Part shown: one piece after another, positions 1 to 64,000 of the stretch
How the letters are laid out: every line of letters begins with the position of its first letter
How positions within the stretch are numbered: the stretch's first letter is position 1
Source of the DNA: Arenimonas daejeonensis
GTDB taxonomy: Bacteria; Pseudomonadota; Gammaproteobacteria; Xanthomonadales; Xanthomonadaceae
DNA length: 64,000 nucleotides
Direction of reading: 5' to 3'
Assembly (NCBI RefSeq): GCF_007993735.1
Contig: NZ_CP042453.1
Coordinates: forward strand, 1,426,001 to 1,490,000
The notes under the pieces: model-generated
Databases searched by the model: none
What the model was told of the DNA's origin: nothing
What the model saw: only the letters and a program-made list of their open reading frames with translations
Position numbers and translations under genes: made by a program

Positions 1-1156
1 ACGGCGCCAGTGCGGGCGCGTTCCAGCCGGTCGAGGCCTTCTCCAGCTCCACCTCGACCTTGCAGCCGTTGGGCGGGTTGGCTTCCAGCACGCGCTTGAG
101 GACCTCGCCGGCCTTCTTCGGCTCCAGCGTCGGCGGCAGGCGCAGGCTCAGCTTCACCGCGGTGTGCGGGCGCAGCACGTTGCCGGCACTCGACAGCGGC
201 GGCATGCCGTCCACGCCGGTGATCGACAGTGCGGGGCGCCAGGTGCGGTTGAGCACCAGTTCGGACAGGTCGGTGTTCATCGGCGTCATGCCCGGCAGGA
301 ACGGGAACTTGTCCCAGATCTCGCTGCCCAGCACTTCGGCGGCGCGGCCGGCCTGGGCCAGGCGCTGTTCGGGGATGTCCACGTACAGGTCCTCGACCAG
401 GATCTTGCCGGTCACCTCGTCCTCGAGCCGCGACAGCAGCTGGCGCAGCACGCGGAAGCTGGACGGCACGATGCCGGAGGCGTCGCCGCTGTGCACGCCC
501 TCGCTGAGCACGCTCACCTTGAGGTTGCCGCCGGCCAGGCCGCGCAGCGAGGTTGTGCACCAGAGCTGGTCGTAGTTGGCGCAGCCCGAATCCAGGCACA
601 CGACCAGGGACGGCTTGCCGATGCGGTCGGCCAGATGGTCGACGTAGTAGGGCAGGTCGTAGCTGCCCGATTCCTCGCAGGCCTCGATCAGGATCACGCA
701 GCGGCTGTGCGGCTTGCCCTGTTCCTTCAGCGCGCGGATGGCGGTGAGCGAGCCGAACAGCGCGTAGCCGTCGTCGGCGCCGCCGCGGCCATACAACTTG
801 TCGCCCTTGATCACCGGCTTCCACGGGCCGAGGTCGTCGGCCCAGCCGGTCATCTCGGGCTGCTTGTCCAGGTGGCCGTAGAGCAGCACGCAGTCGTCGC
901 CTTCGCCCGGTACTTCGATGTAGAGCAGCGGCGTGCGGCCTTCCAGCGTCACCACCTCGACCGACATGCCGGGGATCGGCTGCGCCTTCGCCCAGGCCTC
1001 GAACTGGCGCACGGCCGCGTCCATGTAGCCGTTCTCGCGCCACTTGGCGTCGAACATCGGCGATTTGTTCGGGATGCGGATGTATTCGACCAGCTGCGGG
1101 ACGATGTCGCCGTCCCAGGCGTCGGCGATGAAGCGGTCGGTCTTGGCGGTATCCAT
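1..1156 (-). CDS. M20-family metallopeptidase (CNDP-like dipeptidase), C-terminus outside window
   Basis: Zinc-dependent exopeptidase of the M20 family, probably cleaving dipeptides or short peptides in the cytosol; no signal peptide is visible. About 385 residues are present from ATG at 1156, and the reading frame runs off the left edge, so the C-terminus is missing. Visible family motifs are YGHLDKQPEM (first metal ligand His and the following Asp), GRGGADDGYA (bridging Asp) and EACEESGS (general-base and metal-binding Glu pair). The fold should be a catalytic domain interrupted by a lid or dimerisation domain. No frameshift is seen. It is transcribed away from comEA. Dipeptidase is the likely activity, but acyl-amino-acid hydrolases share these motifs. 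Confidence 0.85.
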   Translation of the reverse strand, partial: MDTAKTDRFIADAWDGDIVPQLVEYIRIPNKSPMFDAKWRENGYMDAAVRQFEAWAKAQPIPGMSVEVVTLEGRTPLLYIEVPGEGDDCVLLYGHLDKQPEMTGWADDLGPWKPVIKGDKLYGRGGADDGYALFGSLTAIRALKEQGKPHSRCVILIEACEESGSYDLPYYVDHLADRIGKPSLVVCLDSGCANYDQLWCTTSLRGLAGGNLKVSVLSEGVHSGDASGIVPSSFRVLRQLLSRLEDEVTGKILVEDLYVDIPEQRLAQAGRAAEVLGSEIWDKFPFLPGMTPMNTDLSELVLNRTWRPALSITGVDGMPPLSSAGNVLRPHTAVKLSLRLPPTLEPKKAGEVLKRVLEANPPNGCKVEVELEKASTGWNAPALAP

Positions 1157-1376
1157 GGAATGTCCTTCGAAAAGCCAGGACGGGGATTTTACCCCCTTCG
1201 GCGGGGCCGCCGCGCCTGCGGGTAGGAAAGCGCCGACAGGCCGGCCTTCACGTTTCCCAGCCCGGCGGCCGGGAAACGGCGATGGGCCGCGGGACGGCGC
1301 TTCCAGAGACTGGCCACACCGCCGCGGTGTGCGCCGCGGGGTCCGAACTTACCGCCAACCCGAGAGAGGAACTGCC

Positions 1377-1724
1377 ATGAAGAAGTCCATTCCGCTGCTG
1401 TCCCTGTTGTTCTCCGCCCTGCTGGCCGGTGGCGCCTTCGCCGCCGACGAGAAGGTGAACATCAACACCGCCGACGCCGCCACGCTCGACCGTGTGCTCG
1501 ACGGCGTCGGCCCGAGCAAGGCCGAGGCCATCGTCGCGCACCGCGAGCAGCACGGCGCCTTCCGCAGCGCCGACGAACTGTCGGAGGTCAAGGGCATCGG
1601 CCTGGCCACCATCGAGCAGAACCGCGACCGCATCTCGGTCGGCGGCGGCGCCCCGGCCGCCCGTCCGGTGGCGGCCGGGGCCGCGGCCAGGGCCAAAGCG
1701 GAGCCCGCACCGGCCTCGAACTGA
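1377..1724 (+). CDS. ComEA-like secreted helix-hairpin-helix DNA-binding protein
   Basis: A 115-residue protein with an N-terminal signal peptide (MKKSIPLLSLLFSALLAGG, then an AFA-type cleavage site). A single ComEA-type double helix-hairpin-helix domain follows (about residues 25-80), with the NINTADAATL entry motif and two hairpins (LDGVGPSKAEAI and VKGIGLATIE). The Ala/Pro-rich tail is probably disordered. ComEA proteins bind incoming DNA in the periplasm during natural transformation, and this short form lacks the membrane anchor of Gram-positive ComEA. ATG 1377 is chosen because it opens the signal peptide and is preceded by a purine-rich GAGAGGAA. A hairpin terminator follows at once. 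A role in DNA uptake is inferred from the family. Confidence 0.85.
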   Translation: MKKSIPLLSLLFSALLAGGAFAADEKVNINTADAATLDRVLDGVGPSKAEAIVAHREQHGAFRSADELSEVKGIGLATIEQNRDRISVGGGAPAARPVAAGAAARAKAEPAPASN

Positions 1725-1740
1725 TTCCTGGTGGCTCTTC

Positions 1741-1766
1741 GGCCCGGCTCCGGCCGGGCCTTCTTT
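1741..1766 (+). terminator. Rho-independent terminator of comEA
   Basis: An 8-bp G+C stem (GGCCCGGC / GCCGGGCC) with loop TCCG is followed by TTCTTT. It lies 16 bp after the comEA stop and 20 bp before the next start codon, so it should separate comEA from the RAYT-like gene. Confidence 0.75.
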
Positions 1767-1786
1767 CCGAATATTTCGAGGCGCGC

Positions 1787-2296
1787 ATGTCCGCGATCCT
1801 GTCCCCGCCCGATCGTCCCGCGCGTGGCCATCGCGCGAAACGCCTGGTACAGCCCGCCACGCCGGGGCAGACGCACGTGGTCACCGTGGCCACGCTCTAC
1901 CGGCGTGCCGTGTTCGTGGACGACGAGGCCGCGCGCGCGGTCTGCCGCGTGCACACGGCGGCCTGGCCCTGGCGCGATGCCAGCCTGCTGGCCTGGGTGT
2001 TGCTGCCCGACCAGTGGCAGGGCCTGGTGACGCTGGGAGAGCGCGACAGCCTGTCCACGCTGATCGGCCGGTTCAAGGCGATCACCTCGCGTGCGGTCGA
2101 GGACCGGCACCGGGTCAACGGCTGGCTCTGGGGCCGCGGTTTCCAGGACCGCAGGCTGCAGGCCGGGGAAGATCCGGTGCAGGTGGCGCGCCAGCTGGTC
2201 GGCCTGCCGCTGCGGGCGGGGCTGGTGCAACGCATCGGCGACTACGCGTACTGGAACGCCGCGTGGCTACTGCCGGGGGACGACGGTTCCGGGTGA
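1787..2296 (+). CDS. RAYT-like (Y1/IS200-type) protein lacking the catalytic residues
   Basis: A 169-residue protein that follows the layout of REP-associated tyrosine transposases: HVVTVATLYRRAVFVD near the N-terminus, LAWVLLPDQWQGL at 68-80, LIGRFKAITSRAV near 92, WGRGFQDRRL near 115 and VARQLVGLPLRAGLV near 133. In active family members, from memory, the 74-78 segment reads PDHxH (the HUH metal site) and the position before LVGLP is the catalytic Tyr. Here they are Gln75/Gln77 and Gln136, so strand cleavage is not expected. The frame is otherwise intact with no nonsense codon, which suggests a retained non-catalytic function or a recent loss. No flanking inverted repeats were recognised. 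Confidence 0.7.
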   Translation: MSAILSPPDRPARGHRAKRLVQPATPGQTHVVTVATLYRRAVFVDDEAARAVCRVHTAAWPWRDASLLAWVLLPDQWQGLVTLGERDSLSTLIGRFKAITSRAVEDRHRVNGWLWGRGFQDRRLQAGEDPVQVARQLVGLPLRAGLVQRIGDYAYWNAAWLLPGDDGSG

Positions 2297-2451
2297 TCCG
2301 GGGCCGATCGGGCCTGCGTTAGACTGCGCGGCATGATCCTGCCGCGCTATCGCATCGCCCCATCCCGCATCGCTGGTGCGGGCCAGGGGCTGTTCCCGGG
2401 CGAAGCAGTGGCGTACTCCACCCGCGATCCTGCATCGCTGCAGGCCACCTG

Positions 2452-3037
2452 ATGCGCCTGGTGCACCTGCCCGCCAACGAATACCGTCGCGAACGCTGGC
2501 GCAATGAACGTGGCTGGACCCGCGAGGTCTATCGCCACCCCGAAGGCGCGGCGGACTGGTCGTGGCGGGTGTCGATCGCCGAGATCGACCAGGACGCGCC
2601 GTTCTCCGCCTTCCCGGGCTGCGACCGCGAGCTGGTGCTGCTGGCGGGCGAGGGCATGCGCCTGGCCTTCGACGACGGTGAGGTGGCCACGCTGCTGCCG
2701 CCGCATGATCGCCTGCGTTTCGCCGGGGAACGTCCGCTGCAGGCCGAGCTGCTGGACGGCCCCACCCACGACTTCAACCTGATGTGGCGCCGCGACGCGG
2801 TGCGCGCGACCTTGTTGCACCGCCCGCTGGTCGGGCCGATGGTTTTTCGCCGAACCGGGCGTCACCTGGCTGGTGTACCTGATGCAGGGCCAGGCGCAGT
2901 TCAAGGACCTGCAACGGCCGCTGCACCTGGCCCAGGGCGACAGCGTGCTGCTGCTGCCGGACCCGGACGGTCCCGCGCGCCTGATCCTGGAAGGCGGCGG
3001 CGAAGCCCTGTTGGCCAAACTCGAGCCGCTGGCCTGA
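2452..3037 (+). CDS. hutD: HutD/Ves-family cupin (one frameshift in this assembly)
   Basis: A HutD-type double cupin of about 194 residues after correction. The N-terminal half (MRLVHLPANEYRRERWRNERG, WSWRVSIAEIDQDAPFSAFPG) reads in one frame. The C-terminal half (EPGVTWLVYLMQG, LAQGDSVLLLPD, LLAKLEPLA then TGA at 3035) reads in another. The switch falls at the T5 run 2843-2847, where one T fewer would restore the frame. HutD is usually linked to histidine-utilisation genes, but none is nearby, so its role here is unknown. No catalytic residues are defined for the family. Confidence 0.75.
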
Positions 3038-3040
3038 GGC

Positions 3041-3355
3041 TCAGCGGTCGTCGCGGGTCCAGACCGCGCCGTCTTCCACCTTGACCGGGAACTTGGGCAC
3101 CGGCGCGTAGGCCGGCGCACACAGCGCCGCGCCCGTGCGCAGGTCGAAACGCGCGCCATGCAGCGTGCATTCGATCTGCTCGCCGTCCAGCATGCCGGCG
3201 CTGAGCTCGTAATCCTCGTGCGTGCACTTGTCCTCCAGCGCATGCAGCTCGCCATCGAGGTTCACCACCAGGATCGGCGTGTCGCCGTCCCAGGCCACGC
3301 GCGATTCGCCGGGCAGCAGCTCACTCGTGGCGCAGACGCGCACCCAGCCGTTCAC
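3041..3355 (-). CDS. Rieske [2Fe-2S] ferredoxin-like protein of the suf operon
   Basis: A 104-residue soluble Rieske protein related to ferredoxin subunits of non-haem iron oxygenases. The two ligand motifs are C-T-H at about residues 43-45 and C-T-L-H at about 62-65 (KCTHEDYEL and ECTLHGARFD), giving Cys/His pairs for one [2Fe-2S] cluster. Its ATG overlaps the stop of the GNAT gene (ATGA, 3352-3355), so it is the last, translationally coupled gene of the suf operon. It probably acts as an electron donor or as a client protein during cluster assembly; this is inferred from position only, and no oxygenase partner is present. Confidence 0.85.
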   Translation of the reverse strand: MNGWVRVCATSELLPGESRVAWDGDTPILVVNLDGELHALEDKCTHEDYELSAGMLDGEQIECTLHGARFDLRTGAALCAPAYAPVPKFPVKVEDGAVWTRDDR

Positions 3356-3879
3356 AGCGGTTTCTCCAGCACTTCGAAGCGCAGGTCCAAGCGCTTGGGC
3401 AGGCCGAAACGGGCGTCGCCGTAGGGAAAGGGTTTCTTGATGCCGGTGCGGCGGTAGCCGCGGCGTTCGTAGAAGGCGATCAGCTCGTCGCGCAGGTCGA
3501 TCACCGTCATGCGCATCACGGCCATGCCGAAGTCCTCGCGGGCGATGCGTTCGGCTTCGGCCAGAACAAGTTTGCCTACGCCGCCGCCCTGCTGGCCCGG
3601 GGCGACCGAGAACATGCCGAAATACCCGGCATCGTCCTCGACCGCGACGTGCGCGCAGGCCAACAGTTCGCCGCCGCGTTCGGCCAGCAGCAGCCGGCTC
3701 TGCGGCCGGTGTATGCAGGCGATCACGTCATCGGGTCCGGTGCGGCGGCCGTCCAGCAGGTCGGCTTCGGTGGTCCAGCCGGCGCGGCTGGCGTCGCCCC
3801 GGTAGGCGGACTCGACCAGCATCACCACCGCCAGTACGTCGCTGGCGTCGGCGGCACGGAACCGCAGGGGCAGGCTCAT
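3352..3879 (-). CDS. GNAT-family N-acetyltransferase
   Basis: A 175-residue GCN5-related acetyltransferase. Recognisable elements are the N-terminal strand and helix (LPLRFRAADASDVLAVVMLV), the acetyl-CoA pyrophosphate loop motif (SVAPGQQGGGVGKLVLAEAE, a Q-x-x-G-x-G version), and the C-terminal FYERRGYRRTG motif. ATG 3879 overlaps the sufS stop by four bases (ATGA) and the stop overlaps the Rieske start, so the gene is embedded in the suf operon. The acceptor substrate is unknown. The link with Fe-S assembly is by position only. Confidence 0.85.
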   Translation of the reverse strand: MSLPLRFRAADASDVLAVVMLVESAYRGDASRAGWTTEADLLDGRRTGPDDVIACIHRPQSRLLLAERGGELLACAHVAVEDDAGYFGMFSVAPGQQGGGVGKLVLAEAERIAREDFGMAVMRMTVIDLRDELIAFYERRGYRRTGIKKPFPYGDARFGLPKRLDLRFEVLEKPL

Positions 3880-5099
3880 GCCAGCAGTTTCCTCGTCTTG
3901 CGGATCGCCGCCGCCAACTGCTCGATCTCGACGTGGGTGTTGTAGAAGGCCAGCGAGGCACGGCAGGTGGCCGGCACGCCGTAGTGCGCCATCAACGGAT
4001 GCGCGCAGTGGTGGCCTGAGCGCACGGCGATGCCTTCCAGGTCGAGCAGCGTCGCCAGGTCGTGGGCGTGTGCGCCTTCGACCAGGAAGCTGATGACGGC
4101 GGCCTTGCCGGGCGCGGTGCCGAAGATCTTCAGGCCCTCGATGGCCGACAGCTCGCGGGTGGCGATGTCGAGCAGGGCCTGTTCCCGGGCTTCGATCTGG
4201 TCCATGCCGATGCCGCGCAGGTAGTCCACGGCGGCGCCCAGGCCGACGATGCCGGCGATGTTGGGCGTGCCGGCCTCGAACTTGTGCGGCGGGTCGTTGT
4301 ACACCGTCTTCTCGAAACGAACTTCCTTGATCATCTCGCCGCCACCGATGAAGGGCGGCATCTCGCGCAGGTGCTGGCGTCGCGCCCACAGCCCGCCGGT
4401 GCCGGTGGGTCCGAGCATCTTGTGGCCGGTGAAGGCGTAGAAATCGCAGCCCAGCGACGGGATGTCCACGGCGCGGTGCGGCAGCGCCTGCGAACCATCC
4501 ACCAGGGTCACCACGCCGCGCTTGCGCGCCTCGCGGCAGATCTGCGCGACGGGATTGACGGTGCCCAGCACGTTCGACACATGGGTGAAGGCCAGCAGCT
4601 TCACTTCGCCGGTCAGCTTGGCGCGCAGGTCGTCCAGGTCCAGCGACCCGTCCGGCGTGATCTCGACCACCTTGATCTTCGCGCCGGTGCGTTCGGCCAC
4701 CAGTTGCCAGGGCACGATGTTGGCGTGGTGTTCCATGCGCGTGAGCAGGATCACGTCGCCGGCCTTCAGCCGCGGCAGCGCCCAGCTGTAGGCGACCAGG
4801 TTGATGCCGAAGGTGGTGCCCGAGGTCAGCACCAGCTCGTCGCCGGGCACGTTCAGGTGCGCCGCCAGCGCGGTGCGTGCGTTTTCGTAGGCTTCGGTCG
4901 CCTCGCTGCCCAGCGTGTGCACGGCGCGCGAGACGTTGGCGTTGTGCTCGCGGTAGAACTCGTCCACCGCGCGGATCACCGCCTGCGGCTTCTGCGAGGT
5001 GTTGGCCGAATCAAGATAGACCAGCGGCTTGCCGTGCACCTGCCGGGTCAGCACCGGGAAATCGGCGCGGATGCGCAGCCAGTCGGGGCGGGTGCTCAT
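3876..5099 (-). CDS. sufS: Cysteine desulfurase SufS
   Basis: PLP-dependent group II cysteine desulfurase, 407 residues, the normal length. It removes sulfur from L-cysteine as an enzyme-bound persulfide for the SufBCD scaffold. Visible are the PLP-binding THVSNVLGTVNP and VDGSQALPHRAVD segments, the Schiff-base lysine in FTGHKMLGPTGTGGLW, and the persulfide cysteine in the short loop RSGHHCAHPLM. No lesion is seen. Its start overlaps the sufD stop (ATGA, 5096-5099). No sufE or sufU partner lies in the operon, so the sulfur acceptor must be encoded elsewhere. Confidence 0.95.
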   Translation of the reverse strand: MSTRPDWLRIRADFPVLTRQVHGKPLVYLDSANTSQKPQAVIRAVDEFYREHNANVSRAVHTLGSEATEAYENARTALAAHLNVPGDELVLTSGTTFGINLVAYSWALPRLKAGDVILLTRMEHHANIVPWQLVAERTGAKIKVVEITPDGSLDLDDLRAKLTGEVKLLAFTHVSNVLGTVNPVAQICREARKRGVVTLVDGSQALPHRAVDIPSLGCDFYAFTGHKMLGPTGTGGLWARRQHLREMPPFIGGGEMIKEVRFEKTVYNDPPHKFEAGTPNIAGIVGLGAAVDYLRGIGMDQIEAREQALLDIATRELSAIEGLKIFGTAPGKAAVISFLVEGAHAHDLATLLDLEGIAVRSGHHCAHPLMAHYGVPATCRASLAFYNTHVEIEQLAAAIRKTRKLLA

Positions 5100-6396
5100 G
5101 CGGTAACGTCCTTGCGGTCGAGGCGTCGGGTGATGAGGTTGCCGAGCGTCTCGGCGAGGGCGGCATCGTCGAGCGCGGACAGCGGTTCGCGCAGGAAGGC
5201 CTGCATCAGCAGCTGCCGCGCGGGCTCGAGGCCCAGGCCGCGGCTGCGCAGGTAGAACAGTGCGGTTTCGTCCAGCCGGCCGACGGTGGCGCCGTGCGCG
5301 GCCTTCACTTCATCGGCGTGGATGACCAGTACCGGCTGGGTGTCGATCTCGGCGCTGTCCGACAGCAGCAGGTTCTTGTTCGACAGCTCCGCCTCGCTGC
5401 CGTCGGCGCCGGCGTGGATCAGGATGCCGCCGTGGAAGACCGCGCGCCCGCGGCCGTCCGCCAGGCCGCGCCAGGGCAGTTCGCAGCGGGTGTCGCGGGC
5501 CTGGTGTTCGATGCCCAGGCGGGTGTCGAGGTGGCGGCGGCCGTCGGCCAGCAGCACGCCGCCGGCGATGGCGGTGGCGCCTTCGCCCTGCAGGGCGATG
5601 TTGAGTTCGTGGCGCGACAGGCCGGCGCCGAGTTCCAGGTCGGCCCGGCGGTATTCGGTGCCGGAGGCGAGCACGGCGTCGGTACGCGCGAACACGCTGG
5701 CGCCGCTGTCCTCGTCCTGCACGCGGGCATGTTTCAGTCGGGCGTCGCGGGCCAGGTGCACATGGACCAGATGATTGGCGAGATGGCGGTGCGGGCCGGC
5801 GCCCAGATGATGTTCGATCACGGTCAGCGAGGCACCGGTGCGCAGCTCGACCAGGTGGCGCAGGTGCGTGGCCTGGTCGGCGCCAGCGGGCGCACCGATG
5901 AAGACGAGGTTGACGGGCGTCGCCACGGCGGTGTCGGCCTCGACGCTCAGGCGCACGCCTTCCACGGCCAGCGCGGCGTTGAATCGCGCGAAAGGTTCGT
6001 CGGCGCGTGTTCGAAGCGGCGGCCGAACACGGATACCGCGCGCGGATCGTCACCGCCGAGTGCTTCCGACATCGGCCGCAGCTCGACGCCATCGGGCAGG
6101 TCGCTGCGGTCGGACAGTGCCGCGTCGTAGCGGCCATTGACGAAGACCAGGCGCGGCGCCGCGATGCCGGCCACCACGGCCGCATCCACGTTCACCGGCA
6201 CCGGCGCCGAGAACCCGCGCGCCGAAAGCGCACGCAGCGAGGTGTATTTCCAGGCTTCCACCCGCGCGCCCGGCAGGCCATCGGCCAGCGCAGACTCCAG
6301 CGCGGCACGACGCGCGGCGCCCAGGCCCTGCGTCTCGACCAGCGGGGCGGGCAGGGCGTCGAAACCCGCCTTCAGCGATTCCAGCAAGCCGCCCAT
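5096..6396 (-). CDS. sufD: Fe-S assembly scaffold protein SufD (one frameshift in this assembly)
   Basis: SufD subunit of the SufBC2D scaffold, about 433 residues after correction. The N-terminal part starts MGGLLESLKAGFDALP at 6396 and ends at RRFEHAP. The remainder, from EPFARFNAALAVEGVRL to the C-terminus (DETALFYLRSRGLGLEPARQ, LMQAFLREPLSALDD), is in another frame. One missing base near 6001-6004 restores continuity and gives the expected HAPDEPF-type join. The beta-helix core and C-terminal helical bundle are recognisable. It lies 2 bp after sufC and overlaps sufS by four bases. I interpret the lesion as a sequencing error because the rest of the operon is intact. Confidence 0.88.
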
Positions 6397-6398
6397 GT

Positions 6399-7163
<765 letters not shown>

Positions 7164-7220
7164 GATTCGTTTCTCTGGATAACTTCACCCTACTCCGCCG
7201 CGCGGAAAGGGCCTTATCAA

Positions 7221-7260
7221 CTCCCTCCCCCACGCAGTGGGGAGGGCTGGGGAGGGGGAG
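7221..7260. repeat. GC-rich stem-loop / G-run repeat between sufB and sufC
   Basis: CCCTCCCC (7223-7230) and GGGGAGGG (7239-7246) form a stem. The + strand from 7239 on holds four G-runs of 3-5 with loops of one or two bases, a potential G-quadruplex. In the suf transcript the segment is C-rich, with a hairpin just after the sufB stop. C/G-run elements of this look recur between genes in related genomes, as far as I recall. A role in differential stability of sufB versus sufC mRNA is speculative. Confidence 0.55.
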
Positions 7261-7266
7261 CCCGGC

Positions 7267-8709
<1,443 letters not shown>

Positions 8710-8710
8710 G

Positions 8711-9160
8711 TCAGGCTCCTGCCCGCGCCAGGTGCAGCGGGATGGCCTTGCGCGCCGCCGGGGGCGGCAGCATGTCGGCCAGGGTGATGCCGCCGAGCGC
8801 GTCGGCGATGACGTCGTTGATGCGGCGCCAGTGCGACTGCACGCCGCAGTGCGGTTCGTGTTCGCAGCTGGAGTGTTCGCCCGAACATTCGGTCATGCCC
8901 AGCGGGCCTTCAATGGCTTCGACGATCGCGATCAGCGAAATCTCGGTCGCGGGTCGGGCCAGCCGGTAACCACCGGCGGCGCCGCGGAAGCCCTCGACCA
9001 GGCCGGCGTGGGCCAGCGGCTTGAGCACCTTGGCCACGGTCGGCGGCTCCAGGCGCGCCCGTTCCGCCAGCTCGGCGGCCGACAGCACGCGGTCGGGCGC
9101 CGAGGCCAGGGCGGCCAGCACGACGGTGGCGTAATCGGTGAGTTTGGTGACGCGGAGCAT
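8711..9160 (-). CDS. Rrf2-family Fe-S sensing regulator of the suf operon
   Basis: A 149-residue Rrf2/IscR-type winged-helix repressor from ATG 9160 ([19 protein letters not shown]). An upstream in-frame extension to 9259 would run across the promoter and is rejected. The winged helix spans about residues 1-75 ([35 protein letters not shown]). Three candidate cluster ligands follow in [11 protein letters not shown] and EPHC (spacing C-x6-C-x5-C), close to the IscR arrangement. It precedes sufB by one base and presumably represses its own operon when it holds a cluster; this is inferred from family and position. Confidence 0.9.
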
Positions 9161-9194
9161 GGCGTCGGCGGCCCGTGGTTCAATTAGGACCGAA

Positions 9195-9223
9195 ATTGTA
9201 CGTTTTAAGCCCGGTCGGCTCAA
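9195..9223 (-). promoter_or_regulatory. Sigma70-type promoter of the suf operon
   Basis: On the minus strand TTGAGC (9223-9218) and TACAAT (9200-9195) are separated by exactly 17 bp, matching -35 (4/6) and -10 (5/6) consensus. The regulator ATG lies 35 bp beyond the -10. The A+T-rich segment between -10 and start (TTTCGGTCCTAATTGAACC) is a plausible Rrf2 operator, but no clear dyad was recognised. Confidence 0.65.
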
Positions 9224-9242
9224 TCCGGGGCGGTGGGGCCGT

Positions 9243-10276
9243 TCAGGCCACGTCGACACCGATCAGGCGGCCGATGGCGAACACCGTGGCCCCGGCCAGC
9301 GCGCCGATGCCCAGCATGCGCGCGCCACCGGCCCAGGGATTGCGGCCGGTGAACAGGCTCATCGCCGCGCCGGTGCCGAACAGGCCCGCGGCCGCCAGCC
9401 CGGTGCCCCAGAACGCGGCCTGGGGCAGGGCGCTGCCGGCGAAAAAAGGCACCAGCGGAATCAGGGCGCCCACGGTGAAGGCGCTGAAGGAAAAACCGCG
9501 GCGCCCACCGGCGACCCCAGGTCGTCGGGATTCAGGCCCAGCTCCTCGCGGGCCAGCACGTCCAGGGCCTGGGCCGGGTTCTTCACCAACTGGTGGGCGA
9601 AAGTGCGGGCCTGGTCGCCGGGCATGCCGCGGGCGATGTAGATCAGGGCGAGCTCTTCCGCCTCGGCTTCCGGATATTTCTTCAGTTCGTCCGACTCCAG
9701 CCCGATCTGGTATTCGAACAGCTCGCGCTGCGAACGCACCGACACGTATTCGCCAGCCGCCATGGAAAGCGCGCCGGCCAGCAGGCCGGCGATGCCGGTG
9801 GCCAGCACCGTGCCGGTGGAGGCGCTGGCACCGACCACGCCCAGGATCAGGCTGGCGTTCGACACCAGGCCGTCGTTCACACCGAAGATCGCCGCCCGCA
9901 GATTGCCGCCGCCGACCGAGCGGTGGCTGAGGCCGACCTGGGCCAGGTCGGTGGGCAGCAGGTGGCCCGACAGCGCGGCGGTGTAGGCGGACAGACCACG
10001 CACCTTGAGTGCGGCAAGCGCCGGTTTCATCCGCCGCGGCCCCAATCGGCGGGCCAGTCCGGCGACCAGGCGGGCCCGGCGTTCGGGCACGAAGACCTCA
10101 GGCAGGGTTTCGCCGGCCTCGCGCGCCGATGCCGCCCAGGTCAGCGCCTGGGCCTCGGCCGCCTCGGCCAAAGCGCGGAACAGGGCGGCGATGCGGGCAT
10201 CGGGCTCGGCGCCGGCAAGGGCGCGATAGAGCCAGGCCGACTGTTTTTCCTCGCGCCAACTGTTGCCGGGGTCCAT
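9243..10276 (-). CDS. VIT1/CCC1-family iron/manganese transporter (one frameshift in this assembly)
   Basis: An integral membrane metal transporter of the VIT1/CCC1 family, about 344 residues. It starts at ATG 10276 (MDPGNSWREEKQSAWLYRAL) behind an AGGAG site. It has an N-terminal ferritin/rubrerythrin-like helical extension, then GVNDGLVSNASLILGVVGA (first transmembrane helix), GLLAGALSMAAGEYVSVRSQ, a Glu-rich cytosolic loop (ESDELKKYPEAEAEEL), and the last helices, LGIGALAGATVFAIGRL. The frame breaks at the A5 run 9491-9495 (T5 on the coding strand; T6 restores SFSAFTVGALIP). It probably exports or detoxifies Fe2+ or Mn2+. It lies directly downstream of the divergently starting, iron-linked suf operon. 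Confidence 0.85.
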
Positions 10277-10385
10277 GGTCCGAGCTCCTGAGGCCTGGCC
10301 CAGTCTAAGCGCGCGCACGCCGGGGCTGCGCGATCCGCCCGCATGCGGGACAATGGCGCCCCTCGCCGTCCCGGAACACCAGCAG

Positions 10386-10877
10386 ATGCCCAAGAAGATC
10401 GAAGCCCGCCGCTCCGCCATCCACGGCAACGGCGTCTTCGCCACCCAGGCGATCGCCAAGGGCGAGCGCGTGATCCGCTACAAGGGCCTGCTGCGCACGC
10501 ACGATGAAGTGGACCGGGTGTACGCCGACGAGGTCGACTCCGGCCACACCTTCATCTTCACCCTGAACGACAAGTACGTGATCGACGCCAACGTGGACGG
10601 CAACGACGCCCGCTGGATCAACCACAGCTGCGACCCGAACTGCGAGGCCGCGCACCTGGAGTCGGACACCGGCAAGAAGCGCAAGGACCGCATCTACATC
10701 GAGGCCATGCGCGACATCGCCCCGGGCGAAGAGCTGACCTACAACTACGGCATCACCCTGGTCGAAGCGCATACCGCGAAGCAGAAGAAGATCTGGGCCT
10801 GCCGCTGCGGGGCGAAGAGCTGCACCGGCACCATGCTGCAGCCGAAAACCAAGGCCAGGCGCAAGGCGAAGTCCTGA
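10386..10877 (+). CDS. Bacterial SET-domain protein-lysine methyltransferase-like protein
   Basis: A 163-residue stand-alone SET protein. Motifs in order are HGNGVFATQAI (SAM-binding GxG region), the core IDANVDGNDARWINHSCDPNC (the NHSCxPN motif that builds the pseudoknot), APGEELTYNYGI (ELTYNYG with the catalytic Tyr) and a post-SET zinc motif, CRCGAKSC (CxCx4C). All catalytic positions are present, so it should bind SAM and methylate lysine. The substrate is unknown. ATG 10386 is chosen because it opens the domain (MPKKIEARRSAIHGNG). The first domain residues follow at once, so there is no signal peptide. Confidence 0.88.
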   Translation: MPKKIEARRSAIHGNGVFATQAIAKGERVIRYKGLLRTHDEVDRVYADEVDSGHTFIFTLNDKYVIDANVDGNDARWINHSCDPNCEAAHLESDTGKKRKDRIYIEAMRDIAPGEELTYNYGITLVEAHTAKQKKIWACRCGAKSCTGTMLQPKTKARRKAKS

Positions 10878-10981
10878 TCCACGTGTTGCGCGGTGCTGGC
10901 GGAGGGTTGGCATGACCTATGGCCCTCGGCGCGCCGCCGCCGGATCACCAAGATGCGCGGGTCCCTGGCCCTGGTCCCTGC

Positions 10982-13216
10982 ATGAATCTGTCCCGCCTGC
11001 TGCCGGCGCTGTGCGCGCTGGTGTCCCTGCCTGTCGCCGCCGTCGAGATCGACGGCCGCCTTGATCCGCAGGAATGGGCCGGTGCCCGCCACATCACCGA
11101 CTTCGTCATGGTGCAGCCCCTGAGTGGCGAACCGGCGCGCCTGCGCACCGAAGCCTGGATCCTGGCCACGCCGGAAGGCCTGGCCGTGGCCTTCCGCAAT
11201 GAACAGCCCGCCGGCGTGCCACGCACCACCCAGCGCACCCGCCGCGACCAGGGTGGCCAGCTCGACCGCGTCAACTTCATGGTGGACTTCGACGGCGACG
11301 GCCGCACGGGTTACGACTTCATGGTCACCATCGCGGACGGCATCAGCGACGAAGTGATCACCAGCGAGCGCAACTTCAACACCGACTGGGACGGCCTCTG
11401 GCACCGCGCGGTCACGCAGGACGAGACCGGCTGGTCGGTGGAAATGCGCATCCCCTGGCACGTGGCACCGATGGCCCGGCCCGAGGACGGCAAGCGCACG
11501 CTGGGCATCTACGTCGACCGCGTGGTCGGCAGCACGGGCGAGCGTTTCGGCTGGCCCGACATCAGCTTCCAGAAGCCACGTTTCCTGTCCGAGTTCGCGA
11601 AGATCGAAGTGCCGCTTTACGAACAGTCGCTGTTGGCGGTGACGCCCTACGGTGTCGTCGTCAACGATCGCATCACCGGCGACACGGACTACGACGTCGG
11701 CGCCGACCTGTTCTGGAAACCCAACGGCCAGTTCCAGCTGTCGGCCACGCTGAACCCGGATTTCGGCCAGGTCGAAAGCGACGACCTGGTGGTGAACTTC
11801 GGCGCGGTGGAAACCTTCTTCGGCGACAAGCGGCCGTTTTTCACCGAGAACCAGGGCCTTTTCGACGTGCCCTTCGGCGCCGGCAACAGCCGCCTGCTGT
11901 ACACCCGCCGCATCGGCGGCAATGCCGACGACGGCAGCGGTGCGGGCGACGTCGAGGCCGCGGTGAAGCTCAACGGCAGCCTGGGCCAGGTGCGATACGG
12001 CCTGCTGGCCGCCACCGAGGCCGACGAGGTGGGCCGCGATTTCTTCGCCCTGCGCGCCACCCGCGATTTCGGCACGCAGGACCTGGGCACCATGCTGACC
12101 TACGTGGACCGGCCCTTCCTGGACCGCACCGCGGCCGTGTATTCCGTGGACCACCAGTGGACGCCGACGGCGGCCTGGAACATCCGCAGCCAGGTGGTCG
12201 CCTCGCAGGTGAAGCAGGCCGGCCAGGCCAGCGAAGACAGCGGCCTGCAGATCAAGGCCGACTACGAGATGGGCGAGGGCTGGCGCCAGCAGCTGTGGTT
12301 CCTGCACCTCGGCGACGAGCTGCAGCTCAACGACATCGGCTACCTGGACCGCAACAACTTCAACTACCTGCGCTATGAACTGGCGCGGCGTTTCCCGAAT
12401 CTGCCGGAAACCTCGGCCTACGCGTCGCATGAATGGCGCTGGGCGGCGTCCACGCGCCGCAATGACCACGGCCTGAGCATCGCCGAGGCGGTGGCGGTGG
12501 CGCGCTACAGCGAACGCCGCGATGGCGGTTCCGAATACCTGGACCTCGCCACCTGGACCGACGGCCACGACGACCTGATCACCCGCGGCAACGGCGCCGT
12601 GCGCGTGCCCGAGAAGCTCTACCTGTTCTGGGAACGTTCGCGCCCGCGGCGTGGCTACTGGTCCCAGTACGTCAACGCACGTTCGGCGGCGGAAGGTCTG
12701 GAAGGCGCCGAAGGCCTGGGCCTGGAACTGAACTTCGAGCCGACCCTGCATGTGAGCGACAGCCTGGCCCTTGAGGGCGTGTTCGGCCTGCAGCACATAC
12801 CGGACTGGCTGCTCTGGCGCGGCGGCACCCGTCTGGCCAGCTACCGTTCGGACATCGCGCGGATCGGCGCCAACCTGGAATGGCAGATCGGTACCCGCCA
12901 GGAGCTGCGCCTGAAACTCGAAACCCTCGCGCTCGACGCCCGCCTGCGCCAGGCCTGGGAAGTCGGGCCGGGCGGGGAGCCGGTGGCCGTGCCCACACCG
13001 GCCGATGTCAGCGATTTCAGCCTCTCCAACCTCGGCTTCCAGGTCCGCTACCGCTACGAACTGGCGCCATTGTCGGACCTGTATGTGGTCTACAGCCGCG
13101 GCGGGCTGGACGAGGACAACCAGAGCCGCTCGCTGGCCGACCTGCTGGGTGACGCCACCTCGCTGCGTGACGCCGAGCAGATCCTGGTCAAGCTGAGCTA
13201 CCGCTTCGCCAATTGA
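10982..13216 (+). CDS. DUF5916 / CBM9-like secreted or outer-membrane protein
   Basis: A 744-residue protein from ATG 10982 with a signal peptide (MNLSRLLPALCALVSLPVAA). A CBM9-like sugar-binding-type domain occupies about residues 20-205 (VEIDGRLDPQEWAGA, VDFDGDGRTGYDF, WSVEMRIPW). A DUF5916 region follows (about 210-744) with the family hallmark NPDFGQVESDD, VETFFGDKRPFFTENQGLF. The rest alternates polar and aromatic residues like an outer-membrane beta-barrel and ends in YRFAN, a typical C-terminal aromatic signature. The ligand and role are unknown. Confidence 0.82.
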   Translation: MNLSRLLPALCALVSLPVAAVEIDGRLDPQEWAGARHITDFVMVQPLSGEPARLRTEAWILATPEGLAVAFRNEQPAGVPRTTQRTRRDQGGQLDRVNFMVDFDGDGRTGYDFMVTIADGISDEVITSERNFNTDWDGLWHRAVTQDETGWSVEMRIPWHVAPMARPEDGKRTLGIYVDRVVGSTGERFGWPDISFQKPRFLSEFAKIEVPLYEQSLLAVTPYGVVVNDRITGDTDYDVGADLFWKPNGQFQLSATLNPDFGQVESDDLVVNFGAVETFFGDKRPFFTENQGLFDVPFGAGNSRLLYTRRIGGNADDGSGAGDVEAAVKLNGSLGQVRYGLLAATEADEVGRDFFALRATRDFGTQDLGTMLTYVDRPFLDRTAAVYSVDHQWTPTAAWNIRSQVVASQVKQAGQASEDSGLQIKADYEMGEGWRQQLWFLHLGDELQLNDIGYLDRNNFNYLRYELARRFPNLPETSAYASHEWRWAASTRRNDHGLSIAEAVAVARYSERRDGGSEYLDLATWTDGHDDLITRGNGAVRVPEKLYLFWERSRPRRGYWSQYVNARSAAEGLEGAEGLGLELNFEPTLHVSDSLALEGVFGLQHIPDWLLWRGGTRLASYRSDIARIGANLEWQIGTRQELRLKLETLALDARLRQAWEVGPGGEPVAVPTPADVSDFSLSNLGFQVRYRYELAPLSDLYVVYSRGGLDEDNQSRSLADLLGDATSLRDAEQILVKLSYRFAN

Positions 13217-13289
13217 CCGCCTGGCCGTGACGACTTCCTGAACTGCCTGGCCGGGCGGCTTGCCCGGCGGGGGCGGTCAGGAGTCTAAT

Positions 13290-13309
13290 GTTTCAGAAAT
13301 TTCTGAAAC
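13290..13309. promoter_or_regulatory. Perfect 20-bp palindromic operator upstream of the GbsR-cydAB operon
   Basis: The sequence GTTTCAGAAATTTCTGAAAC is identical to its reverse complement and ends 14 bp before the GbsR start codon. Its size and symmetry suit a dimeric winged-helix repressor, most simply autoregulation by the neighbouring GbsR/MarR-type protein. No other copy was noticed in the window. Confidence 0.65.
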
Positions 13310-13323
13310 TTCGGGTCAGGGCC

Positions 13324-13899
13324 ATGAATCTCCCTCCGCTCAGCCAGTCCTTCGTCCTGCATTTCGGTGAGATGGGCAGCCGATGGGGCATCAACCGCAC
13401 CGTCGGGCAGATCTACGCGGTGCTGTTCATCTCGGCCCAGCCGCTGACCGCCGACGAGATCACCGACCGGCTCGGGGTCAGCCGCTCGAACGTGAGCATG
13501 GGCCTGAAGGAACTGTCCTCCTGGCGCCTGGTGCGGCTGAGCCACCAGCCCGGCGACCGCCGCGACTTCTACGCCGCGCCCGAGGACGTCTGGGCCATCT
13601 TCAAGACCCTGGCCGAGGAGCGGCAGCGCCGTGAAGTGGACCCGACCCTGTCCATGCTGCGCGACGCGCTGCTGGAAGCGCCCGATTCGCCCGAGGAACG
13701 CCACGCCCAGGCGCGCATGCGCGAGATGCACGACCTGATCGAGCAGTTGACCGAGTGGTTCGCCGAAGTGCGCAAACTCTCGCCGTCCACGCTCGAGAAA
13801 CTGATGTCGCTGGGTTCCAAAGCCACGACCCTGCTGCAGTTCACCGACAAGGTGCGCGGCCTGGGCGGCACGGCCGGCAGCGAGGAGAAGGCCTCGTGA
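13324..13899 (+). CDS. GbsR/MarR-family transcriptional regulator
   Basis: A 191-residue regulator with a GbsR-type winged helix (GSRWGINRTVGQIYAVLFI, LTADEITDRLGVSRSNVSMGL, LVRLSHQPGDRRDFYAA), then an alpha-helical dimerisation region rich in charged residues. ATG 13324 is chosen because the in-frame upstream ATG (13288) lies inside the palindromic operator. Its stop overlaps the cydA GTG start (GTGA), so it is translationally coupled to the terminal oxidase. It probably controls cydAB by binding the palindrome at 13290; the signal is unknown. Confidence 0.85.
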   Translation: MNLPPLSQSFVLHFGEMGSRWGINRTVGQIYAVLFISAQPLTADEITDRLGVSRSNVSMGLKELSSWRLVRLSHQPGDRRDFYAAPEDVWAIFKTLAEERQRREVDPTLSMLRDALLEAPDSPEERHAQARMREMHDLIEQLTEWFAEVRKLSPSTLEKLMSLGSKATTLLQFTDKVRGLGGTAGSEEKAS

Positions 13900-15239
13900 G
13901 CGAACTCGACCCGGCCCTGCTGGCGCGCATCCAGTTCGCAGCCAACATCAGTTTCCACATCCTGTTCCCGACCATCACCATCGCCCTGGGCTGGTTCCTG
14001 CTGTTCTTCAAGCTGCGTTTCCTGCGCACCGGCAAGCAGCACTGGATGGACGCCTACCAGTTCTGGGTGAAGGTGTTCGCGCTGACCTTCGCCATGGGGG
14101 TGGTCAGCGGCATCACCATGAGTTTCCAGTTCGGCACCAACTGGCCGGGTTACATGGAAACGGTGGGCAACATCGCCGGGCCCCTGCTGGCCTACGAAGT
14201 GCTGACGGCGTTTTTCCTGGAAGCCAGCTTCCTCGGCATCATGCTGTTCGGGCGCAAGCGGGTGGGCGAGCGCATGCATACGCTGGCCACCGTGCTGGTG
14301 GCCGGCGGCACCACGGCCTCCGCGTTCTGGATCCTGTCGCTGAACTCCTGGATGCAGACGCCGGTGGGCTTCGAGATGATCGACGGGCGCGCACATGCCA
14401 CCGACTGGCTGGCGATCCTGTTCAATCCTTCCTTCCCGTACCGGCTCACGCACATGCTGCTGGCTTCGGGCCTGACGGCGTCGTTCCTGATCGCGGGCCT
14501 GTCCGCCTACCGCTGGCTGCGCCACGACCGCGGCGCGGACGTGATGGCGGCGCTGCGTACCGGCGTCACCGTGGCGGCGCTGCTGATCCCGGTGCAGATC
14601 TACGTCGGCGACCTGCACGGCCTGAATACGCTGGAACACCAGCCGGCCAAGGTCGCGGCGATGGAGGGCGTGTGGCAGGACGAGAAGGGCGCGCCGGCGC
14701 TGATCTTCGCCATGCCCAACGAAGAAACCCGCACGAACGACTACGCCATCGGCATCCCGAAGCTCGCCAGCCTGATCCTCACCCACGAACTCGACGGCGA
14801 AGTGAAAGGCCTCGACTCCTTCCCTGGCGAGCACCCGCCCGTGGCGCCCGTGTTCTGGGGTTTCCGCGTGATGGTGGGCACCGGCGTGCTGATGCTGCTG
14901 GTGTCCTGGTGGACCGCCTGGCGCCTGCGCCGTGGCGGCGAGCCCGGCGCCTGGCAGGCGAAGGCACTGGTGGCGATGACCTTCTCGGGCTGGCTGGCGA
15001 CGCTGGCCGGCTGGTACGTCACCGAGATCGGCCGCCAGCCCTGGCTGGTGACCGGTGTACTGCGCACGGTGGACGCGATTTCCGATACCCCAGCGCCGGT
15101 GATCGGCATCAGCCTGTCGGCCTACCTGCTGATCTACGCATTGCTGCTGGGCTCGTATGTGTCGGTGCTGTTCTACCTGGCCCGCCACCGCGGCAAACCC
15201 GACCACAAACCGGCCGTCGCCGGCCTGCAGGAGGTGTGA
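13896..15239 (+). CDS. cydA: Cytochrome bd-type (cyanide-insensitive) quinol oxidase subunit I
   Basis: A 447-residue subunit I starting at GTG 13896, overlapping the regulator stop. It carries haem ligands in ISFHILFPTITI (haem b595-type His near residue 20) and the periplasmic quinol-binding region GLNTLEHQPAKVAAMEG. The Q-loop is short, the form found in cyanide-insensitive (CIO, short Q-loop) oxidases and not in E. coli CydA. WKxG-like and GRQPW motifs are present (TEIGRQPWLVTGVL). Multiple transmembrane helices are evident. With subunit II it oxidises ubiquinol and reduces O2 without proton pumping. It is intact. Confidence 0.93.
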   Translation: MSELDPALLARIQFAANISFHILFPTITIALGWFLLFFKLRFLRTGKQHWMDAYQFWVKVFALTFAMGVVSGITMSFQFGTNWPGYMETVGNIAGPLLAYEVLTAFFLEASFLGIMLFGRKRVGERMHTLATVLVAGGTTASAFWILSLNSWMQTPVGFEMIDGRAHATDWLAILFNPSFPYRLTHMLLASGLTASFLIAGLSAYRWLRHDRGADVMAALRTGVTVAALLIPVQIYVGDLHGLNTLEHQPAKVAAMEGVWQDEKGAPALIFAMPNEETRTNDYAIGIPKLASLILTHELDGEVKGLDSFPGEHPPVAPVFWGFRVMVGTGVLMLLVSWWTAWRLRRGGEPGAWQAKALVAMTFSGWLATLAGWYVTEIGRQPWLVTGVLRTVDAISDTPAPVIGISLSAYLLIYALLLGSYVSVLFYLARHRGKPDHKPAVAGLQEV

Positions 15240-15240
15240 G

Positions 15241-16232
15241 ATGGACGCTGCCCTGCCGCTGATCTTCACTGGGCTGATGGCGCTGGCGATGCTGCTGTAC
15301 GTGGTGCTGGACGGCTACGACCTGGGCGTCGGCATCCTGCTGCGCGGCGCGTCCGACCCGCAGAAGGACCGCATGATCTCGTCCATCGGCCCGTTCTGGG
15401 ACGCCAACGAAACCTGGCTGGTGCTGGGCGTGGGCCTGCTGCTGGTGGCGTTCCCGCTGGCGCACGGCGTGATCCTGAGCTCGCTCTACCTGCCGGTGGC
15501 GGCGATGCTGATCGGCCTGATCCTGCGCGGCGTCGCCTTCGACTTCCGGGTGAAGGCGCGCGCGGCGCACAAGCCGCTGTGGAACGGCGCGTTCTGGGCC
15601 GGCTCGCTTCTCGCGGCGTTTTCGCAGGGATTCATGCTGGGCAGCTACATCCTCGGCTTCCGCGACGACGCCGTGGCGGTGATGTTCGCGATCGCGATCG
15701 GACTATGCCTGTGCGCGGGTTACGCGCTGCTGGGCGCCGGCTGGCTGGTGCTCAAGGCCGAGGGCGAACTGCGCGAGCGCGCGCTGCGCTGGGCCTACGC
15801 CAATCTCTGGCTGACCGCGTTGGGCATCGCTGCCGTGTCGGTGGCCACGCCTGGGTCAGCCCGCGCATCTTCGAGAAGTGGTTCGCGTTGCCGCAGCTGC
15901 TGTTCCTGCTGCCGGTCCCGGTGCTGACCGCGCTGGTGTTTGCCGCCACCGAATCGGCACTGCGGCGCCTGCGCAAGGGCGAGACCGCGCGCGACTGGGT
16001 GCCGTTTGCCGGCGGCATCGCGCTGTTCGTGCTGGCCTTCATCGGCCTGGCCTACAGCCTGTTCCCCTACCTGGTGATCGACCGCATCACGCTGTGGGAA
16101 GCGGCCGCGGCACCGGGTTCGCTGAAGATCATGCTGGTCGGCGCGCTGGTCACCCTGCCGATGATCGTCGGCTACACCATCTACGTGTACCGCGTGTTCT
16201 GGGGCCGCAGCGGGGACCTGAGCTACGAATGA
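15241..16232 (+). CDS. cydB: Cytochrome bd-type quinol oxidase subunit II (one frameshift in this assembly)
   Basis: Subunit II, about 330 residues after correction, starting one base after the cydA stop. The N-terminal LYVVLDGYDLGVGILL and the SIGPFWDANETWLVLG motif are typical. The frame breaks after AAVSVATP at about 15850. Inserting one base gives WVSPRIFEKWFALPQ and the last helices, through to WGRSGDLSYE. It is polytopic and needed for haem insertion and stability of subunit I. No cydX-type micro-ORF could be recognised between 16233 and the terminator. Confidence 0.9.
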
Positions 16233-16236
16233 TTCG

Positions 16237-16258
16237 CGGGGCGGCCGAGGCCGCCCCG
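16237..16258. terminator. Hairpin between convergent cydB and EF-G-like gene
   Basis: CGGGGCGGCC (16237-16246) pairs with GGCCGCCCCG (16249-16258). It sits in the 34-bp gap between the cydB stop and the end of the convergent GTPase gene. There is no U-tract on either strand, so efficiency is uncertain. Confidence 0.45.
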
Positions 16259-16266
16259 TGGAAGCG

Positions 16267-18303
16267 TCAGTCCTCGTCGTGGTGCGGCTTGAAGGCCTCG
16301 ACCAGCTGCTTCTGCACATTGCCCGGCACCGGTTCGTAGTGGCTGAACTCCAGGTCGTAACGGCCGCGGCCGGCGGTGGCGCCCTTGAGTTCGGCCGCGT
16401 AGTCGGTGAGTTCCGACAGCGGCACCTGGGCCTTGACCACGATCTCGCCGCCGCGGCCGGCGTCGGTGCCGTGGATGCGCGCGCGTTTGCCGGCCAGCTG
16501 GCCGGTGATGTCGCCCATGTGCGCTTCCGGCGCGGCCACGGTCAGGTCCACGATCGGCTCCAGCACCTGCGGCCGGGCCTTGAGCACCGCATCGAGGAAA
16601 GCCTTCTTGCCGGCGGCGACGAAGGCGACTTCCTTCGAGTCCACCGTGTGGTATTTGCCGTCGTACACGGTCACGCGCACGTCCTGCAGCGGGTAACCGG
16701 CGATGGCGCCACCGTGCAGCACCTGGCGCACACCTTTTTCCACCGCCGGAATGAACTGCCCGGGGATGGTGCCGCCCTTTACCGCATCCACGAACTCGAA
16801 ACCCTTGCCGCGCTCCAGCGGCTCGATGCGCAGGAACACCTCGCCGAACTGGCCGGCGCCGCCGGTCTGTTTCTTGTGCCGGTGGTGGCCTTCCGCCTGC
16901 GAGCCGATCGTCTCGCGGTAGGCGATGCGCGGCGGGCGCGAGCTCACGTCCACGCCGTAGCGGTCCTTGATGCGTTCCAGCATCACCCGCAGGTGCAGTT
17001 CGCCCAGGCCGCGGATCACGGTTTCGTTGAGTTCGGCGTGGTGTTCGACGTGGAAACCCGGGTCCTCCTCGGCCAGCTTGTGCAGGGCGGTGGACAGTTT
17101 CTGTTCCTGGCCGCGGGTGGCGGCCTCGATCGCCAGGCCGAACATCGGTTTCGGGAAGGCCAGCGGGTGCAGCCGGATGTTGTCCTCGTCGTGGCTGTCG
17201 TGCAGCACGGCGTCGAAGTGCACCTCGTCTATCTTGGCCACGGCGGCGATGTCGCCCGGGATGGCCTGGTCGATCTCGACGTGGTCCTTGCCCTTGAGCT
17301 TGAACAGGTGCCCGACCTTGAAGGGCTTCTTGCCGTCGTCTATGAACAGCTGGCTGTCCTTGCGCACCGTGCCCTGGAACACGCGGAAGATGCTGAGCTT
17401 GCCGACGAAGGGGTCGTTGACGATCTTGAATACGTCGGCGATCACATGCGCCTTCGGGTCCGGCGTGGAGGTGATTGGCTGGCCGTTCTTCTCGAACGGC
17501 GGCGGGTTGCCTTCCAGCGGGTTGGGGAAAAGTTTTTCCGCCAGGTCCAGCAGTTCCTTCACGCCGGCGCCGGTGCGCGCGGAGACAAAACACACGGGCA
17601 CCAGGTGGCCTTCGCGCAGGCACTGTTCGAAGGCGTCGTGCAGGGCGGTGCCGCTGAGGCCGGTTTCGCCGTCCTCGAGGTAACGCTCCATCACCTGTTC
17701 GTTGATCTCGACCACCTGGTCGATGATGCGCTGGTGCGCGTCGGCGACCGGGCCGAGATCGGACTCGCCCTCGGGGTTGAAGAAGCAGTCCACCACGGTC
17801 TTGCCGCCGTCGGCGGGCAGGTTGATCGGCAGGCACTCCGGTCCGAAGGCGTCGCGGATTTCATCCACCAATGCGGCCAGCTTCGCCGGCTCGGAATCAA
17901 TCTTGTTGATCACGATCACCCGGCACAGGTTGCGCGCTTTGGCGTGCTCCATCATGCGCCGCGTGCCGTATTCGATGCCGGTGCCGGCGTTGATCACGAT
18001 GGCGACGGTTTCCACCGCGGAGAATGCCGACAGGGTCGGGCCGCGGAAATCGGGATAACCCGGGGTGTCTATGAGGTTGACGTGGATGCCCGCGTGGTCG
18101 GTGGATGCGATCGCGGTGTTCAGTGAATGGCCGCGGCTTCGTTCCATGGGATCGAAGTCGGACACCGTGGTGCCGCGTTCGAGGCTGCCTGCCGTCTGTA
18201 TCGCGCCACCGGCATGCAGCAGGGCTTCGAAGAGGGTGGTTTTGCCGGCGCCGGAGTGGCCTGCCAGGGCCACGTTGCGGATGGTTTCTGTGCTGTACGA
18301 CAT
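16267..18303 (-). CDS. EF-G-like translational GTPase (EF-G2 type paralogue)
   Basis: A 678-residue GTPase with the five-domain layout of elongation factor G but of the divergent EF-G-like subfamily. It has P-loop GHSGAGKTT (15-23), switch I region ERSRGHSLNTAI, G3 DTPGYPDF, G4 NKID, domain IV with TGGAGQFGEVFLRIEPL, and domain V with LQDVRVTVYDGKYHTVDSKE. It lacks the canonical RGITI of EF-G switch I. The start has a GGGAGAGA site. The role is uncertain: paralogues of this kind may replace EF-G under stress or act on ribosomes in other ways. It is intact, unlike many neighbours. Confidence 0.85.
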   Translation of the reverse strand: MSYSTETIRNVALAGHSGAGKTTLFEALLHAGGAIQTAGSLERGTTVSDFDPMERSRGHSLNTAIASTDHAGIHVNLIDTPGYPDFRGPTLSAFSAVETVAIVINAGTGIEYGTRRMMEHAKARNLCRVIVINKIDSEPAKLAALVDEIRDAFGPECLPINLPADGGKTVVDCFFNPEGESDLGPVADAHQRIIDQVVEINEQVMERYLEDGETGLSGTALHDAFEQCLREGHLVPVCFVSARTGAGVKELLDLAEKLFPNPLEGNPPPFEKNGQPITSTPDPKAHVIADVFKIVNDPFVGKLSIFRVFQGTVRKDSQLFIDDGKKPFKVGHLFKLKGKDHVEIDQAIPGDIAAVAKIDEVHFDAVLHDSHDEDNIRLHPLAFPKPMFGLAIEAATRGQEQKLSTALHKLAEEDPGFHVEHHAELNETVIRGLGELHLRVMLERIKDRYGVDVSSRPPRIAYRETIGSQAEGHHRHKKQTGGAGQFGEVFLRIEPLERGKGFEFVDAVKGGTIPGQFIPAVEKGVRQVLHGGAIAGYPLQDVRVTVYDGKYHTVDSKEVAFVAAGKKAFLDAVLKARPQVLEPIVDLTVAAPEAHMGDITGQLAGKRARIHGTDAGRGGEIVVKAQVPLSELTDYAAELKGATAGRGRYDLEFSHYEPVPGNVQKQLVEAFKPHHDED

Positions 18304-18440
18304 GAGGCCGTCTCTCCCAAGGCATGGGTGGATAGGCCGTCATGGTCGGCGGCGCAGAGGCGCTGCCAGGTCGTTTTCGCGCGACCGCGCGTCGGTCATG
18401 GCGGAAGCCCGGCCGCGGCCGGGGGACTAGCCTTCCACCA

Positions 18441-18469
18441 GCGCCCCGCCGGGTCAACCCGTGGGGCGC
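18441..18469 (-). terminator. Weak candidate terminator after the hydroxylase-sulfotransferase gene
   Basis: GCGCCCC (18441-18447) pairs with GGGGCGC (18463-18469), with an inner GGG/CCC arm. It lies 11 bp past the stop at 18480 on the minus strand. No T-run follows in that direction. Confidence 0.3.
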
Positions 18470-18479
18470 GGGCCGGGGT

Positions 18480-20338
18480 TCAGCGCTGGGCGGCCCGGGC
18501 CGCGCGGGCCAGGGTGGCCTGCAGGCCCGGCAGTTCGGGCTCGATCAGGGCGGCGTGGCGGCGCCATTTTTCCGGGTCCGGGGCGGTCAGGGTGTAGCGC
18601 GACAGGGGCAGGGCGGCGCCCAGGGCGCGGTCCCAGGACCAGCCGGCCCAGGCGCAGAGGCGCTCCACTTCGGCCTGGGGGACGCCAGGAACCGGCCGTG
18701 ATCCACCGTGGTCCAGGCGTCGGCGGGCAGGGCGGCCAGGTCGTCGAGCAGCAGCCGGGTCGTGGTTTCCCACTGCGCCGCCACGATCCGGCCCAGCGGC
18801 TGGCCCGACAGCGCCCGCCAGTCGGGCGTCAGCAGGAAGGACCAGGGCGGACCGTTCCAGCCCGGCAGGTTCGGATACATGACGAATTCGCCCGACTGCC
18901 AGCCATCGATCATGCTGCCCAGCACCTGGCGCGGGTCGCGGTGCAGGTAGATGAAACGCGCCTCCGGGAATACTTCGCGCAGGAAGGGAATGCGCAGGGC
19001 GTTTTGGCGTCTTCTCCAGCATGCGCAGCCGGTCGGCCGTCGGCGCTTTGCCGTCACGGTCGCGCAGGGCGTCCAGGAAACGCTGGCGCAGCTGCGCGGC
19101 GATACGCGGATCGGCGTCGGCGGCGAGCAACCGGTTGGAGTCGTACTGCCGCTGCGACGGCGCCAGTCCCGGCACGCCTTCGATCAGGCTGTGGCTTTCG
19201 TCGCCGATGGTGTACAGACCGGGCGCGGCGAGCAGGGTTTCGAACAGCAGGGTGGAACCGGACCGCGGCGGGCTGACGATGAACACCGGGCGATCGAAGG
19301 TCTGCGCACTGGCCGGCGCACGCACCGCCGGGGCCGCCGCCGCGCTGCCGGGCCCGGTGTCGGCGCCGTGCACGTCCTTGCGCGATGCGCTCTTGCCGAC
19401 TGCCTTTTCGGTCAGCGCCACGCCCAGTACGTAACCTTCGACCATGAACATCAGGCCGACTTCGTTGCGCAGGCCGATCTCGCCGGCGCCGCGCGCCAGC
19501 AGGTCGGCGCGCGCGCCTGTTCGATCAGCGCGGCGTAACGCGGCCAGCCTTCGGGCCGGTCGCCGAAGGCCGCCCACAGCGCCTGCCAGCGCCGGGAGAA
19601 ATCCAGCAGGCCCTGCTGCACGGCGGGCAGGCGCGGATGCGGCACGGCCTCGGAAAGCAGGAACACGAAATGCTCGCGCATTTCCCAGGGCGTCATCACC
19701 GTCGGCAGGTTCACCGATTCGTAGTCCAGCGCCGGCTCGTCCTTGCCCAGGGGAACCGGGCGGGCCTGCCAGCCCGGGATGTCGCGGCCGGCCGGGCGGC
19801 CGCGCGCGATCAGGTCCCAAAGCTGCCCGCCGCCGACCGTGTCGGCGACCAGGTGGATGCGGGTGCTGTCGTCCTGGTTGAGCACGCGATGCCGCGACCA
19901 GGTGTCGAAGATCCAGCATTCGCCGGCGGCCATGTGGGTCTCGGCTTCGCCGACCTGGAAACGCACGCCGGGCGTGGTGGTGACCGGCACGTGCACGCGC
20001 ATGCGGTCGCGCCAGTAGTAGTTGGTGTCGACGTGGGCGGTCACCTCGGCCTGGCCGGAGAGGCGCATCAGCCGCGAACGGCCCCAGGTGGCACCCAGTG
20101 CCGCCAGTACCTGCCGCACCCGGGGCAACTGCAGCAGCGCCGGGGTCGGCCGCATCTGGCCGTCGAGTTCGTCGTTGTCGGGGTCGCCGCCGGTGGACAC
20201 CAGGGTGAGGGCCGAGTTTCCCGGCAGTTTGTTGGGGTGCGGGCGCCAGTGCGACTCGTCGATGCCGGCGATCTCTTCCGCCAGGGCGGCGGCATCGAAG
20301 CTGACCGGCAGTTGCAGGAAGGGGACCTGGAGTTTCAT
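18480..20338 (-). CDS. Asp/Asn beta-hydroxylase - sulfotransferase fusion (three frameshifts in this assembly)
   Basis: A two-domain protein of about 620 residues. The N-terminal domain (about 1-190) resembles aspartyl/asparaginyl beta-hydroxylases, Fe(II)/2-oxoglutarate enzymes: VTAHVDTNYYWRDRMRVHVPV and IFDTWSRHRVLNQDDSTRIH supply the expected His and Arg residues. After a helical linker comes a PAPS-dependent sulfotransferase domain with the 5'-phosphosulfate loop PPRSGSTLLFETLL, EKTPKNALRIPFLREVFP and FIYLHRDPRQVLGSMIDGW. Frame breaks fall at about 19502-19512, at the T4 run 19002-19005 and at the G5 run 18677-18681. Each is consistent with single-base errors. The substrate is unknown; sulfation or hydroxylation of a peptide or secondary metabolite is possible. 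Confidence 0.78.
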
Positions 20339-20446
20339 CACATTCCGAACGTCGCCGGCATCGTCCCGGCCTGGCCCGTCATGGTACCCGTGCGGCGTAC
20401 ACTTTGTGTCCCGACCGCGGTCGCGGTCAGCCACCGGAGCATCGCC

Positions 20447-20867
<421 letters not shown>

Positions 20868-20875
<8 letters not shown>

Positions 20876-21584
20876 AGCGGACTGGCCCGGGCCGACGCGC
20901 GCCGCCGTCTTCGTGCATGGCGCGGGCGGCGGCGGCTGGGAGTGGGGCGTGTGGGCGCGGGTGTTCGCAGCCCGGGGTTTCGAAGTGATCGCCCCCGACC
21001 TGGTGGCCGGCCCGCAGGGGCTGGCCGCGATGACACTGGACGACTATCGCGCCCAGGTGCGCGGCTGGATGGCGGCGGTGCGGCGCGACGACCCCGCCGT
21101 TCCGGTCTGCCTGGTCGGCGCCAGCCTGGGCGGCCTGCTGGCCCTGGCCTGCGCCGACGCGGCCCAGGCGCTCGTGCTGGTCAATGCGATGCCGCCCTCA
21201 GGCCTGCCGGATGCCGCACCGGTTCCCGACATCGTGCCCTGGGGGCGCACCGCCTCGCTGGCCGGCACCCGCCGCGCCCTGCCGGAAAGCGACGACCTGG
21301 CGGCGCTGCACGCCTTCCGGCGCTGGCGCGACGAATCCGGCCTGGCCCTGCGCCAGGCCCGGGCCGGCTGGCCGCTGCCAGCGCCCGACTGTCCGGTGCT
21401 GGTGATGGCGTCCTCGGACGATACCGACGTCCCGCCCGGAACCAGCGCCACGCTGGCGGCGACACTCGGCGCCCGCCTGCAGCCGCTGCCGGGCGGCCAC
21501 GTCGCGCCCCTGCTGGGACGCCAGGCGGCACAGGCGGCCGGGCTGGCTGTCGAATGGCTGAATGAAGCCGGCGCCGTGGGCTGA
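20868..21584 (+). CDS. Alpha/beta-hydrolase fold protein
   Basis: A 238-residue alpha/beta hydrolase. It shows the oxyanion loop HGAGGGGWEWG, a nucleophile elbow GASLGG (Ser near residue 87), an acid segment SSDDTDVPPG and a C-terminal GGHVAPLL histidine. A TTG start at 20868 overlaps the osmC stop and gives an immediate strand-forming N-terminus (MSEADWPGPTRAAVFVHGAG). Co-transcription with osmC is likely. The substrate is not identifiable. Confidence 0.8.
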
Positions 21585-21650
21585 TTCAGCCGCAGTTCGG
21601 CGCCAGCGGCCGAGCATCCACCTGCACCCGTCCGGTGCCAGGAGTCCGCC

Positions 21651-22295
21651 ATGAAAGCCCTTGCCGCCAGCTCACTCGCCCTGGCCCTGTTCGTCGCGGC
21701 CGGCAGCGCGAACGCCAACGACTACTACGACCCCCGGGCTTACGACGACGCCTACAGTCGCGACACGCCCTACGCCGGCGACCAGGGCCCCGCCTACGAC
21801 GTGGCGCGCGTACTCAGCGTCGAACCGATCGTGCAACGCGGCGCTCCGCGGCAACGCGAAGAATGCTGGACCGAGCCGGTGACCTATGCGCAGAACCCGC
21901 CGCCACGGCGCACCAGCGGCGGCGGTGCGGTGATCGGCGCGATAATCGGCGGCCTGATCGGCAACGCCGTGGCTGACGACGACCGCCACTACCATCGTGG
22001 CCGGTATGGCCGCCGCTACTACCATGACGACAACGACAAGGCCGTCGCCACGGTTGCCGGCGCGGTGATCGGCGGCGCCATCGGCAACGGCATCGAGCGC
22101 AGCAACCAGCACAACGTCGCCTACCGCACGCAGGAAGTGCGGCGCTGCCGCATCGTCGCCGACGGTCCGGGCGACGAGGTCGTGTCCGGTTACGTGGTCA
22201 ACTACGAATACGCCGGGCGCCAGTACCAGACGACCACCGACTACCACCCGGGCGACCAGATCCGCGTGCGCGTGCAGGTGACGCCGGAAGGCTGA
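21651..22295 (+). CDS. Secreted glycine-zipper 2TM-domain protein
   Basis: A 214-residue envelope protein with a signal peptide (MKALAASSLALALFVAAGSANA). Two glycine-zipper segments (GGGAVIGAIIGGLIGNAV near 90 and VATVAGAVIGGAIGNGI near 133) are separated by a His/Tyr/Arg-rich loop. The C-terminal part (EVRRCRIVADGPG, YEYAGRQYQTTTDYHPGDQIRVRVQV) resembles the 17-kDa surface antigen group. It probably sits in the outer membrane or periplasm. The function is unknown. Confidence 0.8.
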   Translation: MKALAASSLALALFVAAGSANANDYYDPRAYDDAYSRDTPYAGDQGPAYDVARVLSVEPIVQRGAPRQREECWTEPVTYAQNPPPRRTSGGGAVIGAIIGGLIGNAVADDDRHYHRGRYGRRYYHDDNDKAVATVAGAVIGGAIGNGIERSNQHNVAYRTQEVRRCRIVADGPGDEVVSGYVVNYEYAGRQYQTTTDYHPGDQIRVRVQVTPEG

Positions 22296-22299
22296 GCTT

Positions 22300-23176
22300 C
22301 TAGCCCGGCCAGTCCAGCGTGCCGCGCACCACGGTCTGCACCTGGCCGCCGGACCAGACTTCGCCGTCGGCATCCACGCGCAGCTCCAGCCGCGCGTCGT
22401 GCCCGACTTCCCGGCCCTGGCTGACCACGTAGCGGCCGTCGGCGTGGGGCAGGGCGTTCCGGTCGTGCAGGTAGGCGGCCAGCGTGGCGTTGGCGGCGCC
22501 GGAAGCGGCGTCCTCGACCTGGGCCGGCAGGCCGACCAGGGCCCGCACCACCAGATCGTAATCGCGGCCGGTGCAGCGCGCGAACACGCACAGCCCCATC
22601 GCGTCATGCCCGCGCGCCAGCGCCGACACCGCCTCCCAGCGCGGCACCAGGCTGCGCACCGAGGCTTCGTCCACCAGTTCGGCCAGCCACCAGCGGCGGC
22701 CGCCGTCCATCAGCACCGGCGGCAGGGCGCCCGGCACATAACCCTTGAGCGCGGCACCGAGGCGCCGGTCGTCGGGCTGGCCGATCTCCAGCACCCGCGC
22801 CCGCGGCGCGCGCACCGCCAGCCGGCGATTGCGGCCTTCGCCCCGCACTTCGATCGGCAGCAGGCCGACCGCGCATTCCTGGATCAGCAGACCCTCCCGC
22901 GGCGTCGCCAGGCCGGCTTCCAGCACGGCATGGGCGCTGCCGATGCTGGGGTGGCCGGCGAACGGCACCTCGCGGCGCGGGCTGAAGATGCGCAGGCGGT
23001 AGCTGGCCTCGGAACGGACGGCGGCAGCACGAAGGTGGTTTCCGGCAGGCGCGTCCAGCGCGCGATGGCCTGCATGGCGTCGTCGTCGAGGCCGGCGGCG
23101 TCCAGCACCACGGCCAGGGGTTGCCGTCGCCGGGTTTGGCGGCGAAGACGTCGAGTTGTACGAAGCTGCGCGGCAT
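22300..23176 (-). CDS. PhzF-family isomerase/epimerase (two frameshifts in this assembly)
   Basis: A PhzF-like protein of about 292 residues after correction. It runs from MPRSFVQLDVFAAKPGDGNP (with the start of the catalytic N-terminal motif), through LAVVLDAAGLDDDAMQAIAR and TRLPETTFVLPP, to the rest of the protein, with the family motif VPFAGHPSIGSAHAVLE and the C-terminal GDGEVWSGGQVQTV-like end. Frame breaks occur at the G4 run 23117-23120 and near 23010; one inserted base each restores it. Known members isomerise small hydrophobic metabolites. No phenazine genes are nearby, so the substrate is open. It lies next to the tandem repeat. Confidence 0.8.
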
Positions 23177-23362
23177 CGGGGGCGTCCTGCCCGGTGGGGA
23201 GGGGCGAGAATATCAGCCGGGCGCGGGGGATCGGTGGACCAGGGGTTGGGTGCTGATAACCCAGCGGCATCAGGCGCGGGGTGGTGCGCCGGGCTTTGAG
23301 CCTCGCGGGTCGAGCGTGGGACTCGGCCGTCCGAGTTCTGGACTCGGGGCTCCGGCCTCAGA

Positions 23363-23655
23363 GCTCGGCGCTCCAGCATGGAGAACTCGACGTTCCGGGC
23401 TCGAAGCTCGGCGCGTCAGCATGGAGAGCTCGACGTTCCAGGCTCAGAGCTCGGCGCTTCAGCATGGAGAGCTCGACGTTCCAGGCTCAGAGCTCGGCGC
23501 GTCAGCATGGAGAGCTCGACGTTCCGGGTTCAGAGCTCGGCGCCCCAGCATGGAGAGCTCGACGTTCCGGGCTCAGAGCTCGGCGCTTCAGCATGGAGAG
23601 CCTGACGCTCCGAGCTCAGGTGCCCGGCGCTCCAATATGCAGAGCCTGACGGGTC
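23363..23655. repeat. 43-bp tandem repeat (about 6.5 copies)
   Basis: The phrase GCTCGGCG begins at 23363, 23406, 23449, 23492, 23535 and 23578, exactly every 43 bp, and a decayed copy starts at 23621. Each unit contains CAGCATGGAGAGCTCGACG and two GAGCTC hexamers in most copies. Decayed units may extend left to about 23300. Because 43 is not a multiple of three and the unit has no stop, all three + frames stay open; these open frames are not genes. There are no spacers, so it is not CRISPR. The function is unknown. Confidence 0.9.
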
Positions 23656-23766
23656 GAGATCCCCGGCCCAGGTGATGAAGACTGAATCTCTCGCCGGCCA
23701 GCGCTTGCAGACGGCGTCCGGCAAGGCCTGAGTTGCCGGGCTTTCCGGGCTGGTCCCGCCATCGGG

Positions 23767-23935
23767 ATATGCCTCATTTCTGCTCCAATAAATGGATATG
23801 CCTCGTTTCCGCTCGATAAACACGGAATGCGACTGTTCCGTCATTGGAACGAATGCCGCCAATCAATTGGCAAATCAAACCCTTGCCTATTGACCAGAGG
23901 CGATTGTGAAGCCAACCATACGGTCATATGCCTCA
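23767..23935 (+). other. A+T-richer leader of the cassette array with three ATATGCCTC repeats
   Basis: ATATGCCTC occurs at 23767, 23796 and 23927. The first two lie in a near-perfect 28-29-bp direct repeat (GGATATGCCTCATTTCTGCTC versus a copy with two changes). The stretch precedes the first cassette junction at 23955, where an attI site would be expected. No integrase reading frame was recognised in 23177-23954. Calling this an attI relic is a guess. Confidence 0.3.
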
Positions 23936-23965
23936 CTTTTGAGGCCTACTAGGCGTTAGGCCTCA

Positions 23966-24301
23966 ATGAAGCTAGAGAACGCACTTCTAAAAAGATCAGG
24001 GCAAATCTGGAAGATGCGAACGATGTATGCGTGTCTCGTCGGTGCAGCGATATTGATGGCGTCTGGCATGTGGCAAATTGACTCACTTGCTGCCGGCACT
24101 TTTGCGCTGCTCGTGCTTGGCGGCTCAGCACTCGGCCTGCTTGGTCTCGCGTTCTCCTGTATCGCGATACGCTGCGGAAGCTGCGACGCACCATGGTTTT
24201 GGCAAGCGGTGAGTAGCAAGCACAGCTCCTCCTGGCTTTCCTGGCTCGAGTCTCAGCAAAGCTGTCCAACCTGCGGCGCCTACAAAGCTGACGGCGCCTA
24301 A
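23966..24301 (+). CDS. Cassette 1: small membrane protein with zinc-ribbon-like cysteines
   Basis: A 111-residue protein of unknown function. Two transmembrane segments (TMYACLVGAAILMASGMW and TFALLVLGGSALGLLGLAF) are followed by a cytosolic tail with two Cys pairs (CGSC and CPTC), a likely zinc site. ATG 23966 lies 11 bp after the core site, and the stop codon is inside the attC1 core, the usual compact cassette format. No promoter is visible within the cassette. Confidence 0.7.
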   Translation: MKLENALLKRSGQIWKMRTMYACLVGAAILMASGMWQIDSLAAGTFALLVLGGSALGLLGLAFSCIAIRCGSCDAPWFWQAVSSKHSSSWLSWLESQQSCPTCGAYKADGA

Positions 24302-24351
24302 CTCATCATTCAAGCCGACGCCTTCGGCGCGGCTTAACTAGGGCGTTAGGC
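24296..24351 (+). other. attC1 recombination site
   Basis: 56 bp from GCCTAAC (24296-24302) to GTTAGGC (24345-24351), with the inner stem AAGCCGACGCC / GGCGCGGCTT and loop TTC. One bulged base in the stem corresponds to the extrahelical base that sets strand choice in attC recombination. Confidence 0.9.
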
Positions 24352-24353
24352 CG

Positions 24354-24697
24354 GTGAAAGCATTTCGCGTCGCCACTGTCGGTTTGTCACTTTTGCTAGG
24401 CCTCGCGGCGATGCTCCACGTGGTTCTCTTGGCTTCGGACGGAGAGGTCTATCGTCGCTGGGTCTATCTGCAGATGGCTTTACTGTTCACGTGCTCGGCC
24501 CTACTTATGGCATCACGGGGACTCGTGTTGTCCTCCTTATGTCCGCTGTGGCGGTAGCGGCACCGGCAATATTCATCAACCACACGTATCTCAACTACGG
24601 CGGGTCTGCCGCGGCGTTGGTGTTGCCTGCGTTGGTGGCGTTGGCGGTAGGCGGCGTGGCAATCTACCAGTGGCTTGGGCGCGGGAGCCCGGCCTAA
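24354..24697 (+). CDS. Cassette 2: four-helix membrane protein (probable frameshift)
   Basis: GTG 24354 opens two transmembrane segments (VGLSLLLGLAAMLHVVLL and QMALLFTCSALLMASRGLVL). The frame then hits a stop at 24557. The neighbouring frame carries two more helices (VVLLMSAVAVAAPAIF and ALVLPALVALAVGGVAIYQW) and ends inside attC2 at 24697. A single-base error near 24535 would join them into one protein of about 114 residues. Two separate short ORFs are the alternative. No homologous family was recognised. Confidence 0.5.
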
Positions 24698-24747
24698 CCA
24701 ATCATTCAAGCCGACGCCTTCGGCGCGGCTTAACCAGGGCGTTAGGC
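24692..24747 (+). other. attC2 recombination site
   Basis: 56 bp from GCCTAAC (24692) to GTTAGGC (24741-24747). It differs from attC1 at only a few positions outside the stem (AACCAATC and TTAACCAGG). Confidence 0.9.
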
Positions 24748-25001
24748 CTTCATCCGCTTCTTCTACTTCGGCCCGTGCGCGGGCCGTTGTCGTTTCTGGG
24801 CTTCGGCTGCGCTGGTGGCAGTTCACGCCGCCCGCGTTTGTGGGTTCACGCCCGTGCTGCTCATGCCGCCCGGATCGGTCGCGCTTGAGGACCAGCATTC
24901 CAGGGCGGGCAATCGCTGGCCGTTACGGCCTCTCGCTCCGCGGGCCCGTCCAGCTCGGCCAGCCCCCACTTGCAAGGCGCCAGTCCGTGGCTTAGCGTCC
25001 G
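24748..25001. other. Cassette 3: no convincing gene
   Basis: 254 bp bounded by attC2 and attC3. Frames open on the + strand run in from attC2 or out through attC3 and begin with attC-derived peptide (SFKPTPSARLN), so they are not credible genes. The minus strand has only short Arg/Gly-rich frames. GC content is higher than in the other cassettes. It may be a non-coding cassette or a cassette carrying a small RNA or promoter; I see no specific signal. Confidence 0.55.
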
Positions 25002-25092
25002 GCCTAACCATTCATTCAAGCCGACCGCCGGGGATGGACGCGTCACAAGTCATGCTTCTTGGGCCGGCGGCGGCTTAACTTAGGCGTTAGCA
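25002..25092 (+). other. attC3 recombination site (long form)
   Basis: 91 bp from GCCTAAC (25002-25008) to GTTAGCA (25086-25092). The outer arms match the other sites, but the apical part is longer and imperfect (GCCGACCGCCGG ... CCGGCGGCGGC). Confidence 0.8.
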
Positions 25093-25095
25093 CTC

Positions 25096-25494
25096 ATGTT
25101 CAAGATCGTCGCGATCCTAGGCATCACCCTATTCCAGCTTCTGGTTGTTGCGCCGAGCGTCGCCTCTGACAGGAAGTGCACTCCTGAGATTGCATGGTCG
25201 GACGTTCCGTCAGAGATCCGCGCGCATTTAGTCGAGGCGGTCGACGGGGAGATTTCTCCTCAGGGCGGTCCGTTCAATTCGACGGACATAATCATTGATT
25301 CGACTCCTCGTGCTCGTTTCTTTGGCGCCTGTAGTGAATCGGATGGTTGGGCAGTTGCGATAGAGCGCGGGGGTATCGGGTATCACATGCAGGTGTTCAC
25401 GTTTGCCGGCGAAACCTTGACGGACAAATGGACCGCATTTGTGCCATCCGGTGGATTCACTCCCTCTGCGCTGGTCAAGCCGGCTGAGCGCTAA
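25096..25494 (+). CDS. Cassette 4: secreted protein of unknown function
   Basis: A 132-residue protein with a clear signal peptide (MFKIVAILGITLFQLLVVAPSVAS). The mature domain is about 108 residues with two cysteines (KCTPEIAW and GACSESDGW) that could form a disulfide. The rest is mixed alpha/beta (VPSEIRAHLVEAVDGEIS, YHMQVFTFAGETLTDKWTAF). ATG 25096 is 4 bp after attC3 and the stop lies in attC4. No family was recognised. Confidence 0.7.
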   Translation: MFKIVAILGITLFQLLVVAPSVASDRKCTPEIAWSDVPSEIRAHLVEAVDGEISPQGGPFNSTDIIIDSTPRARFFGACSESDGWAVAIERGGIGYHMQVFTFAGETLTDKWTAFVPSGGFTPSALVKPAER

Positions 25495-25544
25495 CTAATC
25501 ATTCAAGCCGACGCCTTCGGCGCGGCTTAACTCAGGCGTTAGGC
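25489..25544 (+). other. attC4 recombination site
   Basis: 56 bp from CGCTAAC (25489-25495) to GTTAGGC (25538-25544), with the standard AAGCCG-A-CGCC / GGCGCGGCTT stem. Confidence 0.88.
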
Positions 25545-25549
25545 CCGCT

Positions 25550-25972
25550 ATGACCGACCGTGCCGCCCGTCTTGCACTCATCCTTCTGGGGACGGTCTGG
25601 GCATGCCATGTCGCTTTCTTCGGCATAGAGTTTTCTCTCGCCGTTGAGCCGGAGGCATTCAATACATTTTCAGCAGTGTATTGGTTAGTGGTTGGGTTCA
25701 TCGTGGCATCTCCACTCTGGATTCCAGCGCTAGTTCCAGCCCAGTACCCAAGGACATTGGGGCTTGCGGCTATAGTTGGCGCAGCTGGGACAATAGGTCT
25801 GGTTGTAGTGTCCGGCTCCATTGTCTTTAAACAAACTGTTCGTTTGGCCTCAGGCTATTCGTTTCACTGGCCTGCTCTCTTCCATGGGTTGGTCTTGCTA
25901 GCTGCGTGTATTCTCGGCCTTGTTTTGATTCGAAGGCTCTTGCGTGCCAGGCGGCTCCCAACACTGGCCTAA
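25550..25972 (+). CDS. Cassette 5: four-helix membrane protein
   Basis: A 140-residue integral membrane protein from ATG 25550. Predicted helices are ALILLGTVWACHVAFFGIEF, VYWLVVGFIVASPLWIPAL, LAAIVGAAGTIGLVVVSGSI and ALFHGLVLLAACILGLVLI, followed by a basic C-terminus (RRLLRARRLP). No catalytic or binding motifs are seen. The stop codon lies within the attC5 core. Confidence 0.7.
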   Translation: MTDRAARLALILLGTVWACHVAFFGIEFSLAVEPEAFNTFSAVYWLVVGFIVASPLWIPALVPAQYPRTLGLAAIVGAAGTIGLVVVSGSIVFKQTVRLASGYSFHWPALFHGLVLLAACILGLVLIRRLLRARRLPTLA

Positions 25973-26022
25973 CTAATCATTCAAGCCGACGCCTTCGGCG
26001 CGGCTTAACTAGGGCGTTAGAC
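25967..26022 (+). other. attC5 recombination site
   Basis: 56 bp from GCCTAAC (25967-25973) to GTTAGAC (26016-26022). The inner stem is identical to attC1. Confidence 0.9.
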
Positions 26023-26040
26023 GCTCTTGGGGAGAATCAT

Positions 26041-26535
26041 GTGGCGTTGATCAAGTGCAAAGCATGTAACTCGGAAATGTCTAAACAGGCCTCGGCCTGC
26101 CCAAAGTGTGGCCACCCCAATAAGGAAGCTAACTATCTTTCAGGTGGGCAGGTACTTCTTGGTTTCGGAATTGCCATTGCGGCAATTTGGTGGCTCGCAA
26201 GCGGCAACTCCAGCTCGGTTTCCACGCCAGATCCCAAGCGCACGGCACTAGCAAGCATGGAACTAGTGGACGTTGCCTGGAAAAAGGATGGTTTCGGAAG
26301 CGTCATGGTTATGAGCGCCACAATCAAGAACGGGGGCGCCGCTTCTGTCAAAGACGTAGAGATTGATTGTACTCACTCGTCAAATAGCGGTACCAAAATC
26401 GACAGCAACTCAGAAATCATCTACGAAATCGTTCCAGCAGGTCAGTCGATCCAGATAAAGGATTTCAGTATGGGCTTCATACACAGCCAAGCTTCCTCCA
26501 CAAGTTGCAGAATCACAGACTTGGTTCCGCTGTAA
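26041..26535 (+). CDS. Cassette 6: zinc-ribbon membrane-anchored protein
   Basis: 164 residues from GTG 26041, behind a strong GGGGAG site. The N-terminal zinc ribbon is KCKACNSEMSKQASACPKCGHPN (CxxC ... CxxC, about residues 6-29, described in two parts). One transmembrane helix follows (LLGFGIAIAAIWWLA), then an extracytoplasmic beta-rich domain of about 105 residues (VMVMSATIKNGGAASVKDVEI, YEIVPAGQSIQIKDFSMGF) reminiscent of FxLYD-type accessory domains. The function is unknown. The codon usage is less GC-rich than in core genes, consistent with a transferred cassette. Confidence 0.75.
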   Translation: MALIKCKACNSEMSKQASACPKCGHPNKEANYLSGGQVLLGFGIAIAAIWWLASGNSSSVSTPDPKRTALASMELVDVAWKKDGFGSVMVMSATIKNGGAASVKDVEIDCTHSSNSGTKIDSNSEIIYEIVPAGQSIQIKDFSMGFIHSQASSTSCRITDLVPL

Positions 26536-26537
26536 AC

Positions 26538-26593
26538 GTCTAACCATTCATTCAAGCCGCCGCCTTCGGCGCGGCTCAACTGGGGCGTTAGGC
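26538..26593 (+). other. attC6 recombination site
   Basis: 56 bp from GTCTAAC (26538-26544) to GTTAGGC (26587-26593). Two stem positions differ from attC1 (AAGCCGCCGCC, CGGCTCAAC). Confidence 0.88.
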
Positions 26594-26627
26594 CGGCATG
26601 TATCCACCATCTCAACTGGAGAGTTCA

Positions 26628-27020
26628 ATGAGCAGCAATCTTGATGTGGTTCGCGGCGTGTATGCGGCGTTTGCTGTCGGGAACATTCCTGGTGTGCTTG
26701 GGGTTCTCGCTGAGAACGTTCATTGGACCGAAGCTGCGGGTGGTCCTTATGGAGGTGTTTCGGTCGGCGCGAACGCTGTGCTTGAGAATGTCTTTATGAA
26801 GATCGGGGGCGAGTGGGACGGCTTTGCGGCTGTTCCGAGTGAGTTCGTTGAGCAAGGCTCCACAGTCGTGGCTCTCGGTGAGTACAGCGGCACATACAAA
26901 GCTACTGGCAAAAACTTCAGCGCTCCGTTTGCGCACGTCTGGAAATTCTCGGAAGGAAGGGCGATTTCCTTCCACCAGTACACGGACACTGCCGTCCATT
27001 TGCGGCCAATGCAGGGCTAG
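26628..27020 (+). CDS. Cassette 7: SnoaL-like / ketosteroid-isomerase-fold protein
   Basis: 130 residues from ATG 26628, which has a GGAGAG site; the earlier ATG 26598 lacks one. The sequence follows the NTF2-like SnoaL pattern: NLDVVRGVYAAFAVGNIPGVL, LAENVHWTEAAGGPYGG, FMKIGGEWDGFAAVPSEFVEQGS, and a final HVWKFSEGRAISFHQYTDTA. These small alpha/beta cones bind or isomerise hydrophobic ligands. The ligand is unknown. It is the only cassette product here assigned to an enzyme-type fold. Confidence 0.8.
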   Translation: MSSNLDVVRGVYAAFAVGNIPGVLGVLAENVHWTEAAGGPYGGVSVGANAVLENVFMKIGGEWDGFAAVPSEFVEQGSTVVALGEYSGTYKATGKNFSAPFAHVWKFSEGRAISFHQYTDTAVHLRPMQG

Positions 27021-27026
27021 AATCCG

Positions 27027-27099
27027 GCCTAACCACTCGCTCAAGCGGCCACATCAATCGTTTTGCGATTGATGTGGCCGCATAGCTCAGGCGTTAGGT
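27027..27099 (+). other. attC7 recombination site (divergent apical hairpin)
   Basis: 73 bp from GCCTAAC (27027-27033) to GTTAGGT (27093-27099). The apical part is a long perfect hairpin, CGGCCACATCAATCG / CGATTGATGTGGCCG with loop TTTTG, unlike the other sites. This suggests the cassette came from another lineage. Confidence 0.82.
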
Positions 27100-27103
27100 G
27101 CCT

Positions 27104-27481
27104 ATGCGAATTGCGGCAGCGACTTTAACAGCAGTGCTTACGCTCCTTGCCGGCGCTTTGTTGTCCGGCGCAGGGCATGGCTGGAATGCCGGCGCCTTGG
27201 GCTGCCTGGCGCTAGCTCCAGTTGCCTTCGTCTCGTGCACAAACGCCCTCGGCCCCAAGCCATCTGTGCGCGCCGCCGTCATTGTCCTGTCGGTTGGCTT
27301 GCTCATTTGCTTGCTCGTGTCCCTTCGGACACTTTCTGATGGTCCCGCGCACTTCTCCCAGTATTTTGCCGTCAATGGCATTCTTGGCGTGTCGGTAGCC
27401 ACATTTGCGGTGCTTGGCTGGTTGGCTCCGTCACTGGCGGTGCTCTTTTGCGCTCATCCTCGGGCGCGGTTAGGCACCTGA
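27104..27481 (+). CDS. Cassette 8: membrane protein of unknown function
   Basis: 125 residues from ATG 27104, five bases after attC7. Three to four hydrophobic segments are seen (ATLTAVLTLLAGALLSGAG, LGCLALAPVAFVSCTNAL, AAVIVLSVGLLICLLVSL, FAVNGILGVSVATFAVLGWL). No motif or family was recognised. Confidence 0.65.
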   Translation: MRIAAATLTAVLTLLAGALLSGAGHGWNAGALGCLALAPVAFVSCTNALGPKPSVRAAVIVLSVGLLICLLVSLRTLSDGPAHFSQYFAVNGILGVSVATFAVLGWLAPSLAVLFCAHPRARLGT

Positions 27482-27532
27482 TTGATCATTCAGGCCGACG
27501 CCTTCGGCGCGGCTAAACTCAAGGCGTTGGCC
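27476..27532 (+). other. attC8, decayed recombination site
   Basis: The inner stem is present (GGCCGACGCCTTCGGCGCGGCT), but both outer core sites have mutated: the left arm reads ACCTGATTGATC where GCCTAAC is expected, and the right core is GTTGGCC (27526-27532). It is probably inactive. Confidence 0.7.
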
Positions 27533-27552
27533 GCTCCGCATCTGGTGGCGGC

Positions 27553-27592
27553 GGCTAACCGATCATTCAAGTCGACGCGGCGCTTCCTAAGC
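27553..27592 (+). other. Truncated attC9 at the right end of the array
   Basis: Only the left half of a site remains (GGCTAACCGATCATTCAAGTCGACGCGG in two halves around 27553-27580). The right arm and core are absent. It lies about 20 bp after attC8, so a deletion has removed the last cassette and marks the array boundary. Confidence 0.6.
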
Positions 27593-27596
27593 TTTG

Positions 27597-27633
27597 GTGG
27601 ACACCCTGATCCAACCCATCAGGAGTCGTCCAC
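27597..27633. repeat. Imperfect inverted repeat between cassette array and lysAC
   Basis: GTGGAC (27597-27602) pairs with GTCCAC (27628-27633), and CCTGAT (27605-27610) with ATCAGG (27618-27623), loop CCAACCC. It could be a transcription-stopping hairpin or the remnant of a mobile-element end. There is no T-run. Confidence 0.45.
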
Positions 27634-27764
27634 ATGCCAACCCCAGGCCGGCCCCCTCCAGACCCCGCCCCCGGCCCGCCGCCCGCCCCACCCATCGTTT
27701 AAACTCCCCGGAGCCGCGCCGGCCCCGCCGCCGCGGCACCCCTGCCACCACCCAGATGGACCCC

Positions 27765-30373
27765 ATGAGCCCAGCCGCGCCTGCCGCCGGTGCCGACGCA
27801 CCGGATTGGATCGTCCTCAAGTTCGGAGGCACTTCGGTGTCCCGACGCCACCGTTGGGACACGATCGGCCGGCTGATGAAACGGCGCGCGGACGAAGAGG
27901 GTGCCCGCGTGCTGGTGGTGGTCTCGGCACTGTCAGGTGTCACCAACGAACTGCAGGCGATCTGCGACGGCCATGCCGACGTCGCCGGCACCCATGCGCG
28001 CATCGCCGCGCTGGTGCACCGACACGAGGACTTCGCCGAGGAACTTGGCGTCGGCAGCGGCGTGCTGACCGAACGCCTGGCGGCGCTGATCGCGCTCGGC
28101 GACGATGAGCGCGCCGCCGCGGGTGAGCTGTCCTGGCAGGCCGAAGTGCTGGCCCAGGGCGAACTGCTGTCGTCCACGCTCGGCGTCGCCTATCTGCAGA
28201 CCCAGGGCCTGGACGTGGGCTGGACCGATTCGCGCGACTGGATCCAGGCGCGGCCGATGCCCAACCAGAACGAATGGAGCAAGCGCCTGTCGGCGTCCTG
28301 CGACTACACCGGCGACGCCGGCCTGCGCGCGCGTTTTGATGCCGACGGCCCGGCGCTGCGCATCGCCCAGGGTTCATCGCCCGCGCGCCCGATGGCGGCA
28401 CGGCGATCCTCGGGCGCGGCGGTTCCGACACGTCCGCGGCGTATTTCGGCGCCCTGATCGGCGCGCGCCGGGTCGAGATCTGGACCGACGTGCCCGGCAT
28501 GTTCAGCGCCAACCCGCGCGCCGTGCCCGATGCGCGCCTGCTGACGCGCCTGGACTACGAAGAGGCGCAGGAAATCGCCACCACCGGCGCCAAGGTGCTG
28601 CACCCGCGCTGCATCCACCCCTGCCGCGAGGCGCGGGTGCCGATCTGGATCCGCGATACCGAGCGACCGGACATGGCCGGCACCGTCATTGATTCCTCAG
28701 CGCACACGCTGCCGGGCGTCAAGGCGATCAGTTCGCGCCGCGGCATCGTGCTGGTGTCCATGGAAACCATCGGCATGTGGCAGCAGGTCGGCTTCCTGTC
28801 CGACGTGTTCGAACGGTTCAAGGCGCACGGCCTGTCCATCGACCTGATCGGTTCGTCCGAGGCCAACGTCACCGTGTCGCTGGACCCCAGCGACAACCTT
28901 GTGAACACCAACGTGCTCGATGCGCTGTGCGCGGACCTGGCGCAGGTGTGCCGGGTCAAGGTGATCGCGCCCTGCGCGGCGATCACTTTGGTCGGCCGCG
29001 GCATGCGTTCGCTGCTGCACAAGCTGTCGGACGTCTGGGCCGAGTTCGGCCGCGAGCGCGTGCACCTGATCTCGCAGTCGTCCAACGACCTCAACCTCAC
29101 CTTCGTGGTGGACGAGGGCCTGGCCGAAGGCATGCTGCCGGGCCTGCACGCGCTGCTGGCGCAGTCGGGGGCGATGCCGGTGACAGAGGCGGCGGTGTTC
29201 GGCCCCAGCTGGCGCCGCATCGGCCAGCCGGCCGCCGGCCGCCCGCTGCCCTGGTGGCACGCCGCCCGCGAGCGGCTGTTGCATTCGGCCCGTACCGAAA
29301 CCCCGCGTTACGTCTACCACCTGCCGACGGTGCGCGAGCGCGCCCGCGAACTGGCCGGCATCGCCGCCGTGGACCGGCGTTTTTCGCGCTCAAGGCCAAT
29401 CCGCATCCGCGGGTGCTGCAGGTGCTGGAGGCCGAGGGTTTCGGTTTCGAATGTGTGTCCCAAGGCGAGATCGAACACCTGTTCCGCGTGCTTCCGAAGC
29501 TGGCGCCGGACCGCGTGCTGTTCACGCCCAGCTTCGCGCCGCGCGGTGAATACGCCACGGCGCTGGGCAAGGGCGTCTTCGTCACCATCGACAGCCCGGT
29601 GCCGCTGCGCCAGTGGCCGGAATTGTTCAAGGGCCGCGAAATCGTGCTGCGCGTGGACCCGGGCTTCGGCCAGGGCCACCACGAGAAGGTGCGCACCGGC
29701 GGCAAGGGCGCGAAGTTCGGCCTCGCGGCCGAAGCGCTGCCCGACTTCCTGGACGCGGTGCGCGCGTCCGGCGCGCGCATCTGCGGCCTGCACGCGCACA
29801 TCGGCAGCGGCATCCACGACGCCCAGCACTGGCACACGGTGTACGCACAGCTGGCCGCGCTGGCCGAGGACATCGGCACCATCGGCTTCATTGACGTCGG
29901 CGGCGGCCTTGGCGTGGCCTACGACCCGGACGCCGATCCCTTCGACATCAACGCCTATGCCACCGCGCTGGCCGAGGTGAAGGCCACCTACCCGCAGTAC
30001 GCGCTGTGGGTGGAGCCGGGCCGCTACCTGGTGGCCGAAGCCGGTGCGCTGCTGCTGCGCGTCACCCAGGTCGCGCGCAAGCAGGGCCAGCGCCGCATCG
30101 GCGCCGACGGCGGCATGAACGCGCTGATGCGCCCGGCGCTCTACAACGCCTGGCACGAGATCGTGAACCTGACGCGCCTGGCCGATGCGCCGGGCGAACC
30201 GGCGGAAGTGGTCGGCCCGATCTGCGAGACCAGCGACGTGATCGGCCGCCAGCGCCGCCTGCCCGACAGCACGGCCGAGGGCGACGTGCTGCTGGTCGGC
30301 CATGCCGGCGCCTACGGCGCGGTGATGGCCAACCGCTACAACCTGCGCGAACTGCCGCAGGAGGACGTGATCG

Positions 30374-30381
<8 letters not shown>
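27765..30381 (+). CDS. lysAC: Bifunctional aspartate kinase / diaminopimelate decarboxylase (two frameshifts in this assembly)
   Basis: A fusion of about 871 residues after correction that catalyses the first and last steps of lysine synthesis. The N-terminal aspartokinase (about 1-450) has the ATP motif IVLKFGGTSVS, the catalytic-loop region ILGRGGSDTSAAYFGAL, GMFSANPRAVPDARLLTRLDY, and two ACT domains (LVSMETIGMWQQVGFLSDVF). The C-terminal PLP decarboxylase has the Schiff-base FFALKANPHPRVLQ, HAHIGSGI, DVGGGLGVAYDPDADP and the cross-subunit GPICETSDVIG. Frame breaks lie near 28370-28373 (one G missing) and 29376 (one G missing). ATG 27756 is an alternative start. Its end overlaps murL by eight bases. 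Confidence 0.92.
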
Positions 30382-31709
<1,328 letters not shown>

Positions 31710-31729
<20 letters not shown>

Positions 31730-33089
31730 GGGCAAGAAGGTCGCGATCTGGGGTTACGGCCGTGAGGGCCGGTCCGCGCTGGCCGCGCTGCGCTGGCGCC
31801 TGCCCAGCCAGCCGATCACCGTGTTCTGTTCGCACGACGAGGCCGAGCCGCTGCGCGAGATGCAGGATCCGGCACTGCGCATCGAAACCTCGGTCAATGC
31901 CGAACTGCTGGCCGCGCACGAGATCGTGATCAAGTCGCCGGGCATCAGCCCCTACACCTCGCCGGCCGCCGACGCGGCGCTGGCCGGCGTGCGCTACGTC
32001 GGCGCCAGCGGCCTGTGGTTCGCCGAGCCGCCCACCGGCAAGCGCATCGCCGTCACCGGCACCAAGGGCAAGTCCACCACCACGGCGATGATCGCGCACC
32101 TGCTGCGCGCCGCCGGCAAGCGCACCGCGCTGGCCGGCAACATCGGACTGCCGCTGCTGGAACTGCTGGACGTGCAGCCGCCGCCGGAAGCCTGGGCGAT
32201 CGAACTGTCCAGCTACCAGACCGGCGAGGCGGAAAACGTCGACGTGGCCGTGGTGCTGAACCTGTTCCCCGAACACCTGGACTGGCACGGCAACGAAACC
32301 CGCTACTACCAGGACAAGCTGGCCCTGGTGACCCGCGGCGCGCCGCGCATCGCCGTGCTCAACGCCGCCGACGCGCACCTGGCCGAACTCGATGTGCCGC
32401 CGGTGACCCGCGTGCTGTGGTTCAACCACGCCGATGGCTGGCACCTGCGCGACAGCACCATCTACCGCGGCGAACGCGCCGTGCTGGACGCAAAACACCT
32501 GCCGCTGCCCGGCCGCCACAACCGCCTGAACCTGTGCGCGGCGCTGGCCGCGATCGAGGCCATGGGCCTGGACGCCGCGAAACTCGCGCCGGCCGCCGCG
32601 ACGTTCCGCCCGCTGCCGCACCGCCTGCAGTCGCTGGGCACGCGCCAGGGCATCGAATCGGTGAACGATTCGATTTCCACCACGCCGCACGCCAGCATCG
32701 CCGCACTGGACTGTTATCGCGGCCGGCGCGTGGCCATCCTGGTCGGCGGTTACGACCGCGGCCTGGACTGGGGCATCTTCGCCGAGCGCCTGGCGGCCGA
32801 GCCGGTGACCGCGGTGATCACGATGGGCCAGAACGGTCCGCGTGTGTACGAGAAGCTCAAGCCGCTGTCGCTGGGCGAGCGATTCATCCTGGCCGAAGCC
32901 GGCGAGATGGAGGAAGCGGTCAAACTCGGCCTGCAGGCCCTGGGCCAGAACGGCGTGCTGCTGCTGTCGCCGGGCGCGCCCAGTTTCCCGCGCTACAAGG
33001 ACTACGTGGACCGCGGCCGGCATTTCGCCCGCGCCGCGGGCTTCGACCCCGACCAGATCAGCGCCATCCCCGGCCTGGGCGTGGCCTGA
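31710..33089 (+). CDS. murD2: UDP-MurNAc-L-alanine--L-glutamate ligase MurD2
   Basis: A Mur ligase of 459 residues from GTG 31710. It adds L-Glu (not D-Glu) to UDP-MurNAc-L-Ala, providing the MurL substrate. The Rossmann-like N-terminal domain is [18 protein letters not shown]. The ATP loop is [18 protein letters not shown] (about 113-130), followed by [31 protein letters not shown] and the C-terminal domain [42 protein letters not shown]. Assignment as MurD2 and not MurD rests on the adjacent murL. An upstream ATG (31671) would bury the start deeper in murL and is less likely. Confidence 0.9.
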
Positions 33090-33161
33090 GTTCACGCGGC
33101 ATTTGCGTGGGCCGGGCGGCCCGGGCCTAGAATCCCGACACCCCCTCCGGAGGACACCGCC

Positions 33162-33949
33162 ATGCGTTCCCTGATCGCCCTCGCGCTCTTCAGCCTCAGC
33201 CTGTCCGCCGCCGCCAAGCCGGTGGCCGAACCCATCAGCTGGAACCACGGCGGCACCGACTTCGACGGTTATCTGGTTTACGACAAGGGCGAAAGTGAGA
33301 AGCGCCCGGGCCTGCTGATGGTGCCGAACTGGTACGGCGTCAACGACGAGGCGATCGAAAAGGCCAAGAGGCTGGCCGGCGACGACTACGTGATCCTGCT
33401 GGTGGACATGTACGGCCGCGGCGTGCGGCCGGCGAATCCCGCGGAGGCGGGCAAGGCGGCGGGTGCGGTGTATGCCGACACCGACGTGCTGCGCGCCCGC
33501 ATCAACCGCGCGCGCTCACCGTACTCGAAGCCTCGGCGGCCAAAACGCCGCTGGACGTCGAGCACATCGGCGGCATCGGTTTCTGCTTCGGCGGCGGCAT
33601 CGTGCTTGAACTTGCCCGCAGTGGTGCCAACGTGGGTGGCGTGGTCGCTTTCCACGGCAGCCTCGACAGCAAGCAGCCCGCCGAAGCCGGGGAGATCAAG
33701 ACGGCGGTGCTGGCGCTGAACGGCGCCGACGACTATTTCGTTTCGCCCGAGCAGCGCCGCGGCTTCGAGAAGGAGATGCGCGAGGCCGGCGCCGACTGGC
33801 AGTCGGTGGATTTCGGCGGGGCGCAGCACTGTTTCACCGAGCGCAACGAGGACGGCATCAAGCTGGCGGGCTGCAAGTACGACGAGCGGGCGGCCCGGCG
33901 CAGCTACGCGATGATGGAAGACTTTTTCGACGAGCGGTTCGGGGATTGA
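33162..33949 (+). CDS. Dienelactone-hydrolase-family protein, exported (one frameshift in this assembly)
   Basis: An alpha/beta hydrolase of the DLH family, about 262 residues, with a signal peptide (MRSLIALALFSLSLSAAAKP). The triad is in place: nucleophile Cys in IGFCFGGGIVLE, acid in LNGADDYFVSP, and His in GGAQHCFTERN. The frame changes after ARINRA at about 33510. One inserted base gives ALTVLEASAAKTPLDVEHIG and the rest. It probably hydrolyses small esters or lactones in the periplasm; the physiological substrate is unknown. A strong terminator follows. Confidence 0.85.
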
Positions 33950-33973
33950 TTCGATCCGCTGTTCTGCAGCACG

Positions 33974-33999
33974 AAAAGGCCCGCTTCGGCGGGCCTTTT
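33974..33999. terminator. Strong bidirectional terminator (DLH gene / ispB)
   Basis: AAAAGGCCCGC (33974-33984), tetraloop TTCG, GCGGGCCTTTT (33989-33999). It has an 11-bp stem with a T4 tract on the + strand and an equivalent on the minus strand, between the convergent DLH and ispB genes. Confidence 0.9.
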
Positions 34000-34066
34000 C
34001 ATTGAGCATTCTGTCGCCAGGAACGATCCCGGCTTCGCCATCTGGAACGACGGGAGGATCTGCCGA

Positions 34067-35065
34067 TCAGTGATTGCGGGCGACGGAGTAGTGCGCCAGG
34101 CCACGCAGCGCCTGCAGCCACTCGTTGTCCGGCAGCCCATCGAGCGCCTGTTCCGCAAGGGCCGCGTAATGCGCCGCACGCTGCTGGCTGTACCCGATGC
34201 CGCCAGTCTGCCCGATCGCAGCCAGCACCTCGGGCATCGCCGACGCATCACCGGCTTCAACGATCTCCCGCAGGCGCTGACGCACCGCATCACTGCTGTG
34301 CGCCATCGCATGGATCAACGGCAGCGTGGCCTTGCCTTCGGCCAGGTCATCGCCCAGGTTCTTGCCCAGGTCCGCGGCATCGGCCGTGTAGTCCAGCACG
34401 TCGTCGGCGATCTGGAACGCCAGCCCCAGATTCATCCCGAAATCATGCAACCGCTGCTGCACCTCGGCCGAAGCCCCGGCCTGCATCGCACCCAACCGCG
34501 TCGCGGCCGCGAACAACACCGCCGTCTTCCGCTCGATCACCCGCAGATACGCCGCCTCGTCGGTATCCGGGTTGTGCACATGCAACAGCTGCAGCACCTC
34601 ACCCTCGGCGATCAGATTGGTGGTGTCGGCCAGCACCGTCATCACCGGCATCGAATCCAGCTCCACCATCAACTGGAAACTGCGCGAATACAGGAAATCG
34701 CCCACCAGCACGCTGGGCGCATTGCCCCACAGCGCATTCGCGGTCTTGCGGCCGCGGCGCAGGTCCGATTCGTCCACCACATCGTCGTGCAACAGCGTCG
34801 AGGTGTGGATGAACTCGATGATCGCCGCCAACTGGTGCGCGTCCTTGCCCCCGTGGCCCAGCGCCCGCGCCGCCAGCACCACCAGCATCGGCCGCAGGCG
34901 CTTGCCGCCGGCGGCGATGATGTGCTCGGAGATCTGGTTGATCAGCGTCACGTCCGAGGCCAGCCGGCTGCGGATCAGCGTGTTCACGGCGGCCATCTCG
35001 CCGGCGGCCAGGGCCTGGATGGCGGCGATGCCGGGCAGGGCGGCAGAGTGGGGAAGGGCGGACAT
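34067..35065 (-). CDS. ispB: Octaprenyl/polyprenyl diphosphate synthase
   Basis: A 332-residue trans-prenyltransferase that makes the ubiquinone side chain. Both aspartate-rich motifs are present: [20 protein letters not shown] (DDxxD, first) and [15 protein letters not shown] (second), plus [14 protein letters not shown] (substrate-binding Lys/Arg). It is intact. The start codon lies immediately after a TATAAT hexamer (see the promoter entry). It may supply the quinone used by the oxidases and reductases in this window. Confidence 0.93.
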
Positions 35066-35071
35066 GCGGCG

Positions 35072-35077
35072 ATTATA
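35072..35077 (-). promoter_or_regulatory. -10 element placing the ispB start codon at +1
   Basis: On the minus strand a perfect TATAAT (35077-35072) is followed by six bases and then the ispB ATG (35065). With the usual spacing this makes the A of ATG the first transcribed base, a leaderless mRNA. No good -35 is present at 35095-35100 (TCCGCC), so confidence is limited. Confidence 0.4.
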
Positions 35078-35197
35078 AGGGCCCGCCCGGGTCTGGCGGA
35101 TTACGGACCCCCGCGGGGGCGCGGTCCGACGCCCGGGGGCGGCAAGGCTGGCATAATGCCCCCTATCTCAAGCAACCCATCAGAAGGCAGGAAAGCC

Positions 35198-35719
35198 ATG
35201 GCCCGCGGTATCAACAAGGTGATCCTGGTCGGCAACCTCGGCAACGACCCCGAGGTGCGCTACAGCCAGTCCGGCAGCGCCATCACCACCATCTCGGTCG
35301 CCACCACCGAGGCCTGGAAGGACAAGAACGGCGAACAGCAGGAACGCACCGAGTGGCACCGGGTCAAGTTCTTCGGCCGCCTGGCCGAGATCGCCGGCGA
35401 GTACCTGAAGAAGGGCCGCCAGGTCTACATCGAAGGCTCCCTGCGCACCGAGAAGTACACCGACAAGTCCGGCGTCGAAAAATACGCCACCGACATCATC
35501 GCCAACGAGATGCAGATGCTGGGCGGCAACCCGGGCGAGGGCGGCGGCCAGCGTGGCGGCGGCGAACGTTCCGAGCGCCCGGCCCGTGCGGCTGGCGGCG
35601 GCGATCGCGGCGGTCCGTCGCGTGGCGGCGGCGACTACGGTTCCTCGCGTGGCGGCGGCTCCTCCCAGCCCCCGTCGCGCAACGACGACCCGTTCCCGGA
35701 CGACGACATCCCGTTCTGA
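35198..35719 (+). CDS. ssb: Single-stranded DNA-binding protein
   Basis: A 173-residue SSB that binds ssDNA during replication, repair and recombination. The OB fold occupies about residues 1-112 ([56 protein letters not shown]). A Gly/Arg/Ser-rich linker follows, then the acidic protein-interaction tip [12 protein letters not shown] 35198 follows AGGCAGGA. It is divergent from ispB. SSB also binds folded integron attC strands in other bacteria, but any link with the array here is coincidental. Confidence 0.97.
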
Positions 35720-35720
35720 T

Positions 35721-37031
35721 TCAGGGATTCTGTTCGGCCGCGGCGATCAGTTCGTCCTCGTAGTCCACGAAGCGCTGCAGGTCGAGATGGTCGAGCTGCA
35801 GGCGCTGGGCCGCGACCGAAAACGCCATCGTCGCCAGCACCCGCTGCGGGTCGCGGGCCCAGGGCGGCAGGTAGTGCGCCGAGGCGATCAGGCCGCTGTC
35901 GCGGAAGGGTGCCAGCGTCACCACGTCGGCCACGGTCAGGCGGCCGCAGAACAGCATCGGCAGCAGGTCCACGCGGCCTTCCTGAAGCGCCTTGCGGAAG
36001 AACACGTGGACCAGCATGACGCCTTCCAGGTAGGCGCCGTCCTTGGTGAAGCAGACGCCGCCACGCACGTCGCCGCCGCGGAACACCCGCGCGGCGCTGC
36101 GGTAACTCTCGACCTCGGTCTGGCCGGCGTCGAGGAAACCGCGGAACACGTCGATGAAGTCGGCGCCTTCCAGCGCCTTCTTCACCATCACCACGCGCAG
36201 CGCGATGCGGCGCAGCCGCGAGATGTCGATCGCGCCGGTGATGATTTCCGAGAAGGTCGCCAGGCCTTCCTGGGTGCGGGTGGTGCGCGGCGTGCCGATC
36301 CCGAGGGTCTTGAACCAGGGCTGGTGCCGGCCGTTGAGTGCGGTCAGGGTGTGGATGTAGGCCTCGTGTTCCAGCAGCTGGTCGAGGTCGCGTTCTGTGA
36401 ACAGCGCGCTCGCGCGCAGGCTGATGCGCTTGCTGCCGGCGGTCGCCTTGGACGACATGTCCGGGTCCAGCACCACCTGCACGTCGTCGGCCCGGAACAT
36501 GTTGCCGATGCGCTCGCGCAGGCGGCGGGCGAACTCCTCGGCCGGGATGTCGGCGACCACCGGGGCCAGCCGGCGGTGGTCGATCATTTCGTCGGTGATG
36601 GCCAGGATCTGTTCGGCGCTGTCGGCATTGCTCACATCCTGCGAGCGGTAGCACACGTCCGGGCGACCGTAGAGCAGCGACGACTGGCGGGTGAAGTCGG
36701 CCGTGCCGATGCCGGCCAGCATGCGCGTGGCCACGAGGTAGCTCCACGCCGACTTGAACAGCCAGTTGCCGATCGGGTGGCCGCGGTCTATGCGCTGCAT
36801 CAGCGCGTCCAGCGCGGCCGCGGCCTTGGGCATGTGTTTGGGCCGCGTCGGCGGTGACGGCAGTTCGGGTTGCCCGCGCCGCCAGCCGTCGAGGAATCGG
36901 TCTTCCAGTTCCGAAGGCCAGTCGATCGCCTTGAGCACGCGGATGCGTCGGCCGATCGAGACGAGTGCCTTGTCGCATTCGAGCAGCGCCGCCAGATGCG
37001 GGTCCGACCTGGGGTCGCCAGTCACGCTCAT
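35721..37031 (-). CDS. QEGLA-motif protein (DUF1704 type, flavohaemoglobin-expression-modulating family)
   Basis: A 436-residue protein of the family named after the motif TQEGLATFSEIITGA (present at about 240). A LLEHEAYIHTL segment (HExxxH) next to it looks like a gluzincin-type metal site, with the Glu of QEGLA as a possible third ligand. ATG 37031 overlaps the stop of the DUF2955 gene (ATGA), so it is the last gene of the efflux operon. A peptidase activity is plausible from the motif geometry but unproven. Confidence 0.8.
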   Translation of the reverse strand: MSVTGDPRSDPHLAALLECDKALVSIGRRIRVLKAIDWPSELEDRFLDGWRRGQPELPSPPTRPKHMPKAAAALDALMQRIDRGHPIGNWLFKSAWSYLVATRMLAGIGTADFTRQSSLLYGRPDVCYRSQDVSNADSAEQILAITDEMIDHRRLAPVVADIPAEEFARRLRERIGNMFRADDVQVVLDPDMSSKATAGSKRISLRASALFTERDLDQLLEHEAYIHTLTALNGRHQPWFKTLGIGTPRTTRTQEGLATFSEIITGAIDISRLRRIALRVVMVKKALEGADFIDVFRGFLDAGQTEVESYRSAARVFRGGDVRGGVCFTKDGAYLEGVMLVHVFFRKALQEGRVDLLPMLFCGRLTVADVVTLAPFRDSGLIASAHYLPPWARDPQRVLATMAFSVAAQRLQLDHLDLQRFVDYEDELIAAAEQNP

Positions 37032-38064
37032 GACGCGCTTCTCTTCGGCATGAACCAATGCCACAGCAGGCTCATCACGCCCACCGCGAACGCGCCGGCC
37101 AGCGAGAACAGGAACACCCGCGTCAGGAAAAGCGACAGCGAACCCGTGCCGGTCAGCAGCGCCGAGCCGAGAATGATCAGCATGGCATTGCAGGCGATCA
37201 CAGCGATCGGTGCCGAAGGGCTGCCGGAAAAGATGAATTTCCCGAAGCCCAGCAGGACCACGAACAGCAAGGCGCCGAGGAAGGGCAGCGTGGGCGTCGT
37301 CCACAACACGGTATGGATCAGCATGCCCAACAGGCCGCCGAAAAAATTGGCGAGTACCCGGGCCACAGCCTGCTGGCGCGTGGAGTTCACATCGAAGGTG
37401 CTCACCAGCAGGATCGTGCCGATCAATACCGGCATCACGTCGGTCAGGCCGAACAGCAGGTACACCAGCATCACCGGAAGGATCGCCGCGACCGACAGCA
37501 AGGCCACCCTCAGGGCCGATGCCTCCCCGGGGCCGGGGTCCGGCGGAACCTCGCGGGCGGGCGGCGGCGTGGGCCAGATGGCATAGGCGGCAAAGATCAT
37601 CAGCATCGCCAGGGTGATGCCCAGGATCAGGCCGCGCGGTAGTAAACCCGCGTACGCCGGCACCACCATCGCCACCACCGGGATCGTTCCCAGGCAGATC
37701 AATGCCAGGATGGCCGGCAGCCGCGGCTTGCCGATCAGCATCATGTAGAAAGCCAGGAACATCGACAGGCCGATGAGACCGAACAGCACCAGGGGGTACC
37801 ACGCAGGTACACGGCGATGAGGAAGGCATACGAGGCCGCCACCGCCATGACCAGCACCAGGACCACCCCCAGCTTCAGCGGCGGCCGCATCGGCAGGTTG
37901 CCCAGGACCGCCGAAACCAGCACCGCCGCCATGAACGGCGGCGTCCACTGTGCAAATTCGCCCAGCACGAAGGCGACCGCCACCGCCGTGGCGAACCGCA
38001 GCGTGGCATGCAGCTGCGCGACGTCCTGCGCAGCGGTGCCGACGCCTGCGGCGGTTCCGGTCAT
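37028..38064 (-). CDS. DUF2955 / FUSC-like inner-membrane transporter (one frameshift in this assembly)
   Basis: An inner-membrane protein of about 345 residues with roughly ten transmembrane helices. Helices include ATLRFATAVAVAFVLGEFAQ, FMAAVLVSAVLGNLP, YPLVLFGLIGLSMFLAFYM, AILALICLGTIPVVAMVVP and LLSVAAILPVMLVYLLFGL. The frame changes near 37802; one inserted base joins SYAFLIAVYL to AWYPLVLFG. It partners with the HlyD-type adaptor and outer-membrane factor upstream, with ATGA overlaps on both sides. The exported compound is unknown; aromatic acids are typical for FUSC relatives. Confidence 0.8.
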
Positions 38065-39219
38065 CGCAGGTAGCTCAGGATCGCGACGATGCGGATGTAC
38101 AGGCGCGCGATCGGATTCATGATCGAGGTCTCGCGCGTCAGCACCACCACGTTGGCCTGGGCGCCGCTGCGGCCGGGCGGGAAGATTTCCTCCGGATCCT
38201 CCGGTGGGTCCACCATGATGCGGACCTGGAAACGCTGCGGCTCGCGCAGCCAGCCTGCCGGCGCCGTGACCTGCGGCAATTGCCCGTTCGGCACCTCGTC
38301 GCCCTGGGAAACGCCCCAGCCCACGCTCTGCACCCGGGCGGGGAAGACCTCGCCCGGACGGTCGTCGAACACGACGAAGGCGCGGTTGCCGGGCGCGATG
38401 TTGCCGAGCTGGTTCTCGCGCATCGCCACGGTCACCCAGCGCGGGCCATCGGAGATGAAGCTCATCACCGGCGAACCCTTGTTGGCGAACTGGCCGGGCG
38501 CCAGGCGCAGTGGTTGGTGACCACGCCGTTGGCCGGTGCGCGCACGGTGCTGCGCTTGAGGTCGAGTTTGGCCTGTTCGACCGCGGCTGCGGCCTGGCGG
38601 ACCTGGGCGTTGTTCTCACCGGTTTCGCCCAGCCGGATGCGCGCGCGCTCGGCCTCGGCGATGGAACGGATGATGTCGGCTTCGGTCTTCTCGATCTCGG
38701 AGCGGGCGCGGATCGCCTGGGTCTGGGACAGCGCCTTCTTTTCCGCCAGGTCCAGGATGATCGTGCCCAGTTCGCGGTTGGTCGCCAGTTCGATCTGCTG
38801 GCGCTTGAGCTGGGCATCGGCGACGCGGATGTCGGCCTCGGACGAACCGGCATTCTGCAGGGCCAGGGCCAGGTTGGCCTCGGCCGACTGCAGCGAGATC
38901 TTGAACGGTGCCGGGTCGATCTGGAACAGCATCTGGCCTTTCTTGACCGCGTGGTTGTCCTGCACGCCCACGGCCCTGACCGGTCCGGCCACTTCCGGGG
39001 CGATCTGCACCAGGAAGGTGTCTATGGTGGCCTGCGAGCTGTAGGGCGTGATGCGGTCGGCGAACAGGTGATAGACGAACAGCACCACCAGCGTGATCAG
39101 CGAGTAGCGCACGATCTTGTTGAGTTGCCCCTTCGACGCCGCAGCGGCGGGGGCGGGGGCATTCGGCGCGGGCCCGGGGGCGTGGCGTCGGCTTGTTCGG
39201 ATCGCGGCTCGGTAGGCAT
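38061..39219 (-). CDS. HlyD/EmrA-type periplasmic adaptor (two frameshifts in this assembly)
   Basis: A membrane-fusion protein of about 386 residues. ATG 39219 begins MPTEPRSEQADATPPGP. One base is lost near 39168, then a Pro/Ala linker and the single membrane helix (YSLITLVVLFVYHLFADRI) follow. Next are the biotinyl-lipoyl half-motifs (VDNHAVKKGQMLFQIDPAPF-type), a long coiled-coil hairpin (about 100-200) and the beta-barrel (WVTVAMRENQLGNIAPGNRA). A second break near 38511 interrupts NGVVTN/LRLAPGQFANKGSPV. It bridges the inner-membrane DUF2955 protein and the outer-membrane factor. Confidence 0.85.
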
Positions 39220-39240
39220 CGGTCTACTCGTTGGCTTGCG

Positions 39241-40725
39241 TCACTGGGGCGGGGGTCGTCGGTGACCGGGATGACTTCTTCGTTCTGTGCGATCGGCGCA
39301 CCCGGCAGCGGCGCGACCTGGTCGATCCAGTCGCCGCCCAGTGCGCGGTACAGGTCCACCAGCGACCGGTAGCCGTCGCCCTGCGCCTCGCTCAGCGACA
39401 GTTCGGCGGAAAACAGGCTGCGTTCGGTGTCCAGCACGGGTAGTCGGAATAGCCGTTGTCGTAACGTTCGCGCGCCAGGTAGACCGCGTGCTTGAGCGCA
39501 TCCACGCGGCGCGTGAGCGAGGCGACCAGCCCGGCGCTGGACTGGATCGACGCCAGGGCGTCCTCGACGTCGCGGAACCCGTCCTGGATCGCCTTGCGGT
39601 AAGCCGACAGCGCCTGCTCCCGGCGCGCCTCGGCCTGCTCATTGGCGGCGTCGATGGCGCCACCGGCGAAGATCGGGCCCAGCAGCTGCCCTGCGAAGGA
39701 CCAGACGCCGGTGGGGCCGGAGAACAGGTCGTCGAGTTCGGTGCTGACGCTGCCGCCGGCGCCGGTCAGCGAAATCGAGGGGTAATACAGTGCCTTCGCC
39801 GCGCCGACCAGTGCGTTCGCCGACACCAGCTGCTGTTCGGCCTGCAGTATGTCGGGACGCCGCGCGATCAGTTCCGAAGGCAGGCCGGCCGGGATCGCCG
39901 GCAGCACCAGCGTCTGCAGCTTGCCGCCACGCGCGATCGGCCCGGGGTTGCGGCCGATCAGCACCGAGAGGGCGTTCTCCTGCAGCGCGATGGCCTGCTC
40001 GAGCGCGGGAATGGCGCTGGCGGCGGATTCGTATTCGGCCGTCACCTGCATCATCTCGAACTCGGACACCACGCCGCCGTCGAGCCGCATCTGGAACACG
40101 TCCACGCTTTCCTGGCGGCCGCGCAAGGTCGCATTGGCGATCGCCAGCCGGCTGTCGAGGTCAAGCAGGGTGACGTAGCTGGTGACGACGGCCGACACCA
40201 CGGTCAGGGCCACGCCCAGGCGTGCCTGCTCGGTCGCCAGCAGGTTGGCTCGTGCGGCTTCGTTCTCGCGGCGGATGCGGCCCCAGAGGTCGAGTTCCCA
40301 ACTGGCCGAGAGCAGCGCCGAATAGTTGTCGTTGGTGTTGCCCGGCGGCGTGCGCTGGCGCCCGGCTTCGGCACCGTAGCCGACCTGGGGCAGGCCCTGG
40401 GCGCGCGAACTGGCCACGCGTGCGGCGAATTCGTCCACGCGGGCGGTGGCGATGTCCAGGTCGTGGTTGGCGGCCAGGCCCTCGGCCACCAGGGCATTGA
40501 GCTCGGGGTCGCCGAATCCCTGCCACCAGGCCGGCATTTCGGCCAGGCTCGGGCCGGATCCTTTTTCGAAGCCGGGGGCACGGCGCGGTGGTAGTCCCCG
40601 GGGACGTCCACGGTGGGCCGGTGGTAGTCCGGGCCGAGCGTGCAGCCGCTGCTGAGACAGGCGGCGAAGAGCAGGACGAAGGCGCTGGGCGACCGACGCT
40701 GGCGGACTCGAACGCGTTGGCTCAC
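39241..40725 (-). CDS. NodT/OprM-type outer-membrane efflux lipoprotein (three frameshifts in this assembly)
   Basis: A TolC-like factor of about 495 residues. GTG 40725, behind AAGGGAG, gives a lipoprotein signal with lipobox LSSGC (VLLFAACLSSGCTLGPDY). The two repeated halves of the barrel/coiled-coil family are recognisable (SASWELDLWGRIRRENEAARA; GPIFAGGAIDAANEQAEARR; DVEDALASIQSSAGLVASL). Breaks lie at the G5 run 40574-40578, near 39440 and at the G5 run 39251-39255; correcting the last gives a stop at 39241. It starts the efflux operon. Divergent from rfbB. Confidence 0.82.
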
Positions 40726-40950
40726 GCCGACACTCCCTTTGTCGCTTCCGTGCGGAAACCCCGGCCCATGCTGCTTGCCGCGTCCGCAGTGGTCAAGTTG
40801 GGCCATCGGCCACCCTGACGGTCGGCTGGCAGGACCGCGGGACCCGTCGCCAAGGGGGCGTCTGGTATCCTGCCGGCCTTGAATTGCGGGTCCGGATCCG
40901 GTTCCCGCAGCCCCGAATCAGACATGCAGGGCAGCAGACCCGGAGCGGTA

Positions 40951-42006
40951 ATGCAGACTTGGCTTGTGACTGGTGGTGCCGGGTTCATCGGCGGAAATTT
41001 CGTTCTCGACGCGGTCCGTTCCGGGGTCCGGGTGGTCAATCTCGATGCCCTGACCTATGCCGGAAACCTGGACACGCTGTCTTCACTCGAGGGGGATGCC
41101 CGGCACTGCTTCGTGCGGGGCGACATCGGCGACCGCGCCCTGGTGGACCGGCTGCTGGCCGAATACCGGCCCTCGGCCGTCATCAATTTCGCCGCCGAAA
41201 GCCATGTGGACCGCTCGATCGACGGCCCTTCGGCCTTCGTGCAGACCAATGTCGTCGGCACCCTGGTGCTGCTGGAGTCCGCGCGTGACTATTGGCGTTC
41301 GCTGGAAGGCGCGGCCCGCGACGGCTTCCGCTTCCTGCACGTGTCCACCGACGAGGTCTATGGTTCGCTGGGCGATACCGGCCGGTTCACCGAAACCACG
41401 CCCTACGCGCCGAACTCGCCGTATTCCGCGTCCAAGGCCGCCTCCGACCACCTGGTGCGCGCTTTCCACCACACCTACGGGCTGCCGGTGCTGACGACCA
41501 ACTGTTCGAACAACTACGGTCCGTACCAGTTCCCCGAGAAGCTCATCCCGCTGGTCATCCAGAAGGCGCTGGCCGGTGAGCCGCTGCCGGTGTACGGCGA
41601 CGGCCGCAACGTGCGCGACTGGCTGTTCGTGCACGACCACTGCGCGGCGATCCGGCGGGTGCTGGAGGCGGGCCGGGTGGGCGAGACCTACAACATCGGC
41701 GGCGACGCCGAGCGCGAGAACATCCTGGTGGTCAGGACCCTGTGCGCGCTGCTGGACGAACGCCGCCCGCGCGCCGACGGCGCGAAGCGCGAATCGCAGA
41801 TCGCCTTCGTCAAGGACCGCCCGGGCCATGATCGCCGCTATGCGATCGACGCCTCGAAGATCCAGGGCGAACTGGGCTGGAAGCCCAGGACGAGCTTCGA
41901 GCAGGGCATGGCCGTGACGGTGGACTGGTACCTGGCCAACGGCGCGTGGGTGGAACGCGTGCTCGACGGCAGTTACCGCCTGGAACGCATCGGAACGGAG
42001 GCCTGA
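40951..42006 (+). CDS. rfbB: dTDP-glucose 4,6-dehydratase
   Basis: A 351-residue extended SDR that makes dTDP-4-keto-6-deoxyglucose for dTDP-L-rhamnose. NAD motif [12 protein letters not shown] (GxxGxxG), [12 protein letters not shown] with the catalytic Asp-Glu pair, and YxxxK in [15 protein letters not shown] are present. ATG 40951 with GGAG eight bases upstream is preferred over the in-frame ATG 40924. It is first of four coupled rhamnose genes. It is intact. Confidence 0.95.
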
Positions 42007-42008
42007 CC

Positions 42009-42892
42009 ATGGCGCGCAAGGGCATCATCCTGGCCGGCGGTTCCGGCACCCGGCTCTACCCGATCACGCAGTCCATCAGCAAGCAGCTGCTGCCGGTGTA
42101 CGACAAGCCGATGATCTACTACCCGCTGAGCGTGCTGATGCTGGCGGGCATCCGCGAGGTGCTGGTCATCAACACCCCGCACGAACAGGAACTGTTCAAG
42201 CGCCTGCTGGGTGACGGTTCACAGTGGGGCATGCGCATCGAATACGCCGCGCAGCCGAGCCCGGACGGTCTGGCGCAGGCCTTCCTGATCGGCCGCGAGT
42301 TCCTGGCCGACCAGCCCAGCTGCCTGGTGCTGGGCGACAACATCTTCCACGGCACCGGCCTGACGGAGCTGCTGAACCGCGCCAACGCCCGCGAACACGG
42401 CGCGACCGTGTTCGGCTACTGGGTGCGCGATCCCGAACGTTACGGCGTGGCCGAATTCGACGCCACCGGCAAAGTGATCGGCCTGGAGGAAAACCCAGCC
42501 AGCCCAAGTCCAGCTACGCGGTCACCGGCCTGTACTTCTACGACGGCCGTGCCAGTGATTTCGCCGCCGCGCTCAAGCCGTCCGCGCGTGGCGAACTCGA
42601 GATCACCGACCTCAACCGGCGTTATCTCGACGAAGGCGCCCTGCACATGGAACAGCTGGGCCGCGGTTACGCCTGGCTCGACACCGGCACCCACCAGTCG
42701 CTGCTGGAGGCCTCGAACTTCATCGAGACCATCGAGGCGCGCCAGGGCCTTCGCGTCTGCTGCCCGGAGGAGATCGCCTGGGGCAACGGCTGGATCGACG
42801 ACGCCAAGTTGATGGATCTCGCCAGACCGCTGGCGAAAAACGGCTACGGCCAGTACCTGCTGTCGCTGGTGGCGCGCGGAGTGGTGAAGTGA
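42009..42892 (+). CDS. rfbA: Glucose-1-phosphate thymidylyltransferase (one frameshift in this assembly)
   Basis: RmlA, about 294 residues, activates glucose-1-phosphate with dTTP. It has the nucleotide-binding [16 protein letters not shown], the [12 protein letters not shown] segment, [11 protein letters not shown] and the catalytic-region [17 protein letters not shown]. The frame breaks in the A4 run 42490-42493; a fifth A restores EEKP, the sequence expected in the family. The stop overlaps the rfbC GTG start (GTGA). Confidence 0.93.
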
Positions 42893-43446
42893 AAGTCATC
42901 GAGACCGGACTGCCCGGCTGCGTGGTCATCGAGCCGGCGGTGTTCGGCGACGCCCGTGGGTTCTTCTACGAAGGCTGGAACCAGGCGCGTTTCGCCCAGC
43001 ATGGTCTCGACTTGCATTTCGTGCAGAGCAACGTCTCCTCGTCCACGCGCGGCGTGCTGCGCGGCCTGCACTACCAGTGGCCCAACCCGCAGGGCAAATA
43101 CGTCAGCGTGCTCGAGGGCGAGGTTTACGACGTGGCCGTGGACATCCGCCGCGGCTCGCCCACCTTCGGGCAGTCCACGGCGGTGGTTCTGTCCGCGGAG
43201 AACAAGCGTCATTTCTGGATACCGGAAGGTTTTGCGCACGGTTTCGTGGTGTTGTCCGAACGTGCGCTGTTCAGTTACCTGGTCACGGCGCCGTACGACA
43301 AGACCGCCGACGCCGGCATCCGCTGGAACGACGCCAGCCTGCAAATCGACTGGCCGGTGAGCGAGCCGCTGCTGTCGGAAAAGGACGCCGTCGCGCCCTT
43401 CCTGGCCGAAGTCGCCGACGAGCGGCTGCCGGTGTACACGCCATGA
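42889..43446 (+). CDS. rfbC: dTDP-4-dehydrorhamnose 3,5-epimerase
   Basis: RmlC cupin, 185 residues, GTG start at 42889. The active-site His is in [15 protein letters not shown] and the Asp in [32 protein letters not shown] and [16 protein letters not shown] are family hallmarks. It is translationally coupled to rfbA and rfbD by four-base overlaps. It is intact. Confidence 0.95.
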
Positions 43447-44342
43447 GGATCCTGCTGGCCGGTGCCGACGGCCAGGTCGGGTTCGAACTGCGGCGGACCC
43501 TGGCGCCGCTGGGCGAGGTGATGCCGACGACGCTGAGCGGTCAGCTTCCCGATGGCGGGTCCTGCCTGGCCGCCGACTTCGCCGACCCGAGCAGCCTGGG
43601 CGGACTGGTCGAGCGCACGGCGCCCGATCTGGTGGTCAATGCCGCGGCGTACACGGCCGTGGATCGTGCCGAACAGGAGCCCGACCTCGCCTGGCGCATC
43701 AATGCCGACGCCCCGGCCGCGCTGGCCGAGGCCTGCGCGCGGCGCGCGATCCCGATCGTGCACTACTCGACCGACTACGTGTTCGACGGCAGCGGCGAGC
43801 GGCCCTGGCGTGAAACCGACCCGGCCGCGCCGCTCAACGCCTACGGCGCCGGCAAATGGGCGGGTGAACAGGCCGTGCGCACCAGCGGCGCGGCGCACAA
43901 GATCTTCAGGCTGTGCTGGGTCTATGGCCCGCGCGGCAGCAACTTCCTGCTGACCATGCTGCGCCTGGGCCGTGAACGCGATCAATTGCGGGTGGTCGCC
44001 GACCAGGTCGGCACGCCCACCCCGGCGGCCTGGATCGCCGCGGCCACTGCCCAGGCGCTGATCGCACGTCCGCAAATCAGCGGCACCTGGCATCTGGCGG
44101 CCGGCGGCCAGGCGTCGTGGTTCGAGTTCGCCAGCGAGATATTCCGCCAGGCCGCGACAAGCGGCGTGATTCAACGGGCGCCGGAGGTGCAGGCCATCAC
44201 CACGGCCGACTTCCCGACGCCGGCGCGCCGTCCGGCCTGGTCGGTGCTGGACACTACGGCCTTGGCGGAAGACTTCGACATCCGGCTGCCGGATTGGCGC
44301 ACCGGCGTCACGCAGTGCCTGGAGTCGCTGTCCTCCGCCTGA
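43443..44342 (+). CDS. rfbD: dTDP-4-dehydrorhamnose reductase
   Basis: RmlD, 299 residues, the final NADPH-dependent step to dTDP-L-rhamnose. It has LLAGADGQVGFELRR (GxxGxxG), VNAAAYTAVDRAEQE, STDYVFDGSG and the YGAGKWAGEQAV catalytic Tyr/Lys pair. ATG 43443 overlaps the rfbC stop (ATGA). It is intact. The product feeds O-antigen or exopolysaccharide synthesis, whose glycosyltransferases are not in the window. Confidence 0.95.
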   Translation: MRILLAGADGQVGFELRRTLAPLGEVMPTTLSGQLPDGGSCLAADFADPSSLGGLVERTAPDLVVNAAAYTAVDRAEQEPDLAWRINADAPAALAEACARRAIPIVHYSTDYVFDGSGERPWRETDPAAPLNAYGAGKWAGEQAVRTSGAAHKIFRLCWVYGPRGSNFLLTMLRLGRERDQLRVVADQVGTPTPAAWIAAATAQALIARPQISGTWHLAAGGQASWFEFASEIFRQAATSGVIQRAPEVQAITTADFPTPARRPAWSVLDTTALAEDFDIRLPDWRTGVTQCLESLSSA

Positions 44343-44448
44343 TCTGGCGCAGTTCCGGCGTATCGGACCGGCCTGCGGGGGCGCCCGCGGCTTTGCGTCG
44401 AACCCGCAGGCTGCCTACCATGGCGGACCGTTTCCCGAGGTTCGAACC

Positions 44449-46506
44449 ATGCCCCTGCGTCCCGCCCTGCTTGCCCTGGTGATGCCCGCGCTGCTGTCGG
44501 CGCCGGCCCTGGCCGCCAAACCCTTCGATGCCCGCGACCTGGTCACGCTGGACCGCGTGTCCGCGCCGGTGCTGTCGCCCGACGGCCGCAAGCTGGTGGT
44601 CGCGGTGCGCGAGGCGGAGTATGCCGCCAACAAGGCCAGTACCGGTCTGTGGATCGAAGACCTCTTCGCACGCGACGCGGCGCCGCCGGTGCGCTTCACC
44701 GCCGAAGGTTTCAACGTCAACAGCGCGGCGTTTTCGCCGGATGGCGCCTGGGTGTATTTCCTCAGCGCCAAGTCCGGCTCGCAGCAGCTCTGGCGCTAGG
44801 CCGTGGCCGACGGCGAGGCCGTGCAGGTTTCCGACTACCCGCTGGATGTCGGCAGCTACAAGCTCTCGCCCGATGGCAAGTCGGTGGCGCTGAGCTTCGA
44901 GGTGTTCCCGGATTGCGCCGACCTGGCCTGCACGAAGGCGAAACTCGACAACAAGCCGCTGGCCAGCGGCCAGCTGTACGACAGGCTGTTCGTGCGCCAC
45001 TGGGACACCTGGGCCGACGGCCGCCGCAACCAGCTGTTCGTCGCGCCGATCGGCGCCGAAGGCAAGGCCACGGGCGAACCGGTGCGCATCAGCACCGGCA
45101 TCGACGGCGACGTGCCGTCCAAGCCCTTCGGCGACGCCGGCGAATACACCTGGGCGCCGGACGGCCAGTCGCTGGTCTTCAGCGTGCGCATCGCCGGCAA
45201 GACCGAAGCCTGGTCCACCAATTTCGACCTCTACCGCGGCTGGGTGCGTGCGCGCCGCGCACCGCAGAACCTGACCGCCGCCAACCCGGCGCTCGACACC
45301 GGGCCGGTGTTCAGCGCCGACGGCAAGACGCTGTATTACCGCGCGATGAAGCGTCCCGGCTTCGAGGCCGATCGCCTGGCGCTGATGGCGATGGACCTGG
45401 CCAGCGGCAAGACGCGCGAGATCGCGCCGGGCTGGGACCGTTCGGCGGACGGCATCACGCTGTCGGCCGACGGCCAGGCGATCTACACCACCGCCTACGA
45501 CGTCGGCACGCATCCGCTGTTCCGCGTGGACATCGCCAGCGGCGAGGTGAAGAAGGTGGTGCCGGGTGGCTCGATCGGCGGCTTCGACCTGCGCGGCGAC
45601 ACCCTGGCCTTCACCCGCGACAACCTCAAGACGCCGGCCCAGGCCTTCATCGCCCGCGCCGACGGCAGTGGCGAGCGCCAGATCACCCAGGCCAATGCCG
45701 ACGTGCTGCCCGGGCTCGCCTTCGGCGACTACGAGCAGTTCAGCTTCAAGGGCTGGAACGGCGAAACGGTTCATGGCTACGTCGTGAAGCCGGCCAACTA
45801 CGAGGAAGGCAAGAAGTACCCGGTTGCTTTCCTGATCCACGGCGGCCCGCAGGGCAGCTTCGGCGACAACTTCCACTACCGCTGGAATCCGCAGACCTAC
45901 GCGGGCCAGGGTTTCGTGGCGGTGATGATCGACTTCCACGGCTCGACCGGTTACGGCCAGGCCTTCACCGATTCGATCTCGCAGGACTGGGGCGGCAAGC
46001 CGCTGGAAGACCTGAAGAAAGGTTTCGCGGCCGCGCAGGAAAAGTACCCGTTCATCGACGGTGAACGCGCCTGCGCCCTCGGCGGCAGCTACGGCGGTTA
46101 CATGGTGGCCTGGATCGCCGGCAACTGGCCGGACGGTTTCGACTGCCTGGTCAACCATGCCGGCGTGGTGGACACCCGCATCATGGGCTTCAACACCGAA
46201 GAGCTCTGGTTCACCGAGTGGGAAAACGGTGGCACGCCGGTGCAGGTGCCGGAGAACTACGAGCAGTTCAACCCGATCAAGTACGTCGGCAAGTGGAAGT
46301 CGCCGATGCTGGTGATCCACGGCCAGCTCGACTACCGCGTGCTGGTGGAGCAGGGCCTGGCCTCGTTCTCCGCGGCGCAGCGCCAGGGCGTGGAAAGCCA
46401 GCTGCTGTATTTCCCCGACGAGAACCACTGGATCCTGAAGCCGCACAACAGCGTGCTCTGGCACGACACGGTCAACGCCTGGCTCAAGCGCTGGACGGCG
46501 GAGTAA
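44449..46506 (+). CDS. S9 prolyl-oligopeptidase-family peptidase with in-frame TAG at codon 117
   Basis: A 685-codon exported serine peptidase (signal MPLRPALLALVMPALLSAPALA). A seven-bladed propeller is formed from repeats like VLSPDGRKLVVAV and AFSPDGAWVYFLSA. A C-terminal alpha/beta-hydrolase domain carries GGSYGGYM (Ser), HGQLDYRV (Asp) and DENHWIL (His). The frame is otherwise open throughout, but TAG at 44797-44799 interrupts it between SQQLWR and AVADGEAVQVSD. A CAG-to-TAG change or a base-call error would explain it. GTG 44803 could not restart a functional protein, because the signal peptide is lost. A true null allele is possible. Confidence 0.85.
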
Positions 46507-46514
46507 GGACCGGA

Positions 46515-47252
46515 ATGGCCGTGGACGGCATCGACCTCGAACGCCTGCGGCGCAGCTGTGCGCAGTGTTCGCTGCAGGTGCTGTGCCTGCCGGCCGGCAT
46601 CGGCGGTGACGAGCTGCACCGGCTCGACGACATCGTGCGCAGCCGGCGGCCGCTGGAACAGGGCGAAACCCTGTTCCGTGCCGGCCAGGGCCTGGCCTCG
46701 CTGTACGTGGCGCGCGAAGGCGCATTCAAGACGCTGGCCACCGACCCGGACGGCAACCAGCAGGTGATCGGTTTCCACCTGCCGGGCGAACTGATGGGCC
46801 TGGATGCGTTGGGCCGCGGCAGACACGCCTGCGATGCCCAGGCCCTGACCCGCGCCACCGTGTGCGAGATCCCGCTTGACCAGCTCGAGCACGTCTGTTC
46901 GCAACTGCCCGGCCTGCAGCACCAGCTGCTGCGCATCATCGGCCAGGGCATCAACCGCGACCAGGGCCACATGGAGATGTTGGGCCGGCGCCATGCCAAT
47001 GAACGCATGGCGCTGTTCCTGCACGGCCTGTCCGAGCGTTACCAGCTGCTGGGCCGGCCCGGCGACATGTTCGTGCTGCCGATGAGCCGCGAGGATATCG
47101 CCAGTTACCTGGGTATGGTGATCGAAACCGTCAGCCGCACCCTGACCAAGCTGCAGGACGACGGCCTGATCGCCGTGCGCGGTCGCCAGCTGAAGATCCT
47201 CGATGCCGCGCGCCTGGACGCGATCGTGCATCCGCTGAACGAGAAGCTCTAG
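46515..47252 (+). CDS. fnr: FNR/ANR-type oxygen-sensing transcription regulator
   Basis: 245 residues. The N-terminal Cys15-x2-Cys18-x5-Cys24 motif (CAQCSLQVLC) plus Cys106 match the four [4Fe-4S] ligands of FNR. The cyclic-nucleotide-fold domain includes LFRAGQGLASLYVAREGAF. The recognition helix EDIASYLGMVIETVSRTLTKL has the Glu-Thr-x-Ser-Arg pattern that reads TTGAT half-sites. FNR-type boxes upstream of ccoN, between nirK and the barrel gene, and before DUF2249 make the cbb3/denitrification cluster its likely target. Its TAG stop is shared, in the palindrome CTAG, with the convergent transporter gene. Confidence 0.92.
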   Translation: MAVDGIDLERLRRSCAQCSLQVLCLPAGIGGDELHRLDDIVRSRRPLEQGETLFRAGQGLASLYVAREGAFKTLATDPDGNQQVIGFHLPGELMGLDALGRGRHACDAQALTRATVCEIPLDQLEHVCSQLPGLQHQLLRIIGQGINRDQGHMEMLGRRHANERMALFLHGLSERYQLLGRPGDMFVLPMSREDIASYLGMVIETVSRTLTKLQDDGLIAVRGRQLKILDAARLDAIVHPLNEKL

Positions 47253-47965
47253 AGCGAACGGCAGCCCAGGGCCACCAGCACCGCGTGCACGCCGGGCTGG
47301 GCCACCAGCCACGGGCCCGCCATCGTCAGCACGCCGGCCAGCGCGACCAGCGACGCGGCGGCGAAACGCCAGCCGCGCCGCGCCAGCAGGCCACCCAGGC
47401 GCGCGCCGCTCCAGGTGAGCGGAATCATCGTCGCCCAGGTGCCGATGCCGAAGGCCAGCATCAGCAGCGCACCGTGCAGGGCGCTGGCTTCGAGCCACGC
47501 GGCGGCGAGCATGGTCGTGGACAAGCCACACGGCAGCCAGCCCCAGAACAGACCCTGCACCCATGGGCGCCACGGACCCTGCCTGGGCAGTACGCGAGCC
47601 TGCAGCGGCTGCAGCCTGCGCCACAGCCAGGCACCGGCCTTGCCGAGTGCGCCCAGGTGCTGCGGCCACAGCAGCCGCAACGCCACCAGCACCAGCACGG
47701 CGCCCATCGCCACGCGCAGCACGGTGGCCAGGCCGTCCACGCGCGCGATCGCCAGCAGTCCACCGCCAAACGCGCCGACAATGGCGCCGGCCAGCGCATA
47801 ACCGAGTACACGTCCGCCATTCAGTGCGAAGGCCGTATCCAGGCCGCCGCGTGGCGATTGCGAGGCCAGGCCGGTGGCGATGCCGCCGCACATCGCCACG
47901 CAGTGCACGCCGCCCATCAGCCCGGTCAGCAGCGCGGCCGTGAGGGTGAGCAGATCAATCGGCAT
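47249..47965 (-). CDS. SafE/TauE-like (UreH-type) membrane transporter of the cbb3 cluster
   Basis: A 238-residue integral membrane protein with six or so helices. The first holds LMGGVHCVAMCGGIATGL, a duplicated-Cys motif seen in the copper-related group that accompanies cco assembly genes. Later LFWGWLPCGLSTTMLAAAW is the second half-motif. It is translationally coupled to ccoS (ATGA, 47962-47965). It probably moves copper or another metal during cbb3 maturation; this is inferred from motif and position. Confidence 0.8.
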   Translation of the reverse strand: MPIDLLTLTAALLTGLMGGVHCVAMCGGIATGLASQSPRGGLDTAFALNGGRVLGYALAGAIVGAFGGGLLAIARVDGLATVLRVAMGAVLVLVALRLLWPQHLGALGKAGAWLWRRLQPLQARVLPRQGPWRPWVQGLFWGWLPCGLSTTMLAAAWLEASALHGALLMLAFGIGTWATMIPLTWSGARLGGLLARRGWRFAAASLVALAGVLTMAGPWLVAQPGVHAVLVALGCRSL

Positions 47966-48141
47966 CAGGTTTTGTCTTTGGCGTCCGGCGCCGGGGCGGG
48001 GCGCTCGTCATCGCCCAGCATGTCCAGCGCCGGCGTGTCGAGGTCGTCGAACTGGCCGCGGCGCACGGCCCACAGGAAAGCGAGGATCGCCGCCAGCAGC
48101 AGCAGCAGGGAAATCGGAACCAGCGCCAGCAGGATGTTCAT
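47965..48141 (-). CDS. ccoS: cbb3 oxidase assembly protein CcoS
   Basis: A 58-residue single-pass protein (NILLALVPISLLLLLAAILA, then the family hallmark FLWAVRRGQFDDLDTPA). CcoS is needed to insert cofactors into cbb3 oxidase. ATG 48141 overlaps the ccoI stop and the TGA overlaps the transporter start. The tail ERPAPAPDAKDKT is charged and cytosolic. Confidence 0.93.
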   Translation of the reverse strand: MNILLALVPISLLLLLAAILAFLWAVRRGQFDDLDTPALDMLGDDERPAPAPDAKDKT

Positions 48142-50512
48142 TCCGGACTCCGGGTGTCCCGGCCCAGCCGCAGCGCGTTTGCCGTGACCAGCAGGGACGA
48201 GGCCGCCATGCCCAGCGCCGCCAGGCCCGGCGTCACCAGGCCCATGGCCGCGAAGGGCAGGGCCAGCAGATTGTAGGCCAGGGCCCAGCCCAGGTTCTGG
48301 CGGATGATCGTGCGGGTGCGGCGGGCGATGGTGATGGCTTCTGGGATGCGCGCCAGCGACGCGCCGGTCAGCACCAGGTCGGCGGCACGCTGCGCCAGCG
48401 GCGCGCCTGCGGCCATCGCGATGGAGACATCGGCGCCGGCCAGCAGCGGCGCGTCGTTGATACCGTCGCCCACCGCCAGCACGCGGTGCCCGGCCGACTG
48501 CAACCTGCGCATCGTCGCCAGCTTGTCTTCCGGACTCTGCCGTGACGCGAACTCATCGATGCCCAGCGCCGACGCGACTTCGGCCACCGCACGCGCGCCG
48601 TCGCCGCTGGCGATGCGGGGAGCGAGGCCGGCCCGGCGCAGCGCGGCGACGGTATCGGCGGCTTCGGGCCGCAGGCCGTCGGCGAGTTCGAAACGCGCGA
48701 CCGCGTCCTGGCCATCGCCCAGCCAGAGTGCACCGTCATCGGTGCCGGTGCCGGCGAAACCGGCCTGGCCCAGCCGCCAGCGCTTGCCCTGCACTTCGCC
48801 TTCGATGCCCTGTCCGGCAACCACGCGCACGGCGTCGGCGGGCGTGACGCCGGTGGGGTCGAAAGCCGCCGCGAACGGGTGCCGGGCGCCATGTTCCAGT
48901 GCCGCGGCGATGCGCCGCCACGGCTCGGCGTCGCCGCCGTCACAGGCCACCGCAGCCAGCAGCTGCGGTTCGCCGCGGGTCAGTGTGCCTGTCTTGTCGA
49001 GCAGCACGACGTCGGCGTCGGCCAGGCGGTCGAGCGCATCGGCGCCGAGCACCAGTACGCCGCGGCGCGACAGCGCGCCATGCGCGCTCGCAAGCGCGGC
49101 CGGAACCGCCAGCGCCAGCGCGCAGGGGCAGCTGACGATCAACACGGCCAGCGCGATCTCGAATGCACGGGTGGAGTCCGCGCCCAGCCACCAGGCATAG
49201 ACCGCCGCCGCCACCAGGAACAGGGCCGTGACGAATCGTGTCGCCACCGTGTCCGCCAGCCGTGCGATGCGCGGCCGTTGCGACTGCGCGCGCTCGACCG
49301 TGCGCGCCAGCTGCGACAGCCGGGTGTCGCTGCCGGTGCGCAACACGCGGATCGTCGCGGCGCTTTCCCGGCAGAGGCTGCCGGCGTACAGCAGGTCGCC
49401 CGGTGACTTCGGCACCGGCGTGGATTCGCCGGTGAGCAGGGACTCGTCCACGCTGGCCGCGGCCTGCAACAGTTCGCCGTCGGCAGGCACGACCTCGCCG
49501 GCACCGACCAGTACCCGGTCGCCCACGGCCAGCGTCGCCACCGGCACCTGTTCGCGCCCGATGTCCGTGAGGCGCCAGGCCAGCGCCGGCTGCGCGCGCG
49601 CCAGGGTGTCGAGGCGGGCGCTGGCCTGGCGCCGCGCCATCAGCTCCAGGAAACGTGCCGCCAGCAGGAACAGCACGAACATCACCGCGGCGTCGAACCA
49701 CACCTGGGCGCCACCACGCACGGTTTCGAACAGGCTGGCGAAATAGGCCAGCAACACCGAACTGCCCACCAGGTGTCCATGCCGGGGCGGCGGTGCCGCA
49801 GCTCCACCGCCATGCCGGCGAGGAAGGGCCAGCCGGAATAGAACACCACCGGTGTGGCCACCAGGAAAGTGACCCAGCGGAAGAAGTCGCGCGTGGCCAG
49901 CGACATCCCGCCGGCGGTGTCGAGGTAGAGCGCTTCGGCGAACATCATCGCCTGGGTTGCGCCGAGCACGGCCACGCCCAGGCGGGCGATCAGCTGGTTG
50001 CGTTCGCGCCGGCGTTCGTGTTCGGCCGCTTCGCCGCGCGCCAGGTGCGGGCGGTAACCCAGCGAGGCCAGCCGCGACAGCACGGCGGACAGCGCGGTCC
50101 GATCCGGATCCCAGCCCAGGCGCACGCGGCCGGTCACGGCATTGGCGACCACCGACTGCACGCCGGGTTCGCGACTGAGCGCACGGTCCACCAGCCAGGC
50201 GCAGGCGACGCAGCGCAGGCCTTCGAGCACGAAGGTGATCTCGCGGCCGCCGGGTACGGCGATGGCGTGGCCAGCCTGGATGTCGTCGCGGTCCCAGGCC
50301 GCGAAACTGTCCTGGCCCGCGGCCACGCGCGGCGCTTCGGCCTGGCGCAGGCGGTAGTAGTCGACCAGCCCGGCCGCGCCGATCCAGGCGGCCGCGGCGG
50401 CGCAGCCCTCGCAGCACAAGGCGCGCGTCGCGCCATCGAGTTCCAGTTGCACGGGTGTCGTCGGCAGCGCCTCGCCGCAGTGGAAACATGCGGTGTCGAG
50501 GGCGCGGTTCAC
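48138..50512 (-). CDS. ccoI: Copper-exporting P-type ATPase CcoI (one frameshift in this assembly)
   Basis: A P1B-type ATPase of about 791 residues that delivers copper for cbb3 assembly. GTG 50512 gives the N-terminal metal site CFHCGEAL, CCEGCAAAAAW and an HMA domain with CVACAWLVDRAL. Membrane and catalytic motifs are ATPVVFYSGWPFLAGM, TGESTPVPK, the intramembrane SCPCALALAVP, the phosphorylation loop DKTGTLTRGEPQ and GDGINDAPLLAGA. The frame changes near 49772; one inserted base joins GMDT to LVGSSVLLAYF. There is no stop between this and ccoH upstream (see findings). Confidence 0.9.
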
Positions 50513-50998
50513 GGGCGCCAGCGCCGGGCGCAGTTTTACTTCGGTGTCACCGGGGCGGTAGCGCCCGACCAGGCGCCAGCGGCCGTCGGCGGCGAGCAGC
50601 TGCAATTGCCAGCCGTGGTCGGCGGCCAGGGTTCCGGAAGAGCGCCAGCCGCCGGGATATGGCGACAAGGGCAGTTCGCGGTCCAGCGACGATTCGATCG
50701 GGTGTCGCAGCATCAATACCGGCGCACGCGTGCCGGCGGTGGGCAGCACGGTGACCAGTACATGGCCGGCGTCGATCCGCACGCGCGCGCTGAGGTTTTC
50801 GCGCGCCGCGACCTGGTCGGCTTCCAGTGATGCTTCCTGCACCTGGGCCGTGCGCCGCACCTTGTCCGGGTGGCTGTCGGTGGCGCTGTCGCCGGCGGCG
50901 AGCATCAGGGTCCAGACGCCTGCGACCACGGTGGCCGCAGGGATGCCGATCACCAGCCAGAGCACGGGGTTGAAACGGCGCGCGCGCGGCCCTTCCAT
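50513..50998 (-). CDS. ccoH: CcoH/FixH-family cbb3 assembly protein
   Basis: About 162 residues from ATG 50998. It has one membrane helix (FNPVLWLVIGIPAATVVAGVW) followed by a periplasmic domain with an ENLSARVRI strand, PVLMLRHPIESSLDRELPLS, and GRWRLVGRYRPGDTEVKLRPAL, matching FixH. ATG overlaps the ccoG stop (ATGA). The frame continues without a stop into ccoI. Either the stop is lost by an indel near 50512-50520 or the two are fused. The end given here is therefore the likely ccoI start and not an observed stop. Confidence 0.78.
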
Positions 50999-52547
50999 CA
51001 GAACGGCCCGAAGAACCGGGTTTCCTCGATGGCCTGCACGCCGGCGTCGGACTCCACCACCACGCGCAGGTCGATGCGGCCCTTGGCGAGGCCCGCGGGG
51101 GCGCGGAGCGTCACCGGCACGGTCAGCACTTCCTCCGCGGCGGCCGGGTGGGTGGCGCCGGATTCCACCAGCACGATGCCTTCGGCCCCTTCGATGCGCA
51201 CGGTGAAGCTGCGCGCGACGGTGTCCTTGTTGACGATGCGCAGCGTGTATCCGTTCTCGATGCTGCCGTCGGCGGCGGTGCGATAGAGGGCGTTGCGGTC
51301 GCGGATCACGTCCAGGATCAACGGCGTGCGGTTGAAGATGCCCCAGGCGAAACCGATGAAGGTCGCCAGCAGCAGGGCGCCGTAGATCAACACGCGCGGA
51401 CGGATCACCCGCGATCGTTTTCCTTCCAGCGCGTTCTGGGTGGTGTTCCGGATCAGGCCGCGCGGGTAGCCGATGCGGTCCATCACCGAGTCGCAGGCAT
51501 CCACGCAGGCGCCACAGGCGATGCACTCGTACTGCAGGCCGTTGCGGATGTCGATGCCGGTCGGGCAGACCTGCACGCAGAGCGTGCAGTCGATGCAGTC
51601 GCCGAGGTCCTCGGGGAATTCACTTCCGGCGCCGGCGGCAGGTCCGACTGCGCGTCCACCACCAGCCCGGTGGTCGCGCGCGCGCCGATGCGCAGGTCCG
51701 CGGCACTGCGGTGCTGGGCGGCGGCGACCACGGCACTGTTCGCGACGTCCATCGGCAGCAGGCCGCGCGCGCGTTCGAGCACGCTGGCCAGGCTGCCCTT
51801 GCGGCGCGCGCCGCGGGATTCGCCGCGGCGCGGGTCGTAGGCCACGATCAGGGTGTTGCGGTCGAACATCGCGCTCTGGAAACGCGCGTACGGGCACATG
51901 TACTTGCATACCTGCTCGCGCAGGAAACCGGCATTGCCCCAGGTCGCCAGCGCGTAGAACAGCACCCAGAAGGTTTCCCAGCCGCCCCACGCGAAGGGCG
52001 AGATCCGGTCCGCCAGGTCGCGGATGGGCGTGAAGTAACCGACGAAGGTGAAACCGGTCCACAGCGCGAACACCAGCCACATCGTGTGTTTGGCGGTCTT
52101 GCGCAGGACCTTGTCGCGGCTCCAGGGCGCGGCGTCGAGTTTCATCTGCCTGCCGCGGTCGCCCTCGGCCCAGCGTTCCATCCAGATGAAGACCTCGGTC
52201 CACACCGTCTGCGGGCAGGCGTAACCGCACCAGATGCGCCCGGCCAGCGCGGTGAAGAAGAACAGCGTCAGCCCGGCCATGATCAGCAGCAGGGCCAGAT
52301 AGAAGAAATCCTGCGGCCAGAACACCAGCCCGAACACGTAGAACTTGCGCGCCGGCAGGTCCCACAGCACGGCCTGGCGATCGTCCCACTGCAGCCAGGC
52401 GAAGGCGTAGTACATGCCCAGCAGCCAGACCACCGCGGCCTTGCGCAGGCGCTGGAAACGGCCGTCCTGTTCGCGCGGGTAGATCTTCTTTTCCGAGACG
52501 TAGGGCCCGGACTCTTCGACCACGTTCAGTGGAATGTTGCCGGCCAC
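50998..52547 (-). CDS. ccoG: CcoG cytochrome oxidase accessory protein, 2x[4Fe-4S] (one frameshift in this assembly)
   Basis: About 516 residues from GTG 52547 (with AGGGA upstream), six bases after the stop of the preceding small gene. It opens GNIPLNVVEESGPYVSEKKI. Membrane helices include the motif GRIWCGYACPQTVWTEVFIW and REQVCKYMCPYARFQSAM. Two ferredoxin clusters are given by CIDCTLCVQVCP and CIACGACVDACD. A C-terminal immunoglobulin-like domain follows. The frame breaks near 51628; one inserted base gives GSEFPEDLGDCIDC. CcoG is a cupric reductase that supports CcoI. Confidence 0.92.
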
Positions 52548-52552
52548 GACCG

Positions 52553-52850
52553 TCAGTCCCTGGCCAGCGGCTGGTTGAAGCGGCTCGCGGGCCGCAGCAG
52601 GATCCAGGTGGAACAGGCTGGCGCTGGCGGTGCAGGCCCAGAACATGAAGAAGCCAGGGGTGTAGCCGAGGCCGCGGCTGATCTCGAGCCCGGGGAAGGT
52701 CATCTCGGCCAGCGCCAGCGGATCGACGAAGGCGAAGAACACCATGGTCGCCACGCCCGCGGCGAAGAAGCTGGGCCAGAGGATGGCGCCGAGCCGCTGC
52801 GCCAGCGGCCGGCGCGGATGGTCGAACAGCGGTTCTCGCACCGTGCTCAT
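52553..52850 (-). CDS. Small membrane protein between ccoG and ccoP (probable frameshift)
   Basis: About 98 residues from ATG 52850, overlapping the ccoP stop by four bases. It opens STVREPLFDHPRRPLAQRLG and has two hydrophobic segments (AILWPSFFAAGVATMVFFAF; GFFMFWACTASASLF). The current frame would read straight into ccoG. In the neighbouring frame the last helix continues as TWILLRPASRFNQPLARD and stops at 52553, which makes a natural end just before the ccoG GTG. The break is near 52610. It is not a known cco gene to me. Conserved position suggests an assembly or stability role. Confidence 0.6.
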
Positions 52851-53764
52851 TGCGCTCCGCCGACGGCCGGCGGGCGATGCGACAGCGACCAGACGTAGGC
52901 CGCGGCCAGGCGCGAGCGGGTGGCGCCGATGATCGGTTCGTGCGCCGGCATCATGCCGGCGCGGCCGGTCACGACCGCCTCGCGGATCGAGCCGAAGTCG
53001 CTGCCGTACAGCCAGGTCCTGTCGGTCAGGTTGGGCGCGCCCAGCGCCTGGTTACCCTTGCCGTCGACGCCGTGGCAGGCCGCGCAGACGCCGCCGAAGC
53101 GCGCCTTGCCGGCCGCGGCCAGCGCCGGGTCGGCCTTGATGCCCGACAGGCTCTGCACGTAGGCCGCGACCTCGGTGACGCCGACGTCGCCGCCGATCGC
53201 CGCCGCCAGCGGCGGCATCGCCGCCTGCCGGCCCTGCAGCACCGTCGCCAGGATCTGCTCGGGCGCACCGCCCCACAGCCAGTCGTCGTCGGTCAGGTTG
53301 GGATAACCCTTGGCGCCGCGCGCGTCCGAGCCGTGGCACATGGCGCAGTGGTTGGCGAACAGGCTGGCGCCGAAGGCCATGGCCTGCGGATCCTTCGCGA
53401 TCTGGTCGATCGGCATGCCGTCGAAGCGGCCGAAGGCGTCGGCGAGCCGGGCATCGGCCGCCGCCTTGTCGAGGTCGTGTTCGCCCGCCGAGGTCCAGCC
53501 CGACCAGCCGGCCAGGTTGCCCATGCCCGGATACCAGGCCAGGTAGCCGATCGAGTAGATGATGGTCAGGTAGAACAGGTTGATCCACCACTTGGGCAGC
53601 GGCTTGTTGTACTCGGTCAGGTCGCCGTCCCAGACGTGGCCGGTGGTCGCCGAGGGATCGGCACCGCCCTTGGGCGGGCGCGACGTCCACCACAGCAGCC
53701 ACACCGTGGCGGCGATGTTGAGCACGACGAGGAAGATGACGTAGAGGGACCAGCCATGGCTCAT
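52847..53764 (-). CDS. ccoP: cbb3-type cytochrome c oxidase subunit III (dihaem)
   Basis: 305 residues. An N-terminal pair of membrane segments (WSLYVIFLVVLNIAATVWLL; LFYLTIIYSIGYLAWYPGM) is followed by two cytochrome c domains with CAMCH and CAACH haem motifs and Met ligands in AAMPPLAAAIG and AGMMPAHEPI. It passes electrons to CcoO/CcoN. It is intact and overlaps ccoQ and the small membrane-protein gene by four bases each. Confidence 0.96.
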   Translation of the reverse strand: MSHGWSLYVIFLVVLNIAATVWLLWWTSRPPKGGADPSATTGHVWDGDLTEYNKPLPKWWINLFYLTIIYSIGYLAWYPGMGNLAGWSGWTSAGEHDLDKAAADARLADAFGRFDGMPIDQIAKDPQAMAFGASLFANHCAMCHGSDARGAKGYPNLTDDDWLWGGAPEQILATVLQGRQAAMPPLAAAIGGDVGVTEVAAYVQSLSGIKADPALAAAGKARFGGVCAACHGVDGKGNQALGAPNLTDRTWLYGSDFGSIREAVVTGRAGMMPAHEPIIGATRSRLAAAYVWSLSHRPPAVGGAQ

Positions 53765-53901
53765 GGGATGTTCTCGCTCTGGTCTTCGAGGGGAAGGCGG
53801 GCGGCCGCGTCGAACTCGTCCTTGCGCTTGGAGCTGTAGGCCCAGGCGGTTCCGGCGAGGAAGGCGACCAGCAGGATGACGGTGACGATTCCGGCGATCA
53901 T
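53761..53901 (-). CDS. ccoQ: cbb3-type oxidase subunit CcoQ
   Basis: A 46-residue single-pass protein (MIAGIVTVILLVAFLAGTAW, then AYSSKRKDEFDAAARLPLED). Position between ccoO and ccoP and the single-helix-plus-charged-tail layout identify it as CcoQ. Its TGA overlaps the ccoP ATG. The ATG is 3 bp after the ccoO stop. Confidence 0.9.
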   Translation of the reverse strand: MIAGIVTVILLVAFLAGTAWAYSSKRKDEFDAAARLPLEDQSENIP

Positions 53902-53904
53902 GGC

Positions 53905-54509
53905 TCAGCCTTTGGGGGCCTGTTTGCCCAGGCCCTGCAGATAGTGGACGAGGGCGTCGAGTTCGGACTTGCCGGCCACCGCGGCGGCGGCGCCTTCGAT
54001 TTCTTCGTCGGTGTAGGGTCGCCGATGCGCTGCAGCGCGCGCATGTTGGCCTGGACCACCGAGGCCTGGACCGGTGCTTCGGCCAGCCACGGGTAGGCCG
54101 GCATGTTCGACACCGGCACCAGGTCGCGCGGGTTCATCAGGTGCACGCGGTGCCAGTCGTCGGAATAGCGGCCGCCGATGCGCGCCAGGTCGGGGCCGGT
54201 GCGCTTGCTGCCCCACTGGAACGGCCGGTCGTACACCGATTCGCCGGCCAGCGAGTAGTGGCCATAACGTTCGGTCTCGTGCCGCAGCGTGCGCACCATC
54301 TGCGAGTGGCAGTTGTAGCAGCCCTCGCGCACGTAGATGTCGCGGCCGGCCAGCGCCAGCGGGTCGTAGGGTTTCACGCCCGGTAGCGGTTTCACCGCTT
54401 CGGCCTGGTACATCAGCGGCACGATTTCGGCCAGGCCGCCGAAGGAGATGACGACGGCGATCAGGATCGCCATCCAGCCGATGTTGGTCTCGATCTTTTC
54501 GTGGCTCAT
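53905..54509 (-). CDS. ccoO: cbb3-type oxidase subunit II (monohaem; one frameshift in this assembly)
   Basis: About 201 residues. It starts [20 protein letters not shown] (membrane anchor). The single haem motif CYNCH is in [17 protein letters not shown], and a Met ligand lies in [10 protein letters not shown]. The frame breaks near 54018; one inserted base gives [16 protein letters not shown] and the end [11 protein letters not shown]. It is paired with ccoN ten bases upstream. Confidence 0.94.
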
Positions 54510-54519
54510 GTCGGGATCC

Positions 54520-55966
54520 TCAGGCGTGGCCGGCTTCTGCGGCGGGTTTGAGCACCGGCGTCTCGACCAGTCCGCGAGCCTGCCTGAAGGTGCGCACCAC
54601 GTTCGCCACCATGATCAGCATGCCCGTCACCACCAGCACGCCGCCGAGGAAGCGGATCATGTAGTAGGGGTAGTTGAACTTGACGATCTCGACGAAGGCG
54701 TAGGTCAGGGTGCCGTCCGGGTTGCTGGCGCGGGCCATCAGGCCCTGGCCGATGCCGGCGATCCACATGGACACGGTGTAGAGCACCACGCCGATCGTGT
54801 GCACCCAGAAATGCTGGTCGATCATCTTCAGCGACGCCATCTCCTTCAGGCCCAGGCAGCGCGGGATCACCATGTAGATCGAGCCGATGGAAATCATCGC
54901 GACCCAGCCCAGCGCACCCGAATGCACGTGGCCGATGGTCCAGTCGGTGTAGTGGCTCAGGGCGTTGACGGTCTTGATCGACATCATCGGCCCCTCGAAC
55001 GTGCTCATCATGTAGAACGAGATGGCGACGATCAGGAACTTCAGGATCGGATCGGTGCGCAGCTTGTGCCAGGCGCCCGAGAGCGTCATCACGCCATTGA
55101 TCGCGCCGCCCCACGAGGGCGCCAGCAGGATCAGCGAGAACACCATGCCCACGCTCTGCACCCAGTCGGGCAGGGCGGTGTAGTGCAGGTGGTGCGGGCC
55201 GGCCCACATGTAGATGGCGATCAGGGCCCAGAAGTGCACGATCGACAGCCGGTAGCTGTATATCGGCCGCTCGACGCGGCGCGGCACGAAGTAATACATC
55301 ATTCCCAGGAAGCCGGCGGTGAGGAAGAAACCGACCGCGTTGTGGCCGTACCACCACTGCACCATCGCATCCACCGCGCCCGAATAGATCGGGTAGCTGT
55401 GCATGGGCCCGGCCGGGATCGCCAGCGAGTTGACCACATGCAGCAGCGCGATGGCGATGATGAAGGCGCCGTAGAACCAGTTGGCGACGAAGATGTGCTT
55501 CACCCGCCGCTTCATGATGGTGCCGACGAACAGCCACAGGTAGGCCACCCACACCACCGTTATCAGCACGTCGATCGGCCAGGCCAGTTCGGCGTATTCC
55601 TTGCCCCTGGGTGTAGCCCAGCGGAAGCGTGATCGCCGCCAGCACGATCACCGCCTGCCAGCCCCAGAACACGAAGGCGGCGAGTCCGTCCGAGATCAGC
55701 CGTACGTGGCAGGTGCGTTGCACCACGTACAGGCTGGTCGAAATCAGCGCGCAGCCGCCGAAGGCGAAGATCACGGCATTGGTATGCAGGGGCCGCAACC
55801 GGCCGAAACTCAGCCACGAAGTGTCGAAGTTCAGCGCTGGCCAATAGAGCTGGGCCGCGATCAGCACCCCCACCGTCATGCCCACCACGCCCCACACCAC
55901 GGTCATCACCGCGAACTGCAGCACGACCTTGTCGTTGTAGGTTTCTGCCTTGTTGTCCAGCGTCAT
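54520..55966 (-). CDS. ccoN: cbb3-type oxidase subunit I (one frameshift in this assembly)
   Basis: Catalytic haem-copper subunit of about 482 residues. Low-spin and high-spin haem and CuB ligands are visible in [31 protein letters not shown] (His-Tyr region), [15 protein letters not shown] (CuB His pair) and [15 protein letters not shown]. The frame breaks at the C4 run 55604-55607 (G4 on the coding strand); removing one G restores [20 protein letters not shown] 55966 is preferred over the adjacent GTG 55969. It is first gene of ccoNOQP, with an FNR-type promoter upstream. Confidence 0.95.
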
Positions 55967-55992
55967 CACATCGCCCCTATTGCTTGCCGCGG

Positions 55993-56034
55993 ATTATCCG
56001 GGCCTCCCCTTGCGCCCAGCTTGACCCATGTCAA
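55993..56034 (-). promoter_or_regulatory. FNR-dependent class II promoter of ccoNOQP
   Basis: The box TTGACCCATGTCAA (56021-56034, TTGAC-N4-GTCAA, a perfect dyad) is centred 32 bp from a GATAAT -10 element on the minus strand (55998-55993). This is the geometry of an activator site at -41.5. The predicted start is about 55986, 20 bases before the ccoN ATG. The box overlaps the sco stop codon. Confidence 0.8.
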
Positions 56035-56621
56035 TTGGGGAGGCTACTTCCTGCAGGCCCGGCCAGCGCGGCCCGGACCGCCGCCAGGAAAGTCGGGTCG
56101 GGCACGGTGCCCAGTTGTTCGGTGCGGGCCAGCACCCGGCCTTCGCCATCGAGCAGGACCAGGGCGCTGCTGTGGTTGAACTCGCCATCGGCCAGGGCGC
56201 GGTAGCGGATGCCCAGCACGGCGGCGGTGCGGCGCACGCCGGCGGCCTCGGTGCGGGCCAGGGTCCAGTGCTTGGGGTCGAGCTTGCGTTTGTCGGCGAT
56301 GCGCTTGAGTGCGGCCGGGTCGTCACGGGCCGGGTCGAGGCTGACCAGCAGGAACGCCAGTCGGCTGCGCTCGGCCGGCGTGAGCGCGTGTTCGACGCCC
56401 TTGGCGCTGTCGATGATCAAGGGGCAGATGTAAGGGCAGGAGGTGTAGAACATCGTCGCCAGGCGCACCTTGCCGCGGCCGTCGGCGAGCCGGAAGGCAC
56501 GGCCGTCCTGATCGACATACGTGTCGGTGAGGCGGTAGACGGAATCGCCGGGCAGTTCGGTGGCCGCGGGTGCGGAGGCGGCCAACAGCAGGCCGATGGC
56601 CAGTACGAAGGTTCGGATCAT
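56031..56621 (-). CDS. SCO1/SenC-family copper chaperone / thioredoxin-like protein
   Basis: 196 residues with a signal peptide (MIRTFVLAIGLLLAASAPAA). The copper and redox site is FYTSCPYICP (CxxxC) with the distal His in GEFNHSSALVLL. The thioredoxin fold continues LAFLLVSLDPARDDPAALKR. Its ATG overlaps the SUMF1 stop (ATGA), so it is the third gene of the nirK operon. It probably delivers copper to NirK or to the cbb3 oxidase; which one is unclear. Confidence 0.9.
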   Translation of the reverse strand: MIRTFVLAIGLLLAASAPAATELPGDSVYRLTDTYVDQDGRAFRLADGRGKVRLATMFYTSCPYICPLIIDSAKGVEHALTPAERSRLAFLLVSLDPARDDPAALKRIADKRKLDPKHWTLARTEAAGVRRTAAVLGIRYRALADGEFNHSSALVLLDGEGRVLARTEQLGTVPDPTFLAAVRAALAGPAGSSLPN

Positions 56622-57397
56622 GGCGTTCCTCCACGGGCGTCGCGCGCGCAGCGGAAGCCCATGTTGCCGGTGGTGTCGTGGGCTTCCAGCGAGGACAGCA
56701 TGGCGACCCGCATCAGGATGGCGTAGTTCTCGCGGTCTTCCATCGACAGCGCGCCGGCGCCGCAGAAACGCATACTGTCGGGGTCGCCCTGTTCGCGGCT
56801 GTCGGACGAGACCAGCATGGCCGAGTGGTCCTCGACCCATTCCCAGACCATGCCGTGCAGGTCGCGTATGCCGTAGGCATTGGCGGGCCCCATGCCGACC
56901 CGGGGCAGCGGACGGTTCGACGGCACCGAATACCAGGCCAGGATGCGTTCGCGCCAGGCCGGATCGGCGCGGGCGTCGGTGCGGGTTTCATCGGCCGCGG
57001 CCGCGAACTCCCATTCCGACCAGGTCGGCAGGCGGCCGCCGATGGATTCGCAGTAGGCCTGGGCGGCGAACCAGCTGACCTGGACCACCGGGCGGTCGGG
57101 CAGGGCCCGGGTGCCGGGTTCGGTGGCGGTCTGCCAGTTCTGCAGATAGCGCGGCTCGGCGAAAACCTCGGGTGCCTGGCCGCGCTGCCATTCCGGATTC
57201 GCACGCACGAAGGCGGCGAACTGTGCATTGCTCACCGGCTGGCGCTGCAGTTCGAAGGGCGGCACCCGTACGGTGCCGCCGGTGTCCTCGTAACGCAGCG
57301 CCGAACGGAACTCGCCGCCCGGAAGCCTCGCCCAGTCGCCGGCGGCCGCCTCGGCGGCCACCGGCATCAGGGCGAAGGCCAGCAGCAGGGCGCGCAT
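56618..57397 (-). CDS. SUMF1/FGE-fold exported protein of the nirK operon
   Basis: 259 residues with a signal peptide (MRALLLAFALMPVAAEAAAG). The formylglycine-generating-enzyme fold is shown by PVSNAQFAAFVRANPEWQRG, PVVQVSWFAAQAYCESIGG, RLPTWSEWEFAAAA, GIRDLHGMVWEWVEDHS and TTGNMGFRCARDARGG. Formylglycine enzymes use two close Cys near the C-terminus; here only isolated Cys residues are seen, so that chemistry is unlikely. ATG 57397 follows the nirK stop by one base. A role in NirK maturation or electron transfer is inferred from position. Confidence 0.82.
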   Translation of the reverse strand: MRALLLAFALMPVAAEAAAGDWARLPGGEFRSALRYEDTGGTVRVPPFELQRQPVSNAQFAAFVRANPEWQRGQAPEVFAEPRYLQNWQTATEPGTRALPDRPVVQVSWFAAQAYCESIGGRLPTWSEWEFAAAADETRTDARADPAWRERILAWYSVPSNRPLPRVGMGPANAYGIRDLHGMVWEWVEDHSAMLVSSDSREQGDPDSMRFCGAGALSMEDRENYAILMRVAMLSSLEAHDTTGNMGFRCARDARGGTP

Positions 57398-57398
57398 G

Positions 57399-58922
57399 TC
57401 AGTGCGCCGCGCCTTCCGAACGTTCCGTGCCGGCGCGGATCTTGGCCACTTCATCCTTGGTCACGCGGCCGCCGGGATTGCCCCAGCTGTTGAGCGTGTA
57501 GGTGAGGATGTTGGCGACCTCGTCGTCGGTCAGCTGGCTCATCGGCGGCATCACCGAGTTGTAGTCCTGGCCGTTGACCGTGACCGGGCCGGTGAGGCCG
57601 TTGAGCACGACCTTGATCAGCTCGGCATTGCCCTTGGCCAGGTAGTCCGACTGCGCCAGCGGCGGAAGACGCCGGCCAGGCCCTTGCCGTCGGGCTGGTG
57701 GCAGGTTGAGCAGGTGCCTGCGAACAGCGCACCGCCGGCCTTGATCTGGTCGTCCTGGCTCAAGGTGCCGGCCTGCGCGGCGGCGGCGGCCTCGGCCACC
57801 GGGGCCATGCTCGCGGCCTTGTCGCCCCTGGCAGAGGTGTGGTCGACTTCCTTGCCGGTGAAGATCGTCGGATCCTCCGCTCCGTCCACTTTCAGGATCG
57901 CCAGCGCGCCCTTGTTGAACGCGCGGAACAGCGAGTGGTCCACCAGCACGTAGCTGCCGGGCACTTCGGTGTGGAACTCGGCGATCGCGGCACCGCCGGC
58001 AGGAATCAGCGTGGTCTGCACGTTCTCCCCAGTAGTGCGTGCCACCCTCGTACCAGACCTTGTCGAAGATCTCGCCGATCACGTGGAAGCTAGAGATCAG
58101 GTTCGGACCGCCGTTGCCCACGTACATGCGCACGGTTTCGTTGACGTTGGCCTTGAGCGCCTTGTCGCCGGTGAGCGAGTTCTCGGCGCCGTTGAACAGG
58201 ACGTAGGTCGCGTTCTCGTCGATCGCACGCTGCATGTCGAAGGGCGCGTAGCCCTTCTCGCGGTACTTGGTGGTGGTGTAGAAGTCGCCCTGCATCACGT
58301 AGAACTCCTTGTCGACCTCCGGCAGACCTTCCGGCGGCTCGACCAGGATCAGGCCGTACATGCCGTTGGCCACGTGCATGCCGACCGGTGCGGTGGCGCA
58401 GTGGTAGACGTAGAGGCCGGCATTGAGCGCCTTGAAGGTGAACTGCGAACCGTGGCCCGGCGCGGTGAAGGTCGAGGCCGCGCCGCCGCCCGGGCCGGTG
58501 ACGCCGTGCAGGTCGATGTTGTGCGGCATCTTCGAGTCGGGGTGGTTGTGCAGGTGGAACTCGACCGTGTCGCCCTGGCGCACGCGGATGAAGCTGCCGG
58601 GCACGGTGCCGCCGAAGGTCCAGAAGGTGTAGGTGACGCCTTCGGAGATCTCGAGGTCGACCTCGCGCACTTCCAGTTCGACCTTGACCTTGGCCGGGTA
58701 GTCGCGGCCGGTGGCCGGCGGCACGTTCGGCGGGCTGGTCAGTACGGCATTGATCATCTCGCCCTGGGGCGGACCGAAGTCACCCTTGCGTGAGCCACCG
58801 GTGTCCGATGCGGCGGCGGTGGCGGACTTGCCGCGGTCGTCGAGTCCGGCATTGGGGTTTTCGCGACAGCCGGGCAGCGCCAGCAGTGCGGCGATGGAAA
58901 GTGCAAGCAGGTGGACTTTCAT
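57399..58922 (-). CDS. nirK: Copper nitrite reductase with C-terminal cytochrome c domain (two frameshifts in this assembly)
   Basis: About 508 residues. A lipoprotein-type signal ([14 protein letters not shown]) is followed by a linker and two cupredoxin domains. The type-2 copper His and catalytic Asp are in [12 protein letters not shown]. Type-1 ligands are in [20 protein letters not shown]. The second domain has [14 protein letters not shown] and [18 protein letters not shown]-terminal cytochrome c domain has [11 protein letters not shown] and Met in [11 protein letters not shown]. Frame breaks fall at the C4 run 58027-58030 (G4 on the coding strand) and near 57663. NirK reduces nitrite to nitric oxide. 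The fused haem domain probably relays electrons to the type-1 site. Confidence 0.92.
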
Positions 58923-58941
58923 CAGAGCTTCTCCGGTCAAG

Positions 58942-58956
58942 GGTTGGTGATCAACC
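58942..58956. promoter_or_regulatory. Dyad GGTTG-N5-CAACC upstream of nirK
   Basis: GGTTGGTGATCAACC is a 15-bp near-palindrome 20-34 bases before the nirK ATG. It could bind a dimeric regulator or form a leader hairpin. No specific regulator is assigned. Confidence 0.3.
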
Positions 58957-58992
58957 ACAACGGCAGCTTCCCGCGAACTAGGCGTCCTCACC

Positions 58993-59006
58993 CTGACATG
59001 AATCAA
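58993..59006. promoter_or_regulatory. FNR/DNR-type box in the nirK / barrel-gene intergenic region
   Basis: On the minus strand the box reads TTGATTCATGTCAG (TTGAT-N4-GTCAG, 9 of 10 consensus positions), 71 bases before the nirK ATG. No good -10 sits at the ideal distance on the minus strand. On the + strand GATAGT (59024-59029) is a weak candidate for the divergent gene. A second weaker box (TTGAC-N4-CTCAG) is at 59086-59099. Confidence 0.55.
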
Positions 59007-59165
59007 GTCCCAGCGAGGGAGCCGATAGTCTGCCCCATTTCCGGCGACTGGGAAATCCCGCGGCGGGTCGCCGGATGACGTTTGCTTGACCTGGCTCAGG
59101 GGCAGGGGGCGGCCACGCAGGCAGCATCGTCGCGACCCGCTTCGGGCCCTGTCCGGAAAGCCGAG

Positions 59166-60344
59166 ATGATCCTCGCCCGCTGCATCACCCTGGCGCTCGC
59201 CTGCGCCACCCTGCCGGCGCTGGCCGGCGACTGGAATGCCCACATCCGCTACCGCCACGAGGCCGTCGACGACGATGCCTTCACGCGCGACGCACGGGCC
59301 GACACCGCAAGGCTGCGGCTGGGCTGGAGCCACGCGTTCGCGCACGGCTTCAGCGCGGGCGCGGACCTCGAGGCGATCGCCGAGCTGGGGGATGACTTCA
59401 ACTCCGGCGCCAACGGCCGCACCGCCTATCCGGCGGTACCCGACGCGCGCGCCTTCGAACTCAACCAGGCCTGGCTGCGCTGGGCGGGCGAACGTGGCGA
59501 CGCGGTGCTGGGCCGGCTGCGCCTGGTGTTCGACAACCAGCGTTTCATCGGCAATTCCGGCTGGCGCCAGAACGAACAGACCTTCGACGCCGTCGCCTTC
59601 GACTTCACCGCGCGCGAGGGCGTGACGCTGCGTTATGCCTGGCTGGGGCGCGTGCATCGCCCGGCCGGCGACAACGCCCGCGATCCGCTGGCGCGCGAGC
59701 GCCGCCTGGACACGCACCTGGCCAATGCCTCATGGGCCGGGACCGCCGGCACCCTCGTCGGTTACGGCTACTGGCTGGACGACCGCGATGTCGCCAGCGC
59801 GTCGACCCGCACGCTGGGCCTGCGCTGGACCCGGCAGACGCCCGCGGCCGGCACGGGCTTCGGCTGGTCGCTGGAAACGGCACGGCAGCGCCCGCATGCC
59901 GACAACCCGCGCGACGTGGATGCCGCCTACTTCCTGGTCGAACCCACGCTCACGCTCCACGGCCTGACCTGGAAGCTGGGCTGGGAACAGCTCGGTGGCG
60001 ATGGCGTGAACGCATTCCAGACGCCGCTGGCTACCTTGCATGCGTTCAACGGCTGGGCCGACAAGTTCGTGGTGACGCCGGTCGACGGACTGGACGATCG
60101 TTACGCGGCGGTCTCGGGGAAACTCGGCCGCGGCCGGCTGCAGGACAAGCTGGCCTGGACGATCGCCTGGCACGACTTCCATGCCGACCACGGCGGCGCC
60201 GACTACGGTCGCGAATGGGATGCGTCGCTGGCCTTCCCTTTGCCCAAGGGCCTGTCGGGACTGGTGAAGCTGGCCGACTACCAAAGTGACGGATTCGCCC
60301 GCGACACCCGCAAGCTGTGGCTGCAGGTGGAGTGGAGCCATTGA
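59166..60344 (+). CDS. Outer-membrane beta-barrel protein, alginate-export/porin-like
   Basis: 392 residues from ATG 59166. A signal peptide ([21 protein letters not shown]) is followed by a repeating amphipathic strand pattern ([76 protein letters not shown]). It ends with aromatic strand [10 protein letters not shown]. The [13 protein letters not shown] segments resemble the alginate_exp family. It is probably a porin for a small anion or sugar. Its place next to nirK suggests nitrite or nitrate passage, but that is inference. Confidence 0.78.
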
Positions 60345-60369
60345 GTCCGGGCGGAAACCTCCGCCGGAC

Positions 60370-60411
60370 TTGACCGGAGTCAGGGCGGCGCGGCAGCGGA
60401 CGCATTGCAAT
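60370..60411 (+). promoter_or_regulatory. FNR/DNR-type promoter of the DUF2249-nnrS-like-ubiT-nadA gene group
   Basis: The box TTGACCGGAGTCAG (60370-60383; TTGAC-N4-GTCAG, 9/10) is centred 32 bp from TGCAAT (60406-60411), a -10 match of 4/6. With this geometry +1 is 60418, the A of the DUF2249 ATG, implying a leaderless transcript. Confidence 0.6.
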
Positions 60412-60417
60412 GGCGGA

Positions 60418-60663
60418 ATGCACAATGACGTTCCGCCGACACTGGACTTCCGCGATCTGCCCGCGCCGGAACCGCTGGTGCGCGCACTGCACGCGATCGA
60501 CACGCTGGCACCGGGAGGCATGGTGCGCGTGCTGACGCCGATGCATCCGCAGCCCCTGCTGGACCTGCTGCGTTCGCGACGCCTGGGGTTCTCGACCATG
60601 AACTGCGAGGGTGGGGGCTGCGCCGTCACGGTCTGGAGCGAAGATGGTGCGGCTGGCGCTTGA
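60418..60663 (+). CDS. DUF2249-family small protein
   Basis: 81 residues. The DUF2249 pattern is clear: TLDFRDLPAPEPLVRALHAI, LAPGGMVRVLTPMHPQPLL, LLRSRRLGFSTMNCEGGG. This SirA/TusA-like ferredoxin-type fold occurs with denitrification and nitric-oxide genes in many proteobacteria. Its function is unknown. Its end overlaps the following membrane-protein gene by 20 bp. The start codon coincides with the predicted transcription start. Confidence 0.85.
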   Translation: MHNDVPPTLDFRDLPAPEPLVRALHAIDTLAPGGMVRVLTPMHPQPLLDLLRSRRLGFSTMNCEGGGCAVTVWSEDGAAGA

Positions 60664-61899
60664 CCAGGCGCCGGCACCGGCCGGTCCCGGGCGGTTCCTG
60701 CACACCGTTCCGGCCTGGGGCGCACTGGCGGGCCTGATGCTGATGGTGGAAGGGCCCGCGCTGCTGCTGTCGCGGTGGTCGCCCGCCACCGTGGCCCCGG
60801 TGCACGTGTTCACCCTGGGCGTGCTCGGCAATGCCATGTTCGGAAGCCTGCTGCAGTTCCTGCCCGCAGCGGCCGGCGTGCGTGTGCGTGGCGGCAGCCG
60901 GGAGGCCGCGTGGCTGCATGGCGCGCTCAACCTCGGCAGCGCGGCACTGGTGGCAGGCCTGTGGTGGCCGTCCGCGCTGCTGCGTGGAATCGGCGCCTGC
61001 GCGCTGGCTCTGGCCTTCCTGTTGCTGGTCTCCGCGACCTTGCCGGGGTGCTGGCCAGGGCCCGCAACAGCCTGCTGCACGCAGGCATCGGTCTGGCCCT
61101 GACGTCGGCTCTGGCGACAGCGGCGCTGGGTCTGGTGCTGGTGGGCGCAATGGCGGGCCACGTGACGATTCCGGTGATGCGCTGGACCGACGTGCACGCC
61201 GCCACCGGCTTGCTGGGCTGGGTGATGGCGCTGTTGGTGGCGGTGGCACGGGTGGTGATGCCGATGTTCCAGGGAGCACCGGCGGCGCCTGCCGCGGCGC
61301 AGGCGGGTTGGCTGATGACGGTCGCGATCGGGCTTCCGCTGGCGGGCCTGGCTTGGCTGAACGGCGGTGTCGGCGGGCCCTTGCGCGCGCTGGTCGTGGC
61401 CGCGGTGCTGTCGCTGGCGGGCATGGGCCTGTGGTTGCAGTCGCGCTCGCGCAAATCGGTGCCGGGCGCATTGGCCGGATTCTGGCGGATCGGATTCTGC
61501 GCGCTGGTGGCCGGCGGCGCGCTGGTACTGGCCTTGCCCGACGGACGCGGCCCGCTGGCGGGCGTGCTGGTGCTGGCCATCGGCCTGCCGATGCTGGTGC
61601 TGGGCATGTTGCTGGAGATCGCCGCATTCCTGGGCTGGATCGAACTGCACCGGCGTTGTGGCCGCGGCCTGCAACTGCCTGGCGTGCAGCTCCTGCTGCC
61701 GCCGTCCCGGCGCCGGTGGGTGCTGCGTGCCTTCGCCCTGGCGAGCGCGGCCCTGCTGCTGTCGGCGCTGTGGCCGGGCGCCATCGGCAGCCGCCTCGCC
61801 GGTGCGCTGCTGCTGTCGGCAAACGGCGTGCTGGCCTGGTCGCTGGCCGGCACCCGGCGCGGCGTGCGCGAGTTCGCCGCCGTCCACACCACACGCTGA
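60644..61899 (+). CDS. NnrS-like polytopic membrane protein (one frameshift in this assembly)
   Basis: About 418 residues with ten to twelve transmembrane helices and conserved His residues in membrane segments (APVHVFTLGVLGNAMFGSLL, PVMRWTDVHAATGLLGWVM, FLGWIELHRRCGRG). This resembles NnrS and related haem/copper-type proteins linked to nitric-oxide metabolism, but the match is by pattern only. The frame breaks near 61046; one inserted base joins LLLVSATL to AGVLARARNSLLHAG. ATG 60644 lies inside DUF2249, implying coupled translation. Confidence 0.65.
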
Positions 61900-61920
61900 C
61901 ACAAGCCCACGGAGCACGGC

Positions 61921-62266
61921 ATGACGCGAACCTCGAGTCCTTCTGGCGCCCTGTTGCTGGGCCCGCTGCGTCGCGGCATCGATGGCCTGGACGATGCGCT
62001 GCTGCTGATCCTGGCCGGACGCCGACGGCTGGTCGCGATCGCTGCCGAGGTCAAGCAGCGCCGCGGCCTTCCCGTCCGCGACCTGGACCGCGAGTCGCGC
62101 ATCCTCGCCCGGGGCCAGGGCCTCGCCCGTCGCCTGGGCCTGCCGTCCGACCTTGCGCACGGCCAGTTGACCCCTGGTCATCGCCGATGCCTGTCGACAG
62201 CAAGGGCTTGCACCTGATCCCGATCAAGGCGCGACCCCGGCCGCGGCAGGCAGTCTTGTTTCCACC
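61921..62266 (+). CDS. AroQ-type chorismate-mutase-like domain (frameshift; may be fused to ubiT)
   Basis: From ATG 61921 (ACGGAGC upstream) the sequence follows the all-helical chorismate mutase pattern: LLGPLRRGIDGLDDALLLIL, AGRRRLVAIAAEVKQRRGLP, VRDLDRESRILARGQGLARR. The frame breaks at the C4 run 62171-62174. In the adjacent frame VIADACRQQGL, the usual last helix, continues through a Pro/Ala-rich stretch straight into the ubiT ATG without a stop. The conserved basic residues of the active site (Arg in LRRGID, Lys in EVKQR, Arg in DRESR) are present. It could be a true chorismate mutase or a chorismate-binding helper of quinone synthesis. Confidence 0.68.
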
Positions 62267-62788
62267 ATGACCGTTACCGATCCGGATGTTTCGCCGCTGT
62301 CCCGTGCCGTGCTGCGCGTTTTCCCGCCGCCGGCGCGCTGGGCACCGCTGCTGCGCCTGTTGCCATCCGACTGGCAACGCCGCGCGCTCGAAGCGGCCGT
62401 GACACGCCTGCTGGCCGAACCGCTGCGCTGCAACCAGCTGGATTTCATGCGTGGTCGGCGCCTGGGCATCGAAGTGCCGGACCTCGGCCTGAACTGGGTG
62501 CTGTCGCTGGAGGGCGACCGCCTGCGCGCCACCGACGAACCGGCGCAGGCCACCGTGCGCGGCAACGCCACCGACCTGCTGCTGCTGGCCAGCCGACTGG
62601 AGGATGCCGACACGCTGTTCTTCCAGCGCCGTCTCGAGCTCACCGGCGACACCGAGCTTGGGCTCACCGCACGCAACCTGCTTGATCGCTTGCCCTGGGA
62701 GTCGGTGCCGCTGGGCATGCGCATCCTGCTCAACCGCGGCGCGCGGGCCGCCCGCGAAGCCCGTCGCCTGCAGGGGGCCGGATCATGA
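62267..62788 (+). CDS. ubiT: UbiT, SCP2-family lipid carrier of oxygen-independent ubiquinone synthesis
   Basis: 173 residues of the SCP2/YhbT type. The pattern LLRLLPSDWQRRALEAAVTR, LDFMRGRRLGIEVPDLGLNW, DADTLFFQRRLELTGDTELGL, TARNLLDRLPWE matches E. coli YhbT (UbiT), which binds quinone intermediates during anaerobic ubiquinone biosynthesis. Its stop overlaps nadA (ATGA). The partner genes ubiU and ubiV are not in the window. Location after FNR-type control and denitrification genes fits anaerobic use. Confidence 0.85.
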   Translation: MTVTDPDVSPLSRAVLRVFPPPARWAPLLRLLPSDWQRRALEAAVTRLLAEPLRCNQLDFMRGRRLGIEVPDLGLNWVLSLEGDRLRATDEPAQATVRGNATDLLLLASRLEDADTLFFQRRLELTGDTELGLTARNLLDRLPWESVPLGMRILLNRGARAAREARRLQGAGS

Positions 62789-63800
62789 ACACGCAGACGG
62801 GTCCGTGCTGGCGTCCGGAACTGGAACACGAATACGCCGGACTGATCGAAAAGCTCGAGAAGCTGCTGCCCTGCCTGGAAGTGCCGCTGCATCTTCCGTG
62901 GATCGACGCCATCCGGCGGCTCAAGCGCGAACGGGGCGCGGTGGTGATGGCACACAGCTACCAGTCGCCCGAGATCTTCCATGGCGTGGCGGACGTCACC
63001 GGCGACTCGCTGGCGCTGGCACAGGCGGCCGCGGACTGCGACGCACCGGTCGTCGTGCTGTGCGGCGTGCACTTCATGGCCGAGACCGCGAAGATCCTGG
63101 CACCGCACGTGAAGGTGCTGATACCGGATATGGAAGCCGGGTGTTCGCTGGCCGACTCGATCACCGCGGCCGACGTGCGTGCCCTCCGGGCGCGGCACCC
63201 GGGCGCGCCGGTGGTCAGCTATGTCAACACCACCGCCGAAGTGAAGGCGGAGTCCGACGCCTGCTGCACGTCCGCCAACGCGGTGCAGGTGGTCGAGGCG
63301 ATGGGTGCCGACAAGGTCATCTTCCTGCCCGACCGCTACCTGGGCGCCTACGTCGCCAGCCAGACGGCGGTCGAACTGGTGCTCTGGAACGGGCGCTGCG
63401 AAGTGCACGAGACCTTCACCGCCGCGCAGGCGCGGCACGCGCGCGAGCGCTTCGACGCGCGGCTGGTCGCGCACCCGGAGTGCCCGCCCGAGGTGCTGGC
63501 CGAAGCCGACTTCGTAGGTTCCACCAGCGCCATGGGCCGCTGGCTTGAACGCGAGCAGCCCGAACGTGTCGCGCTGATCACCGAATGTTCGATGGCCGAC
63601 AACCTGCGGCTGGCCTTCCCGGGACCGAGTTCATCAAGCCCTGCAATCTCTGCCCGCACATGAAGCGCATCACCCTGCAGAACATCTACACCTGCCTGCG
63701 CGATCTCGGCAACGAGGTGCGGGTGCCGGACGACACCATCGTGCGGGCACGGCTGGCACTGCAGCGCATGCTGGCGGTGGGTCGCGGCGAAAAGGTCTGA
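62785..63800 (+). CDS. nadA: Quinolinate synthase NadA (one frameshift in this assembly)
   Basis: About 338 residues. It condenses iminoaspartate with dihydroxyacetone phosphate in NAD synthesis and carries an oxygen-labile [4Fe-4S] cluster. The three cluster cysteines are in LCGVHFMAETAKIL, DACCTSANAVQVV and IKPCNLCPHMKRI. AHSYQSPEIFHGVADVTGDS and TECSMADNL are family motifs. The frame breaks near 63621; one inserted base gives FPGTEFIKPCNLC. It is coupled to ubiT and followed by nadB. Confidence 0.93.
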
Positions 63801-63819
63801 GCGCGGTGCCGGCTCCCTG

Positions 63820-64000
63820 GTGGTGGTGGGTGCCGGCGTCGCCGGATTGTGCGTGGCGCTGTCCGCGGCGCCCCGGCGCGTGCTGCTGATCAGCCGCGGA
63901 AACGGTGACGGGGCGACGAGCCTGGCCCAGGGCGGGATCGCGGCCGCGTTGGCCGCGGGCGACCATCCCGGCCGGCATGCGGCCGATACCCTGGCTGCCG
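63820..64000 (+). CDS. nadB: L-aspartate oxidase NadB, N-terminus only
   Basis: The window ends about 60 codons in. The FAD Rossmann motif VVVGAGVAGLCVALSAAP and the family segment ATSLAQGGIAAALAAGDHPG identify NadB, which makes iminoaspartate for NadA. The start is unclear: GTG 63820 is in frame, while GTG 63806 would require a one-base correction near 63815. Confidence 0.82.
   Translation, partial: MVVGAGVAGLCVALSAAPRRVLLISRGNGDGATSLAQGGIAAALAAGDHPGRHAADTLAA

Follow-up and report, generated by a model that had tools for sequence, protein, structure and literature searches.

An integrase-less cassette array of Arenimonas daejeonensis has its own predicted attI and Pc and is likely loaded in trans by a distant resident integrase

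The window, a 64,000-nucleotide stretch of the Arenimonas daejeonensis genome, contains a cassette array that lacks an integrase and is headed by its own predicted attI site and Pc promoter. Taken together, the data make it likely that this array is a satellite, loaded in trans by the integrase resident elsewhere in the genome. In the textbook integron, one integrase and one attI lie adjacent to each other. Arrays without an integrase are commonly interpreted as degraded integrons, in part since attI sites other than those of class 1 are not searched for by the standard tool.

Results

The array occupies positions 23956-27580 of the window and consists of eight cassettes. Seven of these have an ORF, which is broken in one case, and the remaining one has none. 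There are eight attC sites in a single orientation and a truncated ninth. This agrees with the preliminary description, made from the sequence alone, which had counted seven cassettes, an empty one and about nine attC sites in one orientation; all eight lie on one strand. It had also placed the GC content of the array below that of the flanks, and the values are 0.51-0.67 for the seven cassettes measured and about 0.70 for the flanks. The bottom strands of all eight attC sites fold into hairpins better than most shuffled sequences (z -1.8 to -8.6). Rfam at gathering thresholds gave no match in the window. A covariance model trained on the window's own eight attC sites, and so circular for the window itself, found 13 more sites in the rest of the genome (E <= 2e-4), of which 11 form an array starting at an intI platform and two are solo sites. 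No recognisable attI was read by eye upstream of the solo site at 1367402-1367461.

All cassettes are on the plus strand. Cassette A (23956-24345) lies at attI, with an ORF at 23966-24301 (111 aa) and attC at 24296-24352. In cassette B (24346-24741; attC 24692-24748) the reading frame is disrupted, whereas the platform copy keeps it open. Cassette C (24742-25086) has no convincing ORF and a long attC (about 25000-25093). The products of cassettes D (25087-25538; ORF 25096-25494; attC 25489-25545) and E (25539-26016; ORF 25550-25972; attC 25967-26023) have no Pfam family, and that of cassette F (26017-26587; ORF about 26041-26535; attC 26538-26594) gives a weak zinc-ribbon match under the Pfam cut-off. 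The one clear Pfam family among the cassettes is SnoaL_2 (PF12680, E 3.1e-12) in cassette G (26588-27093; ORF 26598-27020; attC about 27025-27100). Cassette H (27094-27526; ORF about 27098-27481) ends in the eighth attC (about 27474-27532), which has degenerate core boxes, and the array ends on the right with the left half of the truncated site (27553-27580, plus strand). Ten cassette proteins, of which six come from the window and four from the platform, gave no PADLOC match.

The array is part of an insertion of about 4.47 kb (23219-27691) between phzF and lysAC. The preliminary description had proposed a comparison of this locus in sister strains. Among 25 sister matches we compared 15 lysAC loci, and in all 15 there is no array and phzF is at most about 0.3 kb away from lysAC; homology with the sister species ends at 23218 and at 27692-27695. 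This suggests that the array is a recent insertion. The insertion also contains 6.8 copies of a 43-bp tandem repeat (23351-23645), which sits on the side where a platform would have intI. A tRNA-Gln call at 23265-23357 touches this repeat and looks spurious.

There is an attI/Pc segment at the head of the array (23764-23960) which sequence comparison shows to be homologous to the platform attI. Its left end (23764-23822, plus strand) has two 29-bp direct repeats, 23765-23793 and 23794-23822, the first 16 bases of which are found again inside attI (23926-23941). The repeats are possible integrase-binding sites. The predicted Pc-like promoter and attI (23890-23960, plus strand) follow, with the core TAGGCG^TTAGG intact. 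The window attI is 88% identical to the platform attI over 51 bp, was aligned with six other attI sites and scores E 2.2e-17 with attI model R2, of which it is itself a training row. The predicted Pc of the window has TTGAC, followed 18 nt on by ACCAT, and these two elements are conserved at a distance of 17-18 nt in all seven aligned loci; a strict sigma-70 consensus scan of the array region found no promoter. The preliminary description had missed this head, and the left edge that it gave for the array, 23955, is the last base ahead of the attI core cut point.

Three species of the genus have this attI element, at eight loci in all; apart from the window, the seven of these loci that were tested all have attC downstream. 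No intI remnant adjoins the window attI. In genome G003, homology between satellites and platforms covers ~200 bp and stops at the intI start; one satellite (C3) has a weak 25-nt in-register match to intI (E 0.009), which we left out of account. The attI unit probably arose as a copy of the platform attI/Pc region without a lasting intI.

A search with the TIGR02249 profile gave no match in the window, where none had been seen before. Extended chromosome-wide, as had been proposed, it found one locus over the cut-off: a complete platform at 371-381 kb with an open intI, 1.08 Mb from the window array. A complete integron has intI beside attI; here, by sequence, attI heads the array and intI is distant. 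With a CALIN (cassettes without integrase) taken as at least two attC sites and no integrase nearby, the array, with its eight sites and a truncated one and no integron integrase nearby, is a CALIN by definition. To that extent the earlier reading, a CALIN or an array split from its platform, stands. The array is not the remnant of a vanished platform, however, because this genome still has a complete platform, whose intI is open, and the array is headed by an attI and a predicted Pc of its own.

Three of the eight window cassettes are common to the platform, in a different order (core to core). Cassette A matches L006:13086-13474 at 389/390 bases, cassette B matches L006:11987-12383 at 395/397 and cassette C matches L006:12743-13085 at 342/345. 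The junctions of the shared cassettes fall at att cores, and cassette A begins precisely at the core of the window attI. On its left, cassette A is bordered by attI in the window and by attC in the platform, and only six bases (TAGGCG) are identical to the left of the cut. These sequences suggest a site-specific exchange, by a recombinase that we infer to be the integrase. Homologous recombination or gene conversion over repeated attC sites, without IntI, would likewise put junctions at att sites, and the attC sites are up to about 98% identical to one another over 54-57 bp, enough for some RecA exchange. Six identical bases are nevertheless too few for RecA on the left side of cassette A, and the cassette order differs between the two arrays, so we consider this route very improbable.

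Cassette A differs from its platform copy at 1/390 positions and the two attI copies differ by 12%, which dates the arrival of cassette A to a time after the attI copies had diverged. This bears on the usual view of CALINs, in which a duplicated platform would have lost its integrase and attI and the array would now be inert remains. The broken frame of cassette B, the degeneracy of the last attC sites, the eighth among them, and a decayed third locus of the same genome are consistent with decay. Elsewhere in the family, intI fragments are present at 4 of 80 attI loci, and in G126, G218 and G267 homology between satellite and platform extends beyond the probable start of intI, so platform duplication and intI loss do occur. 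For the window array, however, the later arrival of cassette A with its junction at the attI core, the intact core and the absence of the insertion from all 15 sister loci compared argue against inert remains, an explanation that we regard as unlikely.

In order to survey the family we used two attI models, R2 (7 rows) and R3 (34 rows), both of which re-find their own training loci. At least two attI matches were present in 108 of 296 family genomes. At 50 inspected loci elsewhere in the family there is attC downstream of attI and no adjoining integrase (14 of 29 matches for R2 and 36 of 80 inspected loci for R3). The genomes with such satellites have an intI over the cut-off elsewhere in 9/9 cases (R2) and 26/27 cases (R3), besides G000, G003 and G011; G234 has integrase-less attI arrays, yet no intI. 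This recurrence suggests that several docking sites are commonly served by one integrase.

The survey also bears on whether the cassettes landed at a chromosomal site of no special kind (attG), the upstream likeness to attI being due to chance or to an assembly artefact. Cassettes can come to lie outside integrons by insertion at attG, a published mechanism according to the part of the source available (PMC12444791), and the phzF and lysAC frames are broken in the assembly. Against this, 27 of the 29 R2 matches adjoin intI or attC, satellites with long flanks occur in genomes assembled as one contig, G285 and G325 among them, the window locus lies between phzF and lysAC within a single 3.03-Mb contig, and 11 other satellite loci have no flanking DNA in common with the window (E 1e-15). 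An attG origin is therefore hardly credible.

Satellite attI sites are closer to the attI of their own platform than expected by chance (0.769 versus 0.694; 11 of 20000 permutations); for 5 of 13 the platform of the same genome comes first in rank, and for 4 of 13 it comes sixth or worse. Downstream of attI, 12 of 54 same-genome pairs share at least 150 bp, with the compared array often only 2.5 kb long, and in 4 of these 12 the sharing amounts to 300 bp or more at 90% or above. In G131, a single 472-bp cassette is present (98%) at two loci 0.70 Mb apart. Eight satellite-platform pairs had no shared stretch of at least 110 bp (G087, G149, G121, G177, G141, G031, G015 and G205).

Discussion

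In the reading that we favour, of a satellite served in trans, the distant IntI would recognise the satellite attI and insert excised cassettes there via their folded attC bottom strands, and the local Pc would transcribe the first cassettes. On this view the satellite would give the same cassette pool another expression slot and another store.

Two routes are candidates for the spread of the attI copies. The intI fragments point to platform duplication, and attI units inside arrays point to mobility of the unit itself. Several observations hint at a mobile docking site: the left end of the attI unit recurs at GATATnCC repeats, a short way upstream of intI; in G285 an attC is joined at its recombination point to the left end of an attI unit; in G063 a Pc-attI segment of roughly 210 bp lies inside an attC array, bounded on one side by an attC core and on the other by its own core; and in G257 one array has two attI sites. 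It is conceivable, though we lean against it, that the integrase lifts Pc-attI units from the platform as attI-bearing cassettes and replants them at other places on the chromosome, so that the whole family would run distributed integrons in which a single recombinase serves many expression slots.

The satellite layout recurs in dozens of related genomes. Should arrays with attI and Pc prove to be live satellites, counts of the expressible cassette slots in a cell are too low, some CALINs function as parts of an integron, and cassette traffic between loci can be tested directly in named strains that are not pathogenic. Type strains that have both a platform and a satellite include Lysobacter concretionis Ko07 and Luteimonas cucumeris.

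The window array resembles the sedentary chromosomal integron, represented here by the genome's own platform, in its attI head with a predicted Pc, its attC cassettes in one orientation and the cassettes that the two share. It differs in having attI alone, without intI and 1.08 Mb from the integrase. Judging by the available parts of two papers (PMC9024848, PMC12444791), it resembles CALINs in its eight attC sites with no integrase nearby, and differs from them in having its own attI and predicted Pc. Mobilisation of CALINs in trans is an accepted idea, as far as the available text of the second paper goes (PMC12444791). The same text describes CALINs in about half of the genomes of Xanthomonas, which belongs to the same bacterial family, at conserved loci away from the ilvD platform (PMC12444791). 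The accessible portion mentions no attI for those arrays (PMC12444791), whereas the window array has one. Two named Xanthomonas genomes each gave a single attI with our model, so the published Xanthomonas CALINs are not explained by satellites of this type and may be of another kind. Among the titles and abstract openings covered, there was no description of arrays with extra attI copies, which does not prove their absence from print. The Delta-attI-type gene cassettes of mobile integrons, in the part of the report available, also carry attI sequence off the platform, usable by IntI1 in assays (PMC12901181). There, by the same partial account, attI-derived sites end resistance cassettes (PMC12901181), whereas in the window a Pc-attI unit heads the array.

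The window array and its insertion between phzF and lysAC

The anatomy of the window array is secure; its activity is putative. Position 23956 marks the first core of the array; the last, near 27526, is degenerate and is followed by a truncated attC extending to 27580. Eight attC sites, all in the same orientation, are evident from direct repeats, from reading the sequence and from alignment, and the bottom strand of every one (8/8) forms a hairpin (z -1.8 to -8.6). Cutting from core to core divides the array into eight cassettes. In one of them there is no convincing ORF, and in another (B) the frame is broken. The preliminary description had placed here a cassette array lower in GC than its flanks, and both points hold: the eight cassettes are accompanied by eight attC and the truncated copy, and GC content, determined for seven of the cassettes, is 0.51-0.67 in comparison with approximately 0.70 in the flanks. 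A model search of the genome (E <= 2e-4) returned 21 attC, comprising 11 in the array of the platform (the full integron elsewhere on the chromosome), two solo sites and the eight window sites on which the model was trained. Ten cassette proteins, six from the window and four from the platform (one being an open copy of B), were used in protein searches. SnoaL_2 in cassette G was the sole clear Pfam family and PADLOC gave no match for any of the ten.

The window array is a lineage-specific insertion. The 15 sister lysAC loci compared (of 25 sister matches) have no array, phzF and lysAC being separated by no more than about 0.3 kb, and relative to these the insertion is approximately 4.47 kb. 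The frames of phzF (22300-23379) and lysAC (27594-29980) are broken in the window, and the assembly is listed as 86% complete. The lysAC open frame is 288 aa here in comparison with 526-1128 aa in the 25 sisters, suggesting that assembly indels are the likely cause of the broken frames. A GAGCTC-rich 43-bp tandem repeat (23351-23645, 6.8 copies) lies between phzF and attI and is absent from the sister loci compared.

The integrase and the attI head with its predicted Pc

A whole-genome search with the integron integrase profile TIGR02249 gave a single match over the cut-off (481 bits; chromosome positions 371451-372392, minus strand; open frame of 354 aa). Four weaker rows at two other places were all under the cut-off and no match fell inside the window, in agreement with the earlier statement that the window has no intI. 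In the platform, intI faces away and is followed by attI, seven attC, transposase-like and istAB-like frames (identified by reading the sequence) and four more attC. These IS-like genes (rve transposase, istAB-like frames; 13723-16519 of the platform locus DNA) break up the platform array, with four attC beyond.

The first core of the window and the bases to its left are 88% identical to the platform attI over 51 bp. Among 61 genomes searched, the window attI segment has eight matches in three species of the genus: three in the window's genome, three in G003 and two in G011. There is attC downstream at each of the seven loci besides the window. The third locus of the window's genome (G000:C1:1914336-1914368, minus strand) is decayed and has one attC (1913881-1913939, minus strand). 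All-against-all comparison shows that the two G003 satellites (attI-headed arrays with no intI beside them) share homology of about 200 bp with platform DNA, ending at the intI start; it begins at repeats just upstream of intI and takes in TTGAC, ACCATACGG and the core. The window and the G003 loci share two separate blocks, the repeats and attI, while only the attI block was detected between the window and its own platform.

TTGAC and ACCAT are 17-18 nt apart in seven loci, with a spacer that varies in sequence, and we read the pair as a predicted Pc; a strict sigma-70 scan found no promoter. Sixteen bases of the window attI (23926-23941) are repeated at 23767-23782 and 23796-23811, about 130-160 bp upstream. 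They form the left half of the attI palindrome, which covaries across 34 sites. The palindrome is possibly a binding site and possibly an RNA 5' hairpin.

Cassette traffic between loci

The window and the platform have cassettes A, B and C in common, identical from core to core at 389/390, 395/397 and 342/345 bases, respectively. In the window they stand in the order A-B-C; the platform has B-x-C-A. Cassette A has attI to its left in the window and attC in the platform, with just six bases alike left of the cut. Cassette A therefore changed place only once the two attI copies had separated. A site-specific recombinase best fits the site of this move, and we infer that the remote IntI moved A in trans. 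In G131 a 472-bp cassette (98%) is common to loci 0.70 Mb apart in the same way. Among 54 pairs of attI loci from the same genome, a stretch of at least 150 bp downstream of attI is shared in 12, and four of the 12 (G114, G247, G277 and G285) have at least 300 bp in common at 90% identity or more. Eight satellite-platform pairs have no common stretch of at least 110 bp, the DNA compared often being short.

Distribution and origin of the extra attI sites

Model R2, built from seven attI loci, was run on 198 genomes of the family (Xanthomonadaceae, judging by named relatives) and gave 29 matches (seven being training rows) in 21 genomes. There was intI in the locus at 13 (in pieces at two), attC with no intI in about 1.5 kb at 14, and neither at two. 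Leaving the first three genomes aside, each of the nine satellite genomes has one intact intI elsewhere. G030 has attI matches without attC beside them, intI in pieces and no intact intI elsewhere.

Model R3 was built from 34 attI. It includes a 5-bp hairpin that covaries, 88.8% of cells being paired and double-change cells numbering 19 in comparison with 5.0 in shuffles. The model gave 343 matches in 167/296 genomes, with at least two in 108 and at least three in 47. Of the loci listed we inspected 80. Most came from genomes with two or more listed matches, and the proportions are accordingly no estimate of frequency. Platforms accounted for 33 (29 with attC). A further 43 lacked intI over at least 2.2 kb upstream, attC being present at 36 and absent at seven, and four had intI fragments (three with attC). 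The 36 include a locus in G063 where attI lies within an attC array. The two models together give 50 loci that have attC but lack an adjacent intI; they come from 38 genomes, or 37 if G063 is left out. An attI match was present in 15/17 named genomes. Examples of named strains in which attI has attC and no intI in about 1.5 kb are Stenotrophomonas nitritireducens DSM 12575, Lysobacter concretionis Ko07, Luteimonas cucumeris CGMCC 1.10821 and Pseudoxanthomonas broegbernensis DSM 12573. An intI search of 37 genomes gave a match in 36, over the cut-off in 35; G012 has fragments only, and G234 has attI-headed arrays (L316 and L317) and no integron integrase match. Some genomes have a second, lower-scoring intI match (355-380 bits) in addition to the main one (G002:C5, G003:C3, G287:C1, G195:C1 and G100:C1). 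The distance between satellite and platform or intI in single-contig genomes is 0.33-1.93 Mb.

Over the 42-nt attI end, ten satellites (one per genome) are closer to their own platform than expected (0.769 versus 0.694; 11/20000 permutations). The own platform was ranked first by 5/13 satellite attI and sixth or worse by 4/13. Shared ancestry, gene conversion or co-adaptation to IntI would each give this resemblance. The intI fragments by some attI, and homology that in G126, G218 and G267 continues beyond the likely intI start, would speak for platform duplication followed by loss. Mobility of the attI unit itself would be favoured by its recurrent left end at GATATnCC and by the attI units inside arrays.

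Comparison with known systems

The preliminary description had proposed a CALIN or an array split from its platform. The observation is confirmed, and the CALIN interpretation is partly supported: there is no intI in the window, but the array is headed by its own attI and an intI-bearing platform lies elsewhere in the genome. The literature searched, as far as its accessible text goes, held no description of such arrays in which, throughout a family, each has an attI and promoter of its own. A Xanthomonas survey reports that about half of the genomes have CALINs away from ilvD, at seven loci, and regards CALINs as mobilisable in trans (PMC12444791), a Treponema paper states that each integron has just one attI (PMC3607928), and in class 1 integrons delta-attI cassettes are usable by IntI1 (PMC12901181). 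On these accounts the mobilisation of CALINs in trans is already an accepted idea.
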